The position numbers were made by a program, and so were the translations under genes. The notes beneath the pieces were generated by a model. That model was not told the origin of the DNA. It did no database searches and was given only the letters and a program-made list of their open reading frames with translations. From NCBI GenBank assembly GCA_026392465.1, contig JAPLCA010000016.1, positions 1 through 64,000 on the forward strand: a DNA stretch of 64,000 nt. Reading direction: 5' to 3'. Shown piece after piece: positions 1 to 64,000 of the stretch (its first letter is position 1; each line of letters starts with the position of its first letter). This stretch comes from Propionibacteriales bacterium. Lineage in GTDB: Bacteria; Actinomycetota; Actinomycetes; Propionibacteriales; Nocardioidaceae.

Positions 1-129
1 CGTCAGCCCTTCACCACCAACGCCGCCCGCCAAGCAGCCCTTGCGCCCTGGATCGAGCGCTACAACACTGAACGACGCCACAGTGCACTCGGCGGACTCC
101 CGCCCATCAGCCGCCTGTCACCAACGTGA
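1..129 (+). pseudogene. IS481-family transposase, C-terminal fragment (cut by window edge)
   Basis: Frame 1 is open from the first base to a TGA at 127-129 and encodes 42 residues. They include the motif ERYNTERRHSALGG followed by PPISRL, which is the characteristic end of the integrase-core (DDE, rve-type) transposases of the IS481/IS3 group. Only the C-terminus lies in the window, so whether the full gene is intact cannot be judged. No terminal inverted repeat was recognised between the stop and the next gene, which ends only 14 bases away on the opposite strand. Confidence 0.75.
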
Positions 130-142
130 TGGCCGAATACAC

Positions 143-1042
143 CTAGGCGGTCGGCGCGGTGACGTCGTCGGTCCGGCTGCCCGAGGGGAACGTGCCGAGC
201 CGCTCGACCATGAACCCGCCCGGGTAGCTGCGGATGCGGTGCGAGCGTCGGGGGTCGTACGGACGTCGGCGCGGCGGCATGAGGCGGACGACCCGGCTGC
301 GGGCACGGATCGCGCGACGCGCCGCCCGCTGCACCCAGCGTGGCGGCGCCGGGTAGTCGAACGCCCGGCGCAGGTGGTCGTCCAGCAGGGCGATGGCGAA
401 GATGCGCATCGCCGGGCGCAGCGGTCGCGGGTAGAAGGTCGTGAAGAGGTCGAGCGTGGCGTCGGCGACCGCCCGCGCCCCGGGGTCGAACGCGAAGTGC
501 GCCGCCTCGTAGCGGTCCATGTGACGCTCGAACCCGGCGTAGTCGTCGGGGATGCCGCGGATGCCCATGAGCCGTCCCAGCCGCCGGTAGTACTCGACCG
601 CCGCCCGCCGCTCGGTCTCGGTCAGCCGGCGCCACCCGAGCTCGTCGATCCACCGCACCGGCGCCACCACGAAGGTGCACAGCACGTAGAGCATGTCGTC
701 GTTGGGGATGTCGTAGCTGCCGTGCATCTGGTTCATGCGGCGGATCGCGGCGCGACCGTCCGGGTTCTCCATGCCGTCGTCGAGCACGGTCTCGAGCACG
801 ATCACGGTGTCGTCGTGCCGCTTCTGCGTGCTGCCCGTGAACTCGTCGGTCCGGTGCAGGAGGCTGCCGATCGACGGCACCGCGTAGGTGCGGAACAGCG
901 CGAAGCTCAGGGCCTGCTGCAGGTCCCACGGGAACTCGTGGTGGCCGGTGATGCGCGAGATCTCCTCGTAGTCGACCGTCGGGTCGAGGGTCTCGACGTG
1001 CCGTACCCAGTGGTCGCGCGGGAGGAGTCCGGGGAGGCGCAT
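143..1042 (-). CDS. DUF2236 / MpaB-type oxygenase-like protein
   Basis: A 299-residue protein resembling the DUF2236 family (oxygenase MpaB / latex-clearing-protein type, usually heme-associated in characterised members). The pattern RTYAVPSIGSLL near residue 50, then a central part with WIDELGWRRLTETER and EYYRRLGRLMGI, and a basic C-terminus fit that family. The ATG at 1042 overlaps the TGA of the upstream acyl-CoA ligase by one base (TGATG), so the two are translationally coupled. No signal peptide is visible. The substrate is unknown. Pairing with an acyl-activating enzyme and a divergent TetR gene suggests lipid or hydrocarbon catabolism, which is inference. Confidence 0.72.
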   Translation of the reverse strand: MRLPGLLPRDHWVRHVETLDPTVDYEEISRITGHHEFPWDLQQALSFALFRTYAVPSIGSLLHRTDEFTGSTQKRHDDTVIVLETVLDDGMENPDGRAAIRRMNQMHGSYDIPNDDMLYVLCTFVVAPVRWIDELGWRRLTETERRAAVEYYRRLGRLMGIRGIPDDYAGFERHMDRYEAAHFAFDPGARAVADATLDLFTTFYPRPLRPAMRIFAIALLDDHLRRAFDYPAPPRWVQRAARRAIRARSRVVRLMPPRRRPYDPRRSHRIRSYPGGFMVERLGTFPSGSRTDDVTAPTA

Positions 1043-2595
1043 CACGCCGTCACCCCCTGGGCCGCCTGCGCCCGCAGCTCGCGCTTGAGGATCTTGCCCG
1101 CGCCCGACATCGGCAGCGCGTCGACGAGGGTGAACGAGCGGGGCACCTTGTAGCCGGCGATGAGGCTCCGGGTGTGTGCCTGCAGCTCGTCGGGGTCCGG
1201 CTCCTCGCCCGGGGCGGCGACGATGTAGGCGTGGACCTTCTCGCCGTACCGCTCGTCGGGCAGGCCGATGACCGCCACCTGCGCGACCGACGGGTGCTTG
1301 CTCAGGGCGCTCTCGACCTCGGCCGAGTACACGTTCTCCCCGCCCGTGACGATCATGTCCTTGATCCGGTCGACGACGTAGACGAACCCGTCCTCGTCGA
1401 CGTATCCGCCGTCGCCGGTGTGCATCCAGCCGCCACGCAGGGCCGCGCGAGTCTCCTCCGGCTTGTTCCAGTAGCCCTGCATGACGTGCGCCCCGCGGAC
1501 GCAGATCTCCCCCACCGTGCCGGTCGGGACCGGTCGGTCGTCGCCGTCGACCACGCGCACCTCCGCGTGCAGCGCGGCACGCCCTCCGGACGAGAGCCGA
1601 CGGCCCTCGTGCTCGTCGGGCAGCAGCAGCGTGGCGACGGGTGACAGCTCGGTCATCCCGTAGGCCTGCGTGAGCCGTACGCCGGGCAGGGTGGCGAGCG
1701 TGCGCTCGAGCACGCCGGTCGAGATGACGGAGCCCCCGTAGAGCAGGCGCTGCAGCGACGACAGGTCGTGGTCGCCGACCGCCGGATGGTCGACGAGCAT
1801 CTGGATCATCGTCGGGACGAGGAGCATGTCGGTCACGCCGTGGCGCTCGACCGCGTCGAGCACGGCTGCCGGCTCGAAGAACGGCACCGTCACGTGGGTG
1901 CCGCCCTGCAGCACCTGCGAGGTCCACGCGGCGAGGTCGGCCAGGTGGAACATCGGTGCCGCGTGCAGCAGGACCGAGCCGCGCCGCACGAGCTCGCCCG
2001 AGGCCATGGCACCCATCGCCGACGTGACGAGGTTGGTGTGCGAGAGCATGACGCCCTTCGGGAACCCGGTCGTGCCGCCGGTGTAGAAGATGCCGGCGAG
2101 GTCGTCGCCTGCGCGACGCGCGTCGGCGACCGGCGCGTGCGCAGCCACGAGTTCCTCGTAGGAGAGCAGGCCCTCGGGGAGCACACCGTCGCCGCAGTGC
2201 ACGACCGCGCCGAGGGACTCGACCTGCTCGGTGAGCGTCGGCACCAGCGGCGCGAAGGCGTCGTCCACCAGCAGCACGCTGGTGCCGGAGTCACGCAGGG
2301 AGTAGACGATCTCGGCGGGGCTCCAGCGGATGTTGACGGGGTTGACGACTGCTCCGGCCCACGGCACGGCCAGCAGGTACTCGGCGTAGCGGTCGCTGTT
2401 GAGCGACAGGATCGCCACGCGCTCGCCCTCCCGCACCCCGAGGCCCTGCAGCGCGGCGGCGAGCCGGGCGACGCGGTCGGCGTGCTCGCGGAAGCTTCGG
2501 CGTCGGTCGCCGCAGACGGTGGCGACGGCGTCGGGGGTGGTCTGGACGGCGCGGTGGAGGCCTTGGGTGAGCTGCACATCGACTCCTGGCTGCAT
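1042..2595 (-). CDS. Class I AMP-dependent acyl-CoA synthetase (fatty-acid CoA ligase)
   Basis: A 517-residue ANL-superfamily adenylating enzyme expected to activate a carboxylic acid to its acyl-AMP and then acyl-CoA. The P-loop YTGGTTGFPKG lies at residues 171-181, the A5-type motif QAYGMTE follows in the middle, HTGD and DRIKDMIVTGGENVYSAEVE mark the hinge to the C-terminal domain, and the catalytic lysine motif SGAGKILKREL lies near the end. Length is normal for medium/long-chain acyl-CoA ligases. The ATG at 2595 starts MQPGVDVQ; a GTG six codons in is an alternative. It is first in a two-gene unit with the DUF2236 gene and is divergent from a TetR gene. The chain-length preference cannot be read from sequence. 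Confidence 0.88.
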   Translation of the reverse strand: MQPGVDVQLTQGLHRAVQTTPDAVATVCGDRRRSFREHADRVARLAAALQGLGVREGERVAILSLNSDRYAEYLLAVPWAGAVVNPVNIRWSPAEIVYSLRDSGTSVLLVDDAFAPLVPTLTEQVESLGAVVHCGDGVLPEGLLSYEELVAAHAPVADARRAGDDLAGIFYTGGTTGFPKGVMLSHTNLVTSAMGAMASGELVRRGSVLLHAAPMFHLADLAAWTSQVLQGGTHVTVPFFEPAAVLDAVERHGVTDMLLVPTMIQMLVDHPAVGDHDLSSLQRLLYGGSVISTGVLERTLATLPGVRLTQAYGMTELSPVATLLLPDEHEGRRLSSGGRAALHAEVRVVDGDDRPVPTGTVGEICVRGAHVMQGYWNKPEETRAALRGGWMHTGDGGYVDEDGFVYVVDRIKDMIVTGGENVYSAEVESALSKHPSVAQVAVIGLPDERYGEKVHAYIVAAPGEEPDPDELQAHTRSLIAGYKVPRSFTLVDALPMSGAGKILKRELRAQAAQGVTA

Positions 2596-2618
2596 GCGGT
2601 GAGTGCGCCACGTCACTC

Positions 2619-2639
2619 TTGTTGGCGCACCGCCAACAA
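2619..2639. promoter_or_regulatory. Perfect inverted repeat, probable TetR operator
   Basis: TTGTTGGCG, three bases (CAC), then CGCCAACAA: a perfect 9-3-9 dyad in the 114-bp gap between the divergent acyl-CoA ligase (start 2595) and TetR gene (start 2710). Its size and position suit a TetR-family dimer controlling both genes. Binding is inferred. Confidence 0.7.
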
Positions 2640-2709
2640 TGGCATCTCGCGCAGGTGCCGTCAACGGTCGTGCTGCGCGCCGGCGTGCGGGCGTGGCAGG
2701 CTTCGGCGG

Positions 2710-3333
2710 GTGACGACGAGCGCCGACGGCCCCCGCTTCCAGCGTCTCGACGCGGACCGCCGCCGCGCCGAGATCCTCGCGGCGGCCACGGCGGCGTTCG
2801 CGACCCGCCCCTACCCCGCCGTCTCGCTGACCGACGTCGCACAGGCGGCCGGCGTCGCGCGCGGCCTCATCAACCACTACTTCGGCACCAAGCGCGACCT
2901 CTACCTGGAGGTCGTCCGGGAGGCGTCGACCGTGCCGTCGGTGGCCGTCGAGGAACTTCCCGACGGGACGGTCGAGGAGCGGATCGACGCCGCCGTCGCC
3001 TGGTACCTCGACGCGCTGCAGGAGTCGGGCACGACGTGGATCGCCGCCGCCGACCCGATGGTGATGGGCCGCGACCCCGAGCTCGAGGCGATCCTGACGG
3101 AGGCCGAGAACATCACCGTCGACCGGGTGCTCGACGCCGTCCGCCTCGGCGACGACCCCGCCCGCCGCGACCTGCTGCGCGCCCTCGTGCGCACCTACGG
3201 CCACCTCGCCCGCTCCGCCGCCCGCGAGTGGCTCCTCCACGAGACCCTCACGCGCCCCCAGGTCCACGTCCTCCTCCGCCGCACCCTCCTCGCGATCGTC
3301 GACGACGTCGTGCCCGAGGTGCTGGGGGGCTGA
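2710..3333 (+). CDS. TetR/AcrR-family transcriptional regulator
   Basis: A 207-residue protein with an N-terminal TetR DNA-binding domain: AVSLTDVAQAAGVARGLINH (residues 37-56) followed by YFGTKRDLYLEVV is the helix-turn-helix and helix 4. The rest is a helical ligand-binding domain typical of the family. The start is a GTG at 2710, chosen because it gives a normal-length N-terminus just before the QRLDADRRRAEIL helix. It is divergent from the acyl-CoA ligase/DUF2236 pair, and the dyad at 2619-2639 is the likely operator. It probably represses the lipid-related pair and responds to an acyl-type ligand; this is inference from arrangement. Confidence 0.85.
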   Translation: MTTSADGPRFQRLDADRRRAEILAAATAAFATRPYPAVSLTDVAQAAGVARGLINHYFGTKRDLYLEVVREASTVPSVAVEELPDGTVEERIDAAVAWYLDALQESGTTWIAAADPMVMGRDPELEAILTEAENITVDRVLDAVRLGDDPARRDLLRALVRTYGHLARSAAREWLLHETLTRPQVHVLLRRTLLAIVDDVVPEVLGG

Positions 3334-3360
3334 GGTCGGTCTCCGCTGTGCGCGGGGGCG

Positions 3361-3905
3361 GCGGTGGGGCTGGTTCTCGCACGGGTTGGGGGTGCGCTGC
3401 CGCGGCTTGTCGTGGAGGTGGTCTGCGAAAGGGCCTCGACCGGGCGGCTGGCGGGCGCGCTGGTCGCGGTTCTCGGGCTGCGGCTCGCGGTGGACGCAAG
3501 ATTCTGCATTCGTGCGTGCCGGCGGTGGATCCGCCACCTTCTGAGCGCTCTACAGGTGGCAGATCCACCGCTGAGGGGGCGAGGGGTGTGAAGGATTCTT
3601 CTTTCTCGTGGAACGTTCCACGAGAAAGAAGAATCGTTCGTCCCCCCAACGCAAAGGGCACCCAAGATTCTGCATTCGCGCGTTCGAGACCGAAGGCTTC
3701 TGCGTTCACGACGGGATCCCGTAGCAAACGCAGCATCCTTGACCCTCCCGCACACGAACGCAGATTCTTGCGTCCCACAGCGCGAGCCACAGCCCGAGAC
3801 CCGAAACCGACCCCCACCCAGCCGCCCGGTCGAGGCCCTTTCGGAGCGCAGCACGAGTCAAAGCCGCAGCAACGCACCCCCACCCGAACGAGAAGCCGCG
3901 CCGAC
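3361..3905. repeat. Non-coding inverted-repeat element between TetR and esterase genes
   Basis: The 655-bp gap 3334-3988 has no convincing gene. About 3361-3520 is an imperfect reverse complement of about 3750-3905; both arms carry the segment ccgcccggtcgaggccctttcg-like, a stretch resembling gcagattcttgcgtcc, and runs of ccgcag and acccccaccc. Between the arms lie further dyads: an imperfect one at 3523-3570 (GGTGGATCCGCCACCT against AGGTGGCAGATCCACC) and a perfect one at 3594-3635. The motif AGATTCTGCATTCG occurs directly repeated near 3499 and 3664. Many ORFs cross the block, but they are shadows of these repeats. It could be a MITE-like or other mobile non-coding element; no terminal target duplication was identified. 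Confidence 0.7.
3594..3635. repeat. Perfect 42-nt palindrome
   Basis: The sequence from GATTCTTCTTTC at 3594 to GAAAGAAGAATC at 3635 is perfectly self-complementary, with its centre GTGGAAC/GTTCCAC between 3614 and 3615. There is no loop, so it could extrude as a cruciform or form a long RNA hairpin. It lies at the middle of the larger inverted-repeat element. No T-tract follows it, so a simple intrinsic terminator is not the obvious reading. Confidence 0.85.
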
Positions 3906-3988
3906 GCAGCCCCACCCGAGAGAGAAACCACACCCACGCACCCGCAGGCCCACAGCCCGCGAGACCCGACAGCTCGAGCCCAGGGCGC

Positions 3989-4945
3989 TCAGAGCACGTC
4001 GCGCAGGAACCTCGCCGTCGCGTCGACGGCCTGGGTGGCGGCGGGGCTGACGCCGGGGAGGCTGACGAAGCCGTGCAGGGCGCCGGGGAACTCCTGGAGG
4101 ACGACATGGACGCCCTGCTCGCCGAGGGTCTCGGCGTAGCGGCGGCCGTTGTCGGAGAGCGGGTCGTGGCCGGCGACGAGGACGAGGGTCGAGGGCAGGC
4201 CGGCGTGGGACTCGGCGCGGATCGGCGAGGCGCGCCAGTCGAGGGTGCCGTGCTGGTCGGCGAGGTACAGGCGGACGAAGGCGCGCATGTTGGCCGACGA
4301 CAGCACGGGCGCGTCGGCGAACTCGTCCTCGCTCGGCCACCGGTCGTACATCTCGACGCCGGGGTAGATGAGCACCTCGGCCTTCAGGGCGGGACCGCCC
4401 GCGTCCCGCGCGAGCAGCGCGGTCGTCGCGGCCAGGCCACCGCCGGCGCTGTCGCCCATGACGGCCACGCGTGCCGGGTCGACGTCGAGCTCGTCCGCGT
4501 GCTCGACGACCCACTGCAGCGCCGCCCAGGCGTCGTCGACGGCTGCCGGGAAGGGGTCCTCGGGCGCGAGCCGGTAGTCGAAGGAGAGGACCACGGCGCC
4601 GGTCCGGGCCGCCACGCGGCTCGCGAACCAGGCCGACTGCTCCGGGTTGCCCTGCACCCATCCGCCGCCGTGCAGGTTCAGCACGACCGGCGGCGCCGAG
4701 CCGGGCCGGGCGGCACCGGTCGGTCGGTGCTGCAGGAAGCGTCGGGCCCGCCCCTCGACCTGCACGTGGTGCTCGGTGGTGCGCACCGACGGGTCCGCCG
4801 TGCCGAACAGCCAGCGCCCGACGGCGGTGCGCTGCAGCGCGAGCCGCTCGCGCCGCGCGCCATCGAGGTCGTCGACCTCCTCGATGGGGGTGGAGGCGAG
4901 GCGGACGAGCACGCCGAACACGCGGGTCCTGAGAGGCATCGACAT
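3989..4945 (-). CDS. Alpha/beta hydrolase, hormone-sensitive-lipase-like esterase
   Basis: A 318-residue esterase of the HSL (family IV) group. The oxyanion-hole motif HGGGW lies at residues 92-96, the nucleophile Ser166 sits in GDSAGG (164-169), and Asp261 (GHDPLSD) and His291 (ALHGF) complete the triad. No signal peptide is evident, so it is probably cytoplasmic and acts on short or medium acyl esters. Start options are MSM at 4945 or the third-codon ATG. It lies 19 bp downstream of the helicase gene's stop on the same strand, so co-transcription is possible. The natural substrate is unknown. Confidence 0.88.
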   Translation of the reverse strand: MSMPLRTRVFGVLVRLASTPIEEVDDLDGARRERLALQRTAVGRWLFGTADPSVRTTEHHVQVEGRARRFLQHRPTGAARPGSAPPVVLNLHGGGWVQGNPEQSAWFASRVAARTGAVVLSFDYRLAPEDPFPAAVDDAWAALQWVVEHADELDVDPARVAVMGDSAGGGLAATTALLARDAGGPALKAEVLIYPGVEMYDRWPSEDEFADAPVLSSANMRAFVRLYLADQHGTLDWRASPIRAESHAGLPSTLVLVAGHDPLSDNGRRYAETLGEQGVHVVLQEFPGALHGFVSLPGVSPAATQAVDATARFLRDVL

Positions 4946-4964
4946 GCCTCCACGCTAGTGGCGC

Positions 4965-6659
4965 TCAGCCCGACGCGCGCAGGGCCCATCGTCGGAGCAG
5001 GTCGATCCGGCGCTGCAGCTGCTCGACGGTGGCCTGCGCCGCTGCCGGTCCACCGGTCTCGGTGCGCAGCTGTGCGTGGGTGACGCCGTGCGGCTGCCCG
5101 GTCCGGTGGTGCCAGGCGCCGACCAGACCGTTGAGCTCACGCCGCAGCTCGCTGCGGCGCTCGTGCGCGACGTCCTCCGCGGTCCGGGTGGCGGCTCGCG
5201 GCGCGGCGGCCGACGCCTTCGACCGCTTGGCGCGCAGCAGCTCGGCCACCTGGTCGGCCTCGAGCAGGCCGGGGATGCCGAGGAAGTCGAGGTCGTCGTC
5301 GTCCAGGGAGTCGGAGATCTGTGCGGCGTACTCGCCACCGTCGAAGAGCACCCGGTCGAAGTCGGCCTCGCTGCCGAGCGCCTGGTAGGTCCCCTGCTCG
5401 AGCTCGGCCGACGCCGACTCCCCCGCCTGGGCCCGGGCCAGCATCTCGGCCTCGGCGGCGAACAGGTCGTCCTCGTCCTTCACGGGCCGCCCGACGACGT
5501 GGTCGCGCTCGACCTCGAGGTCGGCGGCCAGCGCGAGCAGGCCCGCGACGCTGGGCAGGAACACCGACGCGGTCTCGCCGCGACGTCGGGCGCGCACGAA
5601 ACGGCCCACGGCCTGCGCGAAGAACAGCGGCGTCGCGATCGTGGTGGCGTACACGCCGACGGCGAGCCGGGGCACGTCGACGCCCTCGCTCACCATCCGC
5701 ACGGCGACCATCCACGGCGACATCGACGCGGAGAACTCGGCGATGCGTCCGCTCGCGCCGGCCTCGTCGGAGAGCACGACGGTGGGCCGCTCCCCTGTCA
5801 GGTCGGTGAGCAGGCGGGCGTACGCGCGGGCGGAGTCCTGGTCGGAGGCGATGACGAGCCCGCCCGCGTCGGGGATGTCGCGCCGGACCTCCAGGAGCCG
5901 TCGGTGCGCGGCCCGCAGCACGGTGGGCATCCACGACCCCTCCGGGTCGAGGGCGGTGCGCAGGGCCTGGGCGGTGGCGTCCTTCGTGAGCGGCTCGCCG
6001 AGCCGGGCGGCCACCTCGTCGCCCGCGCGGGTGCGCCAGTGCATCTGGCCGGAGTAGGCCATGAACAGGACGGGGCGCACGACGCCGTCGCGCAGCGCCC
6101 GCCCGTAGTTGTAGGAGTAGTCGGCGACGCTCTGCTTCGTGCCGTCGCGCTGCGGCTCGTAGGTGACGAACGGGATGGGGCTGTCGTCGGAGCGGAACGG
6201 CGTGCCGGTGAGCGACAGCCGACGCACCGCGCCCTCGCACGCCTCCTGGACCGCGTCGCCCCACGACAGCGAGTCGCCGGCGTGGTGCACCTCGTCGAGG
6301 ATGACGAGCGTCTTGCGGGCGTCGATCCGCACACGGTGGCCGTTGGGGTTCACCGAGAGGCCGGCGTAGGTGACGCAGTAGCCGTCGAAGCCCGGTGCCA
6401 GCGCCCCGGCGAGGGCCGGCTCGAGCCGGATCCCGAGGCCCGATGCGGCGAGCGCCCACTGCGTCTTCAGGTGGTCGGTCGGGGTGACGACGACGACGCG
6501 CTCGACCACACCGCGGTGCATCAGGTCGGCCGCGATCGTCAGGGCGAACGTGGTCTTGCCGGCGCCGGGCGTCGCGACGGTGAGGAAGTCGCGCGGCTCC
6601 CTGCGCGAGTACAGCTCGAACGCGTCGCGTTGCCAGGCCCGGAGGCGCTGGCTAGGCAT
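4965..6659 (-). CDS. DEAD/DEAH-box (SF2) helicase, XPB/RadD-like
   Basis: A 564-residue SF2 ATPase. Walker A is TPGAGKTT (residues 30-37), the DEAH-type motif II is DEVH (122-125), motif III is SLTGTPFRSD, and the second RecA domain carries RMVSEGVDVPRL (motif V) and QAVGRFVRARR (motif VI). The last ~150 residues are charged and lie outside the helicase core. The substrate (DNA or RNA duplex) and pathway are not defined by the sequence; nucleic-acid repair or remodelling is likely. Its ATG overlaps the end of the DUF3039 gene by 8 bases, a coupling often seen in actinobacteria, which implies joint expression. Confidence 0.85.
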   Translation of the reverse strand: MPSQRLRAWQRDAFELYSRREPRDFLTVATPGAGKTTFALTIAADLMHRGVVERVVVVTPTDHLKTQWALAASGLGIRLEPALAGALAPGFDGYCVTYAGLSVNPNGHRVRIDARKTLVILDEVHHAGDSLSWGDAVQEACEGAVRRLSLTGTPFRSDDSPIPFVTYEPQRDGTKQSVADYSYNYGRALRDGVVRPVLFMAYSGQMHWRTRAGDEVAARLGEPLTKDATAQALRTALDPEGSWMPTVLRAAHRRLLEVRRDIPDAGGLVIASDQDSARAYARLLTDLTGERPTVVLSDEAGASGRIAEFSASMSPWMVAVRMVSEGVDVPRLAVGVYATTIATPLFFAQAVGRFVRARRRGETASVFLPSVAGLLALAADLEVERDHVVGRPVKDEDDLFAAEAEMLARAQAGESASAELEQGTYQALGSEADFDRVLFDGGEYAAQISDSLDDDDLDFLGIPGLLEADQVAELLRAKRSKASAAAPRAATRTAEDVAHERRSELRRELNGLVGAWHHRTGQPHGVTHAQLRTETGGPAAAQATVEQLQRRIDLLRRWALRASG

Positions 6660-6942
6660 CCGAGCCGGAGCCGCCCTCGTCGCCGGGCTGCATGCCCTCC
6701 CAGATCTCCTTGCACTCCGGGCACACCGGGAAGCGCTGCGGGTCGCGGCTGGGGGTCCAGACCTTGCCGCAGAGCGCGACGCAGGGGGTGCCCATGACCA
6801 TGGCCTCGGTCAGCGTGTCCTTCGGGACGTAGTGGCTGAACCGCTCGTGGTCACCCTCCTCGAGCCGCTCGTCCCCGCGCAGGTCGGTGCGCTCGTCCTG
6901 GACCGTCTGGGTGCCGCTGCCGAAGAATCCCACGTGGCTCAT
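6652..6942 (-). CDS. DUF3039 family protein
   Basis: A 96-residue actinobacterial protein matching the DUF3039 pattern: HYVPKDTLTEAMVMGTPCVA, then CGKVWTPSRDP and a CPECKEIW end. The Cys pairs (CVALCG and CPEC) suggest a small zinc-binding fold. The start is ATG 6942 (MSHVGFFG); longer in-frame upstream sequence lacks family similarity. The stop overlaps the helicase start by 8 bases, so it is the leading gene of that unit. Function is unknown; an accessory role to the helicase is inferred from the pairing only. Confidence 0.82.
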   Translation of the reverse strand: MSHVGFFGSGTQTVQDERTDLRGDERLEEGDHERFSHYVPKDTLTEAMVMGTPCVALCGKVWTPSRDPQRFPVCPECKEIWEGMQPGDEGGSGSDA

Positions 6943-7000
6943 CGTAACGGCTGCGGACGACCGGTCGAGCGCCCCGGGACGTCCGTCGTGGACGCAGGGC

Positions 7001-7552
7001 TCAGTTGAGGCCGGGATCCTCGGGATAGGTGGAGAGCAGGCGCACGTCGTCGTCCTGGCGCAGCAGCACGTCGCGCCACAGCCGCTCGGGCACGGGCGAC
7101 AGCAGGTCGTCGTCGCGCGCCTCGACGACGAGCCACGCCCCCTCCTCCAGCTCGCCCTCGAGCTGCTCGGGACCCCACCCGGCGTACCCGGCGAACACGC
7201 GCAGGCCCCGCAGGGCACCGTCCTGCGGCGGCGGCCCGTCGAGGTCGACGAGGCCGAAGGAGCCGGTCATCGCCCGCCAGCCCGGCACCGGCACGGCCGA
7301 CGGTCCGAGCACCCCCACCGCGAGCGCGGCGTCGGTGGCGACCGGGCCGCCCTGGAAGAGGCAGTCCGGTGCGTCGACGACCGCGGCCCACGCGGGCAGG
7401 ACGTCCTCGACGTCGGCCTCGAGCGGATGGTTGAGGACCACGCCGAGAGCGCCGTCCTCGTCGTGGTCGAGCAGCAGGACGACGCTGCGCGCGAACGGGC
7501 CGGCAGCGATCTCCGGGGTGGCGACGAGGAGTCGGCCGGCAAGCGTCTCCAT
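7001..7552 (-). CDS. YqgE/AlgH family protein (UPF0301)
   Basis: A 183-residue protein of the YqgE/AlgH family. It begins LAGRLLVATPEIAAGPFARSV and contains VLNHPLEADV, a FQGGPV motif and the C-terminal GYAGWGPEQLEGE signature. The family is widespread, with an alpha/beta fold and no firmly established biochemical activity; AlgH was linked to alginate regulation in Pseudomonas. It is divergent from the MerR gene with only 18 bp between the two start codons, so at least one promoter must lie within the other gene's coding sequence. Confidence 0.9.
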   Translation of the reverse strand: METLAGRLLVATPEIAAGPFARSVVLLLDHDEDGALGVVLNHPLEADVEDVLPAWAAVVDAPDCLFQGGPVATDAALAVGVLGPSAVPVPGWRAMTGSFGLVDLDGPPPQDGALRGLRVFAGYAGWGPEQLEGELEEGAWLVVEARDDDLLSPVPERLWRDVLLRQDDDVRLLSTYPEDPGLN

Positions 7553-7570
7553 GCCCCCTATGATGCCCGC

Positions 7571-8380
7571 ATGTCAGTGACGGAGGGGCCAGCCGGGCCG
7601 GACGACGCCGACCTGGACTCCGAGTTCACGGTCGACGAGCTCGCCGCGCGGGCGAACATGACCGTCCGGAACGTGCGGGCGTACGCCGCCCGGGGGCTGA
7701 TCGACCCGCCACGTCTCGAGGGTCGCACCGGGTACTACCACCGCGGGCACCTGCAACGGCTGCAGCTCGTGCGCGACCTGCTCGACCGCGGCTACACGCT
7801 CGCGGCCGTCGAGAAGGCGGTGCTGTCGAGCCCGGCGTCGGCCACCGCGCCGGCGCTGGACCTGCTGCACCTGCTCGACGAGCCGTGGAACGACGTCGAG
7901 CCCGAGCTGATGAGCCGCGACGCGCTGGCCGCCCTGGCGAACGTCGGCCGCGATGACGGGCTGATCGAGGCCCTGGTCGAGTTCGGCCTGGCGGCGTGGG
8001 TGGAGGACGACCACGAGTCGGTGCTGCTGGTGCAGCCCGCGATCGTGCGCAACGGCGCCGCCGCCGTGGCCCTCGGCCTCCCCGCGAAGGACATCATCGA
8101 GCTGTTCCCGCTCCTGCAGCGCAACCTGCGCGAGATCGCGGACTCCTTCGTCGAGAACGCCGTCAAGGCGATCGCGCAGCCGTTCCTCAACCGCGGCCTG
8201 CCTCCCGAGGAGGCGCCGGAGGTCCTGGGAGCGGTCGAGAAGCTGCTCCCGGTCGCGAGCCAGGTCACGTACGCGATGTTCCGCAAGGAGCTCGCCGCGG
8301 CGATCGACGCCGAGATCGGTCAGCAGCTGGCCGAGGTGGGGCTGCGCGGCCGCAGCGCCCCTGCGGCGGCCGGCGACTGA
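7571..8380 (+). CDS. MerR-family transcriptional regulator with large effector domain
   Basis: A 269-residue protein. Residues 19-75 form a MerR winged HTH (FTVDELAARANMTVRNVRAY, then GLIDPPRLEGRTGYYHRGH and LQLVRDLLDRGYTL). The C-terminal ~190 residues are mostly helical, with no cysteine pattern of a metal sensor and no recognisable ligand domain. The start ATG 7571 lies 18 bp from the divergent yqgE start. A strong hairpin follows its stop. Targets are unknown; autoregulation and control of the divergent gene are plausible. Confidence 0.85.
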   Translation: MSVTEGPAGPDDADLDSEFTVDELAARANMTVRNVRAYAARGLIDPPRLEGRTGYYHRGHLQRLQLVRDLLDRGYTLAAVEKAVLSSPASATAPALDLLHLLDEPWNDVEPELMSRDALAALANVGRDDGLIEALVEFGLAAWVEDDHESVLLVQPAIVRNGAAAVALGLPAKDIIELFPLLQRNLREIADSFVENAVKAIAQPFLNRGLPPEEAPEVLGAVEKLLPVASQVTYAMFRKELAAAIDAEIGQQLAEVGLRGRSAPAAAGD

Positions 8381-8404
8381 CCCGCGCACCCGGCAGGAAG
8401 GGGA

Positions 8405-8455
8405 TCACCCCGCCCGCGCCGGGAGGGAGGGAGGGAGAAGGCGCGGACGGGGTGA
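8405..8455. terminator. Bidirectional hairpin terminator
   Basis: TCACCCCGCCCGCGCC at 8405-8420 pairs, with one mismatch, with GGCGCGGACGGGGTGA at 8440-8455. The purine-rich loop contains a GGGA repeat. It lies in the 90-bp gap between the convergent MerR gene and the gene ending at 8471, so it can serve both. Confidence 0.7.
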
Positions 8456-8470
8456 CGTCAGGGGGACCGC

Positions 8471-8995
8471 TCAGGCGGCGAGGGCGTTGCGCAGCCGGGT
8501 GATGAAGGCGCTGGCCCGACCCTCGCCGTCACGCGGGGGGAGCGTGTCGACGGGGGCGTGGACGGCGCGGTCGCGGGCCTCGGCCACGATCCGCTCGCCC
8601 TGCCCCAGGAGGTCGGGGTGCCAGCTGGAGACCCCGGCGGAGACGGCCAGCAGGGCCTGCTCCTTCGCGAAGGCCTTCGCGAGCTCGGGGCGGTCGCGGT
8701 GGGCGTCGAGCAGGGCCCGGGCCCCGGGCATGGCGGCGGCAGCAGCGACCCAGGCCTCGACGGCGACGGTCGCGGGAGCGTCGCCCTCGAGCACCGTGCG
8801 GTCGAGCTGGCCGCTCAGCCTCTGGTACCAGGCCATCTGGACGTCGAAGAGGAGGGAGAGCTCGTCGTCGAACGCCTCACGGGCGCCGGGGGTCGCGTCG
8901 AGCAGCTGGTCGGGGGTGTCCTCGCGGCGGCGGTCGGCCAGCTGCAGGACGCCGCGGAGGGCGGACTTGCGACGGTTGTAGGCATCCCAGGTCAT
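8471..8995 (-). CDS. Conserved hypothetical protein, mostly helical
   Basis: A 174-residue protein that I do not recognise. It begins MTWDAYNRRKSALRGVLQLA and is helical and alanine-rich, with no membrane segment, signal or catalytic motif visible. The start is ATG 8995, supported by AAGGAG a short distance upstream on the coding strand; longer in-frame extensions are out-competed by that site. It is divergent from a TetR gene with a 26-nt dyad between them, so it is likely the regulator's target. Confidence 0.65.
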   Translation of the reverse strand: MTWDAYNRRKSALRGVLQLADRRREDTPDQLLDATPGAREAFDDELSLLFDVQMAWYQRLSGQLDRTVLEGDAPATVAVEAWVAAAAAMPGARALLDAHRDRPELAKAFAKEQALLAVSAGVSSWHPDLLGQGERIVAEARDRAVHAPVDTLPPRDGEGRASAFITRLRNALAA

Positions 8996-9033
8996 GGAGG
9001 TGCTCCTTTCGGGGGACCGTCGTTCGAGGGGAC

Positions 9034-9059
9034 ATACCCTCGGTACGTACTTCGAGTAT
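9034..9059. promoter_or_regulatory. Dyad in divergent promoter region, probable TetR operator
   Basis: ATACCCTCGGTACG at 9034 to TACTTCGAGTAT at 9059 is a 26-nt imperfect palindrome: the outer ATAC/GTAT and the central GTACGTAC pair exactly, and 18 of 26 positions are symmetric. It sits between the starts of the gene at 8995 and the TetR gene at 9132. The operator role is inferred. Confidence 0.55.
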
Positions 9060-9131
9060 GTTGTGTCTGCGCAGGTCAGGCAACCTGGCGCGCTGTGAGG
9101 CTCACCACCACGCCTGCGTAGGATGGGCGCC

Positions 9132-9800
9132 ATGACCAGTCCCGCGAAGGTGCAGAAGAAGGTGCTCCGCGCCGCCCGCAGCACGACCCGCCGGACCGGG
9201 TACTCCTCGAGCACCAAGCGGGCGCTCCTGGAGAACGCGACGCAGCTGTTCGCCGCGCACGGCTACGCAGGCACCTCGCTCGACGAGGTCGTCGCGGCCG
9301 CGCGAGTCACGAAGGGCGCGCTCTACCACCACTTCCCGAGCAAGCTCGCGCTCTTCGAGAGCGTCTTCGACCGGCTCCAGGAGAAGGCGACGCGCGAGAT
9401 CGAGAAGCGGATCGACACCGCCGACGACCCGTGGGAGCGGGCGCAGATCGGCCTCGAGGGCTTCCTCGAGGTGTGCCGGGAGCCGCAGTTCCGTCGCATC
9501 TGCCTGCAGGAGGGCCCGGTCGCCCTCGGGCACGAGCGCTGGGCCGTCGCCGAGCGCGCCGCGTCGTACGGGATCGTCAAGCGCACGGTCGACGCGCTGC
9601 TCGACGACCTCGGCGGCGCGAACGAGCTGAGCGAGGCCTACGCCGCCATCTTCTTCGGCGCCATCCGCTCCAGCTCGGAGTACGTGGCGGACGCTGACGA
9701 CGCGGAGCAGGCCTCGGCGGAGGTGCTCGCCTCGATCAGCGGCATCCTGGCGGGCATGCGGCTCCTGCCGTCGCTCACCGACCCGCACGCCGACGCCTGA
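9132..9800 (+). CDS. TetR-family transcriptional regulator
   Basis: A 222-residue regulator. The HTH is in GTSLDEVVAAARVTKGALYH (residues 48-67), followed by HFPSKLALFESVF, the classical TetR helix 4 pattern. It has a basic N-terminal extension of about 25 residues before the first helix. ATG 9132 (MTSPAK) is preferred over ATG 9123 because AGGA at 9119-9122 is well spaced only for the former. It is divergent from the hypothetical gene at 8995, and the dyad at 9034-9059 is the likely operator. The ligand is unknown. Confidence 0.85.
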   Translation: MTSPAKVQKKVLRAARSTTRRTGYSSSTKRALLENATQLFAAHGYAGTSLDEVVAAARVTKGALYHHFPSKLALFESVFDRLQEKATREIEKRIDTADDPWERAQIGLEGFLEVCREPQFRRICLQEGPVALGHERWAVAERAASYGIVKRTVDALLDDLGGANELSEAYAAIFFGAIRSSSEYVADADDAEQASAEVLASISGILAGMRLLPSLTDPHADA

Positions 9801-9836
9801 CCCCTCGGTCAGCCTCTCTCGGCCAGCTACCCCCGC

Positions 9837-10877
9837 TCAGCGCAGCGACACCGCGCCGGCGCCCTTCGGGACGAGCTCGATCCACGTCTTGCCGGGGTCG
9901 ATCGTGAGGGGCTTGCCGTCCTTCGTCGTGAACGACAGGGTCGAGCGGTTCACCTTCTTGCGCCAGGTGGTCTCGACCGCACCGTCGGCGGTCAGCACCA
10001 CGGCGCGGCCCGAGCCCTTCATCCGCGTCTCCGGCACGGGGTTGCCCGCCGGGTCGGTGTAGCCGGCGTCGCCGACGTCGGCGAACATCACGACGAGGGT
10101 GTCGGCGCGGAACTCGCGGGAGGCGTGGCCGTTGGTGCGCACCCAGTGGCCCCTCGAGAGCTTCCACTGCGTCGTCGAGCTGCCCGAGAAGCGCACGGAG
10201 GCGCGTGTGACCCGGCGGGGCTTCGCCTGCGCGGACGGGGAGGCCGACGCCGACGGTGACGCCTCGGTGCCGCGCGCGGGGGTCCAGTCGAGGTACGGGC
10301 CCGGGATCGTGCTGGGCTTCGCCCGCTTGAGCCGCTGGAGGTCCACGAGCCGGTTGTAGGGGCGCACCTTGGCCGAGTCGCTGCTGAACCCGGGGGCGCC
10401 CTCGTCCTCGGAGAACACCTTCAGACCGGCCTTCTTGACCAGGCCGTACGTGCCGGACGCCCCGCCCGAGGCGACGATCTGTCCGCCGACCGGGGAGGCG
10501 ATGCCGATGTCGGTCGCGCGCATGGAGCGCACGTGGCCCACCGTGCGCGGCAGCGTCGAGTAGTAGAGCGCCGCGAGGCGGGTCAGGCCGCCCTCGACGA
10601 GCTCCTCGACGACGAGGTCGGCCTGGTCGAGCCCGACCTGCGGCGCGCCCGCGTCGGTGTTCTCGATCTTGACGAGGAACACCGGGTTCTTCGGCCGCCC
10701 GTCGCGCAGGACCTCACCGGTGAGCGGCGACGTCTCGACGATCGTGCCGGCGGTGCCCTTCGACGGCTCGGGGGTGGCCTTGGTCTCCTGGTCCGAGGAG
10801 CACGCGGACAGCAGGAGCCCGAGAGCCACGAGCGGGGCGACGACGGGGGCCAAGGCGGCGAGGCGATGCTTCGTCAT
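9837..10877 (-). CDS. DUF3048 domain lipoprotein (YerB-like)
   Basis: A 346-residue lipoprotein: MTKHRLAALAPVV, a hydrophobic stretch and the lipobox LLSACSS give an N-terminal Cys anchor. The body matches DUF3048 (YerB): SPLTGEVLRDGRPKNPVFLV, then PQVGLDQADLVVEELVEGGLTR and a RSMRATDI region, and a C-terminal half with NPVPETRMKGSG. A Ser/Ala/Pro-rich linker (ASPSASASPSAQAK) separates the two halves. ATG 10877 is preferred (GGTGGA just upstream); ATG 10889 is possible. It is divergent from lhr. Function is unknown, and the location is the outer face of the cytoplasmic membrane. Confidence 0.85.
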   Translation of the reverse strand: MTKHRLAALAPVVAPLVALGLLLSACSSDQETKATPEPSKGTAGTIVETSPLTGEVLRDGRPKNPVFLVKIENTDAGAPQVGLDQADLVVEELVEGGLTRLAALYYSTLPRTVGHVRSMRATDIGIASPVGGQIVASGGASGTYGLVKKAGLKVFSEDEGAPGFSSDSAKVRPYNRLVDLQRLKRAKPSTIPGPYLDWTPARGTEASPSASASPSAQAKPRRVTRASVRFSGSSTTQWKLSRGHWVRTNGHASREFRADTLVVMFADVGDAGYTDPAGNPVPETRMKGSGRAVVLTADGAVETTWRKKVNRSTLSFTTKDGKPLTIDPGKTWIELVPKGAGAVSLR

Positions 10878-10967
10878 GACGTCCACCATGCCTGACGAGC
10901 GGCTCCCGGCGTCGGACCCTGCGCTGGACGACGGGCAGGTGTCGGCACCGGCTGACACGATGGGGCC

Positions 10968-13900
10968 GTGCCCGATGCCTCACCCTCCGACGACCGCGCC
11001 GACGCGCCGTCGAGCCGGCTGGTCGACGACCCGTTGAGCACGGTCGCGCCGGCCACGCGGGAGTGGTTCGAGGGCGCCTTCAGCGCACCCACCCCGGCGC
11101 AGGCCGAGGCGTGGGCGGCGATCGCCGAGCGACGTCATGTGCTCGTGGTGGCGCCCACGGGCTCCGGCAAGACCCTCGCCGCGTTCCTGTCCGCCATCGA
11201 CCGGTTGCTGCACGAGCCGACCCCGGAGAAGGAGCGTCGCACCCGCGTCCTCTACATCTCCCCGCTCAAGGCGCTCGCGGTCGACGTCGAGCGGAACCTG
11301 CGCTCGCCACTGGTCGGCATCACCCAGGTGGCGGCCCGCCGCGGCGACACGTTCTCCGACGTGCGGGTCGGCGTGCGCTCGGGCGACACGTCGGCGCGCG
11401 ACCGTCGCGCGCTCGTCACCAGCCCGCCCGACATCCTCATCACCACGCCCGAGTCGTTGTTCCTCATGCTCACCTCGGCGGCTCGCGACACGCTGCGTGG
11501 CGTCGACACGGTGATCGTCGACGAGATCCACGCGGTCGCGGGTACCAAGCGCGGCGCGCACCTGGCGCTCTCGATGGAGCGCCTCGACGACCTGCTCGAC
11601 GCGCCCGCACGTCGGGTCGGGCTGAGCGCCACGGTCAGCCCGCACGACGAGGTGGCCCGCTTCCTCGGCGGTCGCGCGCCGGTGCACGTCGTCGCGCCGC
11701 CGTCGCCGTCGCGCCTCGAGCTCGACGTCGTCGTCCCGCTGGACGACATGACCGAGCTCTCCCGGCCGCCCTCGGCACGCGGCGCGCAGGAGGCCGAGGT
11801 CGTGCGCGACGAGGGGTCGGCCGCGCGCTCGATCAGCGACCCGCTCGCCGACGACAACGGCGGCAGCATCTGGCCCTTCATCGAGCACGACGTCGTCGAG
11901 CGGATCCTCCAGGTGCGCTCCACGATCGTCTTCTGCAACTCCCGCGGCCAGGCGGAACGGCTCACCGCGCACCTGAACGAGCAGTGGGCCGACCGCGAGG
12001 CCCGCGCGGAGCCGGAGGCGACGAGCACCCTGCCGCCGAGCCGGGTGTCGGGCGTGAGCGGCACGGCGTCGGGCCGCGGCGACGCGCAGGAGGTCGGTGC
12101 GCTCGCGCGTGCCCACCACGGGTCGGTCAGCAAGGAGCAGCGCGCGCTCATCGAGGACGACCTCAAGTCGGGCCGGTTGCGCTGCGTCGTCGCCACGTCG
12201 AGCCTCGAGCTCGGCATCGACATGGGCGCCGTCGACCTCGTCGTGCAGATGTCCACGCCCCCGTCGGTCGCGAGCGGTCTGCAGCGCGTCGGTCGCGCCG
12301 GCCACCAGGTCGGCGAGGTCTCGCGCGGACTGGTGTACCCGACCACCCGCCACGACCTCGTGGGAGCGGCGGTCACGGCCGAGCGGATGCGCGCCGGCGC
12401 CATCGAGCGGCTCGCGGTGCCCGCGAACCCGCTCGACGTGCTGGCCCAGCAGACCGTCGCAGCCTGCGCGCTGGAGCCGGTCGAGGTCGAGGCGTGGTTC
12501 GACGTCGTCCGTCGGTCGGCGCCGTTCGCCGCGCTCCCCCGCTCCGCCTACGAGGCCACGCTCGACCTCCTGGCCGGCCGGTACCCGTCGGACCGGTTCG
12601 CCGAGCTGCGACCACGTCTCGTGTGGGACCGCGACGCGGGCACCATCGTGGGGCGACCCGGCGCGCAGCGGCTGGCCGTCACGAGCGGCGGCACCATCCC
12701 AGACCGCGGGCTGTTCGCCGTGGTGCTGGCCGACGGTGTCGACGAGGGACCGTCCAAGCGGGTCGGCGAGCTCGACGAGGAGATGGTCTACGAGTCCCGC
12801 GTCGGCGACGTGTTCGCCCTCGGGGCCACCAGCTGGCGCATCCAGGAGATCACGCACGACCGGGTCGTCGTGACCCCGGCGTTCGGCGAGCCCGCCCGGC
12901 TGCCGTTCTGGCGGGGCGACGCCGCGGGCCGTCCGGCCGAGCTGGGCGAGGCGATCGGCGCGTTCCTGCGTCGGGTCACCGAGGGCCACGTCCCCGAGCA
13001 CCTCGACGAGCGAGCCCGGTTCAACCTCATGGCCTTCCTCGACGAGCAGCGCGAGGCCATGAGCACGCTGCCGACCGACCGGACGCTGGTCGTCGAGCGC
13101 TTCCACGACGAGCTCGGCGACTGGCGGGTCGTGCTGCACTCCCCCTACGGACGGCGCGTGCACGCGCCGTGGGCGCTGGTCGTCGCGGCGCGCGTGCTGG
13201 AGCGGTACGGCGTCGACGGCTCGGTGGTGGCCACCGACGACGGCATCGTCGCGCGCATCCCCGACACCTCCTCCCCGTGGGCGCCCGATGACGCGGCCGA
13301 CCAGGACAGCGCTGCCGGCGTGCCGGGGGCCGACCTGTTCACCCTCGACGTCGACGACCTCGAGCGCGTCGTCACGGCGGAGGTCGGCGGGTCGGCGCTG
13401 TTCGCGTCGCGGTTCCGCGAGTGCGCGGCCCGTGCGCTCCTGCTCCCCCGCCGCAACCCCGGGGCCCGGGCCCCGTTGTGGCAGCAGCGTCAGCGCGCGG
13501 CGCAGCTGCTCGACGTCGCACGCGAGCACGCCGACTTCCCGATCCTGCTCGAGACGGCGCGCGAGTGCCTGCAGGACGTGTACGACCTTCCTGCCCTCAC
13601 GACCCTGGCCGAGCGGGTGGCGCAGCAGGACGTGCGCATCGTCGAGGTCGAGACGTCCACGGCGTCGCCGTTCGCCCGCACGCTGCTGTTCGGCTACGTG
13701 GCCACGTTCCTCTACGAGGGCGACACACCGCTGGCCGAGCGCCGTGCGGCCGCGCTGTCGCTCGACCCGACGCTGCTGTCGGAGCTGCTGGGCCGTGCCG
13801 AGCTGCGCGAGCTGCTCGACCCGGAGGTGCTGGAGCGCACGGAGGCCGAGCTGCAGCGGCTGGCCGAGGACCGTCGGCTGCGCGGGGTCGAGGGCGCCGC

Positions 13901-15752
13901 CGACCTGCTGCGGCTGCTGGGCCCGCTCACCACCGACGAGGTCGACGCGCGCCTCGTCGACGACGCCGTCCCGGCGCTCAAGGAGCTGCAGGACGCCCGT
14001 CGCGTCGTGGAGCTGCCGGTCGCCGGTGAGCCGCGCTGGGTGGTCGTCGAGGACGCGGGCCGGCTGCGCGACGCGCTCGGGGTCGTGGTGCCGCTCGGCA
14101 TCCCGGACGCCCTCCTGCAGCCGGTGGCCGATCCCCTCGGTGACCTCCTCTCCCGCTACGCCCGCACCCACGGCCCGTTCACGGCCGACGAGGCGGCGGC
14201 CCGGTTCGGTCTCGGCCGCGCCGTCGTGCTCGACGTGCTGCGCCGGCTCACCCGCGACGACCGGCTCGTCGAGGGCGAGTTCCGGCCGGGCGCCGCGGGC
14301 ACCGAGCACGTCGACACCGACGTCCTGCGGCGGCTGCGCAGCCGCTCCCTCGCCGCCGCGCGGCAGCAGATCGAGCCGGTCGAGCCACGCACCTTCGCCC
14401 GCTTCCTGCCGTCGTGGCAGGAGGTCGGCGGGTCGCTGCGCGGCCTCGACGGCGTGCTCACGGTCGTCGACCAGCTGGCCGGGGTCCCGCTGCCGGCGTC
14501 GGCCTGGGAGTCCCTGGTGCTGCCCTCCCGGGTCCGCGACTACTCCCCCGCGCAGCTCGACGAGCTGCTCGGCGCGGGCGAGGTCGTGTGGACCGGGGCG
14601 GGCACGCTCGCCGGCAGCGACGGCTGGGTGCAGCTGCACCCGGCCGACCTCGTGCTGCCCGCCCGCCGCGACCCGGTCGAGCCGGACGAGCTCGGCCTGC
14701 GCCTGCTGTCGCTCCTCGAGGACGGTGGGGCGTACCTCTTCCGCCAGCTCACCCAGGGGCTGGCCACGGACGGCGGCAAGCCCGTCTCCGACGACGCCGC
14801 GGTGGAGGCGCTGTGGCAGCTCGTCTGGTCGGGGCGGGTGGCCGGCGACTCCTACGCCCCGGTCCGCGCCCGGCTGGGCGGCCGCGGTGCGCACCGGTCA
14901 CGCGGGGGCTCCACACCGCGAGCGCGGCTGCACGCCCGGCGCGGCATGGCCGCCTCGCCTCGCGCCGCACGTCTCGGGCCCCCGGTCGCGTCGGGCCGCT
15001 GGTTCGTGGTCGAGCGTCCGGGCGACGACCCCGCCGAGCAGGCCGCCCTCCAGGTGGCACGCACCGAGGCGCTCGTCGCGCGGCACGGCGTGGTCACCCG
15101 AGGTGCGGTGGTGGCCGAGCAGACTCCCGGCGGGTTCGCCGGCGCCTACCGCGTGCTGCGCGAGCTGGAGCAGAACGGCTCGGTGCTGCGCGGGTACTAC
15201 GTCGACTCCCTCGGAGCGGCCCAGTTCGCGTCGTCGGCGACAGTCGACCGGATGCGCTCGTTCGAACGCCCCGACGACGAGCCGGCCGACGTCGACGCGG
15301 TCGTGCTCGCCGCCACCGACCCGGCCCAGCCGTTCGGCGCCGCGCTCCCCTGGCCCGCAGTCGTCGACCCGGCCGACGACCTCAAGCACCGTCCGGCCCG
15401 CAAGGCGGGTGCGCTGGTGGCCGTGCACGACGGTCGCGCGGTGCTCTACCTCGAGCGCGGCGGTCGCTCGTGCCTGGCGTTCACCGACGACGTCGACGTC
15501 CTCACCCGCGCGGCGCAGGCCGTCGCGGGCCTCGGTCGGTCGGGGCGCATCCCTCGGCTCACGGTCGAGTCGGTGAACGGCCGCCCGGCCGGCACCACAC
15601 CCACCGGTGAGGCGCTGCTCGCAGCCGGGTTCGACCGACACCCCAAGGGCCTGCGGCTCGACCTGCGCCGCGGCAGCGACACCGCCTCGCGGTCCGGCAC
15701 CAGCCGCTCCGGGCCAGGCCGGCCCCCGGCAGGACGGTCGACCCATGCCTGA
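10968..15752 (+). CDS. lhr: Lhr-type ATP-dependent DNA helicase
   Basis: A 1594-residue SF2 helicase of the long bacterial Lhr type (3'-5' translocation linked to DNA repair in mycobacteria). Walker A is APTGSGKT (residues 62-69), motif II is DEIH (185-188), SATV marks motif III, and the second RecA domain has FCNSRGQAERL, TSSLELGIDMGAVDLV and QRVGRAGHQ. About 1000 residues follow with the winged-helix, beta-barrel and C-terminal modules of Lhr; the length is as expected. The start is GTG 10968. It overlaps the DNA glycosylase gene by 8 bases, so repair genes are coupled. Long antisense ORFs over it are codon-bias shadows. Confidence 0.95.
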   Translation: MPDASPSDDRADAPSSRLVDDPLSTVAPATREWFEGAFSAPTPAQAEAWAAIAERRHVLVVAPTGSGKTLAAFLSAIDRLLHEPTPEKERRTRVLYISPLKALAVDVERNLRSPLVGITQVAARRGDTFSDVRVGVRSGDTSARDRRALVTSPPDILITTPESLFLMLTSAARDTLRGVDTVIVDEIHAVAGTKRGAHLALSMERLDDLLDAPARRVGLSATVSPHDEVARFLGGRAPVHVVAPPSPSRLELDVVVPLDDMTELSRPPSARGAQEAEVVRDEGSAARSISDPLADDNGGSIWPFIEHDVVERILQVRSTIVFCNSRGQAERLTAHLNEQWADREARAEPEATSTLPPSRVSGVSGTASGRGDAQEVGALARAHHGSVSKEQRALIEDDLKSGRLRCVVATSSLELGIDMGAVDLVVQMSTPPSVASGLQRVGRAGHQVGEVSRGLVYPTTRHDLVGAAVTAERMRAGAIERLAVPANPLDVLAQQTVAACALEPVEVEAWFDVVRRSAPFAALPRSAYEATLDLLAGRYPSDRFAELRPRLVWDRDAGTIVGRPGAQRLAVTSGGTIPDRGLFAVVLADGVDEGPSKRVGELDEEMVYESRVGDVFALGATSWRIQEITHDRVVVTPAFGEPARLPFWRGDAAGRPAELGEAIGAFLRRVTEGHVPEHLDERARFNLMAFLDEQREAMSTLPTDRTLVVERFHDELGDWRVVLHSPYGRRVHAPWALVVAARVLERYGVDGSVVATDDGIVARIPDTSSPWAPDDAADQDSAAGVPGADLFTLDVDDLERVVTAEVGGSALFASRFRECAARALLLPRRNPGARAPLWQQRQRAAQLLDVAREHADFPILLETARECLQDVYDLPALTTLAERVAQQDVRIVEVETSTASPFARTLLFGYVATFLYEGDTPLAERRAAALSLDPTLLSELLGRAELRELLDPEVLERTEAELQRLAEDRRLRGVEGAADLLRLLGPLTTDEVDARLVDDAVPALKELQDARRVVELPVAGEPRWVVVEDAGRLRDALGVVVPLGIPDALLQPVADPLGDLLSRYARTHGPFTADEAAARFGLGRAVVLDVLRRLTRDDRLVEGEFRPGAAGTEHVDTDVLRRLRSRSLAAARQQIEPVEPRTFARFLPSWQEVGGSLRGLDGVLTVVDQLAGVPLPASAWESLVLPSRVRDYSPAQLDELLGAGEVVWTGAGTLAGSDGWVQLHPADLVLPARRDPVEPDELGLRLLSLLEDGGAYLFRQLTQGLATDGGKPVSDDAAVEALWQLVWSGRVAGDSYAPVRARLGGRGAHRSRGGSTPRARLHARRGMAASPRAARLGPPVASGRWFVVERPGDDPAEQAALQVARTEALVARHGVVTRGAVVAEQTPGGFAGAYRVLRELEQNGSVLRGYYVDSLGAAQFASSATVDRMRSFERPDDEPADVDAVVLAATDPAQPFGAALPWPAVVDPADDLKHRPARKAGALVAVHDGRAVLYLERGGRSCLAFTDDVDVLTRAAQAVAGLGRSGRIPRLTVESVNGRPAGTTPTGEALLAAGFDRHPKGLRLDLRRGSDTASRSGTSRSGPGRPPAGRSTHA

Positions 15753-16524
15753 AGGTGACACCGTCTGGCGGACGGCGCACCACCTGCGCGAGGTGCTGGA
15801 AGGCCGCGAGCTGGTCCGGTCCGACGTGCGGGTGCCGCAGTGGGCGACGCTCGACCTCTCCGGCCGCACCGTCGACGAGGTGCTGAGCCGCGGCAAGCAC
15901 CTGCTGATCCGGGTGGGTGACGCGTCGATCCACTCGCACCTGAAGATGGAGGGGGCGTGGCACGTGCTGCGCCGGGGCAGCCGGTGGCGTCGTCCGGCGC
16001 ACACGGCGCGGATCGTGCTCGAGACCGAGCAGCACCAGGCGATCGGGTTCCAGCTGGGACTGCTCGAGATCCTCAGGCGCGAGAACGACGACGACGCGCT
16101 CGCCTACCTGGGTCCCGACCTCCTGGGCCCCGACTGGGACCTCGCCGAGGCGACCCGGCGGGTCGAGTCCGACCCGGACCGGCCGATCTTCGTGGCGCTG
16201 CTCGACCAGCGGAACCTGGCCGGGCTGGGCAACGAGTACGTCAACGAGCTGCTGTTCCTGTCGGGGCTGCTGCCGACGCGTCGGGTGGGCGACGTGCCCG
16301 ACGTCGCGCGGGTGGTCGAGCGCGGGCACCGGCTGCTCGACGTCAACAAGGCGCGGGTGGAGCGGACGTTCACCGGCAGCACGCGGCAGGGTGAGGAACG
16401 CTGGGTCTACCGCCGCGAGCACGCGCGGTGTCGGCGCTGCGGCACCCCGTTGCGCGAGGGCGAGCTCGGCGACCAGCCGGGCCGGGAGCGGATCACCTTC
16501 TGGTGTCCGCACTGCCAGACGTGA
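15745..16524 (+). CDS. nei: Fpg/Nei-family DNA glycosylase (endonuclease VIII-like)
   Basis: A 259-residue bifunctional glycosylase/AP lyase for oxidised bases. It begins PEGDT after the initiator Met (catalytic Pro and Glu), has the conserved SRGKHLLI lysine, and LDQRNLAGLGNEYVNELL of the H2TH domain. It ends with a zinc finger, RCRRCG...FWCPHC. PEGDT fits the Nei branch better than Fpg (usually PELPE). ATG 15745 lies within the 3' end of lhr (8-base overlap). Its last 32 bases overlap the 3' end of the convergent membrane-protein gene. Confidence 0.93.
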   Translation: MPEGDTVWRTAHHLREVLEGRELVRSDVRVPQWATLDLSGRTVDEVLSRGKHLLIRVGDASIHSHLKMEGAWHVLRRGSRWRRPAHTARIVLETEQHQAIGFQLGLLEILRRENDDDALAYLGPDLLGPDWDLAEATRRVESDPDRPIFVALLDQRNLAGLGNEYVNELLFLSGLLPTRRVGDVPDVARVVERGHRLLDVNKARVERTFTGSTRQGEERWVYRREHARCRRCGTPLREGELGDQPGRERITFWCPHCQT

Positions 16525-17137
16525 GGCCGCCCGCGGTGCGCAGCAGCAGGGCCGCGAGCCAGCCCCAGGCCACGACGAACGCGATGCGCTGCCAGAGACC
16601 GGGTGCGGGCAGCGTGTGCTGGTCGGCGAGCGAGTAGGCCAGCGACGCCCACAGGGACACCACGGCGGCCACGAAGGCGCCCTTCGCCCGCGGCGCGGTC
16701 GTCTCGGCGCGCCGCCAGCGCGCAGCCTGGACGATCATGGCTGCGGGAAGCACCGTCGACGCCACGAGCAGCGCGAGCTCGCCGACCGCTGCCGAGGCAG
16801 GGGTCACGACGTTGATGGCCCGCTCGCCGAGCGCCGTCGAGTAGGTCGGGGTCGTGAAGGCGAACACGACGAGGGCGGCGCCGTGCACGCCGAGCAGCAC
16901 AGCCACGGCTCGACGCCGATGCTCGGGGTCCAGCGCGTGCCCGAGGGGACGCGCCGCCAGCACGAGGAGCAGCCCCGTCGCAGCGAAGACGCACCGCACG
17001 ACCGGCCCGAGGCCGCCGAGCAGCATGTAGTGGATCGGCTCCTCGAAGAACCGCGTGAGGTCCACGAGGAGCAGCACGAGCGAGAGGAGCAGCAGCGCGC
17101 CCCCGGCGGCCCGCAGGGTCAGCTGGTCGATGCGCAC
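16493..17137 (-). CDS. Multi-pass membrane protein of unknown function
   Basis: A 214-residue protein with about six hydrophobic segments (AAGGALLLLSLVLLLVDL, CVFAATGLLLVLAA, AVLLGVHGAALVVFAF, ELALLVASTVLPAAMIV, GAFVAAVVSLWASLAY, IAFVVAWGWLAALLL). No transporter or enzyme motif is recognised. GTG 17137 (RIDQLTL) is the start used. Its 3' end overlaps that of nei by 32 bases, so the two genes are convergent. An integral cytoplasmic-membrane location is clear; the role is unknown. Confidence 0.72.
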   Translation of the reverse strand: MRIDQLTLRAAGGALLLLSLVLLLVDLTRFFEEPIHYMLLGGLGPVVRCVFAATGLLLVLAARPLGHALDPEHRRRAVAVLLGVHGAALVVFAFTTPTYSTALGERAINVVTPASAAVGELALLVASTVLPAAMIVQAARWRRAETTAPRAKGAFVAAVVSLWASLAYSLADQHTLPAPGLWQRIAFVVAWGWLAALLLRTAGGLTSGSADTRR

Positions 17138-17170
17138 CGGCCCACCCTAGTCGTCCCCGGTCCCACCGCC

Positions 17171-17245
17171 CCCACCCCGCTGAGCGTGACGTTTGCGGGC
17201 CAGGACACGACGATCCGGCCCGGAAACGTCACGCTCAGGGGTGGG
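17171..17245. terminator. Long hairpin between two genes
   Basis: CCCACCCC-GC-TGAGCGTGACGTTT and the following GCGGGCC (17171-17201) pair with GGCCCG-GAAACGTCACGCTCA and GGGGTGGG (17217-17245), leaving a 15-nt loop. It lies immediately downstream of the monooxygenase gene (reverse strand, stop 17254) and just upstream of the membrane-protein start, so it most likely terminates the monooxygenase transcript. Confidence 0.75.
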
Positions 17246-17253
17246 AGGGAGGG

Positions 17254-18696
17254 TCAGGAGGCCTTCGTCCAGATCATCTGCTCGTCGAGGTCGGTGCGGC
17301 GGTTGTCCCAGGCGTCGAGGAACCAGTTCTGACGCACCGTCCACGGACGCTCCTTGCCCTGCTGGGGCAGGACGCCGACGGCACGCTGCACGTAGCCGGA
17401 CTGCAGGTCGAGCGCGGGCGCACCCTGCCCGCCGACGGCGTCGGGATCGGGCATGCCGGCGACGTAGCCGTGACGACGCATGTGCTCGAGCAGCCGGGCG
17501 ACGTACTGCCACGACAGGTCGGCTCGCAGCGTCCAGGACGCGTTCGTGTAGCCGATGCACCAGGCGAGGTTCGGGACCCCGCTGAGCATGAGGCCCTTGT
17601 AGACGAACCGGTCGTGCGGGTCGACCTTCTCGCCGTCGACGTCGATCGCGACCTTGCCCAGCGCGGCCAGCTTCAGACCGGTGGCGGTGACGACGACGTC
17701 GGCGTCGAGGTGCTCCCCCGAGACGAGCCGGATGCCGGTCTCGTCGAAGGAGTCGATCCGGTCAGTCACGATCGACGCCTGTCCGCGGCGCAGCGTCCGC
17801 CACAGGTCGCCGTTCGGGACGACGCACAGCCGCTGGTCCCACGGGTCGTAGCGCGGCGTGAGGTGCCGCGGGTCGAAGCCCTCCGGGACAGCGCCCTGGG
17901 CGCGGCTCAGCAGGATCTTGCGGGCCGCCGACGGGAAGCGACGGCAGAACTCGTAGAAGCCGATCGCGGTGGCGGCGTTCTTCAGCCGCGTCAGGCGGTG
18001 GGCCGGCCCGGCGGGCAGCACCTTGCGCAGGCCCGCGGAGATCGCGTCCTCCTGCGGCAGCGACGTGATGTAGGTGGGCGAGCGCTGGAGCATGGTCACG
18101 TGACCGGCACGCTCGGCCATCGACGGCACCAGGGTGATCGCGGTGGCCCCGGAGCCGATGACGACGACCTGCTTGCCCGCGTAGTCGAGGTCCTCGGGCC
18201 AGAACTGCGGGTGCACGACGGTGCCGGCGAAGTCCTCCAGCCCCGGGAAGTCGGGGGTGTAGCCCTCGTCGTAGTCGTAGTAGCCGCTGCACATGAACAG
18301 GAAGGAGCAGGTCTGCTCGACGAGCTCGCCGTCGACCTCGCTCGTGACCGTCCAACGTGCCTCGTCGGACGACCAGCTCGCGCCGACGACGCGGTGGCCG
18401 TAGCGGATGCGCTCGGCGATGCCGTGCTCGTCGGCGGTGCTGCGGATGTACTCGCGGATGTCCGCGCCGTCGGCGATGGCCTTGCGGTGGGTCCAGGGCC
18501 GGAACGGGTAGCTGAGCGTGTACATGTCGGAGTCCGAGCGGATGCCCGGGTAGCGGAAGAGGTCCCACGTGCCGCCCATCGCGTCGCGGGCCTCGAGCAC
18601 GGCGTAGCTCGACCCTGGACTCATGGTGCTCAGCCGGTAGGCGGCCCCGATGCCGGACAGCCCGGCCCCGACGATGACGACGTCGACGTGCTCCAT
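17254..18696 (-). CDS. Flavin-containing monooxygenase, Baeyer-Villiger type
   Basis: A 480-residue FAD/NADPH monooxygenase. The N-terminal FAD Rossmann motif is GAGLSG (residues 10-15), the second nucleotide motif is GSGATA (181-186), and FAGTVVHPQFW (156-166) fits the class B monooxygenase fingerprint FxGxxxHxxxW. The length is typical of the smaller FMO/BVMO enzymes. It probably oxygenates ketones or sulfides in a catabolic or detoxifying role; the substrate is unknown. The start ATG 18696 is preceded by GAGGTTC on the coding strand and by two strong dyads at 18713-18749, so it is likely repressor controlled. Confidence 0.88.
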   Translation of the reverse strand: MEHVDVVIVGAGLSGIGAAYRLSTMSPGSSYAVLEARDAMGGTWDLFRYPGIRSDSDMYTLSYPFRPWTHRKAIADGADIREYIRSTADEHGIAERIRYGHRVVGASWSSDEARWTVTSEVDGELVEQTCSFLFMCSGYYDYDEGYTPDFPGLEDFAGTVVHPQFWPEDLDYAGKQVVVIGSGATAITLVPSMAERAGHVTMLQRSPTYITSLPQEDAISAGLRKVLPAGPAHRLTRLKNAATAIGFYEFCRRFPSAARKILLSRAQGAVPEGFDPRHLTPRYDPWDQRLCVVPNGDLWRTLRRGQASIVTDRIDSFDETGIRLVSGEHLDADVVVTATGLKLAALGKVAIDVDGEKVDPHDRFVYKGLMLSGVPNLAWCIGYTNASWTLRADLSWQYVARLLEHMRRHGYVAGMPDPDAVGGQGAPALDLQSGYVQRAVGVLPQQGKERPWTVRQNWFLDAWDNRRTDLDEQMIWTKAS

Positions 18697-18712
18697 ACGT
18701 GAACCTCTTTCA

Positions 18713-18749
18713 GATACCGACGGTATCCGAAACCGTACGCGCGGTACGG
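18713..18749. promoter_or_regulatory. Two dyads upstream of the monooxygenase gene
   Basis: GATACCG-A-CGGTATC at 18713-18727 is a perfect 7-1-7 palindrome just before the monooxygenase start at 18696. A second dyad, CCGTAC, 5 bases, GTACGG, follows at 18733-18749. Either could be a repressor site. The core TACCGnCGGTA recurs at 20622-20632 upstream of the alpha/beta hydrolase. Confidence 0.65.
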
Positions 18750-18803
18750 GGGCACGTCAAGACGCCCTGTCCCGGCGACCAGGACTCCACTACGATCGGC
18801 GGC

Positions 18804-19439
18804 GTGAGCGACGTGCTGCAGGACGACCGTGACCGGACCCCCGACACGAGGGAGGCCGGCGACGCCGACGTCCGCGACCCGAGGTGGCTGATGCTGGTCG
18901 CCGGCGTCATCGGACTCGCCGCCGCGATCGTCCTCACCATCGACAAGGTCAAGCTCCTCACCGCCGAGGCCGCCGGCACCGACAAGACGCTGAACTGCGA
19001 CCTCAACGCGTTCGTCAGCTGCGGCGGCGTCATCAACACGCCCCAGGCGTCCGCGTTCGGCTTCCCGAACCCGATCATCGGCATCGTCGGCTTCACCGTC
19101 GTGGTCACCCTCGCCGTGCTGCTGGTGACCGGGGTCCGGCTGCCCGCGTTCGTGTGGGCCGGACTGCAGGTGGGCGTGCTGTTCGGCATCGGCTTCGTGA
19201 CCTGGCTGCAGTACCAGAGCATCTACGACATCGGGAAGCTCTGCCCGTGGTGCATGGTCGTGTGGACGTTCATGATCCCGCTGTTCGTGGTGGTCACCGC
19301 CCGCAACCTGCGCGCCTTCGCTCCCCGGTCCGCGGTCACGCGGTTCCTCAGCAACTGGACGCTGCTCGTGATCGTGCTCTGGTACGTGGCCGTGCTGTCG
19401 GCCATCTGGTTCCGCTTCGGCGAGAACCTCTGGGCCTGA
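18804..19439 (+). CDS. Vitamin K epoxide reductase (VKOR) family membrane protein
   Basis: A 211-residue integral membrane thiol oxidoreductase that in actinobacteria reoxidises DsbA-like proteins using menaquinone. The active-site CPWC lies at residues 147-150; Cys65 and Cys73 form the loop pair (LNCDLNAFVSCG). Four to five membrane segments are visible (LMLVAGVIGLAAAIVL, PIIGIVGFTVVVTLAVLLV, GLQVGVLFGIGFVTWL, TFMIPLFVVVTA, TLLVIVLWYVAVLSAIWF). GTG 18804 is the start chosen; upstream in-frame codons overlap the operator region of the neighbour. No DsbA partner is adjacent. Confidence 0.9.
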   Translation: MSDVLQDDRDRTPDTREAGDADVRDPRWLMLVAGVIGLAAAIVLTIDKVKLLTAEAAGTDKTLNCDLNAFVSCGGVINTPQASAFGFPNPIIGIVGFTVVVTLAVLLVTGVRLPAFVWAGLQVGVLFGIGFVTWLQYQSIYDIGKLCPWCMVVWTFMIPLFVVVTARNLRAFAPRSAVTRFLSNWTLLVIVLWYVAVLSAIWFRFGENLWA

Positions 19440-19442
19440 GGG

Positions 19443-19745
19443 TCAGGACGAGCCGGCCACCGCGCCGGCGAGCTCGTCGAGCACCTCGGCCAGTCGCACG
19501 TCACGTCCGCTGACGCCGTTCACGTCGTGGCTGACGAGCCGCACGTCGACCCGGTCGTAGACGTTGGTCCACTCGGGGTGGTGGTCCATCTCGTCGATCC
19601 GCGGTGCTGCCGCGGCCATGAAGCCGATGGCGTCGGCGAAGCTCTCGAAGTGGTACGTGCGGGTGAGGCCCGACGCGTCGCCCTCCCACCCGGGGAGGTG
19701 CTCGAGCGCCTGGGTGACGCGGGCCGGGTCGAAGGGCTCGTCCAT
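19443..19745 (-). CDS. Pterin-4a-carbinolamine dehydratase
   Basis: A 100-residue protein of the PCD/DCoH family, which dehydrates 4a-hydroxytetrahydrobiopterin. The signature HHPEW sits at residues 55-59, preceded by FESFADAIGFM and followed by NVYDRVDVRLVSHD, the family's standard order. The length is typical. No aromatic amino-acid hydroxylase is in the window, so its physiological role here (pterin recycling or other) is open. It is convergent with the VKOR gene, 3 bp from its stop. Confidence 0.92.
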   Translation of the reverse strand: MDEPFDPARVTQALEHLPGWEGDASGLTRTYHFESFADAIGFMAAAAPRIDEMDHHPEWTNVYDRVDVRLVSHDVNGVSGRDVRLAEVLDELAGAVAGSS

Positions 19746-19761
19746 CCCCCGACCGTACGCG

Positions 19762-20610
19762 TCAGGCAGCGGCCGCGCGAGCCCGTCGCGTGATGGCGTC
19801 GACCAGCACCTGCGGGGCGTGGTCGGGGATCCAGTGGCTGACGCCCTCCAGCACGACGAGCTCGTACGGGGCGTCCACGTGACGCGGCGTCAGGTCGACC
19901 CCGGCGCGTCCGAGCGCGACGTCGCCGGTGCTCCACACGAGGGTCGTCGGCACGCGCACCGTGCCCTGGAGGCCCTTGGCCGAGAACGGCAGCGCGCGGT
20001 AGAAGCCGAGGCCACCCGTCAACGCGCCGCCGTCGATCATCTCGGTCTGGAAGCGGGCGAGGAGCTCGTGGTCCATCCCGGCGTGCCGCAGCACCCGCTC
20101 GCGCACGCCGCGCGCCCGGGTGAGCACGAGCTCGGGCACCACCGGCAGCTGGAAGAACCCCATGTACCAGGACTTCAGCAGCTGCGTGCTGCGGGTCATC
20201 GAGGCCACGAAGGCCGCGGGGTGCGGCACCGACACGGCGGTCCAGGAGAGCAGCCGGTCCGGGTGGCGCGCCGCGACCACCCAGCCGATCGCCGAGCCCC
20301 AGTCGTGCCCGACGAGGTGCACCGGCTCCCCCACGACCGCCAGGAGCGCGGCGACGTCCTCGGCGAGCAGCTCGGTCGCGTACGCACGCCGACCCGCCGG
20401 TCGGGCACCCGGCGAGTAGCCGCGCAGGTCGGGCGCGATCGTGCGGTAGCCGTCGGCGTGGAGCAGCTCGCTGACCTTGTCCCACGACGTCGAGGTCTGC
20501 GGGAAGCCGTGCAGCAGCACGACCGGCGGTCCGTCGAGCGGTCCGGTGTCGCGCACGTCGAACGTGAGCCCGTCGTGGGAGAACGTGTGGATCCGACGTC
20601 GCCTGGCCAT
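19762..20610 (-). CDS. Alpha/beta hydrolase, epoxide-hydrolase-like
   Basis: A 282-residue alpha/beta hydrolase. HGFPQTS (34-40) provides the oxyanion HGxP motif and Asp103 in GHDWGS (101-106) is the nucleophile expected for epoxide hydrolases and haloalkane dehalogenases; a SHWIPDH stretch near residue 257 supplies the catalytic His. ATG 20610 (MARRRR) is chosen because a longer frame lacks similarity. It lies upstream of the PCD gene on the same strand (16-bp gap). A TACCGGCGGTA element just before the start resembles the monooxygenase dyad, hinting at shared control. Confidence 0.85.
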   Translation of the reverse strand: MARRRRIHTFSHDGLTFDVRDTGPLDGPPVVLLHGFPQTSTSWDKVSELLHADGYRTIAPDLRGYSPGARPAGRRAYATELLAEDVAALLAVVGEPVHLVGHDWGSAIGWVVAARHPDRLLSWTAVSVPHPAAFVASMTRSTQLLKSWYMGFFQLPVVPELVLTRARGVRERVLRHAGMDHELLARFQTEMIDGGALTGGLGFYRALPFSAKGLQGTVRVPTTLVWSTGDVALGRAGVDLTPRHVDAPYELVVLEGVSHWIPDHAPQVLVDAITRRARAAAA

Positions 20611-20621
20611 GCCCGCGACCA

Positions 20622-20632
20622 TACCGGCGGTA
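20622..20632. promoter_or_regulatory. TACCGnCGGTA dyad upstream of alpha/beta hydrolase
   Basis: TACCGGCGGTA, a perfect 5-1-5 dyad 12 bp before the hydrolase start codon. It shares the core of the monooxygenase-upstream dyad at 18713-18727, so both may bind the same repressor. This is inferred from sequence similarity only. Confidence 0.45.
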
Positions 20633-20793
20633 CGGGCGCGCCCGCACCTCGCACGGCCGCGCCCCTGCCGGCTCCGCGCCGACCCCTCCGGCGGAGGGGG
20701 ACGCCCAGCGGCCCCTGACGTCGCGCACAGGTCCGGCACAGGAACGCTCGTCATCGTCGACGAGGACACACCTCAACGGAAGAGAGTCACCTG

Positions 20794-21414
20794 ATGAACA
20801 CCTCCACCGCAGCCCGCCTCGGCATCGCCGGCCTCGTGGCCGGGGCCGGCCTGGCCGTCGGCGGCGTGGCGCTCGCGTCCGCGGACACCGCCACGACCGG
20901 CAGCGGGGCCAGCACCAGCGCCCGCCCCGCCGGCCCGCACGGCGGACCCGGCGCACAGGCAGCCGTGATCGCGAAGCAGCTCGGGCTGGAGCAGTCGGTC
21001 GTCGAGAAGGCCCTCGCGGCCGTCCGCGACGACCTGCGTCCCGCCCAGCCGAAGGACGGGGAGAAGCCGACCCCGCCCACCGAGGCCGAGCGCGAGCAGC
21101 GCGAGGCGAAGCTGGCCACCGCCCTGGCGAAGGAGCTCGGCGTCTCGGAGTCGAAGGTCGAGTCCGCGCTCGCCGCCGCCGAGAAGCAGGCCGACTCCGA
21201 CCGCGCGGAGCGTCGCACCGAGGAGCGCAGCGCGCTGTCGGAGCGGCTCGACGACGCCGTCAAGGAGGGCACGATCAGCTCCTCGGACAAGGCGTCGGTC
21301 CTGAAGGCCTTCGACGCCGACCTGCTCGGACCGGCCGGCGGCCCCGGCGGTCACGGCGGTCCCGGTCGCGGCGGACCCGCCGCACCCGACACCCAGGACG
21401 ACTCCTCGTCCTGA
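20794..21414 (+). CDS. Secreted Gly/Ala-rich helical protein of unknown function
   Basis: A 206-residue protein with an N-terminal signal sequence (RLGIAGLVAGAGLAVGGVALASA). The mature part holds two related helical segments, VIAKQLGLEQSVVEKALAAV and TALAKELGVSESKVESALAAA, an internal duplication, and then a Gly/Pro tail (GPAGGPGGHGGPGRGGP). The duplicated unit resembles small helical modules found in other exported actinobacterial proteins, but I recognise no function. ATG 20794 follows GGAAGAG. A hairpin follows its stop. Confidence 0.72.
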   Translation: MNTSTAARLGIAGLVAGAGLAVGGVALASADTATTGSGASTSARPAGPHGGPGAQAAVIAKQLGLEQSVVEKALAAVRDDLRPAQPKDGEKPTPPTEAEREQREAKLATALAKELGVSESKVESALAAAEKQADSDRAERRTEERSALSERLDDAVKEGTISSSDKASVLKAFDADLLGPAGGPGGHGGPGRGGPAAPDTQDDSSS

Positions 21415-21423
21415 GCACCTCCT

Positions 21424-21459
21424 CGACGCCCCCGTCCGCACCTGCGGGCGGGGGCGTCG
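21424..21459 (+). terminator. Intrinsic-type terminator hairpin
   Basis: CGACGCCCCCGTCCGC pairs with GCGGGCGGGGGCGTCG across a loop of about 4 bases, starting 10 bp after the stop of the secreted helical protein. It separates that gene from the metal-transporter operon. Confidence 0.75.
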
Positions 21460-21568
21460 TCGTGCCCGCACCACGGTCACGTGAGGACCACGTGGACGAC
21501 ACTCCCCGCCGCCGCGCGTCCCCCGTCGGGCCCGCTGCCTCACGCCATCGCACTTCTCCCCTGAACGT

Positions 21569-21598
21569 TTGACAACGATTCTCATTCTTGTCTAAGGT
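21569..21598 (+). promoter_or_regulatory. Promoter of the metal-transporter operon with Fur/Zur-family box
   Basis: TTGACA (21569-21574), an 18-bp spacer and TAAGGT (21593-21598) fit an actinobacterial sigma-70-type promoter (TANNNT -10). TGACAACGATTCTCA (21570-21584) overlaps the -35 and spacer. It is a 7-1-7 dyad with five of seven pairs symmetric and differs at 4 of 15 positions from the common Zur-type core TGAAAATCATTTTCA. A wider 22-nt dyad GACAA...TTGTC spans 21571-21592. Repressor binding would block polymerase; zinc- or manganese-dependent repression is inferred from the downstream genes. Confidence 0.7.
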
Positions 21599-21737
21599 GC
21601 TCGCAGATCGGCCGCCACCACGCGGCCCCCGTCCCGCCCGGTCAGTGGCGGTTAGAGAGCACCGCGACCGCGCCCGCGGTCGTCCGACCCACCCACGTCC
21701 GGTCGGCAGCTGCCCCCGGACGGATCGAAGGAGCAGC

Positions 21738-22298
21738 ATGTCCTCTGCACGTCTCATCACCGCCGTCCTCGCCGGTGGAGCAGCCTCCGTGGCATTCAGC
21801 CTCCCCGCCCACGCCGAGACGGCCATCCCGGCCGGCCACAACGACGTGGTCGAGCTCGAGTGCACCGACGCCGGCGGCACGGCGAGCTACGAGCTCGGCA
21901 GCCACCTCGGCGGCCAGCACGTGTCCCCCGCCGACATCGGCAACCACCGGGCGACGTTCCCGGCGTCCAGCGCCGGCGTCAGCTACACCGGCGGCGCCTG
22001 GGTCGTCGACGCCGACCTCGACTCCTCCCTGCCCGACCTCGGCTTCAGCTACGAGGTGGCCGCCGGGGCCGAGAGCGTCTGCGCCGACTCCGTCTCCATC
22101 ACGCTCGACTCGGGCGTGACGTTCGGCGGCTCGTCGACCGTGACCCTCACGCAGGCTGCCGACCACGTGCACGGCGAGTGGCGTCTGCCCGCGGCCAGCG
22201 CCACCGCGACGAACTACGCGGTGAGCCTCGACGTCGAGACCGGTGACGGCGCCTTCGCCGAGACCCTCTCGCCGCTGAACATCACGGCCGGCTCCTGA
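21738..22298 (+). CDS. Secreted protein at the head of the metal-transport operon
   Basis: A 186-residue protein with a signal peptide (LITAVLAGGAASVAFSLPAHA) and a beta-rich mature domain containing two Cys (LECTDAGG and ESVCADS). I do not recognise the family; the pattern looks like an Ig-like extracellular domain. ATG 21738 has a clear GAAGGAG ribosome site. It is the first gene after the Zur-like promoter and is followed by a strong hairpin before the large surface-repeat gene, so it is probably the most highly expressed product of the operon. A metal-scavenging or scaffold role is inference only. Confidence 0.7.
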   Translation: MSSARLITAVLAGGAASVAFSLPAHAETAIPAGHNDVVELECTDAGGTASYELGSHLGGQHVSPADIGNHRATFPASSAGVSYTGGAWVVDADLDSSLPDLGFSYEVAAGAESVCADSVSITLDSGVTFGGSSTVTLTQAADHVHGEWRLPAASATATNYAVSLDVETGDGAFAETLSPLNITAGS

Positions 22299-22303
22299 CA
22301 CCC

Positions 22304-22338
22304 CGCCTCGGGGCGGCACACGCTGCCGCCCCGAGGCG
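22304..22338 (+). terminator. Perfect 15-bp hairpin inside the operon
   Basis: CGCCTCGGGGCGGCA, a 5-nt loop and TGCCGCCCCGAGGCG, starting 6 bp after the first gene's stop and ending 30 bp before the next start. C-rich rather than T-rich sequence follows, so partial termination or mRNA 3'-end stabilisation is more likely than full stop. Confidence 0.7.
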
Positions 22339-22367
22339 CCCCTCCCCCCCTCCCTGCGAAGGTCTCC

Positions 22368-25300
22368 ATGCGCTCGTCCCTCCGGCTCCCCGCGACCGCC
22401 CTCGTCACGGCCCTCACGGCCTGCCTGGTCGGGCTCACCCTGTCCGCCGTGCCGACCGTCGCCGCCGACGGCTCGGTCGCCACCGGCAAGCACGTGCTCC
22501 GCACCGTCAAGACCGCGGACGGTGGCATCGCGCTCGACTGGGTCACGCCGCCGACCGCACCGACGTTCCGGATCGGCGACGCGACGTCCTACGAGCTGCC
22601 CGACACCCCGGCGCACCGGACGCTCGGCACCCCTGGGGAGCGCGCCTGGATCAGCGGGTCCACGACCGACGACAGCGTGGCGCCCTCGGTCGCGCTCTCC
22701 TACACCGCGCGCGCGGCGGGCGACCCGACGCTGACCTACCGCATCGACGACGTCGTCGCCCCGGCGGGCGGCACGTACCAGACCTACCGCTACGACTACA
22801 GCCAGCCGTGGAGCGGGCTGGCCCGACCGCTCCTGACCCACGACGAGTTCGCGTTCCTGACGCCGATGGGCACGGGACGTGGCGCCGACGGCACCGAGCA
22901 GTCGCGCGAGGGCGAGCTGAAGACGGCGAGGAACACCACCGGTGGTCTCGTGGGCCACTGGGTGCACCGGTTCACCCGACCCGGCCTCTACTGCGTGTCG
23001 CTCTCGGTCGAGGGCACCTTGTCGACGATGACCGCCCGCGCCCGGAGCGCACGGGTGACGCTGCGCTTCGCCGTCGGCGACACCGTGCCCGACGACGCCG
23101 CGTGCGGGACGTCGGCCAGCGGCCCCACCCCTGAGCCGACGCCGGACCCGACCGACGAGCCCAGCCCGGAACCGACCCCCGGCCCGACGGTCGAGCCGAC
23201 CCCCGAGCCGACTCCCGGACCGACGCCTGAGCCCACCCCTGAGCCCGAGGACCCGACGTACGTCATGCGCAGCGGTCACGCCGACGTGGTCGCGCCGCGG
23301 ATCGTCGGCGACACCGACCGTCGCCTCGTGCTCGACGCCTCGGTCGACGGTCACGGGCGCGTGCCGTACCGCGACCTGGTCGTCGTCCACCCCGACCTGC
23401 TCCGCACCACGGTGCCGTCCGGCGACGACTGGGCCTTCCTCGGGACACCCGGACAGCCGCTGTGGAACAGCCCGCAGTCGTCGGGCTCCGTCGAGGGCGG
23501 GACGAAGGCGTTCCCGTGGATCGGCAGCAGCTCCGAGGACGACGCCCTCGTGGCCAACGGCCGCCGCACCGACATGGCGATCGAGCAGGTCACCGGTCCC
23601 GACGGCGGACGCCCGCCCGGCGACCTCTCGATCTGGACCGGCTCCTCCAGCCCGTACGTGCTGGTGAGCACGCGCGGCGGCGTCCTCCCGTCCGGTACTC
23701 CGGCCGTGCTCTCGGCGGCGAGCGTCCGCAACCACGCCCACTACAACTGGTCGTTCAGCGCACCTGGCGTGTACTGCCTCGCCGTGTCGGCGCAGACCGA
23801 GATCGGCGGCGACCTGCAGGTCCGTCGTGACTGGCTGACCATGGTCGTCGGCGACGCCGTCGACGCCGACCGGGTGGCTCCGTGCGCCCGCCGTCTGCCG
23901 CCGCCCACCGAGCCGGCCCCCGGGCCGACGGAGCTGACGTCGGGCACCGGCCCGCACGTCGTCACCGACGACGGCCACGTGTCGCTGCACCCGACGACGA
24001 ACGCCGGCATCGCCGCGGCCTCGTGGAACACGGCGCGTCAGCGTCCGGTCGCCTACACCCGGCTCGACGACACCGTCGTGCACCTGCGCAACCCCACGGT
24101 GCGCAGCTACCTCGACTCCCTGCAGCTGCTGTCGACCCGGACCCTGCGGCTCGACACGCTCGGGGTCCCTGCGTCCGACGGCGGCGAGACGGTCGAGCTC
24201 GTGCGCATGCGCGGCCCGGGGCCCCTGCACCTCGACGACGCCCGCTCCGAGGACGCCGACCGGGCACCGCGCACGCTGCGCCCGCGTGAGGAGACGGTGC
24301 AGGGCGTGCGGGTGCAGGCGTCGCTGCCTGGGCGCTACTGCGTCGACCTGCGCTGGACGAACGGTCGCGGCGAGCGTCGCGACACGACCCTGACGCTGGT
24401 GATCGACGGACCCGTGCGGCCCTCGGACCCCGAGAGCCCGTGGTGGCGGGCGGCCGAGCACGGCGCGCTGGGCACGACGTGCGCCGCTGGCGCCGACCCG
24501 GAGGGGCCCTCCGACCCCGAGCCGGAGCCGGAGCCCACGCCCACGCCGTCCCCGACGAGCCCCACGCCGACGAGCAGCCCGACCCCGCCGGTCGACGACA
24601 AGGACCCGGTCTACGACGCGCCGAACGGCTGGCGCAACGACGCAGGCGCGACGATCATCGACGAGGGTCACGTCGACCTCGCCTCGCGTGTGCTCCGCGG
24701 CGCGCTGACCACCCACGTGAAGGACAGTGCGACCGGTCGCGACGTCACCTGGCGCTCGCCCGGCTCGACGGTGCTGCACGTCGGTCGGCAGGCGGCGCAG
24801 CGCATCCCCGCCGGCGCCAACCTCGCGTTCCTCGGCCGGGCCGGCGACCCCGTCTGGCTGGCGCCCGAGACCCAGGACGAGTCGATCGTGTGGCCGGGCT
24901 GGTCCACCGAGGCGATCCCGGACGGCACGCTGCGCGGCGGCGTGCGCTGGCGTCTGCTGCGCGCAAGCGGACCGGGCGAGATGGCCCTGTTCACGTCGGT
25001 GCCCAACGGCTTCGGCACCGTCGACGTCCGCTTCAACACGCGCGACGGCATCACCTCCGCCGACGCGTTCACCATCCCGCCGCGCACCCATGCGCACGGC
25101 ACGTGGGCCTTCAGCGCGGAGGGCGTGTACTGCCTCGACTCCGAGCGGACCGCGACGTCGGCGTCAGGGCGCACGCTGCGCCACCGGTTCACGCTCGCCG
25201 TGGCCGTCGGTCGCACCGACCTGCGCACCGTGGACCCGAAGGCCTGCTTCCGCACCGACGGCCGGCCGGGGACGGCGGACACCCGGCCCGTGCCCGACGC

Positions 25301-26546
25301 GTCGCTGACCGACGCCACGACCGGTGGTGTGCGGCTGCTCAACGGACGCGACGGACTCGTCCGCGGCTCTCAGGCGCTGCTGTCCGTGCCCGGCGTCGAC
25401 CCCGGCGAGTGGGTGTCGGTCTGGCTGCACAGCCGACCGCGCTGGCTCGGCTGGGCCCAGGTCGACGCGTCCGGCTCGCTGCGCGTCCGGATGCCCGCCG
25501 ACGCCCGCACCGGCGACCACCGGCTGGTGGTCAAGCGTCGCTCCGGCGAGCTCGTCGGCTGGGACCACGTGACGCTCACGGCCGCACCCCGCGTGCCGAC
25601 CGCACCCCGACCGGGTGGCTCGGGCGGGCCCGGCGACGGCGGGTCCGGGGCGGGCGGCCCGGGAGCGCGTGCCGCGCTCGCCGCAGGTCAGACCTGCGTG
25701 CCGCAGCGCGCGACGGTGATCTCGTCCGGGCACGTCGACTACGCCACGCGTCTCGTCGGTGGCCGCCTGCGGTCGCTCGTCGGGACCGACGGCTCCGGCG
25801 CGAAGGTCTACCGCGACCCGAAGGACGTCGTGCTGTGGGTGAAGCCCGGGAGCAAGGTCCGGCTCCCCGCCGGGCTGGGTGCCGTGGGCCGCGCGGGCAG
25901 CTCGATCTACCAGGTGCCCCAGACCCAGGTGCAGGACCTCGTCTGGCTCGGCTGGAACACCGAGAGCCTCGACACGAGCCAGGTCCGCGGATCCGTCCGG
26001 TGGCGGCTCGACTCGGTCCGGGGTCCGGGGAGCCTGCGCGTCTACACCGCGGGCACGTTCGGCGGCGTCGAGCGCATGGTCTTCGACGGCCCCGGCACGA
26101 CGAGCATCCCGCTCGGCGTCCACGCGCACGCCAACTGGGCCTTCAGCAGGCCGGGCTTCTACCGCGTCGCCTTCACCCAGCAGGCGACCCGCGCCGACGG
26201 GAAGGTCGTGTCGGACCGCTCGACGCTCACCTTCGCGGTGGGCGACGTGAACCCGGCGGCGGCCGCGTCCGGCGGCGGCTGCGGAGCGCTCCCCCAGTCC
26301 GACGTCGCGAGCGAGGACCGCACGCTCGAGGAGTCCGCCGAGGCAGCCGCGCAGGACCGCGCCGAGGCGGCCGCGGTCGCCCGCGGGCTCGTGCCGGAGT
26401 CCGACGACGGGGCCGCCGACCGCGTGCTCGCCGCCCTCGAGAAGGGGCCGGTCAGGCTGCTGCTCGGGGTGCTCGGCGGGCTGCTGCTCGCGACGGCGGC
26501 CGGCGCACTCTGGTGGCGCCGACGCTTCCACGGGACGGCCACGTGA
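22368..26546 (+). CDS. Large surface-anchored repeat protein (choice-of-anchor M / anchored-repeat family)
   Basis: A 1392-residue surface protein: signal peptide, five copies of the actinobacterial surface-anchored repeat (roughly residues 30-250, 300-510, 530-700, 755-960 and 1130-1320), and a C-terminal membrane segment LLLGVLGGLLLATAAGALWW followed by RRRF. Repeat landmarks are GHVD at the start, FLG..G then a LPQTQ-like stretch, HAHANWAFS and a closing LTFAVGD. Linkers are Pro-rich (PTPEPTPD; PEPTPTPSPTS). An Ig-like domain with GEWVSVWLHSRPRWLGW separates repeats 4 and 5. There is no LPXTG, so anchoring is by the membrane helix. It overlaps the next gene by GTGA. These repeats accompany a class of metal ABC transporters; a receptor or metal-relay role is inferred. 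Confidence 0.85.
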   Translation: MRSSLRLPATALVTALTACLVGLTLSAVPTVAADGSVATGKHVLRTVKTADGGIALDWVTPPTAPTFRIGDATSYELPDTPAHRTLGTPGERAWISGSTTDDSVAPSVALSYTARAAGDPTLTYRIDDVVAPAGGTYQTYRYDYSQPWSGLARPLLTHDEFAFLTPMGTGRGADGTEQSREGELKTARNTTGGLVGHWVHRFTRPGLYCVSLSVEGTLSTMTARARSARVTLRFAVGDTVPDDAACGTSASGPTPEPTPDPTDEPSPEPTPGPTVEPTPEPTPGPTPEPTPEPEDPTYVMRSGHADVVAPRIVGDTDRRLVLDASVDGHGRVPYRDLVVVHPDLLRTTVPSGDDWAFLGTPGQPLWNSPQSSGSVEGGTKAFPWIGSSSEDDALVANGRRTDMAIEQVTGPDGGRPPGDLSIWTGSSSPYVLVSTRGGVLPSGTPAVLSAASVRNHAHYNWSFSAPGVYCLAVSAQTEIGGDLQVRRDWLTMVVGDAVDADRVAPCARRLPPPTEPAPGPTELTSGTGPHVVTDDGHVSLHPTTNAGIAAASWNTARQRPVAYTRLDDTVVHLRNPTVRSYLDSLQLLSTRTLRLDTLGVPASDGGETVELVRMRGPGPLHLDDARSEDADRAPRTLRPREETVQGVRVQASLPGRYCVDLRWTNGRGERRDTTLTLVIDGPVRPSDPESPWWRAAEHGALGTTCAAGADPEGPSDPEPEPEPTPTPSPTSPTPTSSPTPPVDDKDPVYDAPNGWRNDAGATIIDEGHVDLASRVLRGALTTHVKDSATGRDVTWRSPGSTVLHVGRQAAQRIPAGANLAFLGRAGDPVWLAPETQDESIVWPGWSTEAIPDGTLRGGVRWRLLRASGPGEMALFTSVPNGFGTVDVRFNTRDGITSADAFTIPPRTHAHGTWAFSAEGVYCLDSERTATSASGRTLRHRFTLAVAVGRTDLRTVDPKACFRTDGRPGTADTRPVPDASLTDATTGGVRLLNGRDGLVRGSQALLSVPGVDPGEWVSVWLHSRPRWLGWAQVDASGSLRVRMPADARTGDHRLVVKRRSGELVGWDHVTLTAAPRVPTAPRPGGSGGPGDGGSGAGGPGARAALAAGQTCVPQRATVISSGHVDYATRLVGGRLRSLVGTDGSGAKVYRDPKDVVLWVKPGSKVRLPAGLGAVGRAGSSIYQVPQTQVQDLVWLGWNTESLDTSQVRGSVRWRLDSVRGPGSLRVYTAGTFGGVERMVFDGPGTTSIPLGVHAHANWAFSRPGFYRVAFTQQATRADGKVVSDRSTLTFAVGDVNPAAAASGGGCGALPQSDVASEDRTLEESAEAAAQDRAEAAAVARGLVPESDDGAADRVLAALEKGPVRLLLGVLGGLLLATAAGALWWRRRFHGTAT

Positions 26547-28099
26547 GACCGACCTCCCTCGCGACGCTCGCGCTGGCGGCGTCGTTGGCGGTCACCTCCT
26601 GCGCTCCCCCGCCGCGGTTGTCCGACCAGGACGGGCGGGTGCAGGTGGTGACCACCACGGGCCTGCTGCGCGACCTCGTGCAGCAGGTCGGCGGCGACCG
26701 GGTGAACGTCGTCTCGATCGTCCCCGACGGCGCCGACCCGCACTCGTTCGAGCCGACCCTGCGGTCGGCGCGCGACGCCGCCTACGCCGATGCCGCGTTC
26801 AGCAACTACGCGCTGCTGGAGGAGCACGCCGTCGTCAAGGTGCTCGACGCCAACATCGACGCCGACGCCCCCAACGTCGCCCTGGCGGAGGGGGCCACGA
26901 AGTACGCCGCCGAGGTCATCCCGCTCGTGGAGAACCTGCGCCTCGACACGCCGTGGCTGGGGCTGCGCTCGATCGGCGACGGCGCGGCCTTCGACGCCGA
27001 CCGGGCGTCGCAGGTGCGCCTGTCGGCGACGGCCGCGACGGGACCGGGCGACGTCTGGGCCTACCTGACCGGCACGTTCGGCGACACGACGGTGACGTTC
27101 GGGTCCGCCGACGGGTTCGACGACGAGGACACCGCGGTGCTGCCGCTCGACGCCCACACCCACATGTCGTGGGCCTTCACCGAGCCGGGCATCTACCGGC
27201 TGCGCTTCGAGGCGGCCCTGCAGGTCGACGAGGACGGCCCCGAGGTCCCGCGCGGTACCGGGACGCTCACCTTCGCCGTCGGGGTCGACCCCGCGCGCGC
27301 CGGGGTCGACGACGCCGTCGTGGTCGACGGTGGTCACGCCGACCTCGCCGCCGACGTCGACACCGGCCGTCTCGTGGTCCGCCACGACCCGGACGGCGGG
27401 GGCGATCACAGCCAGCGCACCCTGCCGCTCGAGGACGTCGTCGTCGAGGTGCCGACCAAGGCGCTCTCCGAGGTGCCGGCCGAGCGCAGCCTGCGGTTCC
27501 TCGGCCGCCCCGGCACGGAGGTGTACCAGCTGCCGCAGGCGGTGCTCGGCAAGCACGTGCACGGGGAGATCGACCCCCACCTGTGGCACGACGTCCGCAA
27601 CGTCATGGCCTACGTGCAGCTCGTCCGCGACACCCTCGTCGACGTCGACCCGGCCGGTGCCCCCGTGTACCGCGCCCGCACCCGGGACTACCTGCGCGAG
27701 CTGGACCGGCTCGACGCCACGATGCGCCGCGCGGTCGCCAGCATCCCGGCGTCGCGACGCCACCTCGTCACCTCGCACGACGCGTTCGGCTACCTCGCGA
27801 AGGCCTACGGCCTGAAGGTGTCGGGCTTCGTGACCCCGCACCCCGGCATCGAGCCGTCGCTCGCCGACCGCCGCCGGCTCGCGCGCACGATCGCCGACCT
27901 CGACGTGCCGGCCGTGTTCCTCGAGCCGAACCTGCGAGCCCGTTCCAGCACGCTCATCGACGTCGCGCGCGAGCAGCACGTGAAGGTCTGCCCCCTCTAC
28001 GGCGACGCGTTCGACGCCACGGTGCGCAGCTACGCACAGCTCGTGCGCCACAACGCCCGCTCCCTCGTCCAGTGCCTCGCACCCCAGGAGAACCCGTGA
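26543..28099 (+). CDS. Anchored-repeat ABC transporter, metal substrate-binding lipoprotein with inserted repeat
   Basis: A 518-residue ZnuA-like (cluster A-I) substrate-binding protein. The lipobox AVTSC gives Cys20. The N lobe (31-130) has DPHSFEPT with metal ligand His67; the C lobe (from ~335) has EIDPHLWHD (His346), SHDAFGYL and VFLEPNL, the remaining ligands. Residues about 131-335 are an insertion made of a surface-anchored repeat in permuted order: its second half (PWLGLRS through HTHMSWAF to LTFAVG) comes before its first half (GGHADLAADV to FLGRPGTEVYQLPQ). GTG 26543 overlaps the preceding stop (GTGA). It should deliver zinc or manganese to the adjacent permease. Confidence 0.88.
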   Translation: MRPTSLATLALAASLAVTSCAPPPRLSDQDGRVQVVTTTGLLRDLVQQVGGDRVNVVSIVPDGADPHSFEPTLRSARDAAYADAAFSNYALLEEHAVVKVLDANIDADAPNVALAEGATKYAAEVIPLVENLRLDTPWLGLRSIGDGAAFDADRASQVRLSATAATGPGDVWAYLTGTFGDTTVTFGSADGFDDEDTAVLPLDAHTHMSWAFTEPGIYRLRFEAALQVDEDGPEVPRGTGTLTFAVGVDPARAGVDDAVVVDGGHADLAADVDTGRLVVRHDPDGGGDHSQRTLPLEDVVVEVPTKALSEVPAERSLRFLGRPGTEVYQLPQAVLGKHVHGEIDPHLWHDVRNVMAYVQLVRDTLVDVDPAGAPVYRARTRDYLRELDRLDATMRRAVASIPASRRHLVTSHDAFGYLAKAYGLKVSGFVTPHPGIEPSLADRRRLARTIADLDVPAVFLEPNLRARSSTLIDVAREQHVKVCPLYGDAFDATVRSYAQLVRHNARSLVQCLAPQENP

Positions 28100-29085
28100 T
28101 GCCCTCCACCCGTCCCAGCGGTGGCCCGCGCCCGTCCCACCCCGCCTCCAGGAGGAGCCTGTGGCGGCTGGCCGCCCTGGCGGTCGTCCTGGTGGCGCTC
28201 GTCCCGTCGGGCGCGACCGCCACGGACGACCCCGACCTGCGCCAGACCGTGCGTGGCGACGACCCCGTCGTCACCGACGTGAAGGTGCTCGAGGGCGGCC
28301 ACGTCGACCTCGGGCCCACCTACGTCGACGGCGCGTGGCGCTTCCTCGTCCACGACGACACCGCGAAGGCCGACCCGTCGAAGCAGAGCACCTGGCGCCT
28401 GCCGGACAAGACGGTGTTCGCCGTGCCGGACGCCGTCCGCCTTCCCGCCCCCGACGACCCGACGTACGCGTTCCTCGGCGCGAAGCCGGGCAGCACCGTG
28501 TGGGCGCTGCCGCAGACGCAGGCGGCCGACGCCCCCTGGGTCGGCTGGAACACCCAGGAGCCGCGGGTCATGGAGACGATCGACCGCGGCATGACGCTGC
28601 GGCTCGAGGGCGTCCAGGGTCCCGGCCGGATGGTCACCTACCTGCAGTCCGGCTCGTTCGAGGAGCCGGAGGTGCTGTGGACGTCGGCGAAGGACGCCCG
28701 CCAGGACTTCTTCGTCGACGTGAACACGCACACCCACGCGAACTGGGTGTTCACGGTGCCGGGCGTCTACCTCGTCCGCGTCAGCGCGATCGCCGACCTC
28801 GTCGGTGGCGGCACCGCCACCGACACCCAGGTGCTGCGGTTCGCGGTCGGCGACGACACGAGCCCGCAGGAGGCGCTCGCCGCCACGTGGCGCGGCAGCA
28901 CGCAGGCACCTGGCTCCACCACCGACACGGCCGCCGCGCCGACGAGCGACGACGGTGTCCTCGTGACGGTGCTCGTCGTGGCCATCGCCGCGCTGGTCGT
29001 GCTGCTCGTCGTCGGAGCCGTCGTGGCCGTCGTCCGGCTGCGCGGACAGCGTCGCCGGGCGCTCGGCGGGACGGACGTCGCATGA
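28099..29085 (+). CDS. Membrane-anchored single-repeat surface protein
   Basis: A 328-residue protein with a basic N-terminus and signal segment (LAALAVVLVALVPSGATA), one surface-anchored repeat (about 60-255; EGGHVDLGPTYVDG, FLGAKPGSTVWALPQTQ, WVGWNTQEP, HTHANWVFTVPGVYLVR, LRFAVGDD) and a C-terminal helix VLVVAIAALVVLLVVGAVVAVV ahead of basic residues. The ATG at 28099 overlaps the TGA of the binding-protein gene by one base; the in-frame GTG just before is an alternative. It shares the repeat of the large surface protein, so the two likely occupy the same envelope complex. Confidence 0.85.
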   Translation: MPSTRPSGGPRPSHPASRRSLWRLAALAVVLVALVPSGATATDDPDLRQTVRGDDPVVTDVKVLEGGHVDLGPTYVDGAWRFLVHDDTAKADPSKQSTWRLPDKTVFAVPDAVRLPAPDDPTYAFLGAKPGSTVWALPQTQAADAPWVGWNTQEPRVMETIDRGMTLRLEGVQGPGRMVTYLQSGSFEEPEVLWTSAKDARQDFFVDVNTHTHANWVFTVPGVYLVRVSAIADLVGGGTATDTQVLRFAVGDDTSPQEALAATWRGSTQAPGSTTDTAAAPTSDDGVLVTVLVVAIAALVVLLVVGAVVAVVRLRGQRRRALGGTDVA

Positions 29086-29897
29086 CCGCGGTGGGCACCT
29101 CGCCGGACGCCACGGCCCCCTCGACGCGCAGCCGGCCCGAGCCACCCGGCGAGCGGGGGCTGCGCGTCCACGGTCTCGCCGTCGACCTCGCCGGTCGTGC
29201 CGTGCTGCGCGACGTCGCGCTGAGGGTCGAGCCGGGGCAGGTCGTGGGGCTCGTCGGACCGAACGGCGCCGGCAAGACCACGCTCATGCGCGCGGTGCTC
29301 GGTGTCGTCCCTCGCCGCAGCGGCGAGGTCGTCGTCGACGGTCGCCCGGTGCGGCCGGGGCGCTCCGGCATCGGTCACGTGCCCCAGCGGGTCGACGTCG
29401 CCTGGGACTTCCCGGTGAGCGTCGCCGACATGGTCGCCTCGGGGCTCACCGGCACCCGCTGGACCGGGTGGCGGCCCGGAGCGGCGGGATGGCGCGCCGT
29501 GGCGGACGCCCTGGACCGCACGCACGTGCGCGACCTCGCCGACCGGCCCGTCGCCGAGCTGTCGGGAGGTCAGCGCCAGCGGGTGCTGCTCGCGCGCGCA
29601 CTCGTGCTGCAGTCGTCCGTGCTGCTCCTCGACGAGCCGCTCACCGGGCTCGACGTCCCGGCACAGGACCTCATCACCTCCCTGGTCCGCGAGCTCGCCG
29701 ACGACGGGCTCGCCGTGCTGATGTCGACGCACGACCTCGTCGGCGCCGTCGACCAGTGCGACCGGTTCGTGCTCGTGAACGGGACGGTGCGCGCCGACGG
29801 ACCCACGCGCGAGGTCGCGGCCGACGTCCAGGCGTGGGTCGAGACCTTCCGCACCCGCCCCGACAGCGCGCTGGTGCGCGCCCTCCAGGCGGTGTGA
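29082..29897 (+). CDS. Anchored-repeat metal ABC transporter, ATP-binding subunit
   Basis: A 271-residue ABC ATPase: Walker A GPNGAGKTT (59-67), a Q-loop region at HVPQRVDV, signature LSGGQRQR (160-167), Walker B LLLDEPLTGLD (181-191) and switch histidine in STHDL. It belongs to the metal (ZnuC/MntB-like) importer class by operon context and by the PQR.DVAWDFP element typical of these subunits. It starts by ATGA overlap with the anchored-repeat gene and ends one base before the permease start, so all parts are translated together. It powers uptake by the permease at the cytoplasmic face. Confidence 0.92.
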   Translation: MTAVGTSPDATAPSTRSRPEPPGERGLRVHGLAVDLAGRAVLRDVALRVEPGQVVGLVGPNGAGKTTLMRAVLGVVPRRSGEVVVDGRPVRPGRSGIGHVPQRVDVAWDFPVSVADMVASGLTGTRWTGWRPGAAGWRAVADALDRTHVRDLADRPVAELSGGQRQRVLLARALVLQSSVLLLDEPLTGLDVPAQDLITSLVRELADDGLAVLMSTHDLVGAVDQCDRFVLVNGTVRADGPTREVAADVQAWVETFRTRPDSALVRALQAV

Positions 29898-29898
29898 C

Positions 29899-30777
29899 AT
29901 GGGATTCCTCGAGTTCCTGGCCGACCTGGTGAACCCCGACCTCGCGTTCCTGCCTCGGGCGCTGGCCGTCGCCGTCGCGTCGGCGCTCGTGTGCGGGGTC
30001 GTCGGCTGCCACGTCGTCCTGCGCGGCACCGCGTTCATCGGCGACGCGGTGGCGCACGCCGTGTTCCCGGGCCTCGCGGTCGCGTTCGTGCTGTCGGCGA
30101 ACCTCGTCCTCGGCGGGGCGGTCGCCGGGGTGCTGACCGCCGTGCTCATCGCGGTCATGGCACAGAACCGCCGACTCCGGGAGGACTCGGTGATCGGCGT
30201 GCTGTTCGTGGCGGCGTTCGCGCTCGGTGTCGTCATCATCGCGCAGGCGCCCGGCTACGCGGGCTCGCTGCAGCAGTTCCTGTTCGGGTCGATCGCCGGG
30301 GTCGACGACGGCGACCTCGTGGCGGTCGGGGTCGTGACCGTCGTGGTCCTCGCCGTCTGCGCCTGGCTGCACCCCGAGCTGGTCAGCGTCGGGCTCGACC
30401 GCGAGGGCGCCCGCGCGCAGGGGGTGCGCGTGTTCTGGGTCGACCTCGCGCTCTACGTGCTCATCGCGCTGAGCGTGGTGGTCAGCGTGCAGACGATCGG
30501 CAACGTGCTCGTCCTGGCGCTGCTCGTGACCCCGGCGGCCACTGCCCGCCTGCTGACCTCCAGGCTGGTGGTCATGATGGTGCTGGCCCCGGTGATCGGA
30601 GCGGTGGGCGCGTTCGTCGGGCTGTACGTCTCGTGGACGTGGGACCTCCCGACCGGCGCCGTCGTCGTGCTGACGCTCACGGGCGTCTTCATGGTCACCT
30701 GGCTCGTCGCACCGCGGCACGGCATGCTCGCGGCCTGGACCGGCCGCCGACCGGCGGCGGCGCGGGGTGTCGCGTGA
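29899..30777 (+). CDS. Anchored-repeat metal ABC transporter, permease subunit
   Basis: A 292-residue ABC-3 type permease (ZnuB/MntC-like) with eight or nine hydrophobic segments. Family landmarks include GTAFIGDAVAHAVFPGLAVA in the N-terminal third, LREDSVIGVLFVAAFALGVV in the middle, and VVVSVQTIGNVLVLALLV followed by PAATARLL in the last third. It forms the transmembrane channel for the metal presented by the lipoprotein encoded two genes upstream. It starts one base after the ATPase stop and overlaps the lytic transglycosylase gene by GTGA. Confidence 0.92.
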   Translation: MGFLEFLADLVNPDLAFLPRALAVAVASALVCGVVGCHVVLRGTAFIGDAVAHAVFPGLAVAFVLSANLVLGGAVAGVLTAVLIAVMAQNRRLREDSVIGVLFVAAFALGVVIIAQAPGYAGSLQQFLFGSIAGVDDGDLVAVGVVTVVVLAVCAWLHPELVSVGLDREGARAQGVRVFWVDLALYVLIALSVVVSVQTIGNVLVLALLVTPAATARLLTSRLVVMMVLAPVIGAVGAFVGLYVSWTWDLPTGAVVVLTLTGVFMVTWLVAPRHGMLAAWTGRRPAAARGVA

Positions 30778-31532
30778 GGGAGCGGCTGCCGGTGCTGGGT
30801 GCCGGGCTCGCCGGGCTGCTCGGCGTCGCGCTGCTGGTCGTCGCGGTCGTCCTGCCCGACGGCAGCCGGTCGGAGGCACCGGCTGCCACGCGTTCGACGA
30901 CGTCGGCCGCACCCCAGGCGGCAGCGTCGCGGACCGCCGTGCCGGACCCGGCGCAGGTCCCCGTCGCCCAGCTGCCCGACGGTGCCTGGATCGACGCCAC
31001 GGCGGCGTCGACCGGTGTCGAGGCGCGGGTGCTGCGAGCCTACGCCGGCGCGGCACTGCGCTTGGAGCGCGAGCAGCCCCGCTGCCGCATCGGGTGGAAC
31101 ACGCTCGCCGCGGTCGGCGCCGTCGAGTCCGAGCACGGCACCATCGACGGGTCCGTCGTCACCGCCGACGGCGTGGCCGACCCGCCGATCATCGGCGTCG
31201 CGCTCGACGGTGCCGGGGTGCGCTCGATCAGGGACACCGACGACGGCACGATCGACGGCGACGACCGCTGGGACCGCGCGGTCGGCCCGATGCAGTTCCT
31301 GCCCTCGACGTGGGAGCGGTGGGGCGCCGACGGCGACGGCGACGGTCACGCCGACCCGCAGCACGTCGACGACTCCGCCCTCGCTGCCGCCCGCTACCTG
31401 TGCCACGGCGAGCGCGACCTCACCCGTGGCCCCGACTGGGTGGCCGCCGTCTCCTCCTACAACGAGGGCAGCGAGTACCACGCCCGCGTGCTCGAGCAGG
31501 CGCGATCCCTGGCGTCGCTGGCGGCGCGCTGA
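30774..31532 (+). CDS. Membrane-anchored lytic transglycosylase (SLT/MltB-like)
   Basis: A 252-residue protein: N-terminal membrane anchor ([21 protein letters not shown]), a Ser/Thr/Ala-rich linker, and a lysozyme-like domain with [15 protein letters not shown] (catalytic Glu), [15 protein letters not shown] and a [16 protein letters not shown] loop, then ARYLC and [13 protein letters not shown]. This is the actinobacterial MltB-like arrangement; the enzyme cleaves the glycan backbone of peptidoglycan outside the membrane. GTG 30774 overlaps the permease stop by four bases, placing it as the last gene of the metal-transport operon, perhaps to make room in the wall for the surface-repeat proteins (inference). 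Confidence 0.88.
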
Positions 31533-31545
31533 CGCGTCTGCGAGG

Positions 31546-32379
31546 TCAGCTGCCGGCCCCGACCACCGACAGCAGCTGGAGTCGTTCGTAGCTGTCCGAG
31601 CCAGGCGCTGCCGTGTAGACGAGCAGCATGTGGTTCTGCTCGGGGTCGAGGAGCGTGTGGCAGTTCAGCTCCAGGAGTCCGACGGTCGGGTGCTGGTACC
31701 GCTTGACGCTCCGGGGTCGGATGCCCACCTGGTGCTCGCTCCACAGCGCACGGAACTCCGCGTTGGAGTCGACGAGCAGGTCGACCAGCTGCTGGGCACG
31801 CGAGCCAGGGCCGCGGAGGGTGGCGATCTCCCGCAGGCCCGAGACGTACATGCGGGAGTAGAAGTCGTGGTCCTCGGGCGGATGCAGGTCGCGCGCCGCG
31901 GGCTCCGTGAACCAGCGGTAGCCGATGCTGCGGGCAGGACCCACCCGGTGGCTCAGGTCGCCGACCAGCGCGACGCCGAGCGGCGTCTGCCGCAGCGACT
32001 CCCCCAGCTCCGTGACGATCTCGGCGGGCGTGTCGACGAGCCGGTCGAAGATGCGCAGCATCCCGGGGCCGACGTGCTGGCTCTCCGCACCTCTCAGCGG
32101 TGCCCGGTGGCCGGCGAGCTGGAAGAGGTGGTCGCGCTCCGCGAGGGTCAGGTGCAGTCCCTGCGCGATCGACGCCACCATCTGCTCGGACGGCTGCGGG
32201 CCCCGCTCCTGCTCCAGGCGCGCGTAGTAGTCGGTCGACATGTGGCACAGCACGGCGACCTCCTCGCGGCGCAGGCCCCTGGTGCGACGCCGCGGACCGT
32301 GGGGCAGGCCGACGTCCTCCGGCTGCAGCGACTCCCGCCGGAGCCTCAAGAACTCCGCGAGTCCCGACCGATCGATCAT
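31546..32379 (-). CDS. XRE-family regulator with MmyB-like ligand domain
   Basis: A 277-residue protein. The N-terminal HTH has [20 protein letters not shown] followed by [10 protein letters not shown], the hallmark of this XRE/MmyB group; the C-terminal PAS-like MmyB domain includes [18 protein letters not shown] and a closing [19 protein letters not shown]. Such regulators commonly sit divergent to a short-chain dehydrogenase that they repress, as here. The start is ATG 32379. The operator was not identified with confidence in the 129-bp shared gap. The fatty-acid-like ligand known for some members is not proven here. Confidence 0.9.
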
Positions 32380-32508
32380 GCGTCCATCCTGACCGACCAG
32401 GCGCTCCCGATCCACGGACCGACAGTCCCTGGATGTCCGTCGGCGGATGCCGCACGGTGGGGACGTGCCCCGAAACCGGGGCCGCAGGACGCACCCAGGA
32501 GCGAGCCC

Positions 32509-33450
32509 ATGCCGCGCAGGACCCCCGACATCACCCTTCCCGACCTGACCGGGCGTCGCGCCGTGGTCACCGGCGCGAGCGACGGGATCGGTCTCGGCAT
32601 CGCCGGCCGGCTGGCCGCTGCCGGGGCCGAGCTGGTCCTTCCGGTCCGCAACCCGGACAAGGGCGAGCAGGCCGCCGAGCGGCTGCGGAACCAGCACCCC
32701 GGTGCGAAGGTGACGACCCACGTCATGGACCTGTCGTCGCTGGCCTCGGTCGCGGCCTTCGGCGAGCTGATGCGCGCCCAGGGTGCTCCGGTCCACCTGC
32801 TCGTCAACAACGCCGGCGTCATGACCCCGCCGGAGCGCCGGACGACCGCCGACGGCTTCGAGCTCCAGCTCGGCACCAACCACCTCGGCCACGTCGCGCT
32901 CACGGCGCACCTGCTGCCGCTGCTCGCCGCCGGCCGGGCCCGCGTGACCTCCCAGACGAGTGTCGTCGCCCGCTCCGGCGCCATCCGCTGGGACGACCTG
33001 GACGGTGAGCAGGCCTACGACGCCATGCAGCTGTACCGGCAGTCGAAGATCGCCGTCGGGTTGTTCGGGCTCGAGCTCGACCGGGTCAGCCGACGGGAGG
33101 GCTGGGGCATCAGCAGCACCATCGCCCACCCGGGCGTCGCCCCGACCAGCCTGCTCGCCGCTCGGCCCGAGATGGGCCGGACCACGGACACCCGCGAGGT
33201 GCGGGTCATCCGCTGGCTGTCCCGACGCGGGGTCCTGGTGGGCACCGTCGACAGCGCCGGACTCCCCTGCCTCATGGCCGCGACCTCCCCGACCTCCGAC
33301 GGCGGACACTTCTACGGACCCCAGGGCCTCGGCGGCACCTCCGGCCGCCCGGGCCTGCAGAAGCTGTGGAAGCCGCTCGACGACCCCGAGGCCGCCCGAC
33401 GCCTGTGGACCTGGTCGGAGGAGGCAGCGGGGGTGACGTTGGCTCCCTGA
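32509..33450 (+). CDS. Short-chain dehydrogenase/reductase (SDR)
   Basis: A 313-residue NAD(P)-dependent oxidoreductase of the RDH/WWOX-like classical SDR group. The cofactor motif is TGASDGIG (residues 21-28), NNAGV follows with the [12 protein letters not shown] segment, and YRQSK carries the catalytic Tyr and Lys. ATG 32509 follows CAGGAGCGAG. It is divergent from the MmyB-type regulator that probably controls it. The substrate is unknown. It is the last chromosomal-type gene before the ssrA-linked island; the first ssrA-end-like repeat begins 36 bp after its stop. Confidence 0.9.
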
Positions 33451-33485
33451 TCGGGGGCGCCCTCGCACGAAGTTTTCAGGTGAGG

Positions 33486-33523
33486 CTGCCGGGATCCCTC
33501 CGACGCCCGCCCCGCGGCGCAGG
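33486..33523 (-). repeat. ssrA 3'-end-like repeat, copy A (left island edge)
   Basis: CTGCCGGGATCCCTCCGACG and the next 18 bases match 44465-44502 with three mismatches. Read on the minus strand it gives GATCCCGGCAGCCTCACC, close to the ssrA end GATTCCCGGCAGCTCCACC. It lies just after the SDR gene and is a candidate old attachment-site scar. Confidence 0.55.
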
Positions 33524-33841
33524 AATCTCGACTACCTCGCTCCGGCGGACGCGCGTCATGGCAGCGTTCGAAGGCACTCGACGTTGACGCCGGGTCACTC
33601 ATCGAGCATCTGCCTCGATCCACGTGGCGCTCAGTCGACGGACGACTGAGGTTCTTTTGCGCTACTCAACCGCGCGCTACCTCCACGAGCGTCGGATCAA
33701 GGCAAGAAGACCGAGAGCGATGAAGAGCACGAAGGCCGCGATCGCAAGACGGCCGACAAGGTCGACGAAGTCTGTGCGCTCGAGTCGACAGGCTCGGTTC
33801 GAACGGGACAGATCCGATCTGAGGTCGCTCGGCAGACGGAG

Positions 33842-33892
33842 CTGCCGGGATCCCTCGCTGGGCGGCTGAGCCGCGGAGGGGCCGACTCGATT
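33842..33892 (-). repeat. ssrA 3'-end-like repeat, copy C
   Basis: Begins with the same 15-base core CTGCCGGGATCCCTC as copies A and B and, like copy B, ends with GGGGCC then ACTCGATT after a diverged middle. It has the same orientation as the ssrA 3' end. It lies between copy A and the OLD/R-M module. Confidence 0.5.
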
Positions 33893-33905
33893 GCTCTGCC
33901 CGATG

Positions 33906-33983
33906 CACGTCACGGCAGGACCCCCGACCAGAACGCACAGGACCCCCGACCTCGCGAGAGGTCGGGGGTCCTGCCGTGACGTG
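33906..33983. repeat. Nested, mutually exclusive hairpins
   Basis: CACGTCACGGCAGGACCCCC at 33906 (arm to 33929) pairs perfectly with the arm 33960-33983. A second copy of AGGACCCCCGACCTC at 33939-33953 pairs with GAGGTCGGGGGTCCT at 33958-33972. The right arm can therefore join either left partner. The element ends exactly at the GTG of the small HTH gene and may be a terminator or a recombination-related structure. Confidence 0.7.
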
Positions 33984-34250
33984 GACCTGATCACCAAGGT
34001 TTCGAAACATTCCCACGCCATCGATCGACTCCGTAGAGCCACCGATCAAGCCAGGAAACAGTGCCGTCCCGACTCATCATCAGCGGACACTCGCGCACAC
34101 AAACTACGCACCCGACTTGGTGGAGATGCCCTCAAGCAGATCATCGACGAGTACCTCGCTGGCGACAGCGCCCGCACTCTTGCAACACGGCACGGCATCT
34201 CCAGAACAGCGGTGCTGCGCGCCATCCGCAACGCGGGACGTCAATCATGA
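33981..34250 (+). CDS. Small helix-turn-helix protein, recombinase-type HTH
   Basis: An 89-residue protein. The last ~40 residues (GGDALKQIIDEYLAGDSART then LATRHGISRTAVLRAIRNAG) match the C-terminal HTH of resolvase/invertase-type serine recombinases; the catalytic domain is absent. The start is inferred as GTG 33981 because the N-terminal segment DLITKVSKHSHAIDRLRRA is duplicated in-frame at 36077-36143, with mostly synonymous or conservative changes. It lies between a hairpin element and the OLD-type gene. It may be a DNA-binding regulator or a recombinase remnant. Confidence 0.5.
   Translation: MDLITKVSKHSHAIDRLRRATDQARKQCRPDSSSADTRAHKLRTRLGGDALKQIIDEYLAGDSARTLATRHGISRTAVLRAIRNAGRQS
33984..34050 (+). 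repeat. 67-bp direct repeat, copy 1
   Basis: From GACCTGATCACCAAGG to CACCGATCAAG; matches 36077-36143 with 6 differences. It encodes the N-terminus of the small HTH protein. Together with copy 2 it flanks the OLD-type gene. Confidence 0.85.
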
Positions 34251-34295
34251 CCACGCGGGCCACACCCCAAGATCAGGACTTAGGGCGCAGAGTAA

Positions 34296-35828
34296 TCAGG
34301 CAGAGGTGAGCCTGCTTCCAACATTGGCCTCGAACGATTGAAGGATTTCAATGATCTCGTTCGCACTTGCCTCGAATTCCTCTTTGGCGCGCGGTTCATC
34401 CTCCACTATCCACTCTAGAACGTTCTCAAGCAGATTCTTCTTGCCCCGTCTCTTCCCTTGCTTATCCGTCTCAGACAATGCCTCTTCAACTCGCTCGGCG
34501 AACACCTTGGGATAGTACCTCTCGAAGTCAGTCTGCTCGAAGTGCTTGAAAGACTCTCCATCCCAGCTCGGATAGCTTTCTCGCAATCTCACTACGGCGT
34601 CGATTCCACTCTCGTCGCCATCTACCAGAACTAACACTTTGCCGGCGTACCGAGATTCGAGATGGGAGAAGAGGACCAGCTTATTGAGAGCCTCGAACGT
34701 ACTTGGAATGCCACCCGTTCCTCTAGAAGAGACAGTCTTCACGCGAGCGAGCCGTGGCGCGAACCATGGAATTAGGTATTCACGCACAATCTTTTCCGCC
34801 GATGATTCTTCGAAAATCATCCAACCGTCGTGCAGATCTAGATCCGAGAGCTCGTACCCGAGGTCTGTCAGTAAGCGAGTCCGGGCTTCGACGGTGTGCT
34901 CCACAAGTTCTACCGTCGAGGTTTGAAGTCTGTTGCCATCCTCGAGCCTAAGGGAGCTTTGAACGTCATAAATCTTCGTAGATTCGAGCGCACCCAAGTG
35001 CCTCAGTACGATGTTGTTGTGCGTTGAAATCACAAACTGGTTGGTCGAAGAACTAACCTCTATCGCGCGAAGTAGTGCCTTGAGCGCCTCCGGATGAATG
35101 TCGTTCTCAATCTCTTCAAGCAGGAACAGTCGATTCTCGGCAACACACAGTTGGACGATCAGGCCGAGCATCTGGGCGACACCTTCGCCCATACGGCTGA
35201 TGTTGATCCACTCCGTTTTGTTGATTCGCATAGCGGCGCTCTTGCCGCCATCGGAGGCAACCGCGGAGATCGGAAGATTGATCAGATCCTTGACCAGCGC
35301 GACGTACCGATCATGATTCGGGTGCTCAACGTCGAGCAGATCATCCACTTTGGCCGGAAGATTCGACAGGTTTCCGGTGACTGCGCGAGCCGTTCCTTGA
35401 TTGACCGCCTCACTAAAGCCAGCGACTTTTCGAGAGGAGAAGTACGGGTAAACAAAATTGTTTGGTTCCATCGCTTGCATTTCCGCGACGCCAATATTCC
35501 CGTAGTTACTCAACCGTAGGGCGGACGACTCTTTGCCGCCATCCTTGCGAACACGGATGACAAGAGTTCCATCCGTTCCTGGAAACTGTGCATTCCAGAA
35601 ACGAGCATCTGCTTCCTCGATTTGCATCTCTATCGTGCCATGATCGAAGCCGAAGCGAACTGCACTCTGATCGAGTCCCGAGCCTTGCTGGAGTGCTCCC
35701 AATGCACGAAGCAAGGTAGATTTACCTGTGTTGTTCTTGCCGACTAGCAACGTGACGGGGCCGAGCTGAATCTCGCCCGAGTCAGGGAATGTACGAACGT
35801 TCTGGACTCGGAGGCTTGTGATCTTCAT
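34296..35828 (-). CDS. OLD-family ATPase with C-terminal TOPRIM-like nuclease domain
   Basis: A 510-residue protein. The N-terminal ABC-type ATPase has Walker A GKNNTGKS (30-37), Walker B LFLLEEIEND (234-243) ahead of IHPEALKALL, and the H-loop ISTHN (His270). The C-terminal part has WMIFEESSAEKIV (Glu340) and VLVLVDGDESG (Asp403, Asp405), the acidic pattern of a TOPRIM domain. OLD and related (Gabija GajA, retron-Eco8, fused PARIS-like) proteins act in phage defence. No UvrD-like partner is adjacent. ATG 35828 (MKITSLRVQN) is preferred; ATG 35837 is possible. Lower GC and AT-rich codons than neighbours indicate transfer. Confidence 0.85.
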   Translation of the reverse strand: MKITSLRVQNVRTFPDSGEIQLGPVTLLVGKNNTGKSTLLRALGALQQGSGLDQSAVRFGFDHGTIEMQIEEADARFWNAQFPGTDGTLVIRVRKDGGKESSALRLSNYGNIGVAEMQAMEPNNFVYPYFSSRKVAGFSEAVNQGTARAVTGNLSNLPAKVDDLLDVEHPNHDRYVALVKDLINLPISAVASDGGKSAAMRINKTEWINISRMGEGVAQMLGLIVQLCVAENRLFLLEEIENDIHPEALKALLRAIEVSSSTNQFVISTHNNIVLRHLGALESTKIYDVQSSLRLEDGNRLQTSTVELVEHTVEARTRLLTDLGYELSDLDLHDGWMIFEESSAEKIVREYLIPWFAPRLARVKTVSSRGTGGIPSTFEALNKLVLFSHLESRYAGKVLVLVDGDESGIDAVVRLRESYPSWDGESFKHFEQTDFERYYPKVFAERVEEALSETDKQGKRRGKKNLLENVLEWIVEDEPRAKEEFEASANEIIEILQSFEANVGSRLTSA

Positions 35829-36053
35829 CAGGTTCATTATGACAGTCCACGAACCTCTTGTCGCCAAGATAATTTACAACACCATCGGTACATCCGACAG
35901 AGGTCGCGAACAGGCCGAAACCATGTGCCGACGGTGTACCTGAGGGAGCTTCGAAACCTGGCACAGAGGTGGAAAACCAAGCCCAGACACTCGATTCGCG
36001 GCGAGCCATGCACCGACCGGACATGAAACGATCCCCGCTTCAGGGGTCGTGAG

Positions 36054-36068
36054 TGACAATCATTCTCA
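36054..36068. promoter_or_regulatory. Orphan Fur/Zur-family box
   Basis: TGACAATCATTCTCA, a 7-1-7 dyad with six of seven pairs symmetric and two differences from the Zur-type core TGAAAATCATTTTCA. It is closer to consensus than the box of the metal-transporter operon. It ends 3 bp before the ATG of a truncated HTH gene copy and lies 226 bp upstream of the OLD-type gene start on the other strand. No metal gene is adjacent, so function is uncertain. Confidence 0.45.
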
Positions 36069-36070
36069 AA

Positions 36071-36146
36071 ATGATGAACCTCATCGCCAAGATTTCGAAA
36101 CATCCCCACGCCATCGATCGGCTCCGTAGAGCCACCGATCAAGCTC
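36071..36146 (+). pseudogene. Truncated second copy of the small HTH gene
   Basis: ATG ATG AAC CTC ATC encodes MMNLIAKISKHPHAIDRLRR, matching the N-terminus of the small HTH protein at 33981. Similarity stops near 36146 where transposase-related sequence begins, so the HTH part is lost. The 67-bp core 36077-36143 is the second copy of the direct repeat. Confidence 0.6.
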
Positions 36147-36240
36147 AGGGCCAGCGCCGGGGACTGCTGCCCCGCCATGGCCGGACGCGTCGGTTGCTGG
36201 GCACGCAGAACCGACATCGTCACGATCGCCCGAGGCCGGC

Positions 36241-36717
36241 CCGCCCATCAGCATCCCGCCCGAGGACTGGCAGACGCGCCCCTGCTGCACCAACAAGACC
36301 ATGGACTTCACCCCCGACCCGAAGAACCGGCACCACCAGCGCAAGCTCATGCAGCGCGAGTACGTCGGCACCCGCCGCTGGCGCCGCGCTTTCAACCTCC
36401 GCTCCAGCGTTGAGGGCGCGTTCGGGATCCTCAAGAACCCCAGCCGACAGCGCACGCGCCGCGGCCAGAACCGGGTACCCGGACTCGCCTTGGCCAACCT
36501 CATCAACGGCCTCAAGGCGTCGGTGTTCAACGAGGAGCAGCTACGCAGTTGGTACGAGGACACCGGCCTCGGCCCAGCCGACCACGCGCTCCTCCAGCCC
36601 GACCCGCACGACTGGGGCTTGACCGACCTCACCAAGGACCAGGCCAAGGAGATCGATGAACGCTACCTCCGCAGCGCAAGCAAGGAAAGGCTCGGAGGCG
36701 TCCGCGAGGCCGCCTGA
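36241..36717 (+). pseudogene. Transposase fragment (DDE type, C-terminal part)
   Basis: The open frame gives PPEDWQTRPCC, TMDFTPDPKNRHHQRKL, then RRWRRAFNLRSSVEGAFGIL and RVPGLALANLINGL, ending at TGA 36715-36717. The SVEG(x)FG(x)LKNP and GL(x)xxxNLI patterns are those of the C-terminal catalytic region of DDE transposases common in actinomycetes. The N-terminal two-thirds, including the first acidic catalytic residues, is missing, and the exact left edge is not clear. It interrupts the second HTH gene copy and is not expected to be active. Confidence 0.7.
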
Positions 36718-36769
36718 TCACCCGTGAACCATGAACCTTGAAAACTGAAGAGGGACGCGCCGGCGGCCC

Positions 36770-38281
36770 TCAGTCTGCCGTGGCCGCCGACGGACCAGCG
36801 GCGGCCTCGAGCGCGGCCGCGACCGCCTCGAACTCCGCCAGCGCTGCGGTGAGGTCGTCGACGATCTCGCGGGCGATGATCTCGGGGGCAGGCAGATTGT
36901 CCATGTCCTCGAGGGACTCATCGCGCAGCCAGGTGATGTCGAGGTTGACCTTATCGCGCGCAATCAGCTCGTCGTACCTGAACGACCGCCAGCGGCCGTC
37001 CTCGCCGGTCTCGACGCGCTCGTCACGATCTTTGCCCGGCAGGTAGCACTCGACGAACTCGTCGAGGTGGTGGCGACGCAGAGGCTTCTGCTTGAGCGTG
37101 AAGTGCTGGTTGGTCCGAAGGTCGTAGACCCACAGTTTGCGCGTCCACGGCTCCTCCGATGCGGGCTTCTTGTCGAAGAAGAGCACGTTCGCCTTCACGC
37201 CTTGGGCGTAGAAGATGCCCGTCGGGAGCCGCAGCAGTGTGTGGAGGTCGAAGTCCGCGAGGAGCTTGCGGCGCAAGGTCTCACCGGCTCCCCCCTCGAA
37301 CAGCACATTGTCCGGGAGCACCACGGCCGCGCGGCCGGGGATGTCCAGGATGGTCATGATGTGCTGCAGGAAGTTGAGCTGCTTGTTGGACGTCGTGACG
37401 ACGAAGTCCTGGCGCTCGATCTCGGTGTCCTCGCGCACCTCGCGGCCGTCGTCGCCGACCATGGTCAGAGACGACTTCCGGCCGAACGGTGGATTCGACA
37501 GCACCACTGACCAACGCTTCTCCTTGCCAGGATCTGCGATCAGGGCATCGCGGACGTCGATCAGCGAGTCGCCGTCGGCGGATCCGATGCCGTGCAGCAG
37601 CAGGTTCATCGCGGCGAGCCGGGCGGTACCGTCGACCAGCTCGTAACCGGTCGCAAACCTGTCGCGGAGGTGGTCTCGCTGGGTTGGTGTGAGGTTCTCC
37701 GCGCCCTCGGCGGCGTACTCGTGAGCCACCAGGAGGAAGCCGCCCGTGCCGCAGGCCGGGTCTACCACCGTGTCGTTGGGCGTTGGCTGGATGACGTCGA
37801 CGATGGCGTGGATCAGGTCGCGGGGAGTGAAGTACTGACCTGCACCGGAGCCCTTGTCCGAGGCCCCCTTGGAGAGCAACTCCTCGTAGGCGTCGCCCTT
37901 GATGTCGGTGCCGGAGGCAGACCAATGCTCCTGATCGATGAGGTCGACGATGAGTCGCTTGAGCTTGGCGGGGTCCTGGATCCGGTTCTGCGCCTTGCGG
38001 AAGATCGTGCCAAGGGTGCCGGGCTGCTGCGCAAGCCCTTGCAGGATGCGGGTGTACTCGAACTCGAGCTGAGTGCCTTCGGCGTCGAGGAGCCGCTGCC
38101 AGGAGTACTTTTCCGGCACGACCTGCTGAGGCTTGAGCTTCCGGGTCGCGCGCTCGTGCGCCATCTTGAGGAAGAGCAGGTAGGTCAGCTGCTCGGTGTA
38201 CTCGATGACACCGACACCGTCGTCCCGCAGGACATTGCAGTAGGACCACAGCTTGTCGACCAAGCGCCGCGAGTCAGACAT
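36770..38281 (-). CDS. hsdM: Type I restriction-modification DNA methyltransferase subunit
   Basis: A 503-residue N6-adenine methyltransferase. An HsdM N-terminal helical domain (LWSYCNVLRDDGVGVIEYTE) is followed by GQYFTPR (148-154), the AdoMet motif DPACGTGGF (174-182) and the catalytic NPPF (263-266). ATG 38281 (MSDSRRLVDK) is chosen because the family N-terminus begins there; it overlaps the end of the ENQ nuclease-like gene by 8 bases. It is last in the order hsdR-hsdS-mrr-like-ENQ-hsdM. With HsdS it methylates the host recognition sites; with HsdR it forms the restriction complex. Confidence 0.93.
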   Translation of the reverse strand: MSDSRRLVDKLWSYCNVLRDDGVGVIEYTEQLTYLLFLKMAHERATRKLKPQQVVPEKYSWQRLLDAEGTQLEFEYTRILQGLAQQPGTLGTIFRKAQNRIQDPAKLKRLIVDLIDQEHWSASGTDIKGDAYEELLSKGASDKGSGAGQYFTPRDLIHAIVDVIQPTPNDTVVDPACGTGGFLLVAHEYAAEGAENLTPTQRDHLRDRFATGYELVDGTARLAAMNLLLHGIGSADGDSLIDVRDALIADPGKEKRWSVVLSNPPFGRKSSLTMVGDDGREVREDTEIERQDFVVTTSNKQLNFLQHIMTILDIPGRAAVVLPDNVLFEGGAGETLRRKLLADFDLHTLLRLPTGIFYAQGVKANVLFFDKKPASEEPWTRKLWVYDLRTNQHFTLKQKPLRRHHLDEFVECYLPGKDRDERVETGEDGRWRSFRYDELIARDKVNLDITWLRDESLEDMDNLPAPEIIAREIVDDLTAALAEFEAVAAALEAAAGPSAATAD

Positions 38282-39230
38282 TTCCGGTGCTCTCTCCATT
38301 CGTTTCTGCCTCAAGGGCGATCTTGTAGGCGCTTGCGACGTCAAAGCAGAACGCGAAGAGATCATCGACGCGGTCGGCAGCGAGCCATCCTGGCCCGGTG
38401 CGAGCTTGCTTCTCGGTCCCGTTGAAGCCGAAGAGACGATCGGCCTTGACCCGGAACTCGGAGCTGGTCAGAGCGGGGATAGGAATGCCACTGTTCGTGC
38501 CCGCATAGGCGCTGAACGGCACGAGCACTCGCCCGTCGTTGAAGATCGCAACCACGGTGCGAATGCCGCCGGCCGACGGCCCTGGGGCCTCGAGTACGAC
38601 GTAATTAGGGCCGAGTCGGCGACGGTAGCCCGCGGCGACCCACCTTTCGACGACGGCCTCGGCCGCGGCCGCCATGTCGCTCGAGGCGAACTGAGTGAAG
38701 AGCTCGTCGAGAGAGGAGACCCTCTCGGCCTGCTTCGCCTGTTCGACCTTGGCGGTGAACTGGTTCGGCTCGACGACGGCGCTGAAGAGCGGTGCCCACG
38801 GACTGTCGCTGATCCGAACCGCCTTGGCCTCCACGAGCCACACGGAGATCCCGCGCTCGCGGTCCAGCTCTGCGAGATCGTTGGGGTACTGCGCCACTGC
38901 CCTGAACTCATCACGATGCTCCTCCGCGACGACGACAAGACCGCGGGCATGGCGGGCGACCGCGTAGGCAAGCCCCCGCGTGAGGTGGTCGTGGTCGGCG
39001 CGGCCGTCCTGGTTCTCCACGACGAACTCCGAGCCGTCCTCCCCTTGAGCGACGATGTCGATCCTTCGTCCGCCTGTCGTCGCGACCTCAGACTTGCCCA
39101 CCGCGGTGAGATCGACGCCGATCGCCTCGCCGAGAGAGTCGAGTTGCTCTGCGAGAAGGGGGGTGAAGTCGGAGGCCTCGCCCTTCCACGCCTCGGTGAG
39201 CCGGCCGAAGACCAGCTTCGCCATCGTCAT
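38274..39230 (-). CDS. PD-(D/E)XK-like protein with ENQ active-site variant
   Basis: A 318-residue protein embedded in the hsd operon. Residues 55-80 read RRIDIVAQGEDGSEFVVENQ followed by DGRADHDHLTRGL: an Asp, a short loop, then E-N-Q in place of E-x-K, and the DHDHL motif. This arrangement is seen in a group of nuclease-fold proteins (DUF4268-like neighbourhood) often found with defence genes. The C-terminal half is of unknown fold. It starts 9 bp after the mrr-like stop and overlaps hsdM by 8 bases, so it is expressed with the R-M enzyme. Catalysis with the ENQ variant is uncertain. Confidence 0.7.
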   Translation of the reverse strand: MTMAKLVFGRLTEAWKGEASDFTPLLAEQLDSLGEAIGVDLTAVGKSEVATTGGRRIDIVAQGEDGSEFVVENQDGRADHDHLTRGLAYAVARHARGLVVVAEEHRDEFRAVAQYPNDLAELDRERGISVWLVEAKAVRISDSPWAPLFSAVVEPNQFTAKVEQAKQAERVSSLDELFTQFASSDMAAAAEAVVERWVAAGYRRRLGPNYVVLEAPGPSAGGIRTVVAIFNDGRVLVPFSAYAGTNSGIPIPALTSSEFRVKADRLFGFNGTEKQARTGPGWLAADRVDDLFAFCFDVASAYKIALEAETNGESTGNV

Positions 39231-39239
39231 CGTCGGCCC

Positions 39240-40271
39240 CTACTGGCCCGCGGAGTCATCGACGACCAGCACGGGCGTGAGCGGAATCCGCAGACGCCAC
39301 TTCTGGCTGAGGTCGGTGTAGTGGCGCAGCACCAAGTCGACCAGCTCCTCGCCGTTGATGAGGCGGAGCGTCGGACGCACCCGTTCGATGGCCTGAGCGT
39401 CCCGGCTGTACGCCCCGAGCGTGACGAACAGACTCAGTTCATTGTGGCCGAGAGTGCCGACGAGCTGCTGGACGTCGGGAGCACCGATCGTCCCGGTCAG
39501 ATGCTTGCACTGCACCTTGATCAACGGCGGCTCCACACCCAGCGGATCGCGGTGAGCGATGATGTCGACGCCACCGTCCTGGGAGTACTGCGTGACGCGC
39601 GCTTGGTAGCCCATCGCCCGAAGAAGGTCCGCCGTGAAGTCCTCGAACTCGCGGTGGGACAGGTCGGACTTGAGCGCCTCAAGCACGAAGTCGCGAGTGT
39701 GCCGGTCGATCCGAGACGCGCGGGGCTCGTCCGCAGCCGCCGCCTCGCTGACGACCTCTGGGGTGGCGACCTGGCTGACGGCCTCCTCGAACTGGTCCTC
39801 ACTCCCCGCGTGGAGCACCGCCAGGAACTCCTGAGGATGCTTGCGGATCCCAAAGACGGTAAGCAGTGAGCCGATCTCATACAGCGCAGGTTGGGTGAAC
39901 ACGGTTCGGGAGACCCCGAGCCTTTCCCACCTGACCTTTCGCCGGTGGCGGTGCGTCGGCTCGGCAGCGTGGAATTCGTACGGCCCCGTCACCACGCCTA
40001 TGTTGATCGTGCTGTCGGGCCGGTACGGCGCCACGATTACATCGCCCTCGGCCATCTCAGCCCCGAAGCGCAACAAGACTCCTGCCCAGCCCGCGATCGC
40101 CCGAGGCTTCTCGTCAGGCATCGCAGCGGTGAGTGCAGACTTGAGCGCTTCGCGTTCGAAATCGACCTCACCCAAGCTTCGGTTCATCTCGTCGTAACCG
40201 ACCGAGATGAACCCGTCATCGACCAGTTCGATGTTGAACCGATCGTTGTGGACGCCCCAGACGTTGGTCAT
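39240..40271 (-). CDS. Mrr-family restriction endonuclease with N-terminal sensor-like domain
   Basis: A 343-residue protein. The C-terminal half is an Mrr-cat nuclease: HREFEDFTADLLRAMGYQAR, GGVDIIA (Asp236) and IKVQCKH (Gln254, Lys256), the D-QxK active site of type IV enzymes. The N-terminal ~145 residues (VWGVHNDRF, GFISVGYDEM, EGDVIVAPY, TINIGVVTGPYEF) look like a PUA/EVE-type fold of the kind that reads modified bases. Its ATG overlaps hsdS by ATGA and it is followed by the ENQ gene. Modification-dependent cleavage is inferred from family features. Confidence 0.83.
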   Translation of the reverse strand: MTNVWGVHNDRFNIELVDDGFISVGYDEMNRSLGEVDFEREALKSALTAAMPDEKPRAIAGWAGVLLRFGAEMAEGDVIVAPYRPDSTINIGVVTGPYEFHAAEPTHRHRRKVRWERLGVSRTVFTQPALYEIGSLLTVFGIRKHPQEFLAVLHAGSEDQFEEAVSQVATPEVVSEAAAADEPRASRIDRHTRDFVLEALKSDLSHREFEDFTADLLRAMGYQARVTQYSQDGGVDIIAHRDPLGVEPPLIKVQCKHLTGTIGAPDVQQLVGTLGHNELSLFVTLGAYSRDAQAIERVRPTLRLINGEELVDLVLRHYTDLSQKWRLRIPLTPVLVVDDSAGQ

Positions 40272-41560
40272 ACCGGCGTCATCTCCTCAGCCTCCGGCAT
40301 GCCTACCGTCGATCCAGTCAGACGCCCTGCGAAGGCAGCGGCCAGCAGCGCACGTCGAAGTGCAGATGATCGAAGCTTTTGCCGTTGCACCTCGGCAGTC
40401 GCTGCGCTCGCCGACGCCTCGATCTCGGTGATGCGCGCCACCGCTTCTCGCTGCCGGGACAGACTCGGCACCGGGACAGTCGTCTCGGAGATCGACCTCT
40501 GGTCAATCTTCGGCATCGACCCCGCCAGCCCTTTGGCACGCGCTCGGAGTGTTCGGTGGACCTTCTCCGACCGGAGGGCTGCCACAAGGAACCTTCCATC
40601 TACTGCCGACTCGTCAGGACGCAACCTGACCAGAAGGTCCGGGAAGATCGCCCAGTCCCTGGGGCCGTCGTAGCGCGCCGCCGTGCCGACGAGTTCGGGC
40701 GTGTTTGCGCGTTGCACCAAGATGTCCCCGGGCTCAAGCCACAGTCCTTGAGCAGCTTCTGGGGGAGTCACGGTGAGCTTCGTGAACTCATCTGTGAACT
40801 GGTTCCTGGTCACCGCTGTCAGCGTGAGGGTTCTCGTGCCGACTTCAGCCGCCTTCACGGCTCGATCCGATCGGCCGTTCCGCATCGTCTCGCGGAGAAG
40901 CTCACTGACAGGACGCTCGGCAGAGTCACCGGTCCAAACTTCGCGCTGAGTCGCAGCTGATCGCCACGCCTCGACCCGTAACGCGCTCGATGCCAAATAC
41001 GCCTCCGCGGCGTCGAGGCGAGAGAGATGGTCCTCGAGGATGCCGACAATTCGGCGCTGCTCATCAATCTCGGGAACCGGAACAGGGAGGGTCACAAAGC
41101 GACCATGGGTGAGATTGAGGCCACTGTCCGAGATGCCGGTCTTCATCTCGTCGATTAACTTCTGAGCGACAGGACTGAGGAGCCACAGTTCTAGGAACCG
41201 GGGATCTACGCGCCCGTCCGGGCGGAAGCGGTACATTTTGCCGGACATCATGAGTCGTCTCGGAGTCGAGCGGACCAGCGCCGGGATACCGCATCTCGAT
41301 CGAGGACCCGCACAGGTCAGCAGCAGGTCACCCTCTCGGACCTCCATAGCAGGCTTGGGTTGGAGCGTGCTTGGCAGTTCCTTATTGTGCTCTGGCTCAA
41401 AGCGGCCCGTCTGAATCGCAGTCGTCTTGAGCACTCCCCAAGCACCCTCGGGCGCGGAACTACCGTGACACTTTGGACTCCACCCCTGTTGCAAAACCTT
41501 CCTGTTGGGCTGTTTGACCAGTATGTCCGCCATGGTCGACCACTCCCATGGACGAGTCAT
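40268..41560 (-). CDS. hsdS: Type I restriction-modification specificity subunit
   Basis: A 430-residue HsdS with the usual two target-recognition domains separated and followed by conserved helical spacers. The first spacer is VPVPEIDEQRRIVGILEDHL near residue 165; the second TRD ends in ISETTVPVPSLSRQREAVAR, and the C-terminal helix KLRSSALRRALLAAAFAGRL closes the protein. Both TRDs are complete, so two half-sites are read. It starts within the end of hsdR (ATGA overlap) and overlaps the mrr-like gene by ATGA. The target sequence cannot be predicted by eye. Confidence 0.93.
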   Translation of the reverse strand: MTRPWEWSTMADILVKQPNRKVLQQGWSPKCHGSSAPEGAWGVLKTTAIQTGRFEPEHNKELPSTLQPKPAMEVREGDLLLTCAGPRSRCGIPALVRSTPRRLMMSGKMYRFRPDGRVDPRFLELWLLSPVAQKLIDEMKTGISDSGLNLTHGRFVTLPVPVPEIDEQRRIVGILEDHLSRLDAAEAYLASSALRVEAWRSAATQREVWTGDSAERPVSELLRETMRNGRSDRAVKAAEVGTRTLTLTAVTRNQFTDEFTKLTVTPPEAAQGLWLEPGDILVQRANTPELVGTAARYDGPRDWAIFPDLLVRLRPDESAVDGRFLVAALRSEKVHRTLRARAKGLAGSMPKIDQRSISETTVPVPSLSRQREAVARITEIEASASAATAEVQRQKLRSSALRRALLAAAFAGRLTGSTVGMPEAEEMTPV

Positions 41561-44313
41561 GCAGTGAGCTCCTTGTTGAGTTGGTCGAGGAGCTCACCGG
41601 CATTGTCGCCAAGGTCGCGCAGCGCACCGTCTACTCCACCGCGTTCGGTGAAGGGGGCCTCGTCGAGGTCATCGGCGGTGATGCCGGCGGAGGCGGCGAT
41701 GACGGCGACCATCCGGTCGAGCCACCACCTCTCGGTCTCGTTGAACGTCACGCCGTTCTGGTCCTGCTGGGCGAGCCAGGCCGCGTACTTCTCCTGGACC
41801 CGATCAGCGTAAGGGACGAGCTCGTCGTCGACGCCGACGGTGTAGCGCATTAGCGAGACGAGGTCGGTGAGTGAGTGGCGGGTTCTAGTCCCGTCCCTCC
41901 CCCGGTAGTTCGCGCCGAGGGCGACGTAGGCATCCCAGATGAAGTCGGGGGTCCAGTTGTAGGGAGGTCGGGCGATGCGGTCAGCCAGCTCCTGGATCTC
42001 GGGGAAGGCGATTCGGCGCTCCTTCGCCTCCTCGATGAGCTGGATCGCAGTGATCTCGGCGCGGTGCTCGTCGAGGTACGCCTTCCAGGACTCGATGGTG
42101 GCCTTGGCGCGGTCGGTGTCCACGACGCCGTATGCGTCGATGAGCCTGTCGACGTTGACCTCGTCGATGACGCGGTCGTGGGCTCGACGGAGCTCGATGA
42201 TGCGCGTGCGGAGTTCGGGGTTGGCTGCGATCGGCTGGATGGCATGGTCGAGCAGGTCCTGGATCGTGCCGCCCGCCTCGAGGTACTTGGCCTGCGTGTC
42301 CGGGTCGACCGCGTCTACGAGGGCGCGGACGATCCTGCGCAGGGGTTGGCCGGCGACGCCGTCGAGCTCGGTGCGCTCTTCCGGACCGAGTTGCGCCTCC
42401 AGTGCGGAGAGCCGCGAGGCGAGGGTCGCGGTCTCCGATTCGGTGAGGTTGAGGGTGGCCGCCCTGTCGAGGAGCTGTTTGAGGCTGATCGACTTCTCGC
42501 GATTGAGGGGTGGCTCGACGTACTCGTGCTCGGTGACCCCGACGGCGTCGACGAGGACGAAGCGGGTCTTGTTCTCCGCGTCCGGGGTGACGCCTTGGAA
42601 GGTGGCCTTATCGACGGTGCGGGCGCCGCGGCCCTTCATCTGCTCGAAGTACTGGGCCGAGCGGACGTCGCGCATGAAGAAGACGCACTCCAGCGGCTTC
42701 ACGTCGGTGCCGGTGGCGATCATGTCGACCGTGACGGCGATGCGGAGCGTGGGGCTGGTGCGGAACGCCTGGAGCTGACCCTTAGGGTCGCGGGCGTTGT
42801 AGGTGATCTTCGCGGCAAAGTCGTTGCCCTTGCCGAAGACCTCGCGCACGGAGGTGACGATCTCCTCGGCGTGGGCGTCGTCCTTGGCGAAGATCAGCGT
42901 CTTTGGCACCGTGGAACGGCCGGGGAAGATCTCGGTGAACAGGCGGTCGCGGAATGTCTCCAGCACCAGCCGGATCTGGGACTTCGCGGTGACCGCTCGA
43001 TCGAGCTGCTTGCCGGTGTACTCCAGGTCCTCGTCGAGCTCCTTGAGACGTTCCTCGCGGGTGCGGCGGTCGACCGTGGGGACGATGGTGCCGGCCTCGA
43101 TCATCGAGCCCTGCTCGCTGATCTCGGTCTTGATTCGGTAGATGTCGAAGTCAACGTTGACGCCGTCGGCGACCGACTGGGGGTAGGTGTACTCCGAAAC
43201 CAGGTTCTGCCGGAAGAATCCGAAGGTCTGCTTGCCCGGGGTCGCGGTGAGGCCGACGACGTGGGCGTCGAAGTACTCCAGCACCCGGCGCCATACGCCG
43301 TAGATGCTGCGGTGGGCCTCGTCGACGATCACCAGGTCGAACGCCTCGGGCGGCAGGTCAGGGTTGTAGGCGACCTCGACCGGCTCGTCCGGGACGAATC
43401 CGTCGATCCCCGGGTCGTCGTCCTCGGGCACTTCTTCGTTCTTGAGGACCTTGAACACGCGCTGAATGGTGGAGATGGCGACCTTGGTGGAGTCGGGCAT
43501 GCCGCCGCGGTTGAGCTTGGCGACGTTGTAAAGCTCGGTGAACCGGCGCCCGTCGTCCGGGGTGCGGTAGTTCTGGAACTCTGCGAGCGTCTGCTCGGCG
43601 AGGTTGTTGCGGTCGACCAGGAACAGGAGGCGATCGAAGCCGCCCCACTTCAGCAGCCGGTAAGCCTCGGTGACCGCGGTGTAGGTCTTGCCGGCACCGG
43701 TGGCCATCTGGACGAGCGAGCGGTCGAACCGCTGCTCAGCCAGGCTCTTCTCGATGCCGGTGACCGCGGTGATCTGAGCGGGGCGTAGCGGCTTGGGGTC
43801 GAGGTCAGGGAGGCTTCGAACTTTCCCCCGCCACGTCGGTGCCTCGGGATCGTCCTGAGCGGCGCGGACGGTGCGAGCGAGCTTCTCCGGCTTGGGGAAG
43901 TTGAAGATCGACCGGGCACGCGGCTCCGGGTCGAAGCCGTTGGTGAAGTGCGTCTCGGTGCCTGACGCTTCAAACACGAAGGGCAGCCGGCCGTGAGTCG
44001 TCAGGGCCTTCAGCCGGACTTCAGCAGGGAGTCCCTCGGCGTACATCGCTGACTGCCACTCCACTCCCGACAGGGTGCCCTGCGGCTTGGCCTCGATGAC
44101 ACCCACGACGGCCTTGTCGACGTACAGCAGGTAGTCGACCCGCCCGTGTCCGGGCTTCATCACGACCTCGCGCACCGCGATGCCCTGGGCAGCGAAGAGG
44201 TTGAGCTCTCGCCGGTCCTGCACCACCCAGCCGGCCCGCGCCAACTGCTGGTCGATCAGGACGCGGGCACGCTGTTCGGCTGCCAGCCGCTGGGCGTTGG
44301 GATCGGCGCTCAT
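41557..44313 (-). CDS. hsdR: Type I restriction-modification restriction/translocase subunit
   Basis: A 918-residue motor-nuclease. The N-terminal nuclease has GRVDYLLY (Asp60) and VIEAK (Glu74, Lys76). The motor has Walker A GAGKT (206-210), DEAH (331-334) and GLTATPG (354-360), then VDMIATGTDVKP and MKGRGART of the second RecA domain. The C-terminal part (FIWDAYVALGANY, GVDDELVPYADRVQEKYAAW) is the helical region contacting the methylase core. It heads the five-gene operon. A 300-bp gap with hairpins separates it from the ssrA 3' end. It appears intact. Confidence 0.94.
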   Translation of the reverse strand: MSADPNAQRLAAEQRARVLIDQQLARAGWVVQDRRELNLFAAQGIAVREVVMKPGHGRVDYLLYVDKAVVGVIEAKPQGTLSGVEWQSAMYAEGLPAEVRLKALTTHGRLPFVFEASGTETHFTNGFDPEPRARSIFNFPKPEKLARTVRAAQDDPEAPTWRGKVRSLPDLDPKPLRPAQITAVTGIEKSLAEQRFDRSLVQMATGAGKTYTAVTEAYRLLKWGGFDRLLFLVDRNNLAEQTLAEFQNYRTPDDGRRFTELYNVAKLNRGGMPDSTKVAISTIQRVFKVLKNEEVPEDDDPGIDGFVPDEPVEVAYNPDLPPEAFDLVIVDEAHRSIYGVWRRVLEYFDAHVVGLTATPGKQTFGFFRQNLVSEYTYPQSVADGVNVDFDIYRIKTEISEQGSMIEAGTIVPTVDRRTREERLKELDEDLEYTGKQLDRAVTAKSQIRLVLETFRDRLFTEIFPGRSTVPKTLIFAKDDAHAEEIVTSVREVFGKGNDFAAKITYNARDPKGQLQAFRTSPTLRIAVTVDMIATGTDVKPLECVFFMRDVRSAQYFEQMKGRGARTVDKATFQGVTPDAENKTRFVLVDAVGVTEHEYVEPPLNREKSISLKQLLDRAATLNLTESETATLASRLSALEAQLGPEERTELDGVAGQPLRRIVRALVDAVDPDTQAKYLEAGGTIQDLLDHAIQPIAANPELRTRIIELRRAHDRVIDEVNVDRLIDAYGVVDTDRAKATIESWKAYLDEHRAEITAIQLIEEAKERRIAFPEIQELADRIARPPYNWTPDFIWDAYVALGANYRGRDGTRTRHSLTDLVSLMRYTVGVDDELVPYADRVQEKYAAWLAQQDQNGVTFNETERWWLDRMVAVIAASAGITADDLDEAPFTERGGVDGALRDLGDNAGELLDQLNKELTA

Positions 44314-44360
44314 AACGGCAGCAGGCTAACCCGCAGGCGGGGCGCCGTTGGCGTTTCCCC

Positions 44361-44416
44361 CGACGCGACGCGACGCGACGCAAGAACGTCCCGGCGGGTG
44401 CCCGCCGGGACGTTCT
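44361..44416. repeat. CGACG tandem repeat followed by perfect hairpin
   Basis: CGACG is repeated four times at 44361-44380. Then AGAACGTCCCGGCGGG, TG, CCCGCCGGGACGTTCT forms a perfect 16-bp hairpin at 44383-44416. It lies upstream of hsdR, between it and ssrA. It can end transcripts coming from ssrA before they enter the defence operon. Confidence 0.65.
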
Positions 44417-44464
44417 AATCCTGCGAAGAATCTTCGCTCATTCTGCGACGACCTCATTGTGGAA

Positions 44465-44502
44465 CTGCCGGGATCCCTCCGACGTCCGCTCCGCGGCACA
44501 GG
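44465..44502 (-). repeat. ssrA 3'-end-like repeat, copy B (right island edge)
   Basis: Matches copy A (33486-33523) with three mismatches. On the minus strand it reads GATCCCGGCAGTTCCAC, close to the genuine ssrA end GATTCCCGGCAGCTCCACC found 110 bp away. With copies A and C it brackets the R-M/OLD cargo. Confidence 0.55.
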
Positions 44503-44564
44503 GTGGGGCCCACTCGATTCACGGTGCTTGATTCCACCGAGCCTCGAGGACCCCGCACGACGAA

Positions 44565-44605
44565 CGAAGGCCCCGCACCGTCACGAGGACGGTGCGGGGC
44601 CTTCG
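44565..44605 (-). terminator. ssrA terminator, 18-bp perfect stem
   Basis: CGAAGGCCCCGCACCGTC, loop ACGAG, GACGGTGCGGGGCCTTCG, starting about 7 bases after the tmRNA 3' end on its strand. An outer pair, CCACCGAGCCTCGA at 44534-44547 with TCGAGGCTCGGTGG at 44603-44616, extends the dyad and overlaps the mature 3' end of tmRNA. Confidence 0.8.
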
Positions 44606-44611
44606 AGGCTC

Positions 44612-44981
44612 GGTGGAGCTGCCGGGAATCGAACCCGGGTCCTCTGGCGCTGAGTCAGGACTTCTCCGGGTGCAGTGCGTCATGTCGCTTTTCTCAGCCC
44701 CGGTGCTCGGACGAACACGTCACCGACAGGCTCAGTCACGAAAAAGTCCCGACCGCGTCACGTGACGCTACGCGGTCAGCAAGTCCCCTAGATGAGACAG
44801 ACGATCCGGGACGGGGACGCTCCCGGGTCTGCCCTTCACCAGTCGCTGTCAGGCAGCGAGGGCGAAGTCAGTGCGCTTGGAATCGGCACTTATGGGTTGC
44901 GACGAACGTTAAAGAGATGACGTCGCGTTCTCTACCCGCTTCTCCTGAGTCGAACGACCAAAGTCGAAACCGATCAGCCCC
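44612..44981 (-). ncRNA. ssrA: Transfer-messenger RNA (tmRNA)
   Basis: On the minus strand the 5' end GGGGCTGATCGGTTTCGAC (from 44981) pairs its first seven bases with the 3' end CAGCTCC next to ACC(G), forming the tRNA-like acceptor stem; the T arm is GGGTTCGATTCCC. The resume frame encodes the tag ADSKRTDFALAA then TGA (the complement of about 44847-44888), a standard actinobacterial ending recognised by ClpXP-type proteases. The encoded end is CCG rather than CCA. It rescues stalled ribosomes with SmpB, whose gene lies 3.4 kb upstream. Its 3' side adjoins the R-M island, a frequent integration site. Confidence 0.96.
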
Positions 44982-45177
44982 TCTTGAGTTGTCAACCACG
45001 CCCACCCTCGCGGGCACGGCGTCTCACCACTGTACAACCCGATGCCCCCGTCGAAGATTCCCGACGCCCGGCATCGGTGGCCAGGCACCCGCAGCAGCGC
45101 CGCTCCGGGTGCCCAGCCACCGACGTGCCCGTCCGACGGCGCTGAGGTTGCTCAGCCACCGATGAGGGGGCAGCAGA

Positions 45178-45990
45178 TCAGCCGAAGACCGACTGCGCCC
45201 ACTCCGGGTGGTCGATGAACGGGTTGCGGTTGCCCTGGTACTGGGAGTCGATGATGTCGTTGCGCCGCTGCTCCGCCGCCGACGGCGGGTCCTGCGCGTG
45301 CCACTGCAGCAGCACCGAGATCTTGCCGAGGTACGGCGTGCTGCCGTTCACCTGGTTGTTGGCCTCCAGGTCGGCGAAGCCGTCGCCGCCCTCGTACCGC
45401 ACCGCCATGTACATGACCATCCGCGCGACATCGCCCTTCACGGCGTTCGGCGGCTCGAAGGAGTCGCCGTCGGTCAGGCACGACGAGCAGTTGCTGACCG
45501 TCGACCCGCCCGTGTCGAAGTCCTTGTTGCTGCGCGTGCCGTTGACCTGCACGTCCTCCGGTCGCAGGTGGTGCAGGTCGGTGCCCGGTCCGGCGGAGGT
45601 GCCGAAGTTGCCGTGCGACTGCGGCCACACGTGCTCGCGGTTCCACTGGCCGGTGTTCCCGCCGTTCGCGGACTTCGCGCGCGAGACCTGCGAGTAGAAC
45701 AGCCGCACGTTGCTGCTGTTGTTCGGGTCCTGGTCGGTCACCTTGAGCGCCTCCCACACAGCGGAGTAGGAGATCGTCCGCTGCACCGAGATGATGTCGT
45801 GCAGCTCGCTCTTCAACGCCTCCCCGCTGAGGCCCTGGGCGCTGTCGTAGTAGCCGTCCCGCGGTGCGGCGTCCGCGGCACGCGGCACCAGCGTCAGGAC
45901 GAGCGTGAGGATGATGGTCAGGCCGGCGTACCGGGACGTGCGCCGGCTCGTGGCCGCGCACCCCCGTCCGGCTCCCCCGAGTCGGTTCAT
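45178..45990 (-). CDS. Secreted endonuclease I family nuclease
   Basis: A 270-residue exported DNase of the endonuclease I (EndA/NucM-like) family. A signal segment (GLTIILTLVLTLVPRAADA) precedes the mature domain, whose metal-finger motif is WNREHVWPQSHGNF (116-129; His120 general base) followed by GTDLHHLRPEDVQVN. A PYLGKISVLLQWHAQDPP and a QGNRNPFIDHPEWA end complete the family pattern. ATG 45990 is preferred; ATG 46008 would add six residues. A role in nutrient DNA use or extracellular DNA degradation is expected. Confidence 0.9.
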   Translation of the reverse strand: MNRLGGAGRGCAATSRRTSRYAGLTIILTLVLTLVPRAADAAPRDGYYDSAQGLSGEALKSELHDIISVQRTISYSAVWEALKVTDQDPNNSSNVRLFYSQVSRAKSANGGNTGQWNREHVWPQSHGNFGTSAGPGTDLHHLRPEDVQVNGTRSNKDFDTGGSTVSNCSSCLTDGDSFEPPNAVKGDVARMVMYMAVRYEGGDGFADLEANNQVNGSTPYLGKISVLLQWHAQDPPSAAEQRRNDIIDSQYQGNRNPFIDHPEWAQSVFG

Positions 45991-46065
45991 GGGCACACCC
46001 CACACCATCGGCGACGCGACGCGCCAGAGGGCGCGCCGGAGTTCACCGGATGGTCACACAAGCCG

Positions 46066-47442
46066 TCACGGCATGGTCGGGGCCTGCTCCGGGTCGGCCG
46101 AACGCCCGTGCACGAGGGCGGCCGCGCACGCCGACGCGACGACCAGCAGCCCGACGCACATCAACGTCCCCGCCCGGAACCCCGGCCCGAACACGTCCGG
46201 CGACGCGAAGTCGGCGCCGGCGATGCCGGCCAGCGGAGGGATCGCCGCCACCGCGAGCAGGCCCGCCGTGCGGGAGACCGCGTTGTTGATGCCCGACGCG
46301 ATCCCGGCCTGGTCGTCCGGCGCTGCCGCGAGGACCGCCGTCGTCAGCGGCGCCACCAGCAGCGTGATGCCCAGACCCAGCAGCGTCGCGCCCGGCAGCA
46401 CGTCGACCCAGAAGCTCGCGTCGGCGCCGACCCGCAGGAGCAGCAGCAGGCCGCCCGCCGAGACCAGCGGGCCGACCGTCATCGGGATCCGTGGTCCGAC
46501 CCGCTGCCCGAACGCCCCTGCCCGCGACGACAGCAGCAGCATGAGCACGGTGAGCGGCAGCGTCGCGAGACCCGCCTCGAGCGGCGTGTACCCGGCCACG
46601 TACTGGAGCTGCAGCACGAGCAGGAACATCGTGCCGCTCAACGCCGCGTAGATCGCGAACGTGCAGATGTTGGCGGCCGTGAACACGCGGTCCGCGAACA
46701 GCGACAGCGGGACGAGCGCGTGCGGCGAGCGCGCCTGGTGCACGACGAACGCCACGAGCAGCACCACGCCGACCAGCGCAGACCACCACGTCTGCTCGAC
46801 CAGGCCGTAGGTGAGGAACGCCAGCGTGCCCACGGTCAGCGCGGCACCCTCGACGTCGAGCCGGGTCTGCGCTCCGCGCGACTCCGGCACGTGCCGCAGC
46901 GTCACCCACACGACCGCCACGGCGAGGGGCACGTTGATCCAGAACACCGAGCGCCAGCCGACGGCGTCGACGAGCGTGCCGCCGACGAGCGGACCCAGCG
47001 CGGTCGTGACGCCGGCGAGGCCCGACCACAGCCCGATCGCCCGACCGCGATCCTCCGGCCGGATCGACGCCGAGATGATCGCCAGGCTCCCCGGGGTGAG
47101 CAACGCTCCCCCGACCCCCTGCAGCCCGCGGGCCGCCACGAGCACCTCGATGGTGGGGGCCACCGCGCAGAGCACCGACGCCGCGCCGAACCAGACGACG
47201 CCGACCACGAACACCCGACGTCTGCCGTAGCGGTCACCCAGGGACCCGCCCACCAGGATGAGCGCGGCGAGCGCGAGCGTGTAGGCGTTGACGGTCCACT
47301 GCAGCCCGGCGACCCCGGCCTGGAGGTCGTCGTCGACCGCCGGCAGTGCCAGGGTGACGATCGAGCCGTCGAGGAACGCCATCCCCGTCCCCAGCACCAT
47401 GGCCGCCACGAGCCACCGGCCCGCCGCGGAGTCGAGCCTCAC
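46066..47442 (-). CDS. MFS drug/metabolite transporter (DHA2, EmrB/QacA-like)
   Basis: A 458-residue major facilitator with about 14 membrane helices, as in the DHA2 group of proton-driven exporters. Landmarks are MAFLDGSIVTLALP in TM1, GGSLGDRYGRRRVF in the loop 2-3, RGLQGVGGALLTPGSLA in TM4 and GLAGVTTALGPLVGG in the TM5 antiporter motif C region. GTG 47442 overlaps the amidohydrolase stop (GTGA). No regulator is adjacent, and the substrate is not predictable; coupling with the hydrolase suggests a shared small-molecule pathway. Confidence 0.88.
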   Translation of the reverse strand: MRLDSAAGRWLVAAMVLGTGMAFLDGSIVTLALPAVDDDLQAGVAGLQWTVNAYTLALAALILVGGSLGDRYGRRRVFVVGVVWFGAASVLCAVAPTIEVLVAARGLQGVGGALLTPGSLAIISASIRPEDRGRAIGLWSGLAGVTTALGPLVGGTLVDAVGWRSVFWINVPLAVAVVWVTLRHVPESRGAQTRLDVEGAALTVGTLAFLTYGLVEQTWWSALVGVVLLVAFVVHQARSPHALVPLSLFADRVFTAANICTFAIYAALSGTMFLLVLQLQYVAGYTPLEAGLATLPLTVLMLLLSSRAGAFGQRVGPRIPMTVGPLVSAGGLLLLLRVGADASFWVDVLPGATLLGLGITLLVAPLTTAVLAAAPDDQAGIASGINNAVSRTAGLLAVAAIPPLAGIAGADFASPDVFGPGFRAGTLMCVGLLVVASACAAALVHGRSADPEQAPTMP

Positions 47443-48344
47443 GTCTCCCGCCCGAGCAGCGCGGCCCCGTTGTGCCACAGCACGCGACGCAGCCAGTCGT
47501 CGCCGAGCTCGAGCCGCTGCAGCACCTCCACCTGGTGCGCGTAGGCGTAGGGGATGTTCGGGTAGTCGGTGCCGAACAGCACCCGGTCGCCGAGGTCGGC
47601 CAGGCGGGGCCGCAGCGCTGCGGCGAGGTCGTCCGACGGACCCCAGAAGTCGACGAGCACCATCGTGGTGTCGAGCCGGACCTCCGGGAAGCGGTCGGCG
47701 AGGTCGAGGAAGGCCTCGTACTCGGGCATCCCGAGGTGCGCGACGACGATCCGCAGGCCCGGGAAGCGCTCGAGCACGCTCGCGACGCCGTCGGGACCGG
47801 TGTGGGCGCCGGGCGCCGGGCCCGACCCTGCGTGCAGGACCACGGGGGTGCCGCTCTCGGCGAGCGTGCTCCACACCGGGTCCAGCAGCGGGTCGTCGGC
47901 CGCGAAGTCGCCCACCTGCAGGTGCGCCTTGAACACCTCCACGCCCGACTCGACGAGCGCCGGCACGTAGGTCGCGGCCTCCGGCTCCGGGTAGAACGTC
48001 GCCGAGCGCAGCGCCTCGGGCACCCGTGCGGCGAAGTCGAGCGTCCAGTCGTTCATGAACGACGCGACGCCGGGGCGGTGCGCGTACGAGAGCGCCGAGA
48101 AGTGCCGGACGCCCATGGCCCGCAGGTGAGCGACCCGCTCGTCGTCGCTGCCGCGGTACGTGATCGGCCAGGGACGGCCCAGCAGCGGGCCGGCCGAGTC
48201 GAAGTAGGCCCAGACCTTCGCCAGCACCTTCGGGTGCATGAAGTGCACGTGGACGTCGAACAGCCCCGGCAGGTCGAGCGACGCCGCGAGCGCCGGCAGG
48301 TCGGCGTCGGCCAGCCCGGATCGGTCGGCGTCCGCCGAGGTCAT
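47439..48344 (-). CDS. Amidohydrolase-family metal-dependent hydrolase (amidohydrolase-2)
   Basis: A 301-residue TIM-barrel hydrolase. FDVHVHF (metal-binding His pair near residue 32), a conserved HLQVGDF segment, VVLHAGSG, VVAHLGMPE and GTDYPNIPY are the metal and catalytic positions of the amidohydrolase-2 (ACMSD-like) group, whose members hydrolyse or decarboxylate aromatic acids and lactones. No signal peptide. The start ATG 48344 is one base after the smpB stop codon, so it follows smpB directly in the transcript, and it overlaps the MFS gene by four bases. Confidence 0.85.
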   Translation of the reverse strand: MTSADADRSGLADADLPALAASLDLPGLFDVHVHFMHPKVLAKVWAYFDSAGPLLGRPWPITYRGSDDERVAHLRAMGVRHFSALSYAHRPGVASFMNDWTLDFAARVPEALRSATFYPEPEAATYVPALVESGVEVFKAHLQVGDFAADDPLLDPVWSTLAESGTPVVLHAGSGPAPGAHTGPDGVASVLERFPGLRIVVAHLGMPEYEAFLDLADRFPEVRLDTTMVLVDFWGPSDDLAAALRPRLADLGDRVLFGTDYPNIPYAYAHQVEVLQRLELGDDWLRRVLWHNGAALLGRET

Positions 48345-48821
48345 CTAGCGGATGCCCTTGATCTTGCGACCGATCTCGCGCTGCGCGTCGGCCTTCGCCT
48401 GGCGCTCGGCGAGCGCGTGCCGCTTGTCGTACTGCTTCTTGCCGCGCGCGAGCGCGATCTCGACCTTCGCGCGACCGTCCTTGAAGTAGAGCGAGAGCGG
48501 CACGATGGTCAGGCCCTTGGCCTGGATGCGCTGCTCGATCTTGTCGATCTCCTGGCGGTTCAGCAGCATCTTGCGGCGTCGCCGGGTCTCGTGGTTGGTC
48601 CACGTGCCCTGGCTGTACTCGGGGATGTGCACCTGGATCAGCCAGGCCTCACCGTTCGCGATCTCGCCGAAGCCGTCGACCAGGGACGCCCGACCGGCAC
48701 GCAACGACTTCACCTCGGTGCCCGTGAGGACCAGGCCGGCCTCGTAGGTGTCCTCGATGTGGTAGTCGTGGCGCGCCTTCTTGTTCTGCGCGATGAGCTT
48801 GCGCCCGGTCTCCTTGGCCAC
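48345..48821 (-). CDS. smpB: SsrA-binding protein SmpB
   Basis: A 158-residue tmRNA chaperone that binds the tRNA-like domain and places tmRNA in stalled ribosomes. [20 protein letters not shown], the GTEVKSLR segment and [16 protein letters not shown] are the OB-fold signatures; the tail [20 protein letters not shown] includes the conserved decoding-centre residues. The length is normal. It lies downstream of ftsE-ftsX-M23 on the same strand and 3.4 kb from ssrA, a common actinobacterial grouping. Confidence 0.97.
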
Positions 48822-48871
48822 CGATCCATCCTAGTGCGTCGGGCCACACGGGCCCGGGTCGGACCGGCCCG

Positions 48872-50209
48872 TCAGAGCCAGCCCATGGGGTTCACGGTGA
48901 CGCCGTTGGCGATGACCATGAAGTGCAGGTGGCAGCCGGTGGAGTAGCCCGTGCTGCCGACGTAGCCGATGACCTCGCCGCGGGAGACCCTGGCGCCGGC
49001 GCTGCGGGCGAACCCGGACAGGTGGTTGTACGTCGTCACGATGCTCTGGCCGCGCTTGATGCCGTTGGCGAGGATGACGCGGTTGCCGTAGCCGGCGTTG
49101 TAGTACTGCTGGATGATCGTGCCGCTCGCGGCGGCGTGGATCGGCGTGCCGCAGCCGACGCCGAAGTCGGTGCCGTCGTGCAGCTTGTACACGCCGGTGA
49201 CCGGGTGCACGCGCATGCCGTAGGGCGACGTGATCGGACCGTTGACGGGGTAGGACAGCACACCGCTGTCGTCGCCGCCGGAGAGGCCGCCGTTGTTGCC
49301 GCTGCCCCCGCGTCCCTCGCGCTCGCGGGCGCGCTGACGCTCCAGCTCGCGACGGGCGAGCTCGGCCAGCTCGTTGTTCAGGCGGTTGCGCTCGGCCTCG
49401 TAGGCGGCGAGCAGACGCTCGTCCTCGACCTTCGCGGCGCGCGCCTTGCCGCTCGCGTCGGCGCGGGCGTCGACGAGCTTGCCGACCTCGGTGGCCTGCG
49501 CCTCGGCGGCGGCCTCGAGCTCGGTCATCTTCTGCAGGTTCGCGGCGGCGGCCTCACGAGCCACCGCGACCTGGTCGCGCAGCTTCTCGACCTTGTCGCG
49601 GTTGAGCCGCAGGATGACCTTGGCGGCCGCGAGCTTCTGCATGCGCGAGACCTGCGCGTCGCCGACGGAGGCGTTGAGGCTCATCCGGTCGGTGAAGGTG
49701 GAGGGGCTCTCGCCGCCGAGCAGCTCGCCGAAGGCGCGCATGCCGCGGTCGCCCTCCTGCACGGTCTGCACGGTGAACGCCTTCACCTCGTCCTCGGACG
49801 CCTTCAGGCGTCGCTCCCCCTTCTTCAGGTCGGCGACGGCCTTGTCGAGCGCGGCCTGGCTGCGGTCGAGCTCGGCCTGCATGCGGGCGTCCTCGGCCTG
49901 CGAGACGGCCAGCTGGCCGCGGGTCTTGCCGAGCGTCGCACGCGCCGACGTGAGCTTGGCCTGCGCGGCGTCGAGGGCCTTCGCAGCCTTCGCGTACGCG
50001 GCGCTGGAGGAGTCGAGCGACTTCTGCGCGCCGTCGATCTTGCCGTTGACGCCCTGCCGCTGACGCTGGAGGTCGTCCTTCTTGTCGGCCAGCACCGGGT
50101 TCGTCAGCCCGACCACGAGCGCGCAGGTCGCGAGCAGCGCAAGGGCACCCCGCCCCGCGTGGCGACGCGTGGCGGTTCGGCTGGGACGGGACGACGTGCG
50201 GTGGGACAT
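48872..50209 (-). CDS. Coiled-coil M23 peptidase (murein hydrolase, EnvC/RipC-like partner of FtsEX)
   Basis: A 445-residue exported protein. After a signal segment (ALALLATCALVVGLTNPVLA) come ~270 residues of coiled coil (DLQRQRQGVNGKIDGAQKSL onward), a Gly/Asn linker (GRGGSGNNGGLSGG) and a LytM domain with HDGTDFG, the loop GTPIHAAASGTI and HLHFMVI as zinc ligands. Placement directly after ftsX, with the coiled-coil plus LytM plan, is that of FtsEX-activated peptidoglycan hydrolases. FtsEX would trigger its cleavage of cross-linked peptides at the septum. Confidence 0.9.
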   Translation of the reverse strand: MSHRTSSRPSRTATRRHAGRGALALLATCALVVGLTNPVLADKKDDLQRQRQGVNGKIDGAQKSLDSSSAAYAKAAKALDAAQAKLTSARATLGKTRGQLAVSQAEDARMQAELDRSQAALDKAVADLKKGERRLKASEDEVKAFTVQTVQEGDRGMRAFGELLGGESPSTFTDRMSLNASVGDAQVSRMQKLAAAKVILRLNRDKVEKLRDQVAVAREAAAANLQKMTELEAAAEAQATEVGKLVDARADASGKARAAKVEDERLLAAYEAERNRLNNELAELARRELERQRAREREGRGGSGNNGGLSGGDDSGVLSYPVNGPITSPYGMRVHPVTGVYKLHDGTDFGVGCGTPIHAAASGTIIQQYYNAGYGNRVILANGIKRGQSIVTTYNHLSGFARSAGARVSRGEVIGYVGSTGYSTGCHLHFMVIANGVTVNPMGWL

Positions 50210-50300
50210 GGGACCTCGGCCTTGGGGAAGGAGAACTGCGAGGTGACCCGCGCGAGGCGGGTGGTGCAGGTGTTACTGGTGTGACTCTAAGCCATCACGG

Positions 50301-51215
50301 TCACACGTCAAGGTACTTGCGGGTCATCACGAGTGTCGGGACGAGCGCCAGCAGCATCGCGAGCACGGTCGTGTAGCCCATGACGGCGGCCGCCTCCTGC
50401 CATCGGATCCACGTCGTGAGCTCCCCCAGCTGGGTGCGCAGGTAGCCGTAGACGACGAAGGACATGAACGCCGCCAGACCTCCCGCCGCCAGCGCGGCCG
50501 ACACCAGCGCGGCGAGCAGCGACTCGAGCACGAACGGCAGCTGGATGTGCCAGCTCGAGGCACCGACCAGCCGCATGATGCCGATCTCGCGACGTCGGGC
50601 GTAGGCCGTCATGCGGATGGTGTTCGACACCTGCAGGATCGCCGCGACGATGAGCAACAGCGACGTGGCCAACGCGGCCCAGCGCATCTTGTCGAGGATC
50701 TCGAACAGCGGTCCGAGCAGCTTCTTCAGCGACTGCACGTTGCCGACGCCGTCCATGCCGGAGACCTGGCTGACCAGCCCGTCGAACTGCTGCGGGTCCT
50801 TCAGCGTGACGAAGTAGGACTCGGGGAAGTCCGACGGCTCCACCGTGTCGAGCTGGGCCTTGCCGGAGTCGGTCTGGCCGAGCAGCTCACGGGCCTTGTC
50901 GTAGTTCTCCTGCGGGCTGCGGACGTCGTAGGACTTGACCTCGGGGTTGGTCGACAGCGCCTCCCGCACGGCGGCGGTCTGGTCCTTCGTCGCCGCGCCG
51001 CCGACGCACGTGGGCGCCGTGGAGTTGTCGGTGCACAGGTTGACCTGCACCTGCAGCCGGTCGCCGTAGAACTGCTCGGTGCGGTCGGCCTGGCTCTGCA
51101 GCAGCAGGCCGAGCGCCGCCAGCAGCAGCGAGACGGTCATGGTGACGACCAGCGAGATCGTCATGGACGTGTTGCGGGACAGGCTCGCGCGGAGCTCGCT
51201 CAGGATGGTGCGCAC
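50301..51215 (-). CDS. ftsX: Cell division ABC transporter permease-like protein FtsX
   Basis: A 304-residue membrane protein with four transmembrane segments: one near the N-terminus (ISLVVTMTVSLLLAALGLLL), then a ~130-residue extracellular loop with Cys pair CTDNSTAPTCVG, and three C-terminal helices. RRREIGIMRLVGASSWHIQLP is the FtsX/MacB-family signature. It forms the FtsEX complex, which transmits ATP hydrolysis to the extracellular M23 hydrolase encoded next. It starts 9 bp after the ftsE stop. Confidence 0.96.
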   Translation of the reverse strand: MRTILSELRASLSRNTSMTISLVVTMTVSLLLAALGLLLQSQADRTEQFYGDRLQVQVNLCTDNSTAPTCVGGAATKDQTAAVREALSTNPEVKSYDVRSPQENYDKARELLGQTDSGKAQLDTVEPSDFPESYFVTLKDPQQFDGLVSQVSGMDGVGNVQSLKKLLGPLFEILDKMRWAALATSLLLIVAAILQVSNTIRMTAYARRREIGIMRLVGASSWHIQLPFVLESLLAALVSAALAAGGLAAFMSFVVYGYLRTQLGELTTWIRWQEAAAVMGYTTVLAMLLALVPTLVMTRKYLDV

Positions 51216-51224
51216 AGGATCGCC

Positions 51225-51914
51225 TCAGGACTGGTAGCCGTAGATGCCGCGGGCCTCGTCGCGCACGACGCGCCCCTCGTCGAGCTCGATGACGCGCTTG
51301 CGCATCTGGTCGACGATCGAGGAGTCGTGGGTGGCCATGACGACGGTGGTGTCGGTGCGGTTGATGCGGTCGAGCAGCTTCATGATGCCGACGCTGGTGG
51401 TGGGGTCGAGGTTGCCGGTGGGCTCGTCGGCGATGAGGATCATCGGCCGGTTGACGAACGCCCGGGCGATGGCGACACGCTGCTGCTCACCGCCGGAGAG
51501 CTCGTCGGGCATGCGGTGGCCCTTGCCCTCCAGGCCCACCATCTCGAGCGTCTCGGGCACCAGCTGGTCGATCTCGGCGCGCGAGCGGCCGATGACCTGC
51601 AGCGCGAACGCGACGTTCTCGTGGACGGTCTTGTTGGGCAGGAGGCGGAAGTCCTGGAAGACCGTGCCCACCTGGCGGCGCAGCTTCGGCACCTTCCAGG
51701 ACGAGAGCTTGTTGATCTCCTTGCCGGCCACGTGCACGCGCCCCGACGTCGGCCGCGCCTCGCGCAGGACGAGACGCAGGAACGTCGACTTGCCCGACCC
51801 CGAGGATCCGACGAGGAAGACGAACTCCCCCTTCTCGATCTCCAGGTCGACGGCGTCCAGCGCAGGACGCTTCTGTCCCGGGTAGGTCTTGGTGACCTTG
51901 TCGAAGCGAATCAC
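51225..51914 (-). CDS. ftsE: Cell division ATP-binding protein FtsE
   Basis: A 229-residue ABC ATPase: Walker [10 protein letters not shown] (36-44), the [21 protein letters not shown]-loop segment typical of FtsE, signature LSGGEQQR, Walker [12 protein letters not shown] and ATHD. The first gene of ftsE-ftsX-M23-smpB. It provides the cytoplasmic ATPase of FtsEX, regulating septal peptidoglycan hydrolysis. Two genes on the opposite strand separate it from prfB, with which it is usually adjacent. Confidence 0.97.
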
Positions 51915-51981
51915 CCGACGAGTCTAGGCACGCAGGTCCACGTCCCCGTGCAGACTCGCCCGCGCTCGGTAGCGTGACGGC

Positions 51982-52512
51982 ATGCTCCCCCGCCTGCCCG
52001 ACCCGCGTCGTCTGCCGGACCTGGTCGAGGCGGTCGCCTCGCTGCTGCCGAGGGCCGTGGGTCTGCTCGACTCGGCCGAGGACCTGGTGCGCCGGGCGCA
52101 CCGCCTGGTCGACGACATCGACGCCACGCGCGCCGCGGCCGACGCCGTCGTCGTGCGCACGGCGGGCACGGTGGCGAGCGTCGAGCCCACGCTCACGCGG
52201 GCGCAGGGCATGGTCGACACGTTCGGGCCCATCCTCGACGAGCTGGCGCCCACGGTCGAGCGGCTGGCCCCGACGCTGCAGCGCATCTCCGAGACCACGT
52301 CGCCCGACGAGATCGAGGCGCTGGTGGGGCTCATCGACCACCTGCCGATGCTCGTGGAGAAGCTCGAGACCGACATCGTCCCGATCCTGGAGGACATGAA
52401 GAACGTCGGGCCCGACATCCACGCGCTCCTCGACACCGCCACCGACCTCGCGGGCATGCTCGAGAAGGTGCCCGGGCTGAACCGACGCCGCAGCAAGGCT
52501 CGACCGGACTGA
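51982..52512 (+). CDS. Hypothetical helical protein
   Basis: A 176-residue protein that I do not recognise. It is alpha-helical, with heptad-like segments (SLLPRAVGLLDSAEDLVRRA, LAPTVERLAPTLQRISE, LPMLVEKLETDIVPILEDM) and no membrane span or signal. The pattern resembles small actinobacterial proteins annotated only as hypothetical. ATG 51982 is used. It is divergent from ftsE (67 bp gap) and 22 bp ahead of the DinB-family gene. It interrupts the usual prfB-ftsE order. Confidence 0.65.
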   Translation: MLPRLPDPRRLPDLVEAVASLLPRAVGLLDSAEDLVRRAHRLVDDIDATRAAADAVVVRTAGTVASVEPTLTRAQGMVDTFGPILDELAPTVERLAPTLQRISETTSPDEIEALVGLIDHLPMLVEKLETDIVPILEDMKNVGPDIHALLDTATDLAGMLEKVPGLNRRRSKARPD

Positions 52513-52534
52513 CACGCGGTGGCAGGGTCGGGGC

Positions 52535-53152
52535 ATGCCCGCGCCCCACGACACCGAGCCCCAGCACGCCGCGCCCGAGAAGGAGCTCCTGCGCGACTAC
52601 CTGCACACGGCGCGTGACGCGCTGCGCTGGAAGGTGGAGGGTCTGGGCGAGCTCGACGCGCGGCGCAGCCTCACGCCCACCGGCCTGAACCTGCTGGGGC
52701 TCGTGCACCACACCGCCGTCTGCGCGTGCGAGTACTTCGGCGTGGTCTTCGATCGGCCGTTCCCCGAGCCGACGCCCGACGTCGACGCGGACCCCCACGC
52801 CGACTTCGTGGTGCCGGCGGAGGTGAGCCTCGAGGAGGCACTTGGCTACGTGGACCGCGCGTGGGCGCACGCCGACGCGACGATCGACGCGCTCGACCTG
52901 GACGCGACCGGGGTCGTGCCGTGGTGGACCGCTCCCCGCGACGTGGTGACGCTGCGGCGGGTGCTGGTGCACATGGTCGCCGAGGCGCACCGCCACGCCG
53001 GGCACGCCGACGTGCTCCGCGAGCGACTGGACGGTCTGGCCGGGCTGCGGCCCGACGCCACGAACCTCCCCGACGACGTCACCTGGCAGGACCACGTGGC
53101 GCGGGTCGACGACGTCGCACGGGACGCGGCGGCCCGGCACGACGGCCCCTGA
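52535..53152 (+). CDS. DinB-family (DUF664) putative thiol S-transferase
   Basis: A 205-residue protein of the DinB/DUF664 four-helix superfamily, which includes mycothiol- and bacillithiol-dependent transferases and metal-binding enzymes. Metal-ligand histidines appear in LVHHTAVCACEYFG (about residue 50) and in HMVAEAHRHAGHADVLRE (about 149-166), the standard three-helix arrangement. No signal peptide. It follows the hypothetical gene by 22 bp and converges with prfB. The use of mycothiol as cofactor is likely in an actinobacterium but is inferred. Confidence 0.82.
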   Translation: MPAPHDTEPQHAAPEKELLRDYLHTARDALRWKVEGLGELDARRSLTPTGLNLLGLVHHTAVCACEYFGVVFDRPFPEPTPDVDADPHADFVVPAEVSLEEALGYVDRAWAHADATIDALDLDATGVVPWWTAPRDVVTLRRVLVHMVAEAHRHAGHADVLRERLDGLAGLRPDATNLPDDVTWQDHVARVDDVARDAAARHDGP

Positions 53153-53197
53153 CCGGGACCGCGACTGGTGCCGAGCGCTGGGGTCAGACGGTGGCGG

Positions 53198-54313
53198 TCA
53201 GGCGGTGGCGGCGGCCTCCTGGCCGCGACGCCAGCGGATGCCGGCCTCGATGAAGTCGTCGATCTCGCCGTCGAGCACGGCCTGGGTCTGGCCCGTCTCG
53301 TGCTCGGTGCGCAGGTCCTTGACCATCTGGTACGGGTTGAGCACGTAGTTGCGCATCTGGTCGCCCCACGTCGCCTGCACGTCGCCGCGCAGCGAGTCGA
53401 GGTGCGCGCGCTCCTCGGCCTTCTTCAGGGCGAGCAGCTTGGCCTTGAGGATCACCATGGCGCTGGCCTTGTTCTGCAGCTGGCTCTTCTCGTTCTGGCA
53501 GCTGACCACCACGCCCGTCGGGATGTGCGTGAGGCGCACCGCCGAGTCGGTGGTGTTGACGCTCTGGCCGCCGGGACCCGACGAGCGGTAGACGTCGACG
53601 CGGATCTCCTCGTCGGGGATGTCGATCTCGTCGGTCTGCTCCAGCACGGGCACGACCTCGATCGCCGCGAACGACGTCTGGCGCCGTCCCTGGTTGTCGA
53701 ACGGCGAGATGCGCACGAGACGGTGCGTGCCGGACTCGACCGACAGCGTGCCGTAGGCGTACGGCGCCTTGACGGCGAACGTCGTCGACTTGATGCCGGC
53801 CTCCTCGGCGTAGGAGGTGTCGTAGACCTCCACCGGGTAGCCGTGCCGCTCCGCCCACCGCATGTACATGCGCTGCAGCATCATGGCGAAGTCGGCCGCG
53901 TCGACGCCGCCGGCGCCCGAGCGGATCGTCACGAGGGCCTCGCGCTCGTCGTACTCGCCCGACAGCAGGGTGCGGACCTCGAGCGACTCGACGGCCTGCT
54001 GCAGCTTGGTCAGCTCGGACTCCGCCTCGGCCAGGGAGTCGGCGTCGCCCTCCTCCTGCGCGAGCTCGACGAGGACCTCGAGGTCCTCGATCCGGCCGCG
54101 CAGCCCCTGCACGCGCTCCAGCTGCGCCTGCAGCGTCGAGAGACGACCGGTGACGCGCTGCGCGTTCGCCTGGTCGTCCCAGAGGTCCGGCGCGCCGACC
54201 TGCTCCTGGAGCTCGTCGATCTCGCGCTGCATCGCGTCGAGGTCGAGCACCTTCTCGATGGAGGTCAGCGTCGCGCCGAGCTCCTTGATCTGCTCGGGAA
54301 AGTCGGTGGCCAC
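53198..54313 (-). CDS. prfB: Peptide chain release factor 2
   Basis: A 371-residue RF2 that terminates translation at UGA and UAA. The stop-codon recognition motif SPF (203-205, [11 protein letters not shown]) identifies RF2 rather than RF1, and the peptidyl-hydrolysis motif GGQ is at 248-250 ([17 protein letters not shown]). An N-terminal coiled-coil domain precedes domain 2. There is no in-frame stop or programmed frameshift site, in line with most actinobacteria. ATG 54313 is used. It is divergent from the HIT gene, 37 bp away. Confidence 0.97.
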
Positions 54314-54350
54314 CTGTCGAGGCTACCGGCCCTGTGGTGGGATCGAGACC

Positions 54351-54761
54351 GTGGCGTGCCTGTTCTGCAAGATCGTCGCCGGTGACGAGCCGGCCGAGGT
54401 GGTGCTGGAGGACGAGCACGTGCTCGGCTTCCTCGACGTGCGCCCTGTCTTCAAGGGTCACACTCTGCTCGTGCCGCGCGAGCACGTGGACACGCTGCTC
54501 GAGTTGCCGGAACCGTTGACCGTGCCGCTGTTCGCGGCGGCCCGCCGGGCGGCGGCCGCGATGTCGAGCGAGCTGGGCGCGCAGGGCACGTTCGTCGCGA
54601 TGAACAACGTCGTCTCCCAGAGCGTGCCCCACCTGCACGTGCACGTCGTGCCCCGCACGAAGGGCGACGGCCTGCGGGGCTTCTTCTGGCCGCGCACCCG
54701 CTACGCCGACGGCGAGGCGCGCGAGTACCGCGACCGCCTGCGTCACGCGCTCGTCGACTGA
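54351..54761 (+). CDS. HIT-family nucleotide hydrolase/transferase
   Basis: A 136-residue HIT protein. The catalytic triad motif HLHVHVVPR (94-102) and the N-terminal CLFCKIVAGDEPAEVVLED, with the LDVRPVFKGHTLLVPREHV stretch, match the Hint/HIT branch that hydrolyses nucleotide phosphoramidates or dinucleoside polyphosphates. GTG 54351 starts the protein, giving the usual N-terminus. The first Cys pair (CLFC) may bind zinc. Divergent from prfB. Confidence 0.93.
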   Translation: MACLFCKIVAGDEPAEVVLEDEHVLGFLDVRPVFKGHTLLVPREHVDTLLELPEPLTVPLFAAARRAAAAMSSELGAQGTFVAMNNVVSQSVPHLHVHVVPRTKGDGLRGFFWPRTRYADGEAREYRDRLRHALVD

Positions 54762-54806
54762 TCGTCACCGTCGGGGGCTTGCGTCACGGCGTCCGATCGG
54801 GTTGGC

Positions 54807-55331
54807 ATGGGACCCATGAACACATCGGGGAACCAGAAAGCACCTGTCCTGCGACGGCTCGTCGTCCTCCTGACCGGAGCCCTGCTCGGGCTCGGCAGCG
54901 TGGTCGGCGTCGCGTCGTCCGCGTCGGCCGTGACCCAGGCGCAGGCCGAGTCGGCCTTCCGCTCCGCCGGGATCACGTGGTCGTCCTCGGGGAACTGCAC
55001 CACCCGCAGCAACCCGTCGTGCACGTCGTTCGAGGGACTGCGCCAGACCAGCGTCGACGGCGCACGCACGCTCAAGTCGGCCAGCGGCTGTGCGCTCAAC
55101 ATCACGGGCGGCACCGAGGTGGGGCACGCGTCGGGCACGTACAGCCACTACAACGGGTACAAGCTCGACTTCAGCCTCTCGAACTGCCTCACGTCGTACG
55201 TGACGAACACCTTCACGTACGTCGGCACCCGCAGCGACGGCGCGCAGCTGTACCGCTCCGCGTCGGGCAACGAGTACGCCAAGGAAGGCAGTCACTGGGA
55301 CGTCACCTTCTACACCTGCGGCGGCTGCTGA
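54807..55331 (+). CDS. Secreted protein with M15-like (DD-carboxypeptidase) zinc motif
   Basis: A 174-residue exported protein (signal LRRLVVLLTGALLGLG, cleavage near ASSASA). The mature domain has SHYNGYKLDFSL and EGSHWDV, which fit the H-x(6)-D and H-W ligand pattern of VanY/M15-type peptidases, with four Cys that may pair (CTTRSNPSC; SGC and NC). The assignment is based on this motif only. ATG 54807 or ATG 54816 are both possible starts. A strong hairpin follows at 55357-55392. Confidence 0.6.
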   Translation: MGPMNTSGNQKAPVLRRLVVLLTGALLGLGSVVGVASSASAVTQAQAESAFRSAGITWSSSGNCTTRSNPSCTSFEGLRQTSVDGARTLKSASGCALNITGGTEVGHASGTYSHYNGYKLDFSLSNCLTSYVTNTFTYVGTRSDGAQLYRSASGNEYAKEGSHWDVTFYTCGGC

Positions 55332-55356
55332 CGCCGTATCGACCCGTCCATCCCAT

Positions 55357-55392
55357 GACGACGCCCACCCCGAGGTCGGGGTGGGCGTCGTC
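55357..55392. terminator. Bidirectional hairpin, 17-bp perfect stem
   Basis: GACGACGCCCACCCCGA, GG, TCGGGGTGGGCGTCGTC between the convergent M15-like and beta-lactamase genes; it can end both transcripts. Confidence 0.85.
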
Positions 55393-55413
55393 GCGTGTGG
55401 ACGGGTCGGCAGG

Positions 55414-56343
55414 TCAGTCGTCGGAGACGCCGAACCCGGCGACGGCGACGCGCGTGGCGTCGGCGATGAGGTCGTCGTCGGCCTCCGCGTCCTGGTCGTC
55501 CTTGGACGACATGATCGCGATGACGATGGGGGCGCCCTCCGCGCGGCGCAGGACCGCGATGTCGTTGCGGGTGCCGTACTTCGCCGCCCCGGTCTTGTCG
55601 GCGACCTCCCACGTGTCCGGCACGCCCGCGCGGATGAGGTCGTCGCCGGTGGTGTTGCGCACCATGAGGTCGGTGAGGAAGGCGCGCGCGTAGCCGTCGT
55701 TGACGGCCTTCTCGCCGTCGGCGGGCGGGAGCGTGAGCCGGCGCAGGTCGGTGGCGAGCGCCTTGGGCGTCGTGGTGTCGCGGTCGTCGCCGGGCGTCGC
55801 CTCGTTGAGGTCGGGCTCGATGCGCGACACCTTCGTCGTGCGGTCGCCGATCTCGCGCAGCACGCCCTGCAGCTCCTCGGGGCCGCCGAGCAGGTCGAAC
55901 AGCAGGTTGCCGGCGGTGTTGTCGCTGTAGCGGACGGCGGCGTCGGCGACCTCGCGCACGGTGAGCTCGGTCTGCCCGGCCTCGAGCGCCTTCTCGACCT
56001 GCGGGGAGAAGTCGACGAGGTCGTCCTCGCTGATCTGCACGGTCTGGTCGAGCACGGAGCGGGGCTTCTCGTGCATGAGCGCCCCGACCGCGATGGCCTT
56101 GATCGTCGACGCGTACGCGAACCGTTCGCCGGCTCGGTGCTCGACGACCTGGCCGGTCCCGGTGTCGATGGCGTAGACGCCGAGGCGGGCGTCGTACTCC
56201 TTCTCCAGGTCGGCGAAGTCGGCCGAGAAGGTGGGCGACGCGGCGGGTGTGGAGGTGGCGCCGGGGTCGGCGCTGCTCCCTCCTCCAGTGCACCCGGCGA
56301 GCAGCAGGGCGGTGGCGACCACGGGCAGCAGCAGGCGACGCAT
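55414..56343 (-). CDS. Class A beta-lactamase-like serine hydrolase (lipoprotein)
   Basis: A 309-residue lipoprotein (MRRLLLPVVATALLLAGC; Cys18) with a class A fold. The nucleophile motif is STIK (79-82), SDN (140-142), EPDLN (176-180; the Glu deacylating residue of true beta-lactamases) and KTG (250-252). A Ser/Pro/Thr linker links it to the membrane. All motifs are intact, so beta-lactam hydrolysis is likely; a role in peptidoglycan metabolism is the alternative. ATG 56343 is the start. No BlaR/BlaI regulator is adjacent. Confidence 0.85.
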   Translation of the reverse strand: MRRLLLPVVATALLLAGCTGGGSSADPGATSTPAASPTFSADFADLEKEYDARLGVYAIDTGTGQVVEHRAGERFAYASTIKAIAVGALMHEKPRSVLDQTVQISEDDLVDFSPQVEKALEAGQTELTVREVADAAVRYSDNTAGNLLFDLLGGPEELQGVLREIGDRTTKVSRIEPDLNEATPGDDRDTTTPKALATDLRRLTLPPADGEKAVNDGYARAFLTDLMVRNTTGDDLIRAGVPDTWEVADKTGAAKYGTRNDIAVLRRAEGAPIVIAIMSSKDDQDAEADDDLIADATRVAVAGFGVSDD

Positions 56344-56453
56344 GGCTCCTATTCGACCATCCCGTTCCACACCGGCGCGTCGAGGCCACCGTTTCGGGTA
56401 CGCACCCGGGGACCTCGCCGTGCGGCGGGGTCCGCTCACGAGAGGACTCCACC

Positions 56454-56936
56454 GTGCCCGAGGGTCAGCACCTCTCCAGTACCGGCCCCCGCGCCGACGA
56501 GGACCCCGTCGTCCTCGCCCGAGGAGCGTCGGTGCTCTTCGGCGCCCTCTTCCTCGTGGTCGGCGTCCTGGGCTTCGTCCCGGGCGTCACGACCGACCTC
56601 GACCAGCTGAGCGGCAGCGGCCACCACAGCGGCGCGGAGCTGTTCGGCGTCTTCCAGGTGTCGGTGCTGCACAATGTCGTGCACCTGCTCTTCGGCCTGC
56701 TCGGCCTCGCGGCGGCCGTGCGCCCGCGCCTCGCCCCCGCCTACCTGGTCGGAAGCGGCATCGTCTACGCCGCGCTGACGATCTACGGCCTCGTCGTCGA
56801 CCACGCGTCTCACGCCAACGTCGTCCCCCTCGACACCGCCGACACCTGGCTGCACGCCGTCCTCGCCGCCGCCCTCCTGCTCATCGGCTTCGCCGTCGGC
56901 TCGGCGCTGCAGCGGAAGGGGCAGTACACGCGCTGA
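56454..56936 (+). CDS. DUF4383 four-helix membrane protein
   Basis: A 160-residue integral membrane protein with four hydrophobic segments (LFGALFLVVGVLGFVPGV, VVHLLFGLLGLAAAV, YLVGSGIVYAALTIYGLVV, WLHAVLAAALLLIGFAVG). The order, and the motif HNVVHLLFGLLG, match the DUF4383 family of actinobacterial membrane proteins of unknown function. GTG 56454 is chosen as the start, which begins the family N-terminus after a hydrophilic segment. Confidence 0.82.
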   Translation: MPEGQHLSSTGPRADEDPVVLARGASVLFGALFLVVGVLGFVPGVTTDLDQLSGSGHHSGAELFGVFQVSVLHNVVHLLFGLLGLAAAVRPRLAPAYLVGSGIVYAALTIYGLVVDHASHANVVPLDTADTWLHAVLAAALLLIGFAVGSALQRKGQYTR

Positions 56937-57101
56937 CGGCGAGGCGTCGCGGCGCCCTGGCGGTGGACCACCGCCCGGATACGGCCTGGCGAGCGGCGTT
57001 GTCAAGCCGTCTTCAGAAGATCGTTCGAACGCTTCTGCCCGCGGCTCCTCCCATGGGTTGATCGACGCACACACCGTCGACGCTCCCAGGGGGGACACAC
57101 C

Positions 57102-58112
57102 ATGTTCAGTTCGCGACACCGCCGCAGGCATCGCTCCACCACCGGTCTCGGCCTCGCCGCTCTGTCAGCCGTCACGATCGCCGCGCTGCTCGCGGCGGCT
57201 CCGGCCTCCGCAGCGGACGAGCCGGCCACGCCCGAGGGTCGGGGCATCGCGTTGCCCAGCGGGTACGAGTCGCTCGGGGACCTGCCGTCGGTGCAGGCCG
57301 AGAAGCCGCTCAACGACGCCCTCGACGCACTGCACGCGCTCTACGCCGAGAAGTACCTCGCCGGTGGAGCCGCCACCGCGACCGCGCAGGCCGACGGCGG
57401 GCCGTCGCTCGACGAGCGGATCGCTGCGGCACGCGCGGAGGTCGAGCGTGTCGCTGGGCGGCCGTACTCGGAGATCGAGCCCGAGCCCGACTTCTCCACC
57501 GACGCGTCGACCACGTCCGACTCCGGTGCCGGCGTGATGGCAGCGGCGACGCAGAAGGCCCTGCCCGTGCGCCACTCCACCCAGCGCACCTCCTACTACT
57601 GCGGTCCCGCCTCCGTCGCGATGGCCATCCGCGCCTCGTGCAGCGCCTGCGAGCGGAGCCGCTACAACTCCTCCGACACCATCTCGCAGACGACGCTGGC
57701 CGCGTCCCGCTACCTCGCGACCACCTCGAACGGCACGAACATGACGCGTATCCCGCTCACGCTCAACCGGTGGGCCGGCTTCGCTTCTCGGCTCGTCTGG
57801 AGCCCGTCGGCGGCGTCGATCAAGAGCGGAGTGGTCAACTCCATCGGCGTCTACAACCGCGCCGTCGTGTACGGGACGCGGGAGCTGGCCGGGGCGGGCA
57901 ACCCGCACTACAACTACCACTACACGACCTTTACGATCGACCACCTGATCATGGGCTACGGCTACTCCGGCTCAGGCTCGAGGCTCGCCTACGCGGACCC
58001 GGTCGCGGGCCGGTGGACGAACACGGGCCAGTCGAGCGCCCCGAGGAAGATCAACGCCATGAGGAACACGAGCATGCGCATCTTCACCCAGCCGTGGGGC
58101 GTCGTCCTGTGA
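57102..58112 (+). CDS. Secreted C39-like papain-fold cysteine peptidase
   Basis: A 336-residue exported protein (signal SAVTIAALLAAAPASAA). Residues 150-330 form a C39-like (peptidase_C39_2) domain: QRTSYYCGPASVAMAI (Cys167), TTFTIDHLIMGYGYSG (His281) and YADPVAG (Asp299). A helical, Ala-rich pro-segment precedes it. Such secreted C39-like proteins occur in actinobacteria without a transporter and are not confirmed bacteriocin-leader proteases. ATG 57102 follows GGGGGG. It overlaps the next lipoprotein gene by GTGA, implying a working pair. Confidence 0.82.
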   Translation: MFSSRHRRRHRSTTGLGLAALSAVTIAALLAAAPASAADEPATPEGRGIALPSGYESLGDLPSVQAEKPLNDALDALHALYAEKYLAGGAATATAQADGGPSLDERIAAARAEVERVAGRPYSEIEPEPDFSTDASTTSDSGAGVMAAATQKALPVRHSTQRTSYYCGPASVAMAIRASCSACERSRYNSSDTISQTTLAASRYLATTSNGTNMTRIPLTLNRWAGFASRLVWSPSAASIKSGVVNSIGVYNRAVVYGTRELAGAGNPHYNYHYTTFTIDHLIMGYGYSGSGSRLAYADPVAGRWTNTGQSSAPRKINAMRNTSMRIFTQPWGVVL

Positions 58113-59242
58113 CGTCGGCGCGCAAGACCGCCGCGATCGCCTCGGTGATGACGGCGATCGTCCTCGGCACGACGTCCTGCACGACGACCAAGGAGCCGGA
58201 GCCGCAGCGTCAGTTCGCGCTCTCCCCCGCACCGCCGTCGTTCACGGAGGGCGACGACTACACCGTGGAGTCACGCATCCCCACGGTCCTGGACGGACAG
58301 CGTGTCGTCTACTTCGACCGCGTGGGGGGCCGGTTGATCATGTCCCTCTCGGGCACCTCCAAGTCAGGTCAGCCCTCCGAGGACGACCCACGGGGAGGTG
58401 CACTGATATCCGTCGACCCGAAGACCGACGACGTCACGGAGCTTGCCCGTCACGGGAAGCCGGGGTCCCCGCGCTACATCGTCGACGTCGCCGTCGCCGG
58501 CAAGACCGTGGTGTGGGTCGAGACCACGCAGCCGAACTACGACGCCATGCCATGGCGGATGTACGCGCTCGACCTCGGGACGGGAGAGGAGAAGGAGCTC
58601 GCCTCCTACCAAGAGCTCGGCATCGAGGACCCGCCCTGGCCGTCGCCGAACGCCATCAGGCCGCAGGTCGTGGGCGACGACGTCTACGTCGTCGCGGTCG
58701 ATCGCGTGGACGACCAGCAGAACGTCGTCCAGACCTCCGCCTACCGCGTCCCTCTGACGGGCGGCAGGCTCGAGAGGGTCGTGCCCAAGGCGACCGGCGC
58801 CTGGGCAGCGGGCCGCGAGCTCGACGTCCTCGTCGACAGCGAGCTCGTACGCTGGGACCCGGACCGTGGATCTTCCGGAGAGGTCACCGACGCAGGGATG
58901 CCGGCGGACTGTGGCGCCTTCGCCGCACAAGGTGTCCGCGTGGCCTGCACGACGGCGGACGGTCGCCGCCGTCTCACGGTCGAGTCGACCGAGCACGGTC
59001 GCTTCACCGTCGCCCTCGGCAAGAACACGGTGGGCTACCTCAACGGCACCACCGACTGGGCCAGCTTCTCCACGGGCGACCGCGCCTACCTGCTCGACAT
59101 GCGACGCGGGAGGCTCTTCTCCCTCCCCGGCAGCAACGACACGGGCTCGAACCGCCTCAGCGGCAGCAGCTTCATCTACGTCAAGCAGACGTCCAGCCCG
59201 GACGCCATGCGGCTGGTCACCCTCGCGAACGCAGACCGCTGA
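58109..59242 (+). CDS. Lipoprotein with beta-propeller-like body
   Basis: A 377-residue lipoprotein (ASVMTAIVLGTTSC; Cys24) with repeated beta-hairpin segments typical of a propeller (VVYFDRVGGRLIMSL, VVWVETTQPNYDAMPWRMYA, VYVVAVDRVDDQQN, RLFSLPGSNDTGSN). No enzymatic motif is seen. GTG 58109 overlaps the C39-like gene stop by four bases, so the two are translationally coupled; it may bind or restrain the peptidase at the cell surface (inference). Confidence 0.72.
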   Translation: MTSARKTAAIASVMTAIVLGTTSCTTTKEPEPQRQFALSPAPPSFTEGDDYTVESRIPTVLDGQRVVYFDRVGGRLIMSLSGTSKSGQPSEDDPRGGALISVDPKTDDVTELARHGKPGSPRYIVDVAVAGKTVVWVETTQPNYDAMPWRMYALDLGTGEEKELASYQELGIEDPPWPSPNAIRPQVVGDDVYVVAVDRVDDQQNVVQTSAYRVPLTGGRLERVVPKATGAWAAGRELDVLVDSELVRWDPDRGSSGEVTDAGMPADCGAFAAQGVRVACTTADGRRRLTVESTEHGRFTVALGKNTVGYLNGTTDWASFSTGDRAYLLDMRRGRLFSLPGSNDTGSNRLSGSSFIYVKQTSSPDAMRLVTLANADR

Positions 59243-59438
59243 GTAGGCTCGATCTCCTCACGCGCCTCACACAAGAAGGCCGGCAACTCCGGGCAGACGA
59301 AGCCACGGAGGTCGTCATCCCTTGCAGGGACAATGTCGGGGTTCTCCCAGCTCAGTGCGGCGCGACACCATGTCGGAGGCATACGGCTGATCCGACCTTG
59401 CGATCACGATTCCCGTGAAAGGCATCGACCTGAGAACA

Positions 59439-59478
59439 GTCAGCGGCGGGAACCATCTTCAAGGTTCCCGCCGCTGAC
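59439..59478. terminator. Perfect 16-bp hairpin
   Basis: GTCAGCGGCGGGAACC, 8-nt loop, GGTTCCCGCCGCTGAC. It lies 16 bp beyond the stop of the minus-strand gene at 59494 and about 200 bp after the plus-strand lipoprotein, so it ends the former and perhaps both. Nothing else was seen in 59243-59438. Confidence 0.82.
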
Positions 59479-59493
59479 CGCTTCGAGCACCCT

Positions 59494-59916
59494 TCACTCG
59501 GGTGCAACAGCGGGGATCCCTTCCCAGATGTACTTCGTGCTCGACCGACCCGCGGAGTAAAGCCGCTTCTTGAACGTGGCCGAGACGACGACCTTCAACC
59601 TGGCGTTGCCGTACTTCTTGGGAATCGACCAGCGCCAGACGTTCTCCGTCGTGTTCTTGACCGTGATGGTTCGAGAGTAGATCTGGGAGTACTTGTTGGC
59701 CCCTGTTTGCGCGAGGACTCTCCCGGTGGCGGTGATCGTTCGCATCTGAGAGTTGGACTTCGCGGCGAAGGTGATGCTCTTCGCGTAGTTCGTGCACGTC
59801 GGCGCGACGTAGCATTTCTGGACTCGGGTGTGGCTCGACGTTGTCCAGGTCTTGGTGGCTGCCTCAGCGGGGACGGTCGTCCCTGCAGCAAGGAGGACCG
59901 AAACCAGCGCAATCAC
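59494..59916 (-). CDS. Small secreted protein of unknown function
   Basis: A 140-residue protein with a signal sequence (ALVSVLLAAGTTVPAEA) and a Ser/Thr/Lys-rich beta-strand-rich mature part containing two Cys (QKCYVAPTCTNY). It is followed by SITFAAKSNSQMRTITATGR and ends in WEGIPAVAPE. No family is recognised. GTG 59916 is used as start. GC is lower than in the neighbouring core genes. Confidence 0.55.
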   Translation of the reverse strand: MIALVSVLLAAGTTVPAEAATKTWTTSSHTRVQKCYVAPTCTNYAKSITFAAKSNSQMRTITATGRVLAQTGANKYSQIYSRTITVKNTTENVWRWSIPKKYGNARLKVVVSATFKKRLYSAGRSSTKYIWEGIPAVAPE

Positions 59917-59978
59917 GCAGAACTTGAAGCCTTACTCATACTTTGACGTTAAGCACAGCTCGCGAGCCTGGGCAAGGG

Positions 59979-60197
59979 TCAGGTACGACTCTTCGGAGGC
60001 AGGAACAACATCGCGACAGCGCCCGTGGCGCACACTCCTGCTACGAGCGCCTCCCTCTGCGCCACAGCGACGACAGCGCCGACGATGCACATCCCCATGA
60101 CGATACGTCGCACCCGCGTCGCGTCCCAGGTCTTCACGACCTCAACACTAGCTGAGTAGGCCTCGATCCTTTCGCTGCCGACGGAGCTTGACGGCAC
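59979..60197 (-). CDS. Possible small two-helix membrane protein
   Basis: A 72-residue ORF with hydrophobic stretches IVMGMCIVGAVVAVAQ and ALVAGVCATGAVAMLFLPPK, plausible as two membrane segments. It has no recognised family and the start (ATG 60197) has no strong ribosome site. The neighbouring 60198-60441 contains nothing I can support as a gene. Confidence 0.3.
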   Translation of the reverse strand: MPSSSVGSERIEAYSASVEVVKTWDATRVRRIVMGMCIVGAVVAVAQREALVAGVCATGAVAMLFLPPKSRT

Positions 60198-60441
60198 GCC
60201 CGTGCCGGCGTATCAGGAGCCGCAGGCTGGAACGCTTCTGTTCTTCACTCCACCGGCTCGCGCAGCTGCGACGACGCCTCCGCCGACACGCGCGTGCGGG
60301 CGGGCCAGCCGGGCGGGGTGAGGGGAAGGGCGACGACGCGCTCCACGCTCGCCGTGACGGTGACGTCGACCCCGGTGCAGAGCGCGTCCCTCGACTACAT
60401 GCCACTCTGGACGACCCGGCTGGTCAAGCAGGACAGGAGGC

Positions 60442-61164
60442 CTACGAGACGCGGAGTTCTCGCCATCCCGCCCCCGTCAGGTAGCTGCGTCGCTCGTCCG
60501 CGTCGAGCACCTTTACCGACATCGGTCCGTCGGTTGCTGTCGACAACGACTCGACGCGCCAGCCGCTACTCGTACGAACGACGTCCACTCGGATCTTCAG
60601 CCAGGTCCGAAAGTCGAGCCCCGGGGCGACCCCGTTGCCTGCTATCTCTACCGCCACGCGTTCGGGAGCCTCATCCGGTCCGTCCGGCAGTGAACGAATC
60701 CACATCGGGACGGACGTGTCGAACTTCCTTCCGGTCCCGAGCTCCCTCTGGCCACGCTTCTCTTCGATGATGAATGTCTTGACCTTCGGATCGATCGTTC
60801 TCGCGCCGAACTCGTCCACGATGTCTTCGTCGTTCAGTTCGGGGCGAACATCGAGATAGAAGTTCGCGAACTGTAGAGCGAACTCCTCAGCGTCCGAGCG
60901 TGTCGGGCCCGCTTGCGAAGTTGCGGTCAGTTGCTTCTTCGAGGGCGCTCCGCTTAGCGGGGCTGGATCCCGCGATGCGGGCGTCCCGCGATCGAGTGGC
61001 TTCCATTCTGGGTTCTCGAAAGGTTCGCCTTCTGTTGGGCGAGCGGTCGAGTCCTTTTCCGCGCCACCTTCGCCGGACGTACACGCCGACACGACGAACA
61101 GGACCAGTACTGCGGAGAAGACGCCGACGGCGAGACTTCTACGCCTCTGCAAGGTCGAGGGCAC
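60442..61164 (-). CDS. Lipoprotein of unknown function
   Basis: A 240-residue lipoprotein: LAVGVFSAVLVLFVVSAC gives the lipobox (Cys28). A low-complexity Pro/Ser/Thr segment is followed by a folded domain with FALQFANFYLDVRPELNDED, RTWLKIRVDVVRTSSGWRV and a closing YLTGAGWREL. The domain organisation resembles that of the partial membrane-anchored protein at 63319-64000 (both end in G-W-x-L/E after a helical S-D-A-E or A-D-A segment). GTG 61164 starts it, one base after the SGNH gene stop, so these genes are co-transcribed. Confidence 0.65.
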   Translation of the reverse strand: MPSTLQRRRSLAVGVFSAVLVLFVVSACTSGEGGAEKDSTARPTEGEPFENPEWKPLDRGTPASRDPAPLSGAPSKKQLTATSQAGPTRSDAEEFALQFANFYLDVRPELNDEDIVDEFGARTIDPKVKTFIIEEKRGQRELGTGRKFDTSVPMWIRSLPDGPDEAPERVAVEIAGNGVAPGLDFRTWLKIRVDVVRTSSGWRVESLSTATDGPMSVKVLDADERRSYLTGAGWRELRVS

Positions 61165-61165
61165 C

Positions 61166-63322
61166 TTAACCAGCTTTCATCGTGATGTAGTCATCGAAGA
61201 TCTGCGCGTACTTCAACTGACCACCATCGTTGGGGTGGAAGCTCTTGTTGTCGACCACGCCACCAACCTCGCCACCAAAATCGCCGTTGACTGCGTGGAT
61301 CCAGGGGCTGCTGGAGCAGGCGTTGTGACCCGCGAAGTCGTCCCAAACATTCTGCCCGACCGACCACACGCCGGCATCCATAGCAGCGCTCGAGATTCGA
61401 GTGTTCAGTCTTCGAGCCATTTGAGACGCCATTACTCGCTCCGCTCCGGATAGGAGTCCACACCCTGCACCTGAGCCGCCGCCGTTCGGCTCGAGAACCC
61501 CAGGGTAGCCACCGACGACGATGTCTGCGTACGGCGCTGCCGACTTCACGTCCGCGTACAACGACGCCAGTTTAGGTTGGAGATCGTCGATCTTGTTGAT
61601 GAGCGAATCCTCTTGGCTGGTGCAGTTACCGAAGAGACAACTCTTCACGACGTCAGAGAAACCGACATCGTTACCGCCGACGGTCAGGGTCACCAGTTCG
61701 GGGTGCCCGGCGCGCTCCTCAAAGTCAACCGTCAAGTAAGGAATTTGATTGGTCACTGAAAGACGCCCGCCGCGTCCCGAAGTCTCGGCGCCGGAGCATG
61801 CCTCCACCAGCGTTCGCGCGTTGAAGATCGGCTGCAGCTTCCGCGGCCAAGCGTTGGCGGACACGTAGCACCCATCGCTCGACTCTGAGCCTGAGGCACC
61901 GAGTCCTGCAGAGTACGAGTCACCGATCGCGACATATGTTCTATCGCCGGCGAGGCCGTCGGTCCGTACCACCGAGGACGCTCGTGCCGTCCCGTTGATG
62001 TAGCCGCGATTGGGCGTGACTCTCAATTGGTAACGGCGTCCAGTCAGCAAGGGCTCGAAGAGCCAGGTGCGATCGCTGATCGCGTACGGCAAGGTCTCCC
62101 ATGTCAACGACCCTCGCGACATCACCCTGTAAGCCAGTTTGTAACCGGTCGCGTTGCTCGAAGCGTCCCAGTTCGAGCGGATCGCTTGCCCTCCATAGAG
62201 AGACTCATACCCAGGTATCGCGTTCACCGATGCGATAGCCCCGAGAGGTGGACCGCCGACCGTGACTCCAGACGCTGGGCCGGCGGTCCCTGTGCTCCAC
62301 CCCTTTGAAGGTACGACGCGGTACTGATACGTCCCGCCAGCGACGAGCATCTCGGCAGTCCAGCCATTACCGGACACGGCGTACGGGAGTCGTGCCCATT
62401 CACTTCCATTGTTCGTCAGCCGCTGCTCGATGAACATGCCCGTAGAACCGGTCGAAGTCCGTGACCAGCCGAGCGACGCCTGCTCGGTGCCCGACGCGAG
62501 ACTCACGGACGGTCCCGCGACCGACCAAGCAGTCGAGCTGATGATGTTCGGGGACGAAGCGCCGATTCCCAGGTTCGCGAGAGCCTCGGACACACGCTGA
62601 GCGATGACCTTCTCCCCTGTGGGATTGGGATGGGTCCCGTCCCAGGTGTGCTCCCGCGCATCCCAGCCGGTCCGTGTCGCAGCTACGACGACGCGCTGCG
62701 AAGAAGAGTTGAGCTCACTCGCGAGAGTTCGGATGCGCGACGCGTACTCACTCGTTTCTGATGTCAACCAGTAGTCCTGCGCCCAAGGGTCATATCGATT
62801 GACGACCTCGCCTACGACTACGTCGATGCCCGGCTTCGCAGCCCGCGCCTTCTGAATGTAGGTCCGCAGATTCGACACAGTCTGGGCTGGCGACGTCTGA
62901 TACGCCAGGTCATTGCTCCCGAGCATGATGACTAGAACGTTGGCATTGGAGTTAGACACCTGACTACTGATGTTGTCCAGCTGCAGGCCAAACGTCGTCC
63001 CCCACTGCGCCGAGTGCGCTTTGGCACTGAATGAGGCGGCGTAGTGCTGCGATCCGGACGAGTCATTGACGTTGTCGTACAGATCCGTACGGGTCCCGAC
63101 GAAGGTCACTTCACCAGGTGCAGTGCTGGCGAGCTTGTTCCATAGTCGATATCGCCACGTGTAGTCGCCTGACGATCCCTGCGTGATCGAGTCTCCGGTA
63201 ATCAGGATTCTGTAGTTGCCGGCGGCAGTCGCCGGCGTCGCCGACGTTAGGGCTGGCGCCACGAGCAAGGTAGTAGCGAGCGCGATGACGCCGAGGCCCG
63301 CGAAGAGTCGCCTCACCTTCAT
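61166..63322 (-). CDS. Secreted protein with two SGNH (GDSL-type) hydrolase domains
   Basis: A 718-residue exported protein (signal GLGVIALATTLLVAPALTSA). N-terminal SGNH domain: GDSIT (Ser45), GSND (135-138), DGTHPN (Asp228, His231). Middle: two FN3-like repeats, each with (ARLPYAVSGNGW / ETLPYAISDRTW) and closing (YQYRVVPSKGW / YQLRVTPNRGY). C-terminal SGNH domain: GDSYS (Ser470), GGND (550-553), SFHPNDGGQ (His697). Both sets of catalytic residues are present. Substrates are probably acyl esters of lipids or envelope polysaccharide. It starts by ATGA overlap with the upstream gene. Confidence 0.85.
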   Translation of the reverse strand: MKVRRLFAGLGVIALATTLLVAPALTSATPATAAGNYRILITGDSITQGSSGDYTWRYRLWNKLASTAPGEVTFVGTRTDLYDNVNDSSGSQHYAASFSAKAHSAQWGTTFGLQLDNISSQVSNSNANVLVIMLGSNDLAYQTSPAQTVSNLRTYIQKARAAKPGIDVVVGEVVNRYDPWAQDYWLTSETSEYASRIRTLASELNSSSQRVVVAATRTGWDAREHTWDGTHPNPTGEKVIAQRVSEALANLGIGASSPNIISSTAWSVAGPSVSLASGTEQASLGWSRTSTGSTGMFIEQRLTNNGSEWARLPYAVSGNGWTAEMLVAGGTYQYRVVPSKGWSTGTAGPASGVTVGGPPLGAIASVNAIPGYESLYGGQAIRSNWDASSNATGYKLAYRVMSRGSLTWETLPYAISDRTWLFEPLLTGRRYQLRVTPNRGYINGTARASSVVRTDGLAGDRTYVAIGDSYSAGLGASGSESSDGCYVSANAWPRKLQPIFNARTLVEACSGAETSGRGGRLSVTNQIPYLTVDFEERAGHPELVTLTVGGNDVGFSDVVKSCLFGNCTSQEDSLINKIDDLQPKLASLYADVKSAAPYADIVVGGYPGVLEPNGGGSGAGCGLLSGAERVMASQMARRLNTRISSAAMDAGVWSVGQNVWDDFAGHNACSSSPWIHAVNGDFGGEVGGVVDNKSFHPNDGGQLKYAQIFDDYITMKAG

Positions 63323-64000
63323 CGCCCGCTGTCAAACAGCTGCCAGCCAAGTCCCTCAAGGGTCCTTGCACGGTCCGCAGCGTCCAACTCGCTGGCGCTG
63401 GCGGTCGCGCTCTCCGGCTGCTCGAGATCGCGCGGCTGGATGCTCGCAACGACCCAACCCTCGTCGGACCACCGGACCACTCCGCCGATCACCGCCCATC
63501 GGCTGCGCCCAGCCATCGTCAGCGGTGCAGCCACCTCCACCATGACCTGGTCTGGGGCGCCCTCATCGCCGGCGTGACCGAGTACTCGATAGACGCCCGC
63601 CTCCGCGTCGAAGCGATCCGATGGCGAACGCTGCATACCGGCGAGTAGCTGAGCGTCGGCGGGATTCATCTCGCCCTGACCGATCTGCTCGGGCACCAAC
63701 TGTGGGTCCGTCTGCGCGGAGGAGGAGCCAACAATCCAGACGGCATAACTGCTGAAGGCTGCAACAGCACCCTTTTGTGAATGCACCTTCCCCAGGGCGA
63801 TCTCCTGGGCTTCTTCGACCTGCCGGTCGACGTCGACATCGCCCGTTTCGAGCTCTCGTCCTTCGGCATGGATTGCAGGAGTCTCGCCCTCAGACGCTTG
63901 GGCCGCCTGCGATTGTGCTTGCCAAGGCAAAACCACGCTTCCGCCGACCACTAGACCAGCCACAACTCCAATGGCCAACGTCGCCGCCACGAGCGCGACC
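63319..64000 (-). CDS. Membrane-anchored envelope protein of unknown function (N-terminus beyond window)
   Basis: An open frame runs from the window edge to a stop at 63319-63321. A hydrophobic anchor (LAIGVVAGLVVGGSVVLPW) is followed by a hydrophilic domain with VMVEVAAPLTMAGRSRWAVI and a tail ending WQLFDSGR. A GTG at 63990 could start it, but the frame is open to the edge, so it may be longer. It overlaps the SGNH gene by ATGA. No family recognised; its C-terminal domain resembles that of the lipoprotein at 60442. Confidence 0.6.
   Translation of the reverse strand, partial: VALVAATLAIGVVAGLVVGGSVVLPWQAQSQAAQASEGETPAIHAEGRELETGDVDVDRQVEEAQEIALGKVHSQKGAVAAFSSYAVWIVGSSSAQTDPQLVPEQIGQGEMNPADAQLLAGMQRSPSDRFDAEAGVYRVLGHAGDEGAPDQVMVEVAAPLTMAGRSRWAVIGGVVRWSDEGWVVASIQPRDLEQPESATASASELDAADRARTLEGLGWQLFDSGR

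Follow-up and report, generated by a model that had tools for sequence, protein, structure and literature searches.

Gene cluster around the carrier gene

The window, the whole stretch of 64,000 nucleotides that was analysed from contig JAPLCA010000016.1 of a Propionibacteriales bacterium, contains a gene cluster on the + strand preceded by the Zur-like palindrome TGACAACGATTCTCA (21570–21584, no strand assigned), a candidate site whose box pattern recurs where the classical znuA of the same genome begins. The first gene after the box (21738–22298, + strand) encodes a small protein that is secreted and carries HND and HVH..W motifs; a reading of it as a diverged repeat was not supported, with a best domain of 3.4 bits when shuffled sequences reached 3.1 bits as whole sequences (404 of 500 shuffles reported). 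Downstream lie the genes of a multi-repeat surface protein with a hydrophobic, basic C-terminal end (TIGR03773; 22368–26546, + strand), a substrate-binding protein, hereafter the carrier (26543–28099, + strand), a ZnuE-like membrane protein whose ATG overlaps the carrier stop codon by one base (28099–29085, + strand), an ABC ATPase (TIGR03771; 29082–29897, + strand, start approximate), and an ABC permease (TIGR03770; 29899–30777, + strand). The genes adjoining the carrier score above the cut-offs of TIGR03771, TIGR03770, and TIGR03773, so the carrier stands in the gene context of TIGR03772. The repeats of the neighbouring surface proteins run in the normal order, as the earlier note had stated: four copies cover all or most of the NF038134 model linearly, at 23265–23807 (model 2–168), 24657–25205 (model 2–183), 25716–26240 (model 1–184), and 28285–28848 (model 1–184), all on the + strand. 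The last is the single repeat of the ZnuE-like protein and was used as the reference fold. A weak match to model positions 32–184 (22539–23075; 30.1 bits) is below the cut-off.

The carrier gene has a GTG start, and its coordinates and landmarks agree with those given in the earlier note. The carrier is a full-length match to TIGR03772 (E 2.7e-205; 682.6 bits against a cut-off of 350.45; profile 1–486), the family that includes ZnuA of Corynebacterium diphtheriae (dip0438, earlier troA), and it scores 214.9 bits with PF01297. Its residues 17–20, VTSC, are presumably a lipobox. Alignment to TroA and AztC placed the ZnuA-like ligands on both sides of an insert, as had been claimed: H67 (DPHSFEP) lies in the N-terminal ZnuA part (26642–26893, + strand; residues 34–117), and H346 (DPHLW), H412 (HDAF), and D488 lie in the C-terminal ZnuA part (27572–28096, + strand). 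We take these four residues to be the positions of the TroA ligands. This four-ligand site of Cluster A-I was found in 26 of the 26 members taken by the family model, though three of the four ligands are partly selected because the reading-frame filter used DPHxW, HDAF, and DPHS[YF]. Directly 5′ of DPHLW lies KHVHG (27551–27565, + strand), a short histidine stretch. At this place, a longer His-rich loop is present in many plain zinc carriers. The carrier is a putative zinc-binding and zinc-importing protein, for which the Zur-like box common with the classical znu cluster provides indirect support.

The insert matches a surface repeat with its halves exchanged

NF038134 did not cover the insert linearly in one pass but in two. 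The second half of the repeat (model 73–184) comes first, at 26927–27280 (+ strand; residues 129–246, with H205, H207, and W210; E 3.2e-18), followed by a linker between the original C and N ends of the repeat (27281–27319, + strand) and by the first half (model 1–73) at 27320–27541 (+ strand; residues 260–333, with H265 and D267; E 1.9e-8), whose 35.5 bits alone are below the family cut-off of 55. This is the swapped order of landmarks that had been proposed for the insert. Once rotation was allowed, the invariant residues and the strand order of NF038134 were found in the insert. The two-segment comparison suggested in the earlier note came out in favour of the swapped alignment, which scored 99.9 bits against 63.5 for the linear one, and shuffled inserts reached at most 2.0 bits at all rotations tried. 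In a control, rotation 0 was preferred in 40 of 40 held-out normal repeats. In the rotation scan, a cut at 70–76 was best in 74 of 86 inserts, and a cut at 8–24 in the other 12; when the best single stretch was scored alone, the swapped model (cut 72) was not above the linear one in 16 of the 86. The swapped order was present in all 108 collected carriers (102 distinct sequences), and swapped pairs were seen in none of the 299 other reading frames with repeat matches.

AlphaFold2 predicted the normal repeat (28285–28848) with a pLDDT of 95.3 and a pTM of 0.90. The carrier model was only fair (pLDDT 80.1, pTM 0.68; mean pLDDT of the five models 80.1, 80.1, 76.1, 67.3, and 67.3), and pLDDT was below 50 at both insert junctions. 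Strands were predicted in both halves of the insert, and prediction of the protein alone, also suggested earlier, gave an insert whose secondary structure is that of the repeat after rotation: the best fit was at repeat residue 88, inside the 84–91 loop (203.2 against 112.9 unrotated). In a Foldseek search, the top match of the carrier model was holo AztC (TM 0.82 by target, 490 columns). The predicted repeat had no Foldseek match at E ≤ 0.001, and among the 50 matches listed TM was at most 0.36 by query and 0.44 by target; a profile search for a solved structure of the repeat gave none, its one match having an E of 1.7.

Covariation between the halves is weak, with an effective number of inserts of about 55. 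Residue pairs that link the halves in normal repeats covary slightly more than other pairs in the inserts by DCA (p 0.003, 0.013, and 0.0008 for the top 20, 40, and 80 pairs), and corrected mutual information for the same pairs gives hardly an excess (p 0.048, 0.061, and 0.36); the pairs behind all these p values are not independent. Overall, the profile and structure comparisons support the insert being a circularly permuted copy of the surface repeat.

Conservation and origin of the insert

The insert retains the conserved HxD and HxH of the repeat, and the invariant columns of 148 normal repeats include G13, H14, D16, H157, and H159. The motifs occur in order in all 108 carriers. Eighty of these loci (L038–L117) are the best 80 of 435 fetched by the patterns HTH[MLV][SN]WAF or QAV[LI]GKHV, so conservation among them is partly selected. 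A further 28 carriers were taken by the family model, free of the fetch patterns, though the model itself contains the insert; the frame filter took in 26 of the 28, and L118 and L137, which lie outside it, are included in the 108. H205, H207, H265, D267, H338, and H340 are present in all 26 members so taken, the window included. In plain carriers, at least two histidines occur within the 14 residues before [DN]PHxW in only 12 of 22, and none in 8; HxH stands exactly at the place of H338 and H340 in 5 of the 22, and the H338/H340 stretch thus need not be special to the carrier family.

The inserts form one clade in the trees made, as does each half alone, and a single origin is the best reading. 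In each of three trees, the nearest tips of 12 inserts were surface repeats, not ZnuE, in 60 of 60 cases. An origin from ZnuE is disfavoured, as the surface profile (219 domains) scored above the ZnuE profile (84 domains) in 86 of 86 inserts for each half; another sorting of the neighbours, in which most ZnuE genes were missed, pointed in the same direction. An origin from tandem repeats could have left a scar in the form of a strand duplicated at the N junction (VIPLVE compared with VYQLPQ); this was rejected, since the mean score of 107 junction segments (−4.37) was not above that of shuffled ones (−4.1). Scored by itself, the N part of the window carrier reaches 124.4 bits and the C part 276.3, a sum of about 400. 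Close relatives whose insert is linear or absent would therefore be expected in the range that was empty of family-model scores, 174.8–521.5 bits in one search and 113.1–487.5 in another; no intermediate forms were seen there, with at most three candidates scored per genome, so that some may have been missed.

Discussion

The alignment between the carrier and AztC stops at carrier residue 117 and restarts at 340/341, and its gap covers nearly all of the AztC D-loop, given as residues 117–133 in PMC7463823. The insert is thus in the place of the His-rich or docking loop, which according to PMC7463823 serves in AztC as the docking loop for its zinc donor, the metallochaperone AztD. The two systems share the carrier fold and a chain position concerned with zinc receipt; they differ in that a flexible three-histidine loop enters the AztD propeller in the docking model described in PMC7463823, whereas the carrier has a folded domain instead. 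In the repeat, the loop that was cut connects the strand ending in VYQLPQ with the strand starting with WLG, so that the new ends adjoin and fit into a carrier loop.

Considering these results, we propose the following scenario, which we regard as reasonably probable: one complete surface-repeat domain, of single origin, would have entered a ZnuA-fold carrier as a circular permutant, replacing the docking loop and acting as a built-in zinc donor and relay. The insert is probably a zinc-binding domain, with H205, H207, H265, and D267 as predicted ligands. Zinc, which would come from solution or from the related ZnuE and surface-protein repeats, may then be passed by the insert to the carrier site H67/H346/H412/D488 by way of the short H338-V-H340 stretch. 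A fuller version, possible but doubtful, is a bucket chain in which zinc would pass from the surface or ZnuE repeats to the permuted insert, the two histidines, and the carrier site, with the permutation turning the insert site toward the cleft.

The earlier note had proposed docking, in which the permuted copy would bind, or swap strands with, the normal repeats in ZnuE or in the surface proteins and thereby tether the carrier. On this reading, a zinc relay could be secondary. In favour of docking, each of the best 80 of 435 loci contains one or more further reading frames with repeats, and in 79 such a frame lies downstream of the carrier on the same strand (the contig of the sole exception, L041, ends just past the carrier). 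However, each repeat strand has a counterpart in the insert in the AlphaFold2 secondary structures, making a borrowed strand or strand exchange unneeded, and the nearest relatives of the insert are surface repeats rather than ZnuE. We consider docking as the main role rather unlikely; the zinc relay fits more of the evidence and is compatible with docking to the repeats.

It is somewhat less likely still that the insert is a passive spacer or stability element, the permutation having merely enabled insertion into a loop. The nearly clean cut in a loop, with no visible loss of repeat sequence, and the N junction without sign of a duplicated strand would suit such an element. In a spacer, one would expect loss of the four ligand-type residues, but they are kept in all members examined, down to 48% identity, which argues for a functional insert. 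That the insert is a pair of half-repeats unrelated to each other, or an artefact of the alignment, could be suspected from the sub-threshold first-half match and from the inserts in which the swapped model was not better by single-stretch score; the rotation scan, the shuffles, the held-out repeats, the single clade obtained from each half, the agreement of strand order after rotation, and the lack of swapped pairs in the other repeat-matching frames all favour permutation and leave this explanation very improbable.

The homologous cluster of C. diphtheriae is under the control of Zur (PMC6711530). The HxD/HxH motif of its ZnuA is reported to be reversed in orientation, its two parts separated by 45 residues (PMC12445094, 2025); what is described there is the order of the motif rather than a permuted domain, a site of insertion, or a rule for the family, and the main text of that paper contains no words beginning with "permut" or "insert". 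According to PMC12445094, ZnuE must have its HxD/HxH histidines for growth on low zinc to be restored, although ZnuE with these histidines changed to alanine still shifted with zinc and the authors called the part of the motif in binding unclear; deletion of znuA had a modest effect and that of znuE a strong one. By profile, the insert is the same domain, with the same HxD and HxH, as that of NF038134, TIGR03769, the TIGR03773 surface proteins, ZnuE, ZnuF, ZnuG, and CmrA. In those it occurs in normal order, singly or serially, whereas in the carrier it is permuted and lies inside another domain. AdcA resembles the carrier in joining another zinc-linked domain to one of ZnuA type, but its ZinT-like domain is at the C end, and its N domain alone suffices for import (PMC7858048). 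Insertion together with circular permutation is already known, for example in some RNA polymerase insertions (PMC13114784); a literature search aimed at a permuted inserted domain in a metal ABC carrier found none.

The carrier family offers a natural case of insertion with circular permutation, for which the unpermuted relatives in the same cluster are controls. A permuted insert would account for the motif described in "reverse order" for ZnuA of C. diphtheriae. For the question of how zinc passes the thick Gram-positive wall to its carrier, a carrier that has a copy of a wall-protein domain in the docking position makes direct hand-over testable with single domains.

RESULTS

The carrier gene (26543-28099, + strand) encodes 518 residues, the N terminus resembling that of a lipoprotein. 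Its product matches TIGR03772 across the entire profile (682.6 bits versus a cut-off of 350.45). Pfam ZnuA is matched in two stretches (214.9 bits in total), and the nearest named record among those fetched is from Aeromicrobium sp. CnD17-E (97% identity). Beside the carrier lie genes for a multi-repeat surface protein (TIGR03773; 22368-26546), a one-repeat membrane protein that is the ZnuE counterpart (28099-29085), and the system's ATPase and permease. The 3' end of the surface gene and the carrier start overlap by 4 bases (26543-26546), and the carrier stop and the ZnuE ATG have one base in common (28097-28101), suggesting translational coupling. The first repeat of the surface protein (22539-23075) is degenerate (model positions 32-184, below the cut-off), with the HxD motif apparently absent. 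The first gene of the cluster (21738-22298) encodes a small secreted protein with HND and HVH..W motifs, in which the repeat model found no significant match; phmmer detected a relative only in an Aeromicrobium locus (L038) among the loci scanned.

Searching the genome with NF038134 gave seven matches, every one inside this cluster. Four are in normal order and cover all or most of the model, and a weak fifth covers positions 32-184. In the insert, positions 73-184 (26927-27280, +) precede positions 1-73 (27320-27541, +), confirming the swapped landmarks described in the earlier note, with the neighbouring repeats in normal order. With a separate model made from 173 normal repeats in related loci, the second half preceded the first in 86 of 88 frames with both ZnuA parts, the other two being repeat-free plain carriers, and in a larger set in all 108 carriers (102 distinct); no swapped pair occurred among 299 other frames with repeat hits (4651 frames scanned). 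The first-half match ended at model position 70-71 in 107/108 carriers, and the second-half match began at position 70 or earlier, or at 92 (one case), in 17/108, making the boundary less sharp in those.

The model was rotated to start at each eighth position, and at each of 70-76, and these versions were scored against 86 inserts, shuffled inserts and 40 held-out normal repeats. For the window's insert, the swapped alignment won over the linear one (99.9 bits at cut 73 versus 63.5 bits). The best cut was 70-76 in 74/86 inserts and 8-24 in 12/86. The cut-72 swapped model exceeded the linear model in 70 inserts and failed to do so in the other 16 with the best single stretch counted only, which we think reflects a linker splitting the match. 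Rotation 0 was best in all 40 held-out repeats, and shuffled inserts reached at most 2.0 bits.

AlphaFold2 gave a confident model of a normal repeat (pLDDT 95.3, pTM 0.90) and a fair model of the carrier (pLDDT 80.1, pTM 0.68; only 67.3 in two of the five models). In mature numbering (full minus 21), pLDDT fell below 50 at 1-7, 69-73, 95-113, 312-322 and 409-414, stretches 95-113 and 312-322 being the insert junctions. When the secondary structures of repeat and insert were compared in rotation steps of 4, agreement peaked at repeat residue 88, in loop 84-91 (203.2 versus 112.9 without rotation), so that the predicted insert resembles the repeat best after rotation. The first Foldseek match of the predicted carrier was holo AztC (TM 0.82 by target length, 490 columns), so in the prediction the carrier folds as a complete domain around the insert. 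Foldseek with the repeat model returned nothing at E 0.001 or better, and a sequence-profile search for a solved structure related to the repeat found none.

The alignment between the carrier and AztC, a carrier of the same fold that takes zinc from the metallochaperone AztD, breaks at carrier residue 117 and restarts at 340 or 341, directly before DPHxW. Counted back from the DPH histidine, which we read as H138, the gap corresponds to about AztC residues 110-132, nearly the whole D-loop; where AztC has this loop, the carrier has the insert. H[VI]HG precedes DPHxW in 108/108 carriers with an insert, and HxH stands at the same place in 5 of 22 plain carriers (from 22 of 27 control loci). At least two histidines lie within 14 residues before [DN]PHxW in 12 of these 22, and none in 8.

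Residues G13, H14, D16, W93, G95, H157, H159, W162 and G168 are common to an alignment of 148 normal repeats. The insert equivalents H205, H207, W210, H265 and D267 are kept in all 26 family-model members, the window's included, and HxH stands before HxD, the reverse of the normal order. Because the two motifs come from opposite halves, the halves must pack together if one site is formed.

A Zur-like palindrome lies ahead of the cluster (21570-21584, pattern match). Across the 3.7 Mb genome, the 15-base pattern TGANAAYSRTTNTCA is present three times: window 21570-21584, window 36054-36068 and contig 12 37150-37164. The contig 12 box marks the start of a classical znuA, the genome's second zinc carrier, with a long His-rich loop; it overlaps the opening codons of the longest frame, which begins with TTG, and lies directly upstream of the next ATG. 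Downstream of this znuA come ATPase and permease genes and then a frame resembling the Fur family (E 7.7e-18, short of the family cut-off; locus L146, 1610-4666). The looser pattern TGANAANNNTTNTCA occurred 28 times in 26 of 80 related loci, being absent from 54, versus 0, 0, 0, 1 and 0 times in five simulated sets. Judged by Zur-box consensus sequences, Zur presumably binds such boxes. The palindrome at 36054-36068 adjoins one copy (36075-36159) of an 85-base repeat, the other copy (33982-34066) being 85% identical; between them lies an AAA ATPase gene weakly like a defence ATPase (52.6 bits versus a cut-off of 420).

DISCUSSION

As far as sequence and predicted secondary structure go, the permutation is real. 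It characterises each collected member of the known TIGR03772 family, partly noticed earlier. In PMC12445094, the C. diphtheriae cluster is named, thermal shift assays show a zinc response of ZnuE, ZnuF and ZnuG, growth tests indicate that the HxD/HxH histidines matter in ZnuE and ZnuG, and ZnuA is said to carry the motif in reverse order; zinc binding by the motif is left unproven there. A description of the permuted domain was not found in the open-licence literature searched.

Trees were built for the complete rotated domain and for either half separately, sampling one locus in three and 45 of the 219 surface repeats. In all three, the inserts formed a single clade (support 1.0, 0.955 and 1.0), with surface repeats, not ZnuE, as nearest neighbours. 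The simplest source of the insert would be a tandem-array fragment spanning a repeat boundary, with the last part of one repeat followed by the first part of its neighbour. The family is patchy: 27/393 genomes in the class and 6/396 in the phylum (overlapping samples) exceeded the TIGR03772 cut-off, as did 2/13 same-genus genomes among those listed, the window's own included. The TIGR03772 model itself includes the insert and may thus favour permuted members. However, the N and C parts of the window's carrier alone score 124.4 and 276.3 bits, jointly above the cut-off, so close relatives with a linear or absent insert should have appeared. No scores between carriers and plain proteins were found in the class and phylum samples, a search that reaches close relatives and could miss more distant ones.

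The earlier note suggested that the insert might dock the carrier to the normal repeats, or swap strands with them, and such putative docking to the surface repeats is possible. According to PMC7463823, the AztC D-loop (residues 117-133) enters AztD in a docking model, and its histidines are needed for zinc transfer. Taking structure and role jointly, we moderately favour a relay, in which the insert would bind zinc and hand the ion to the carrier site, in place of a docking loop.
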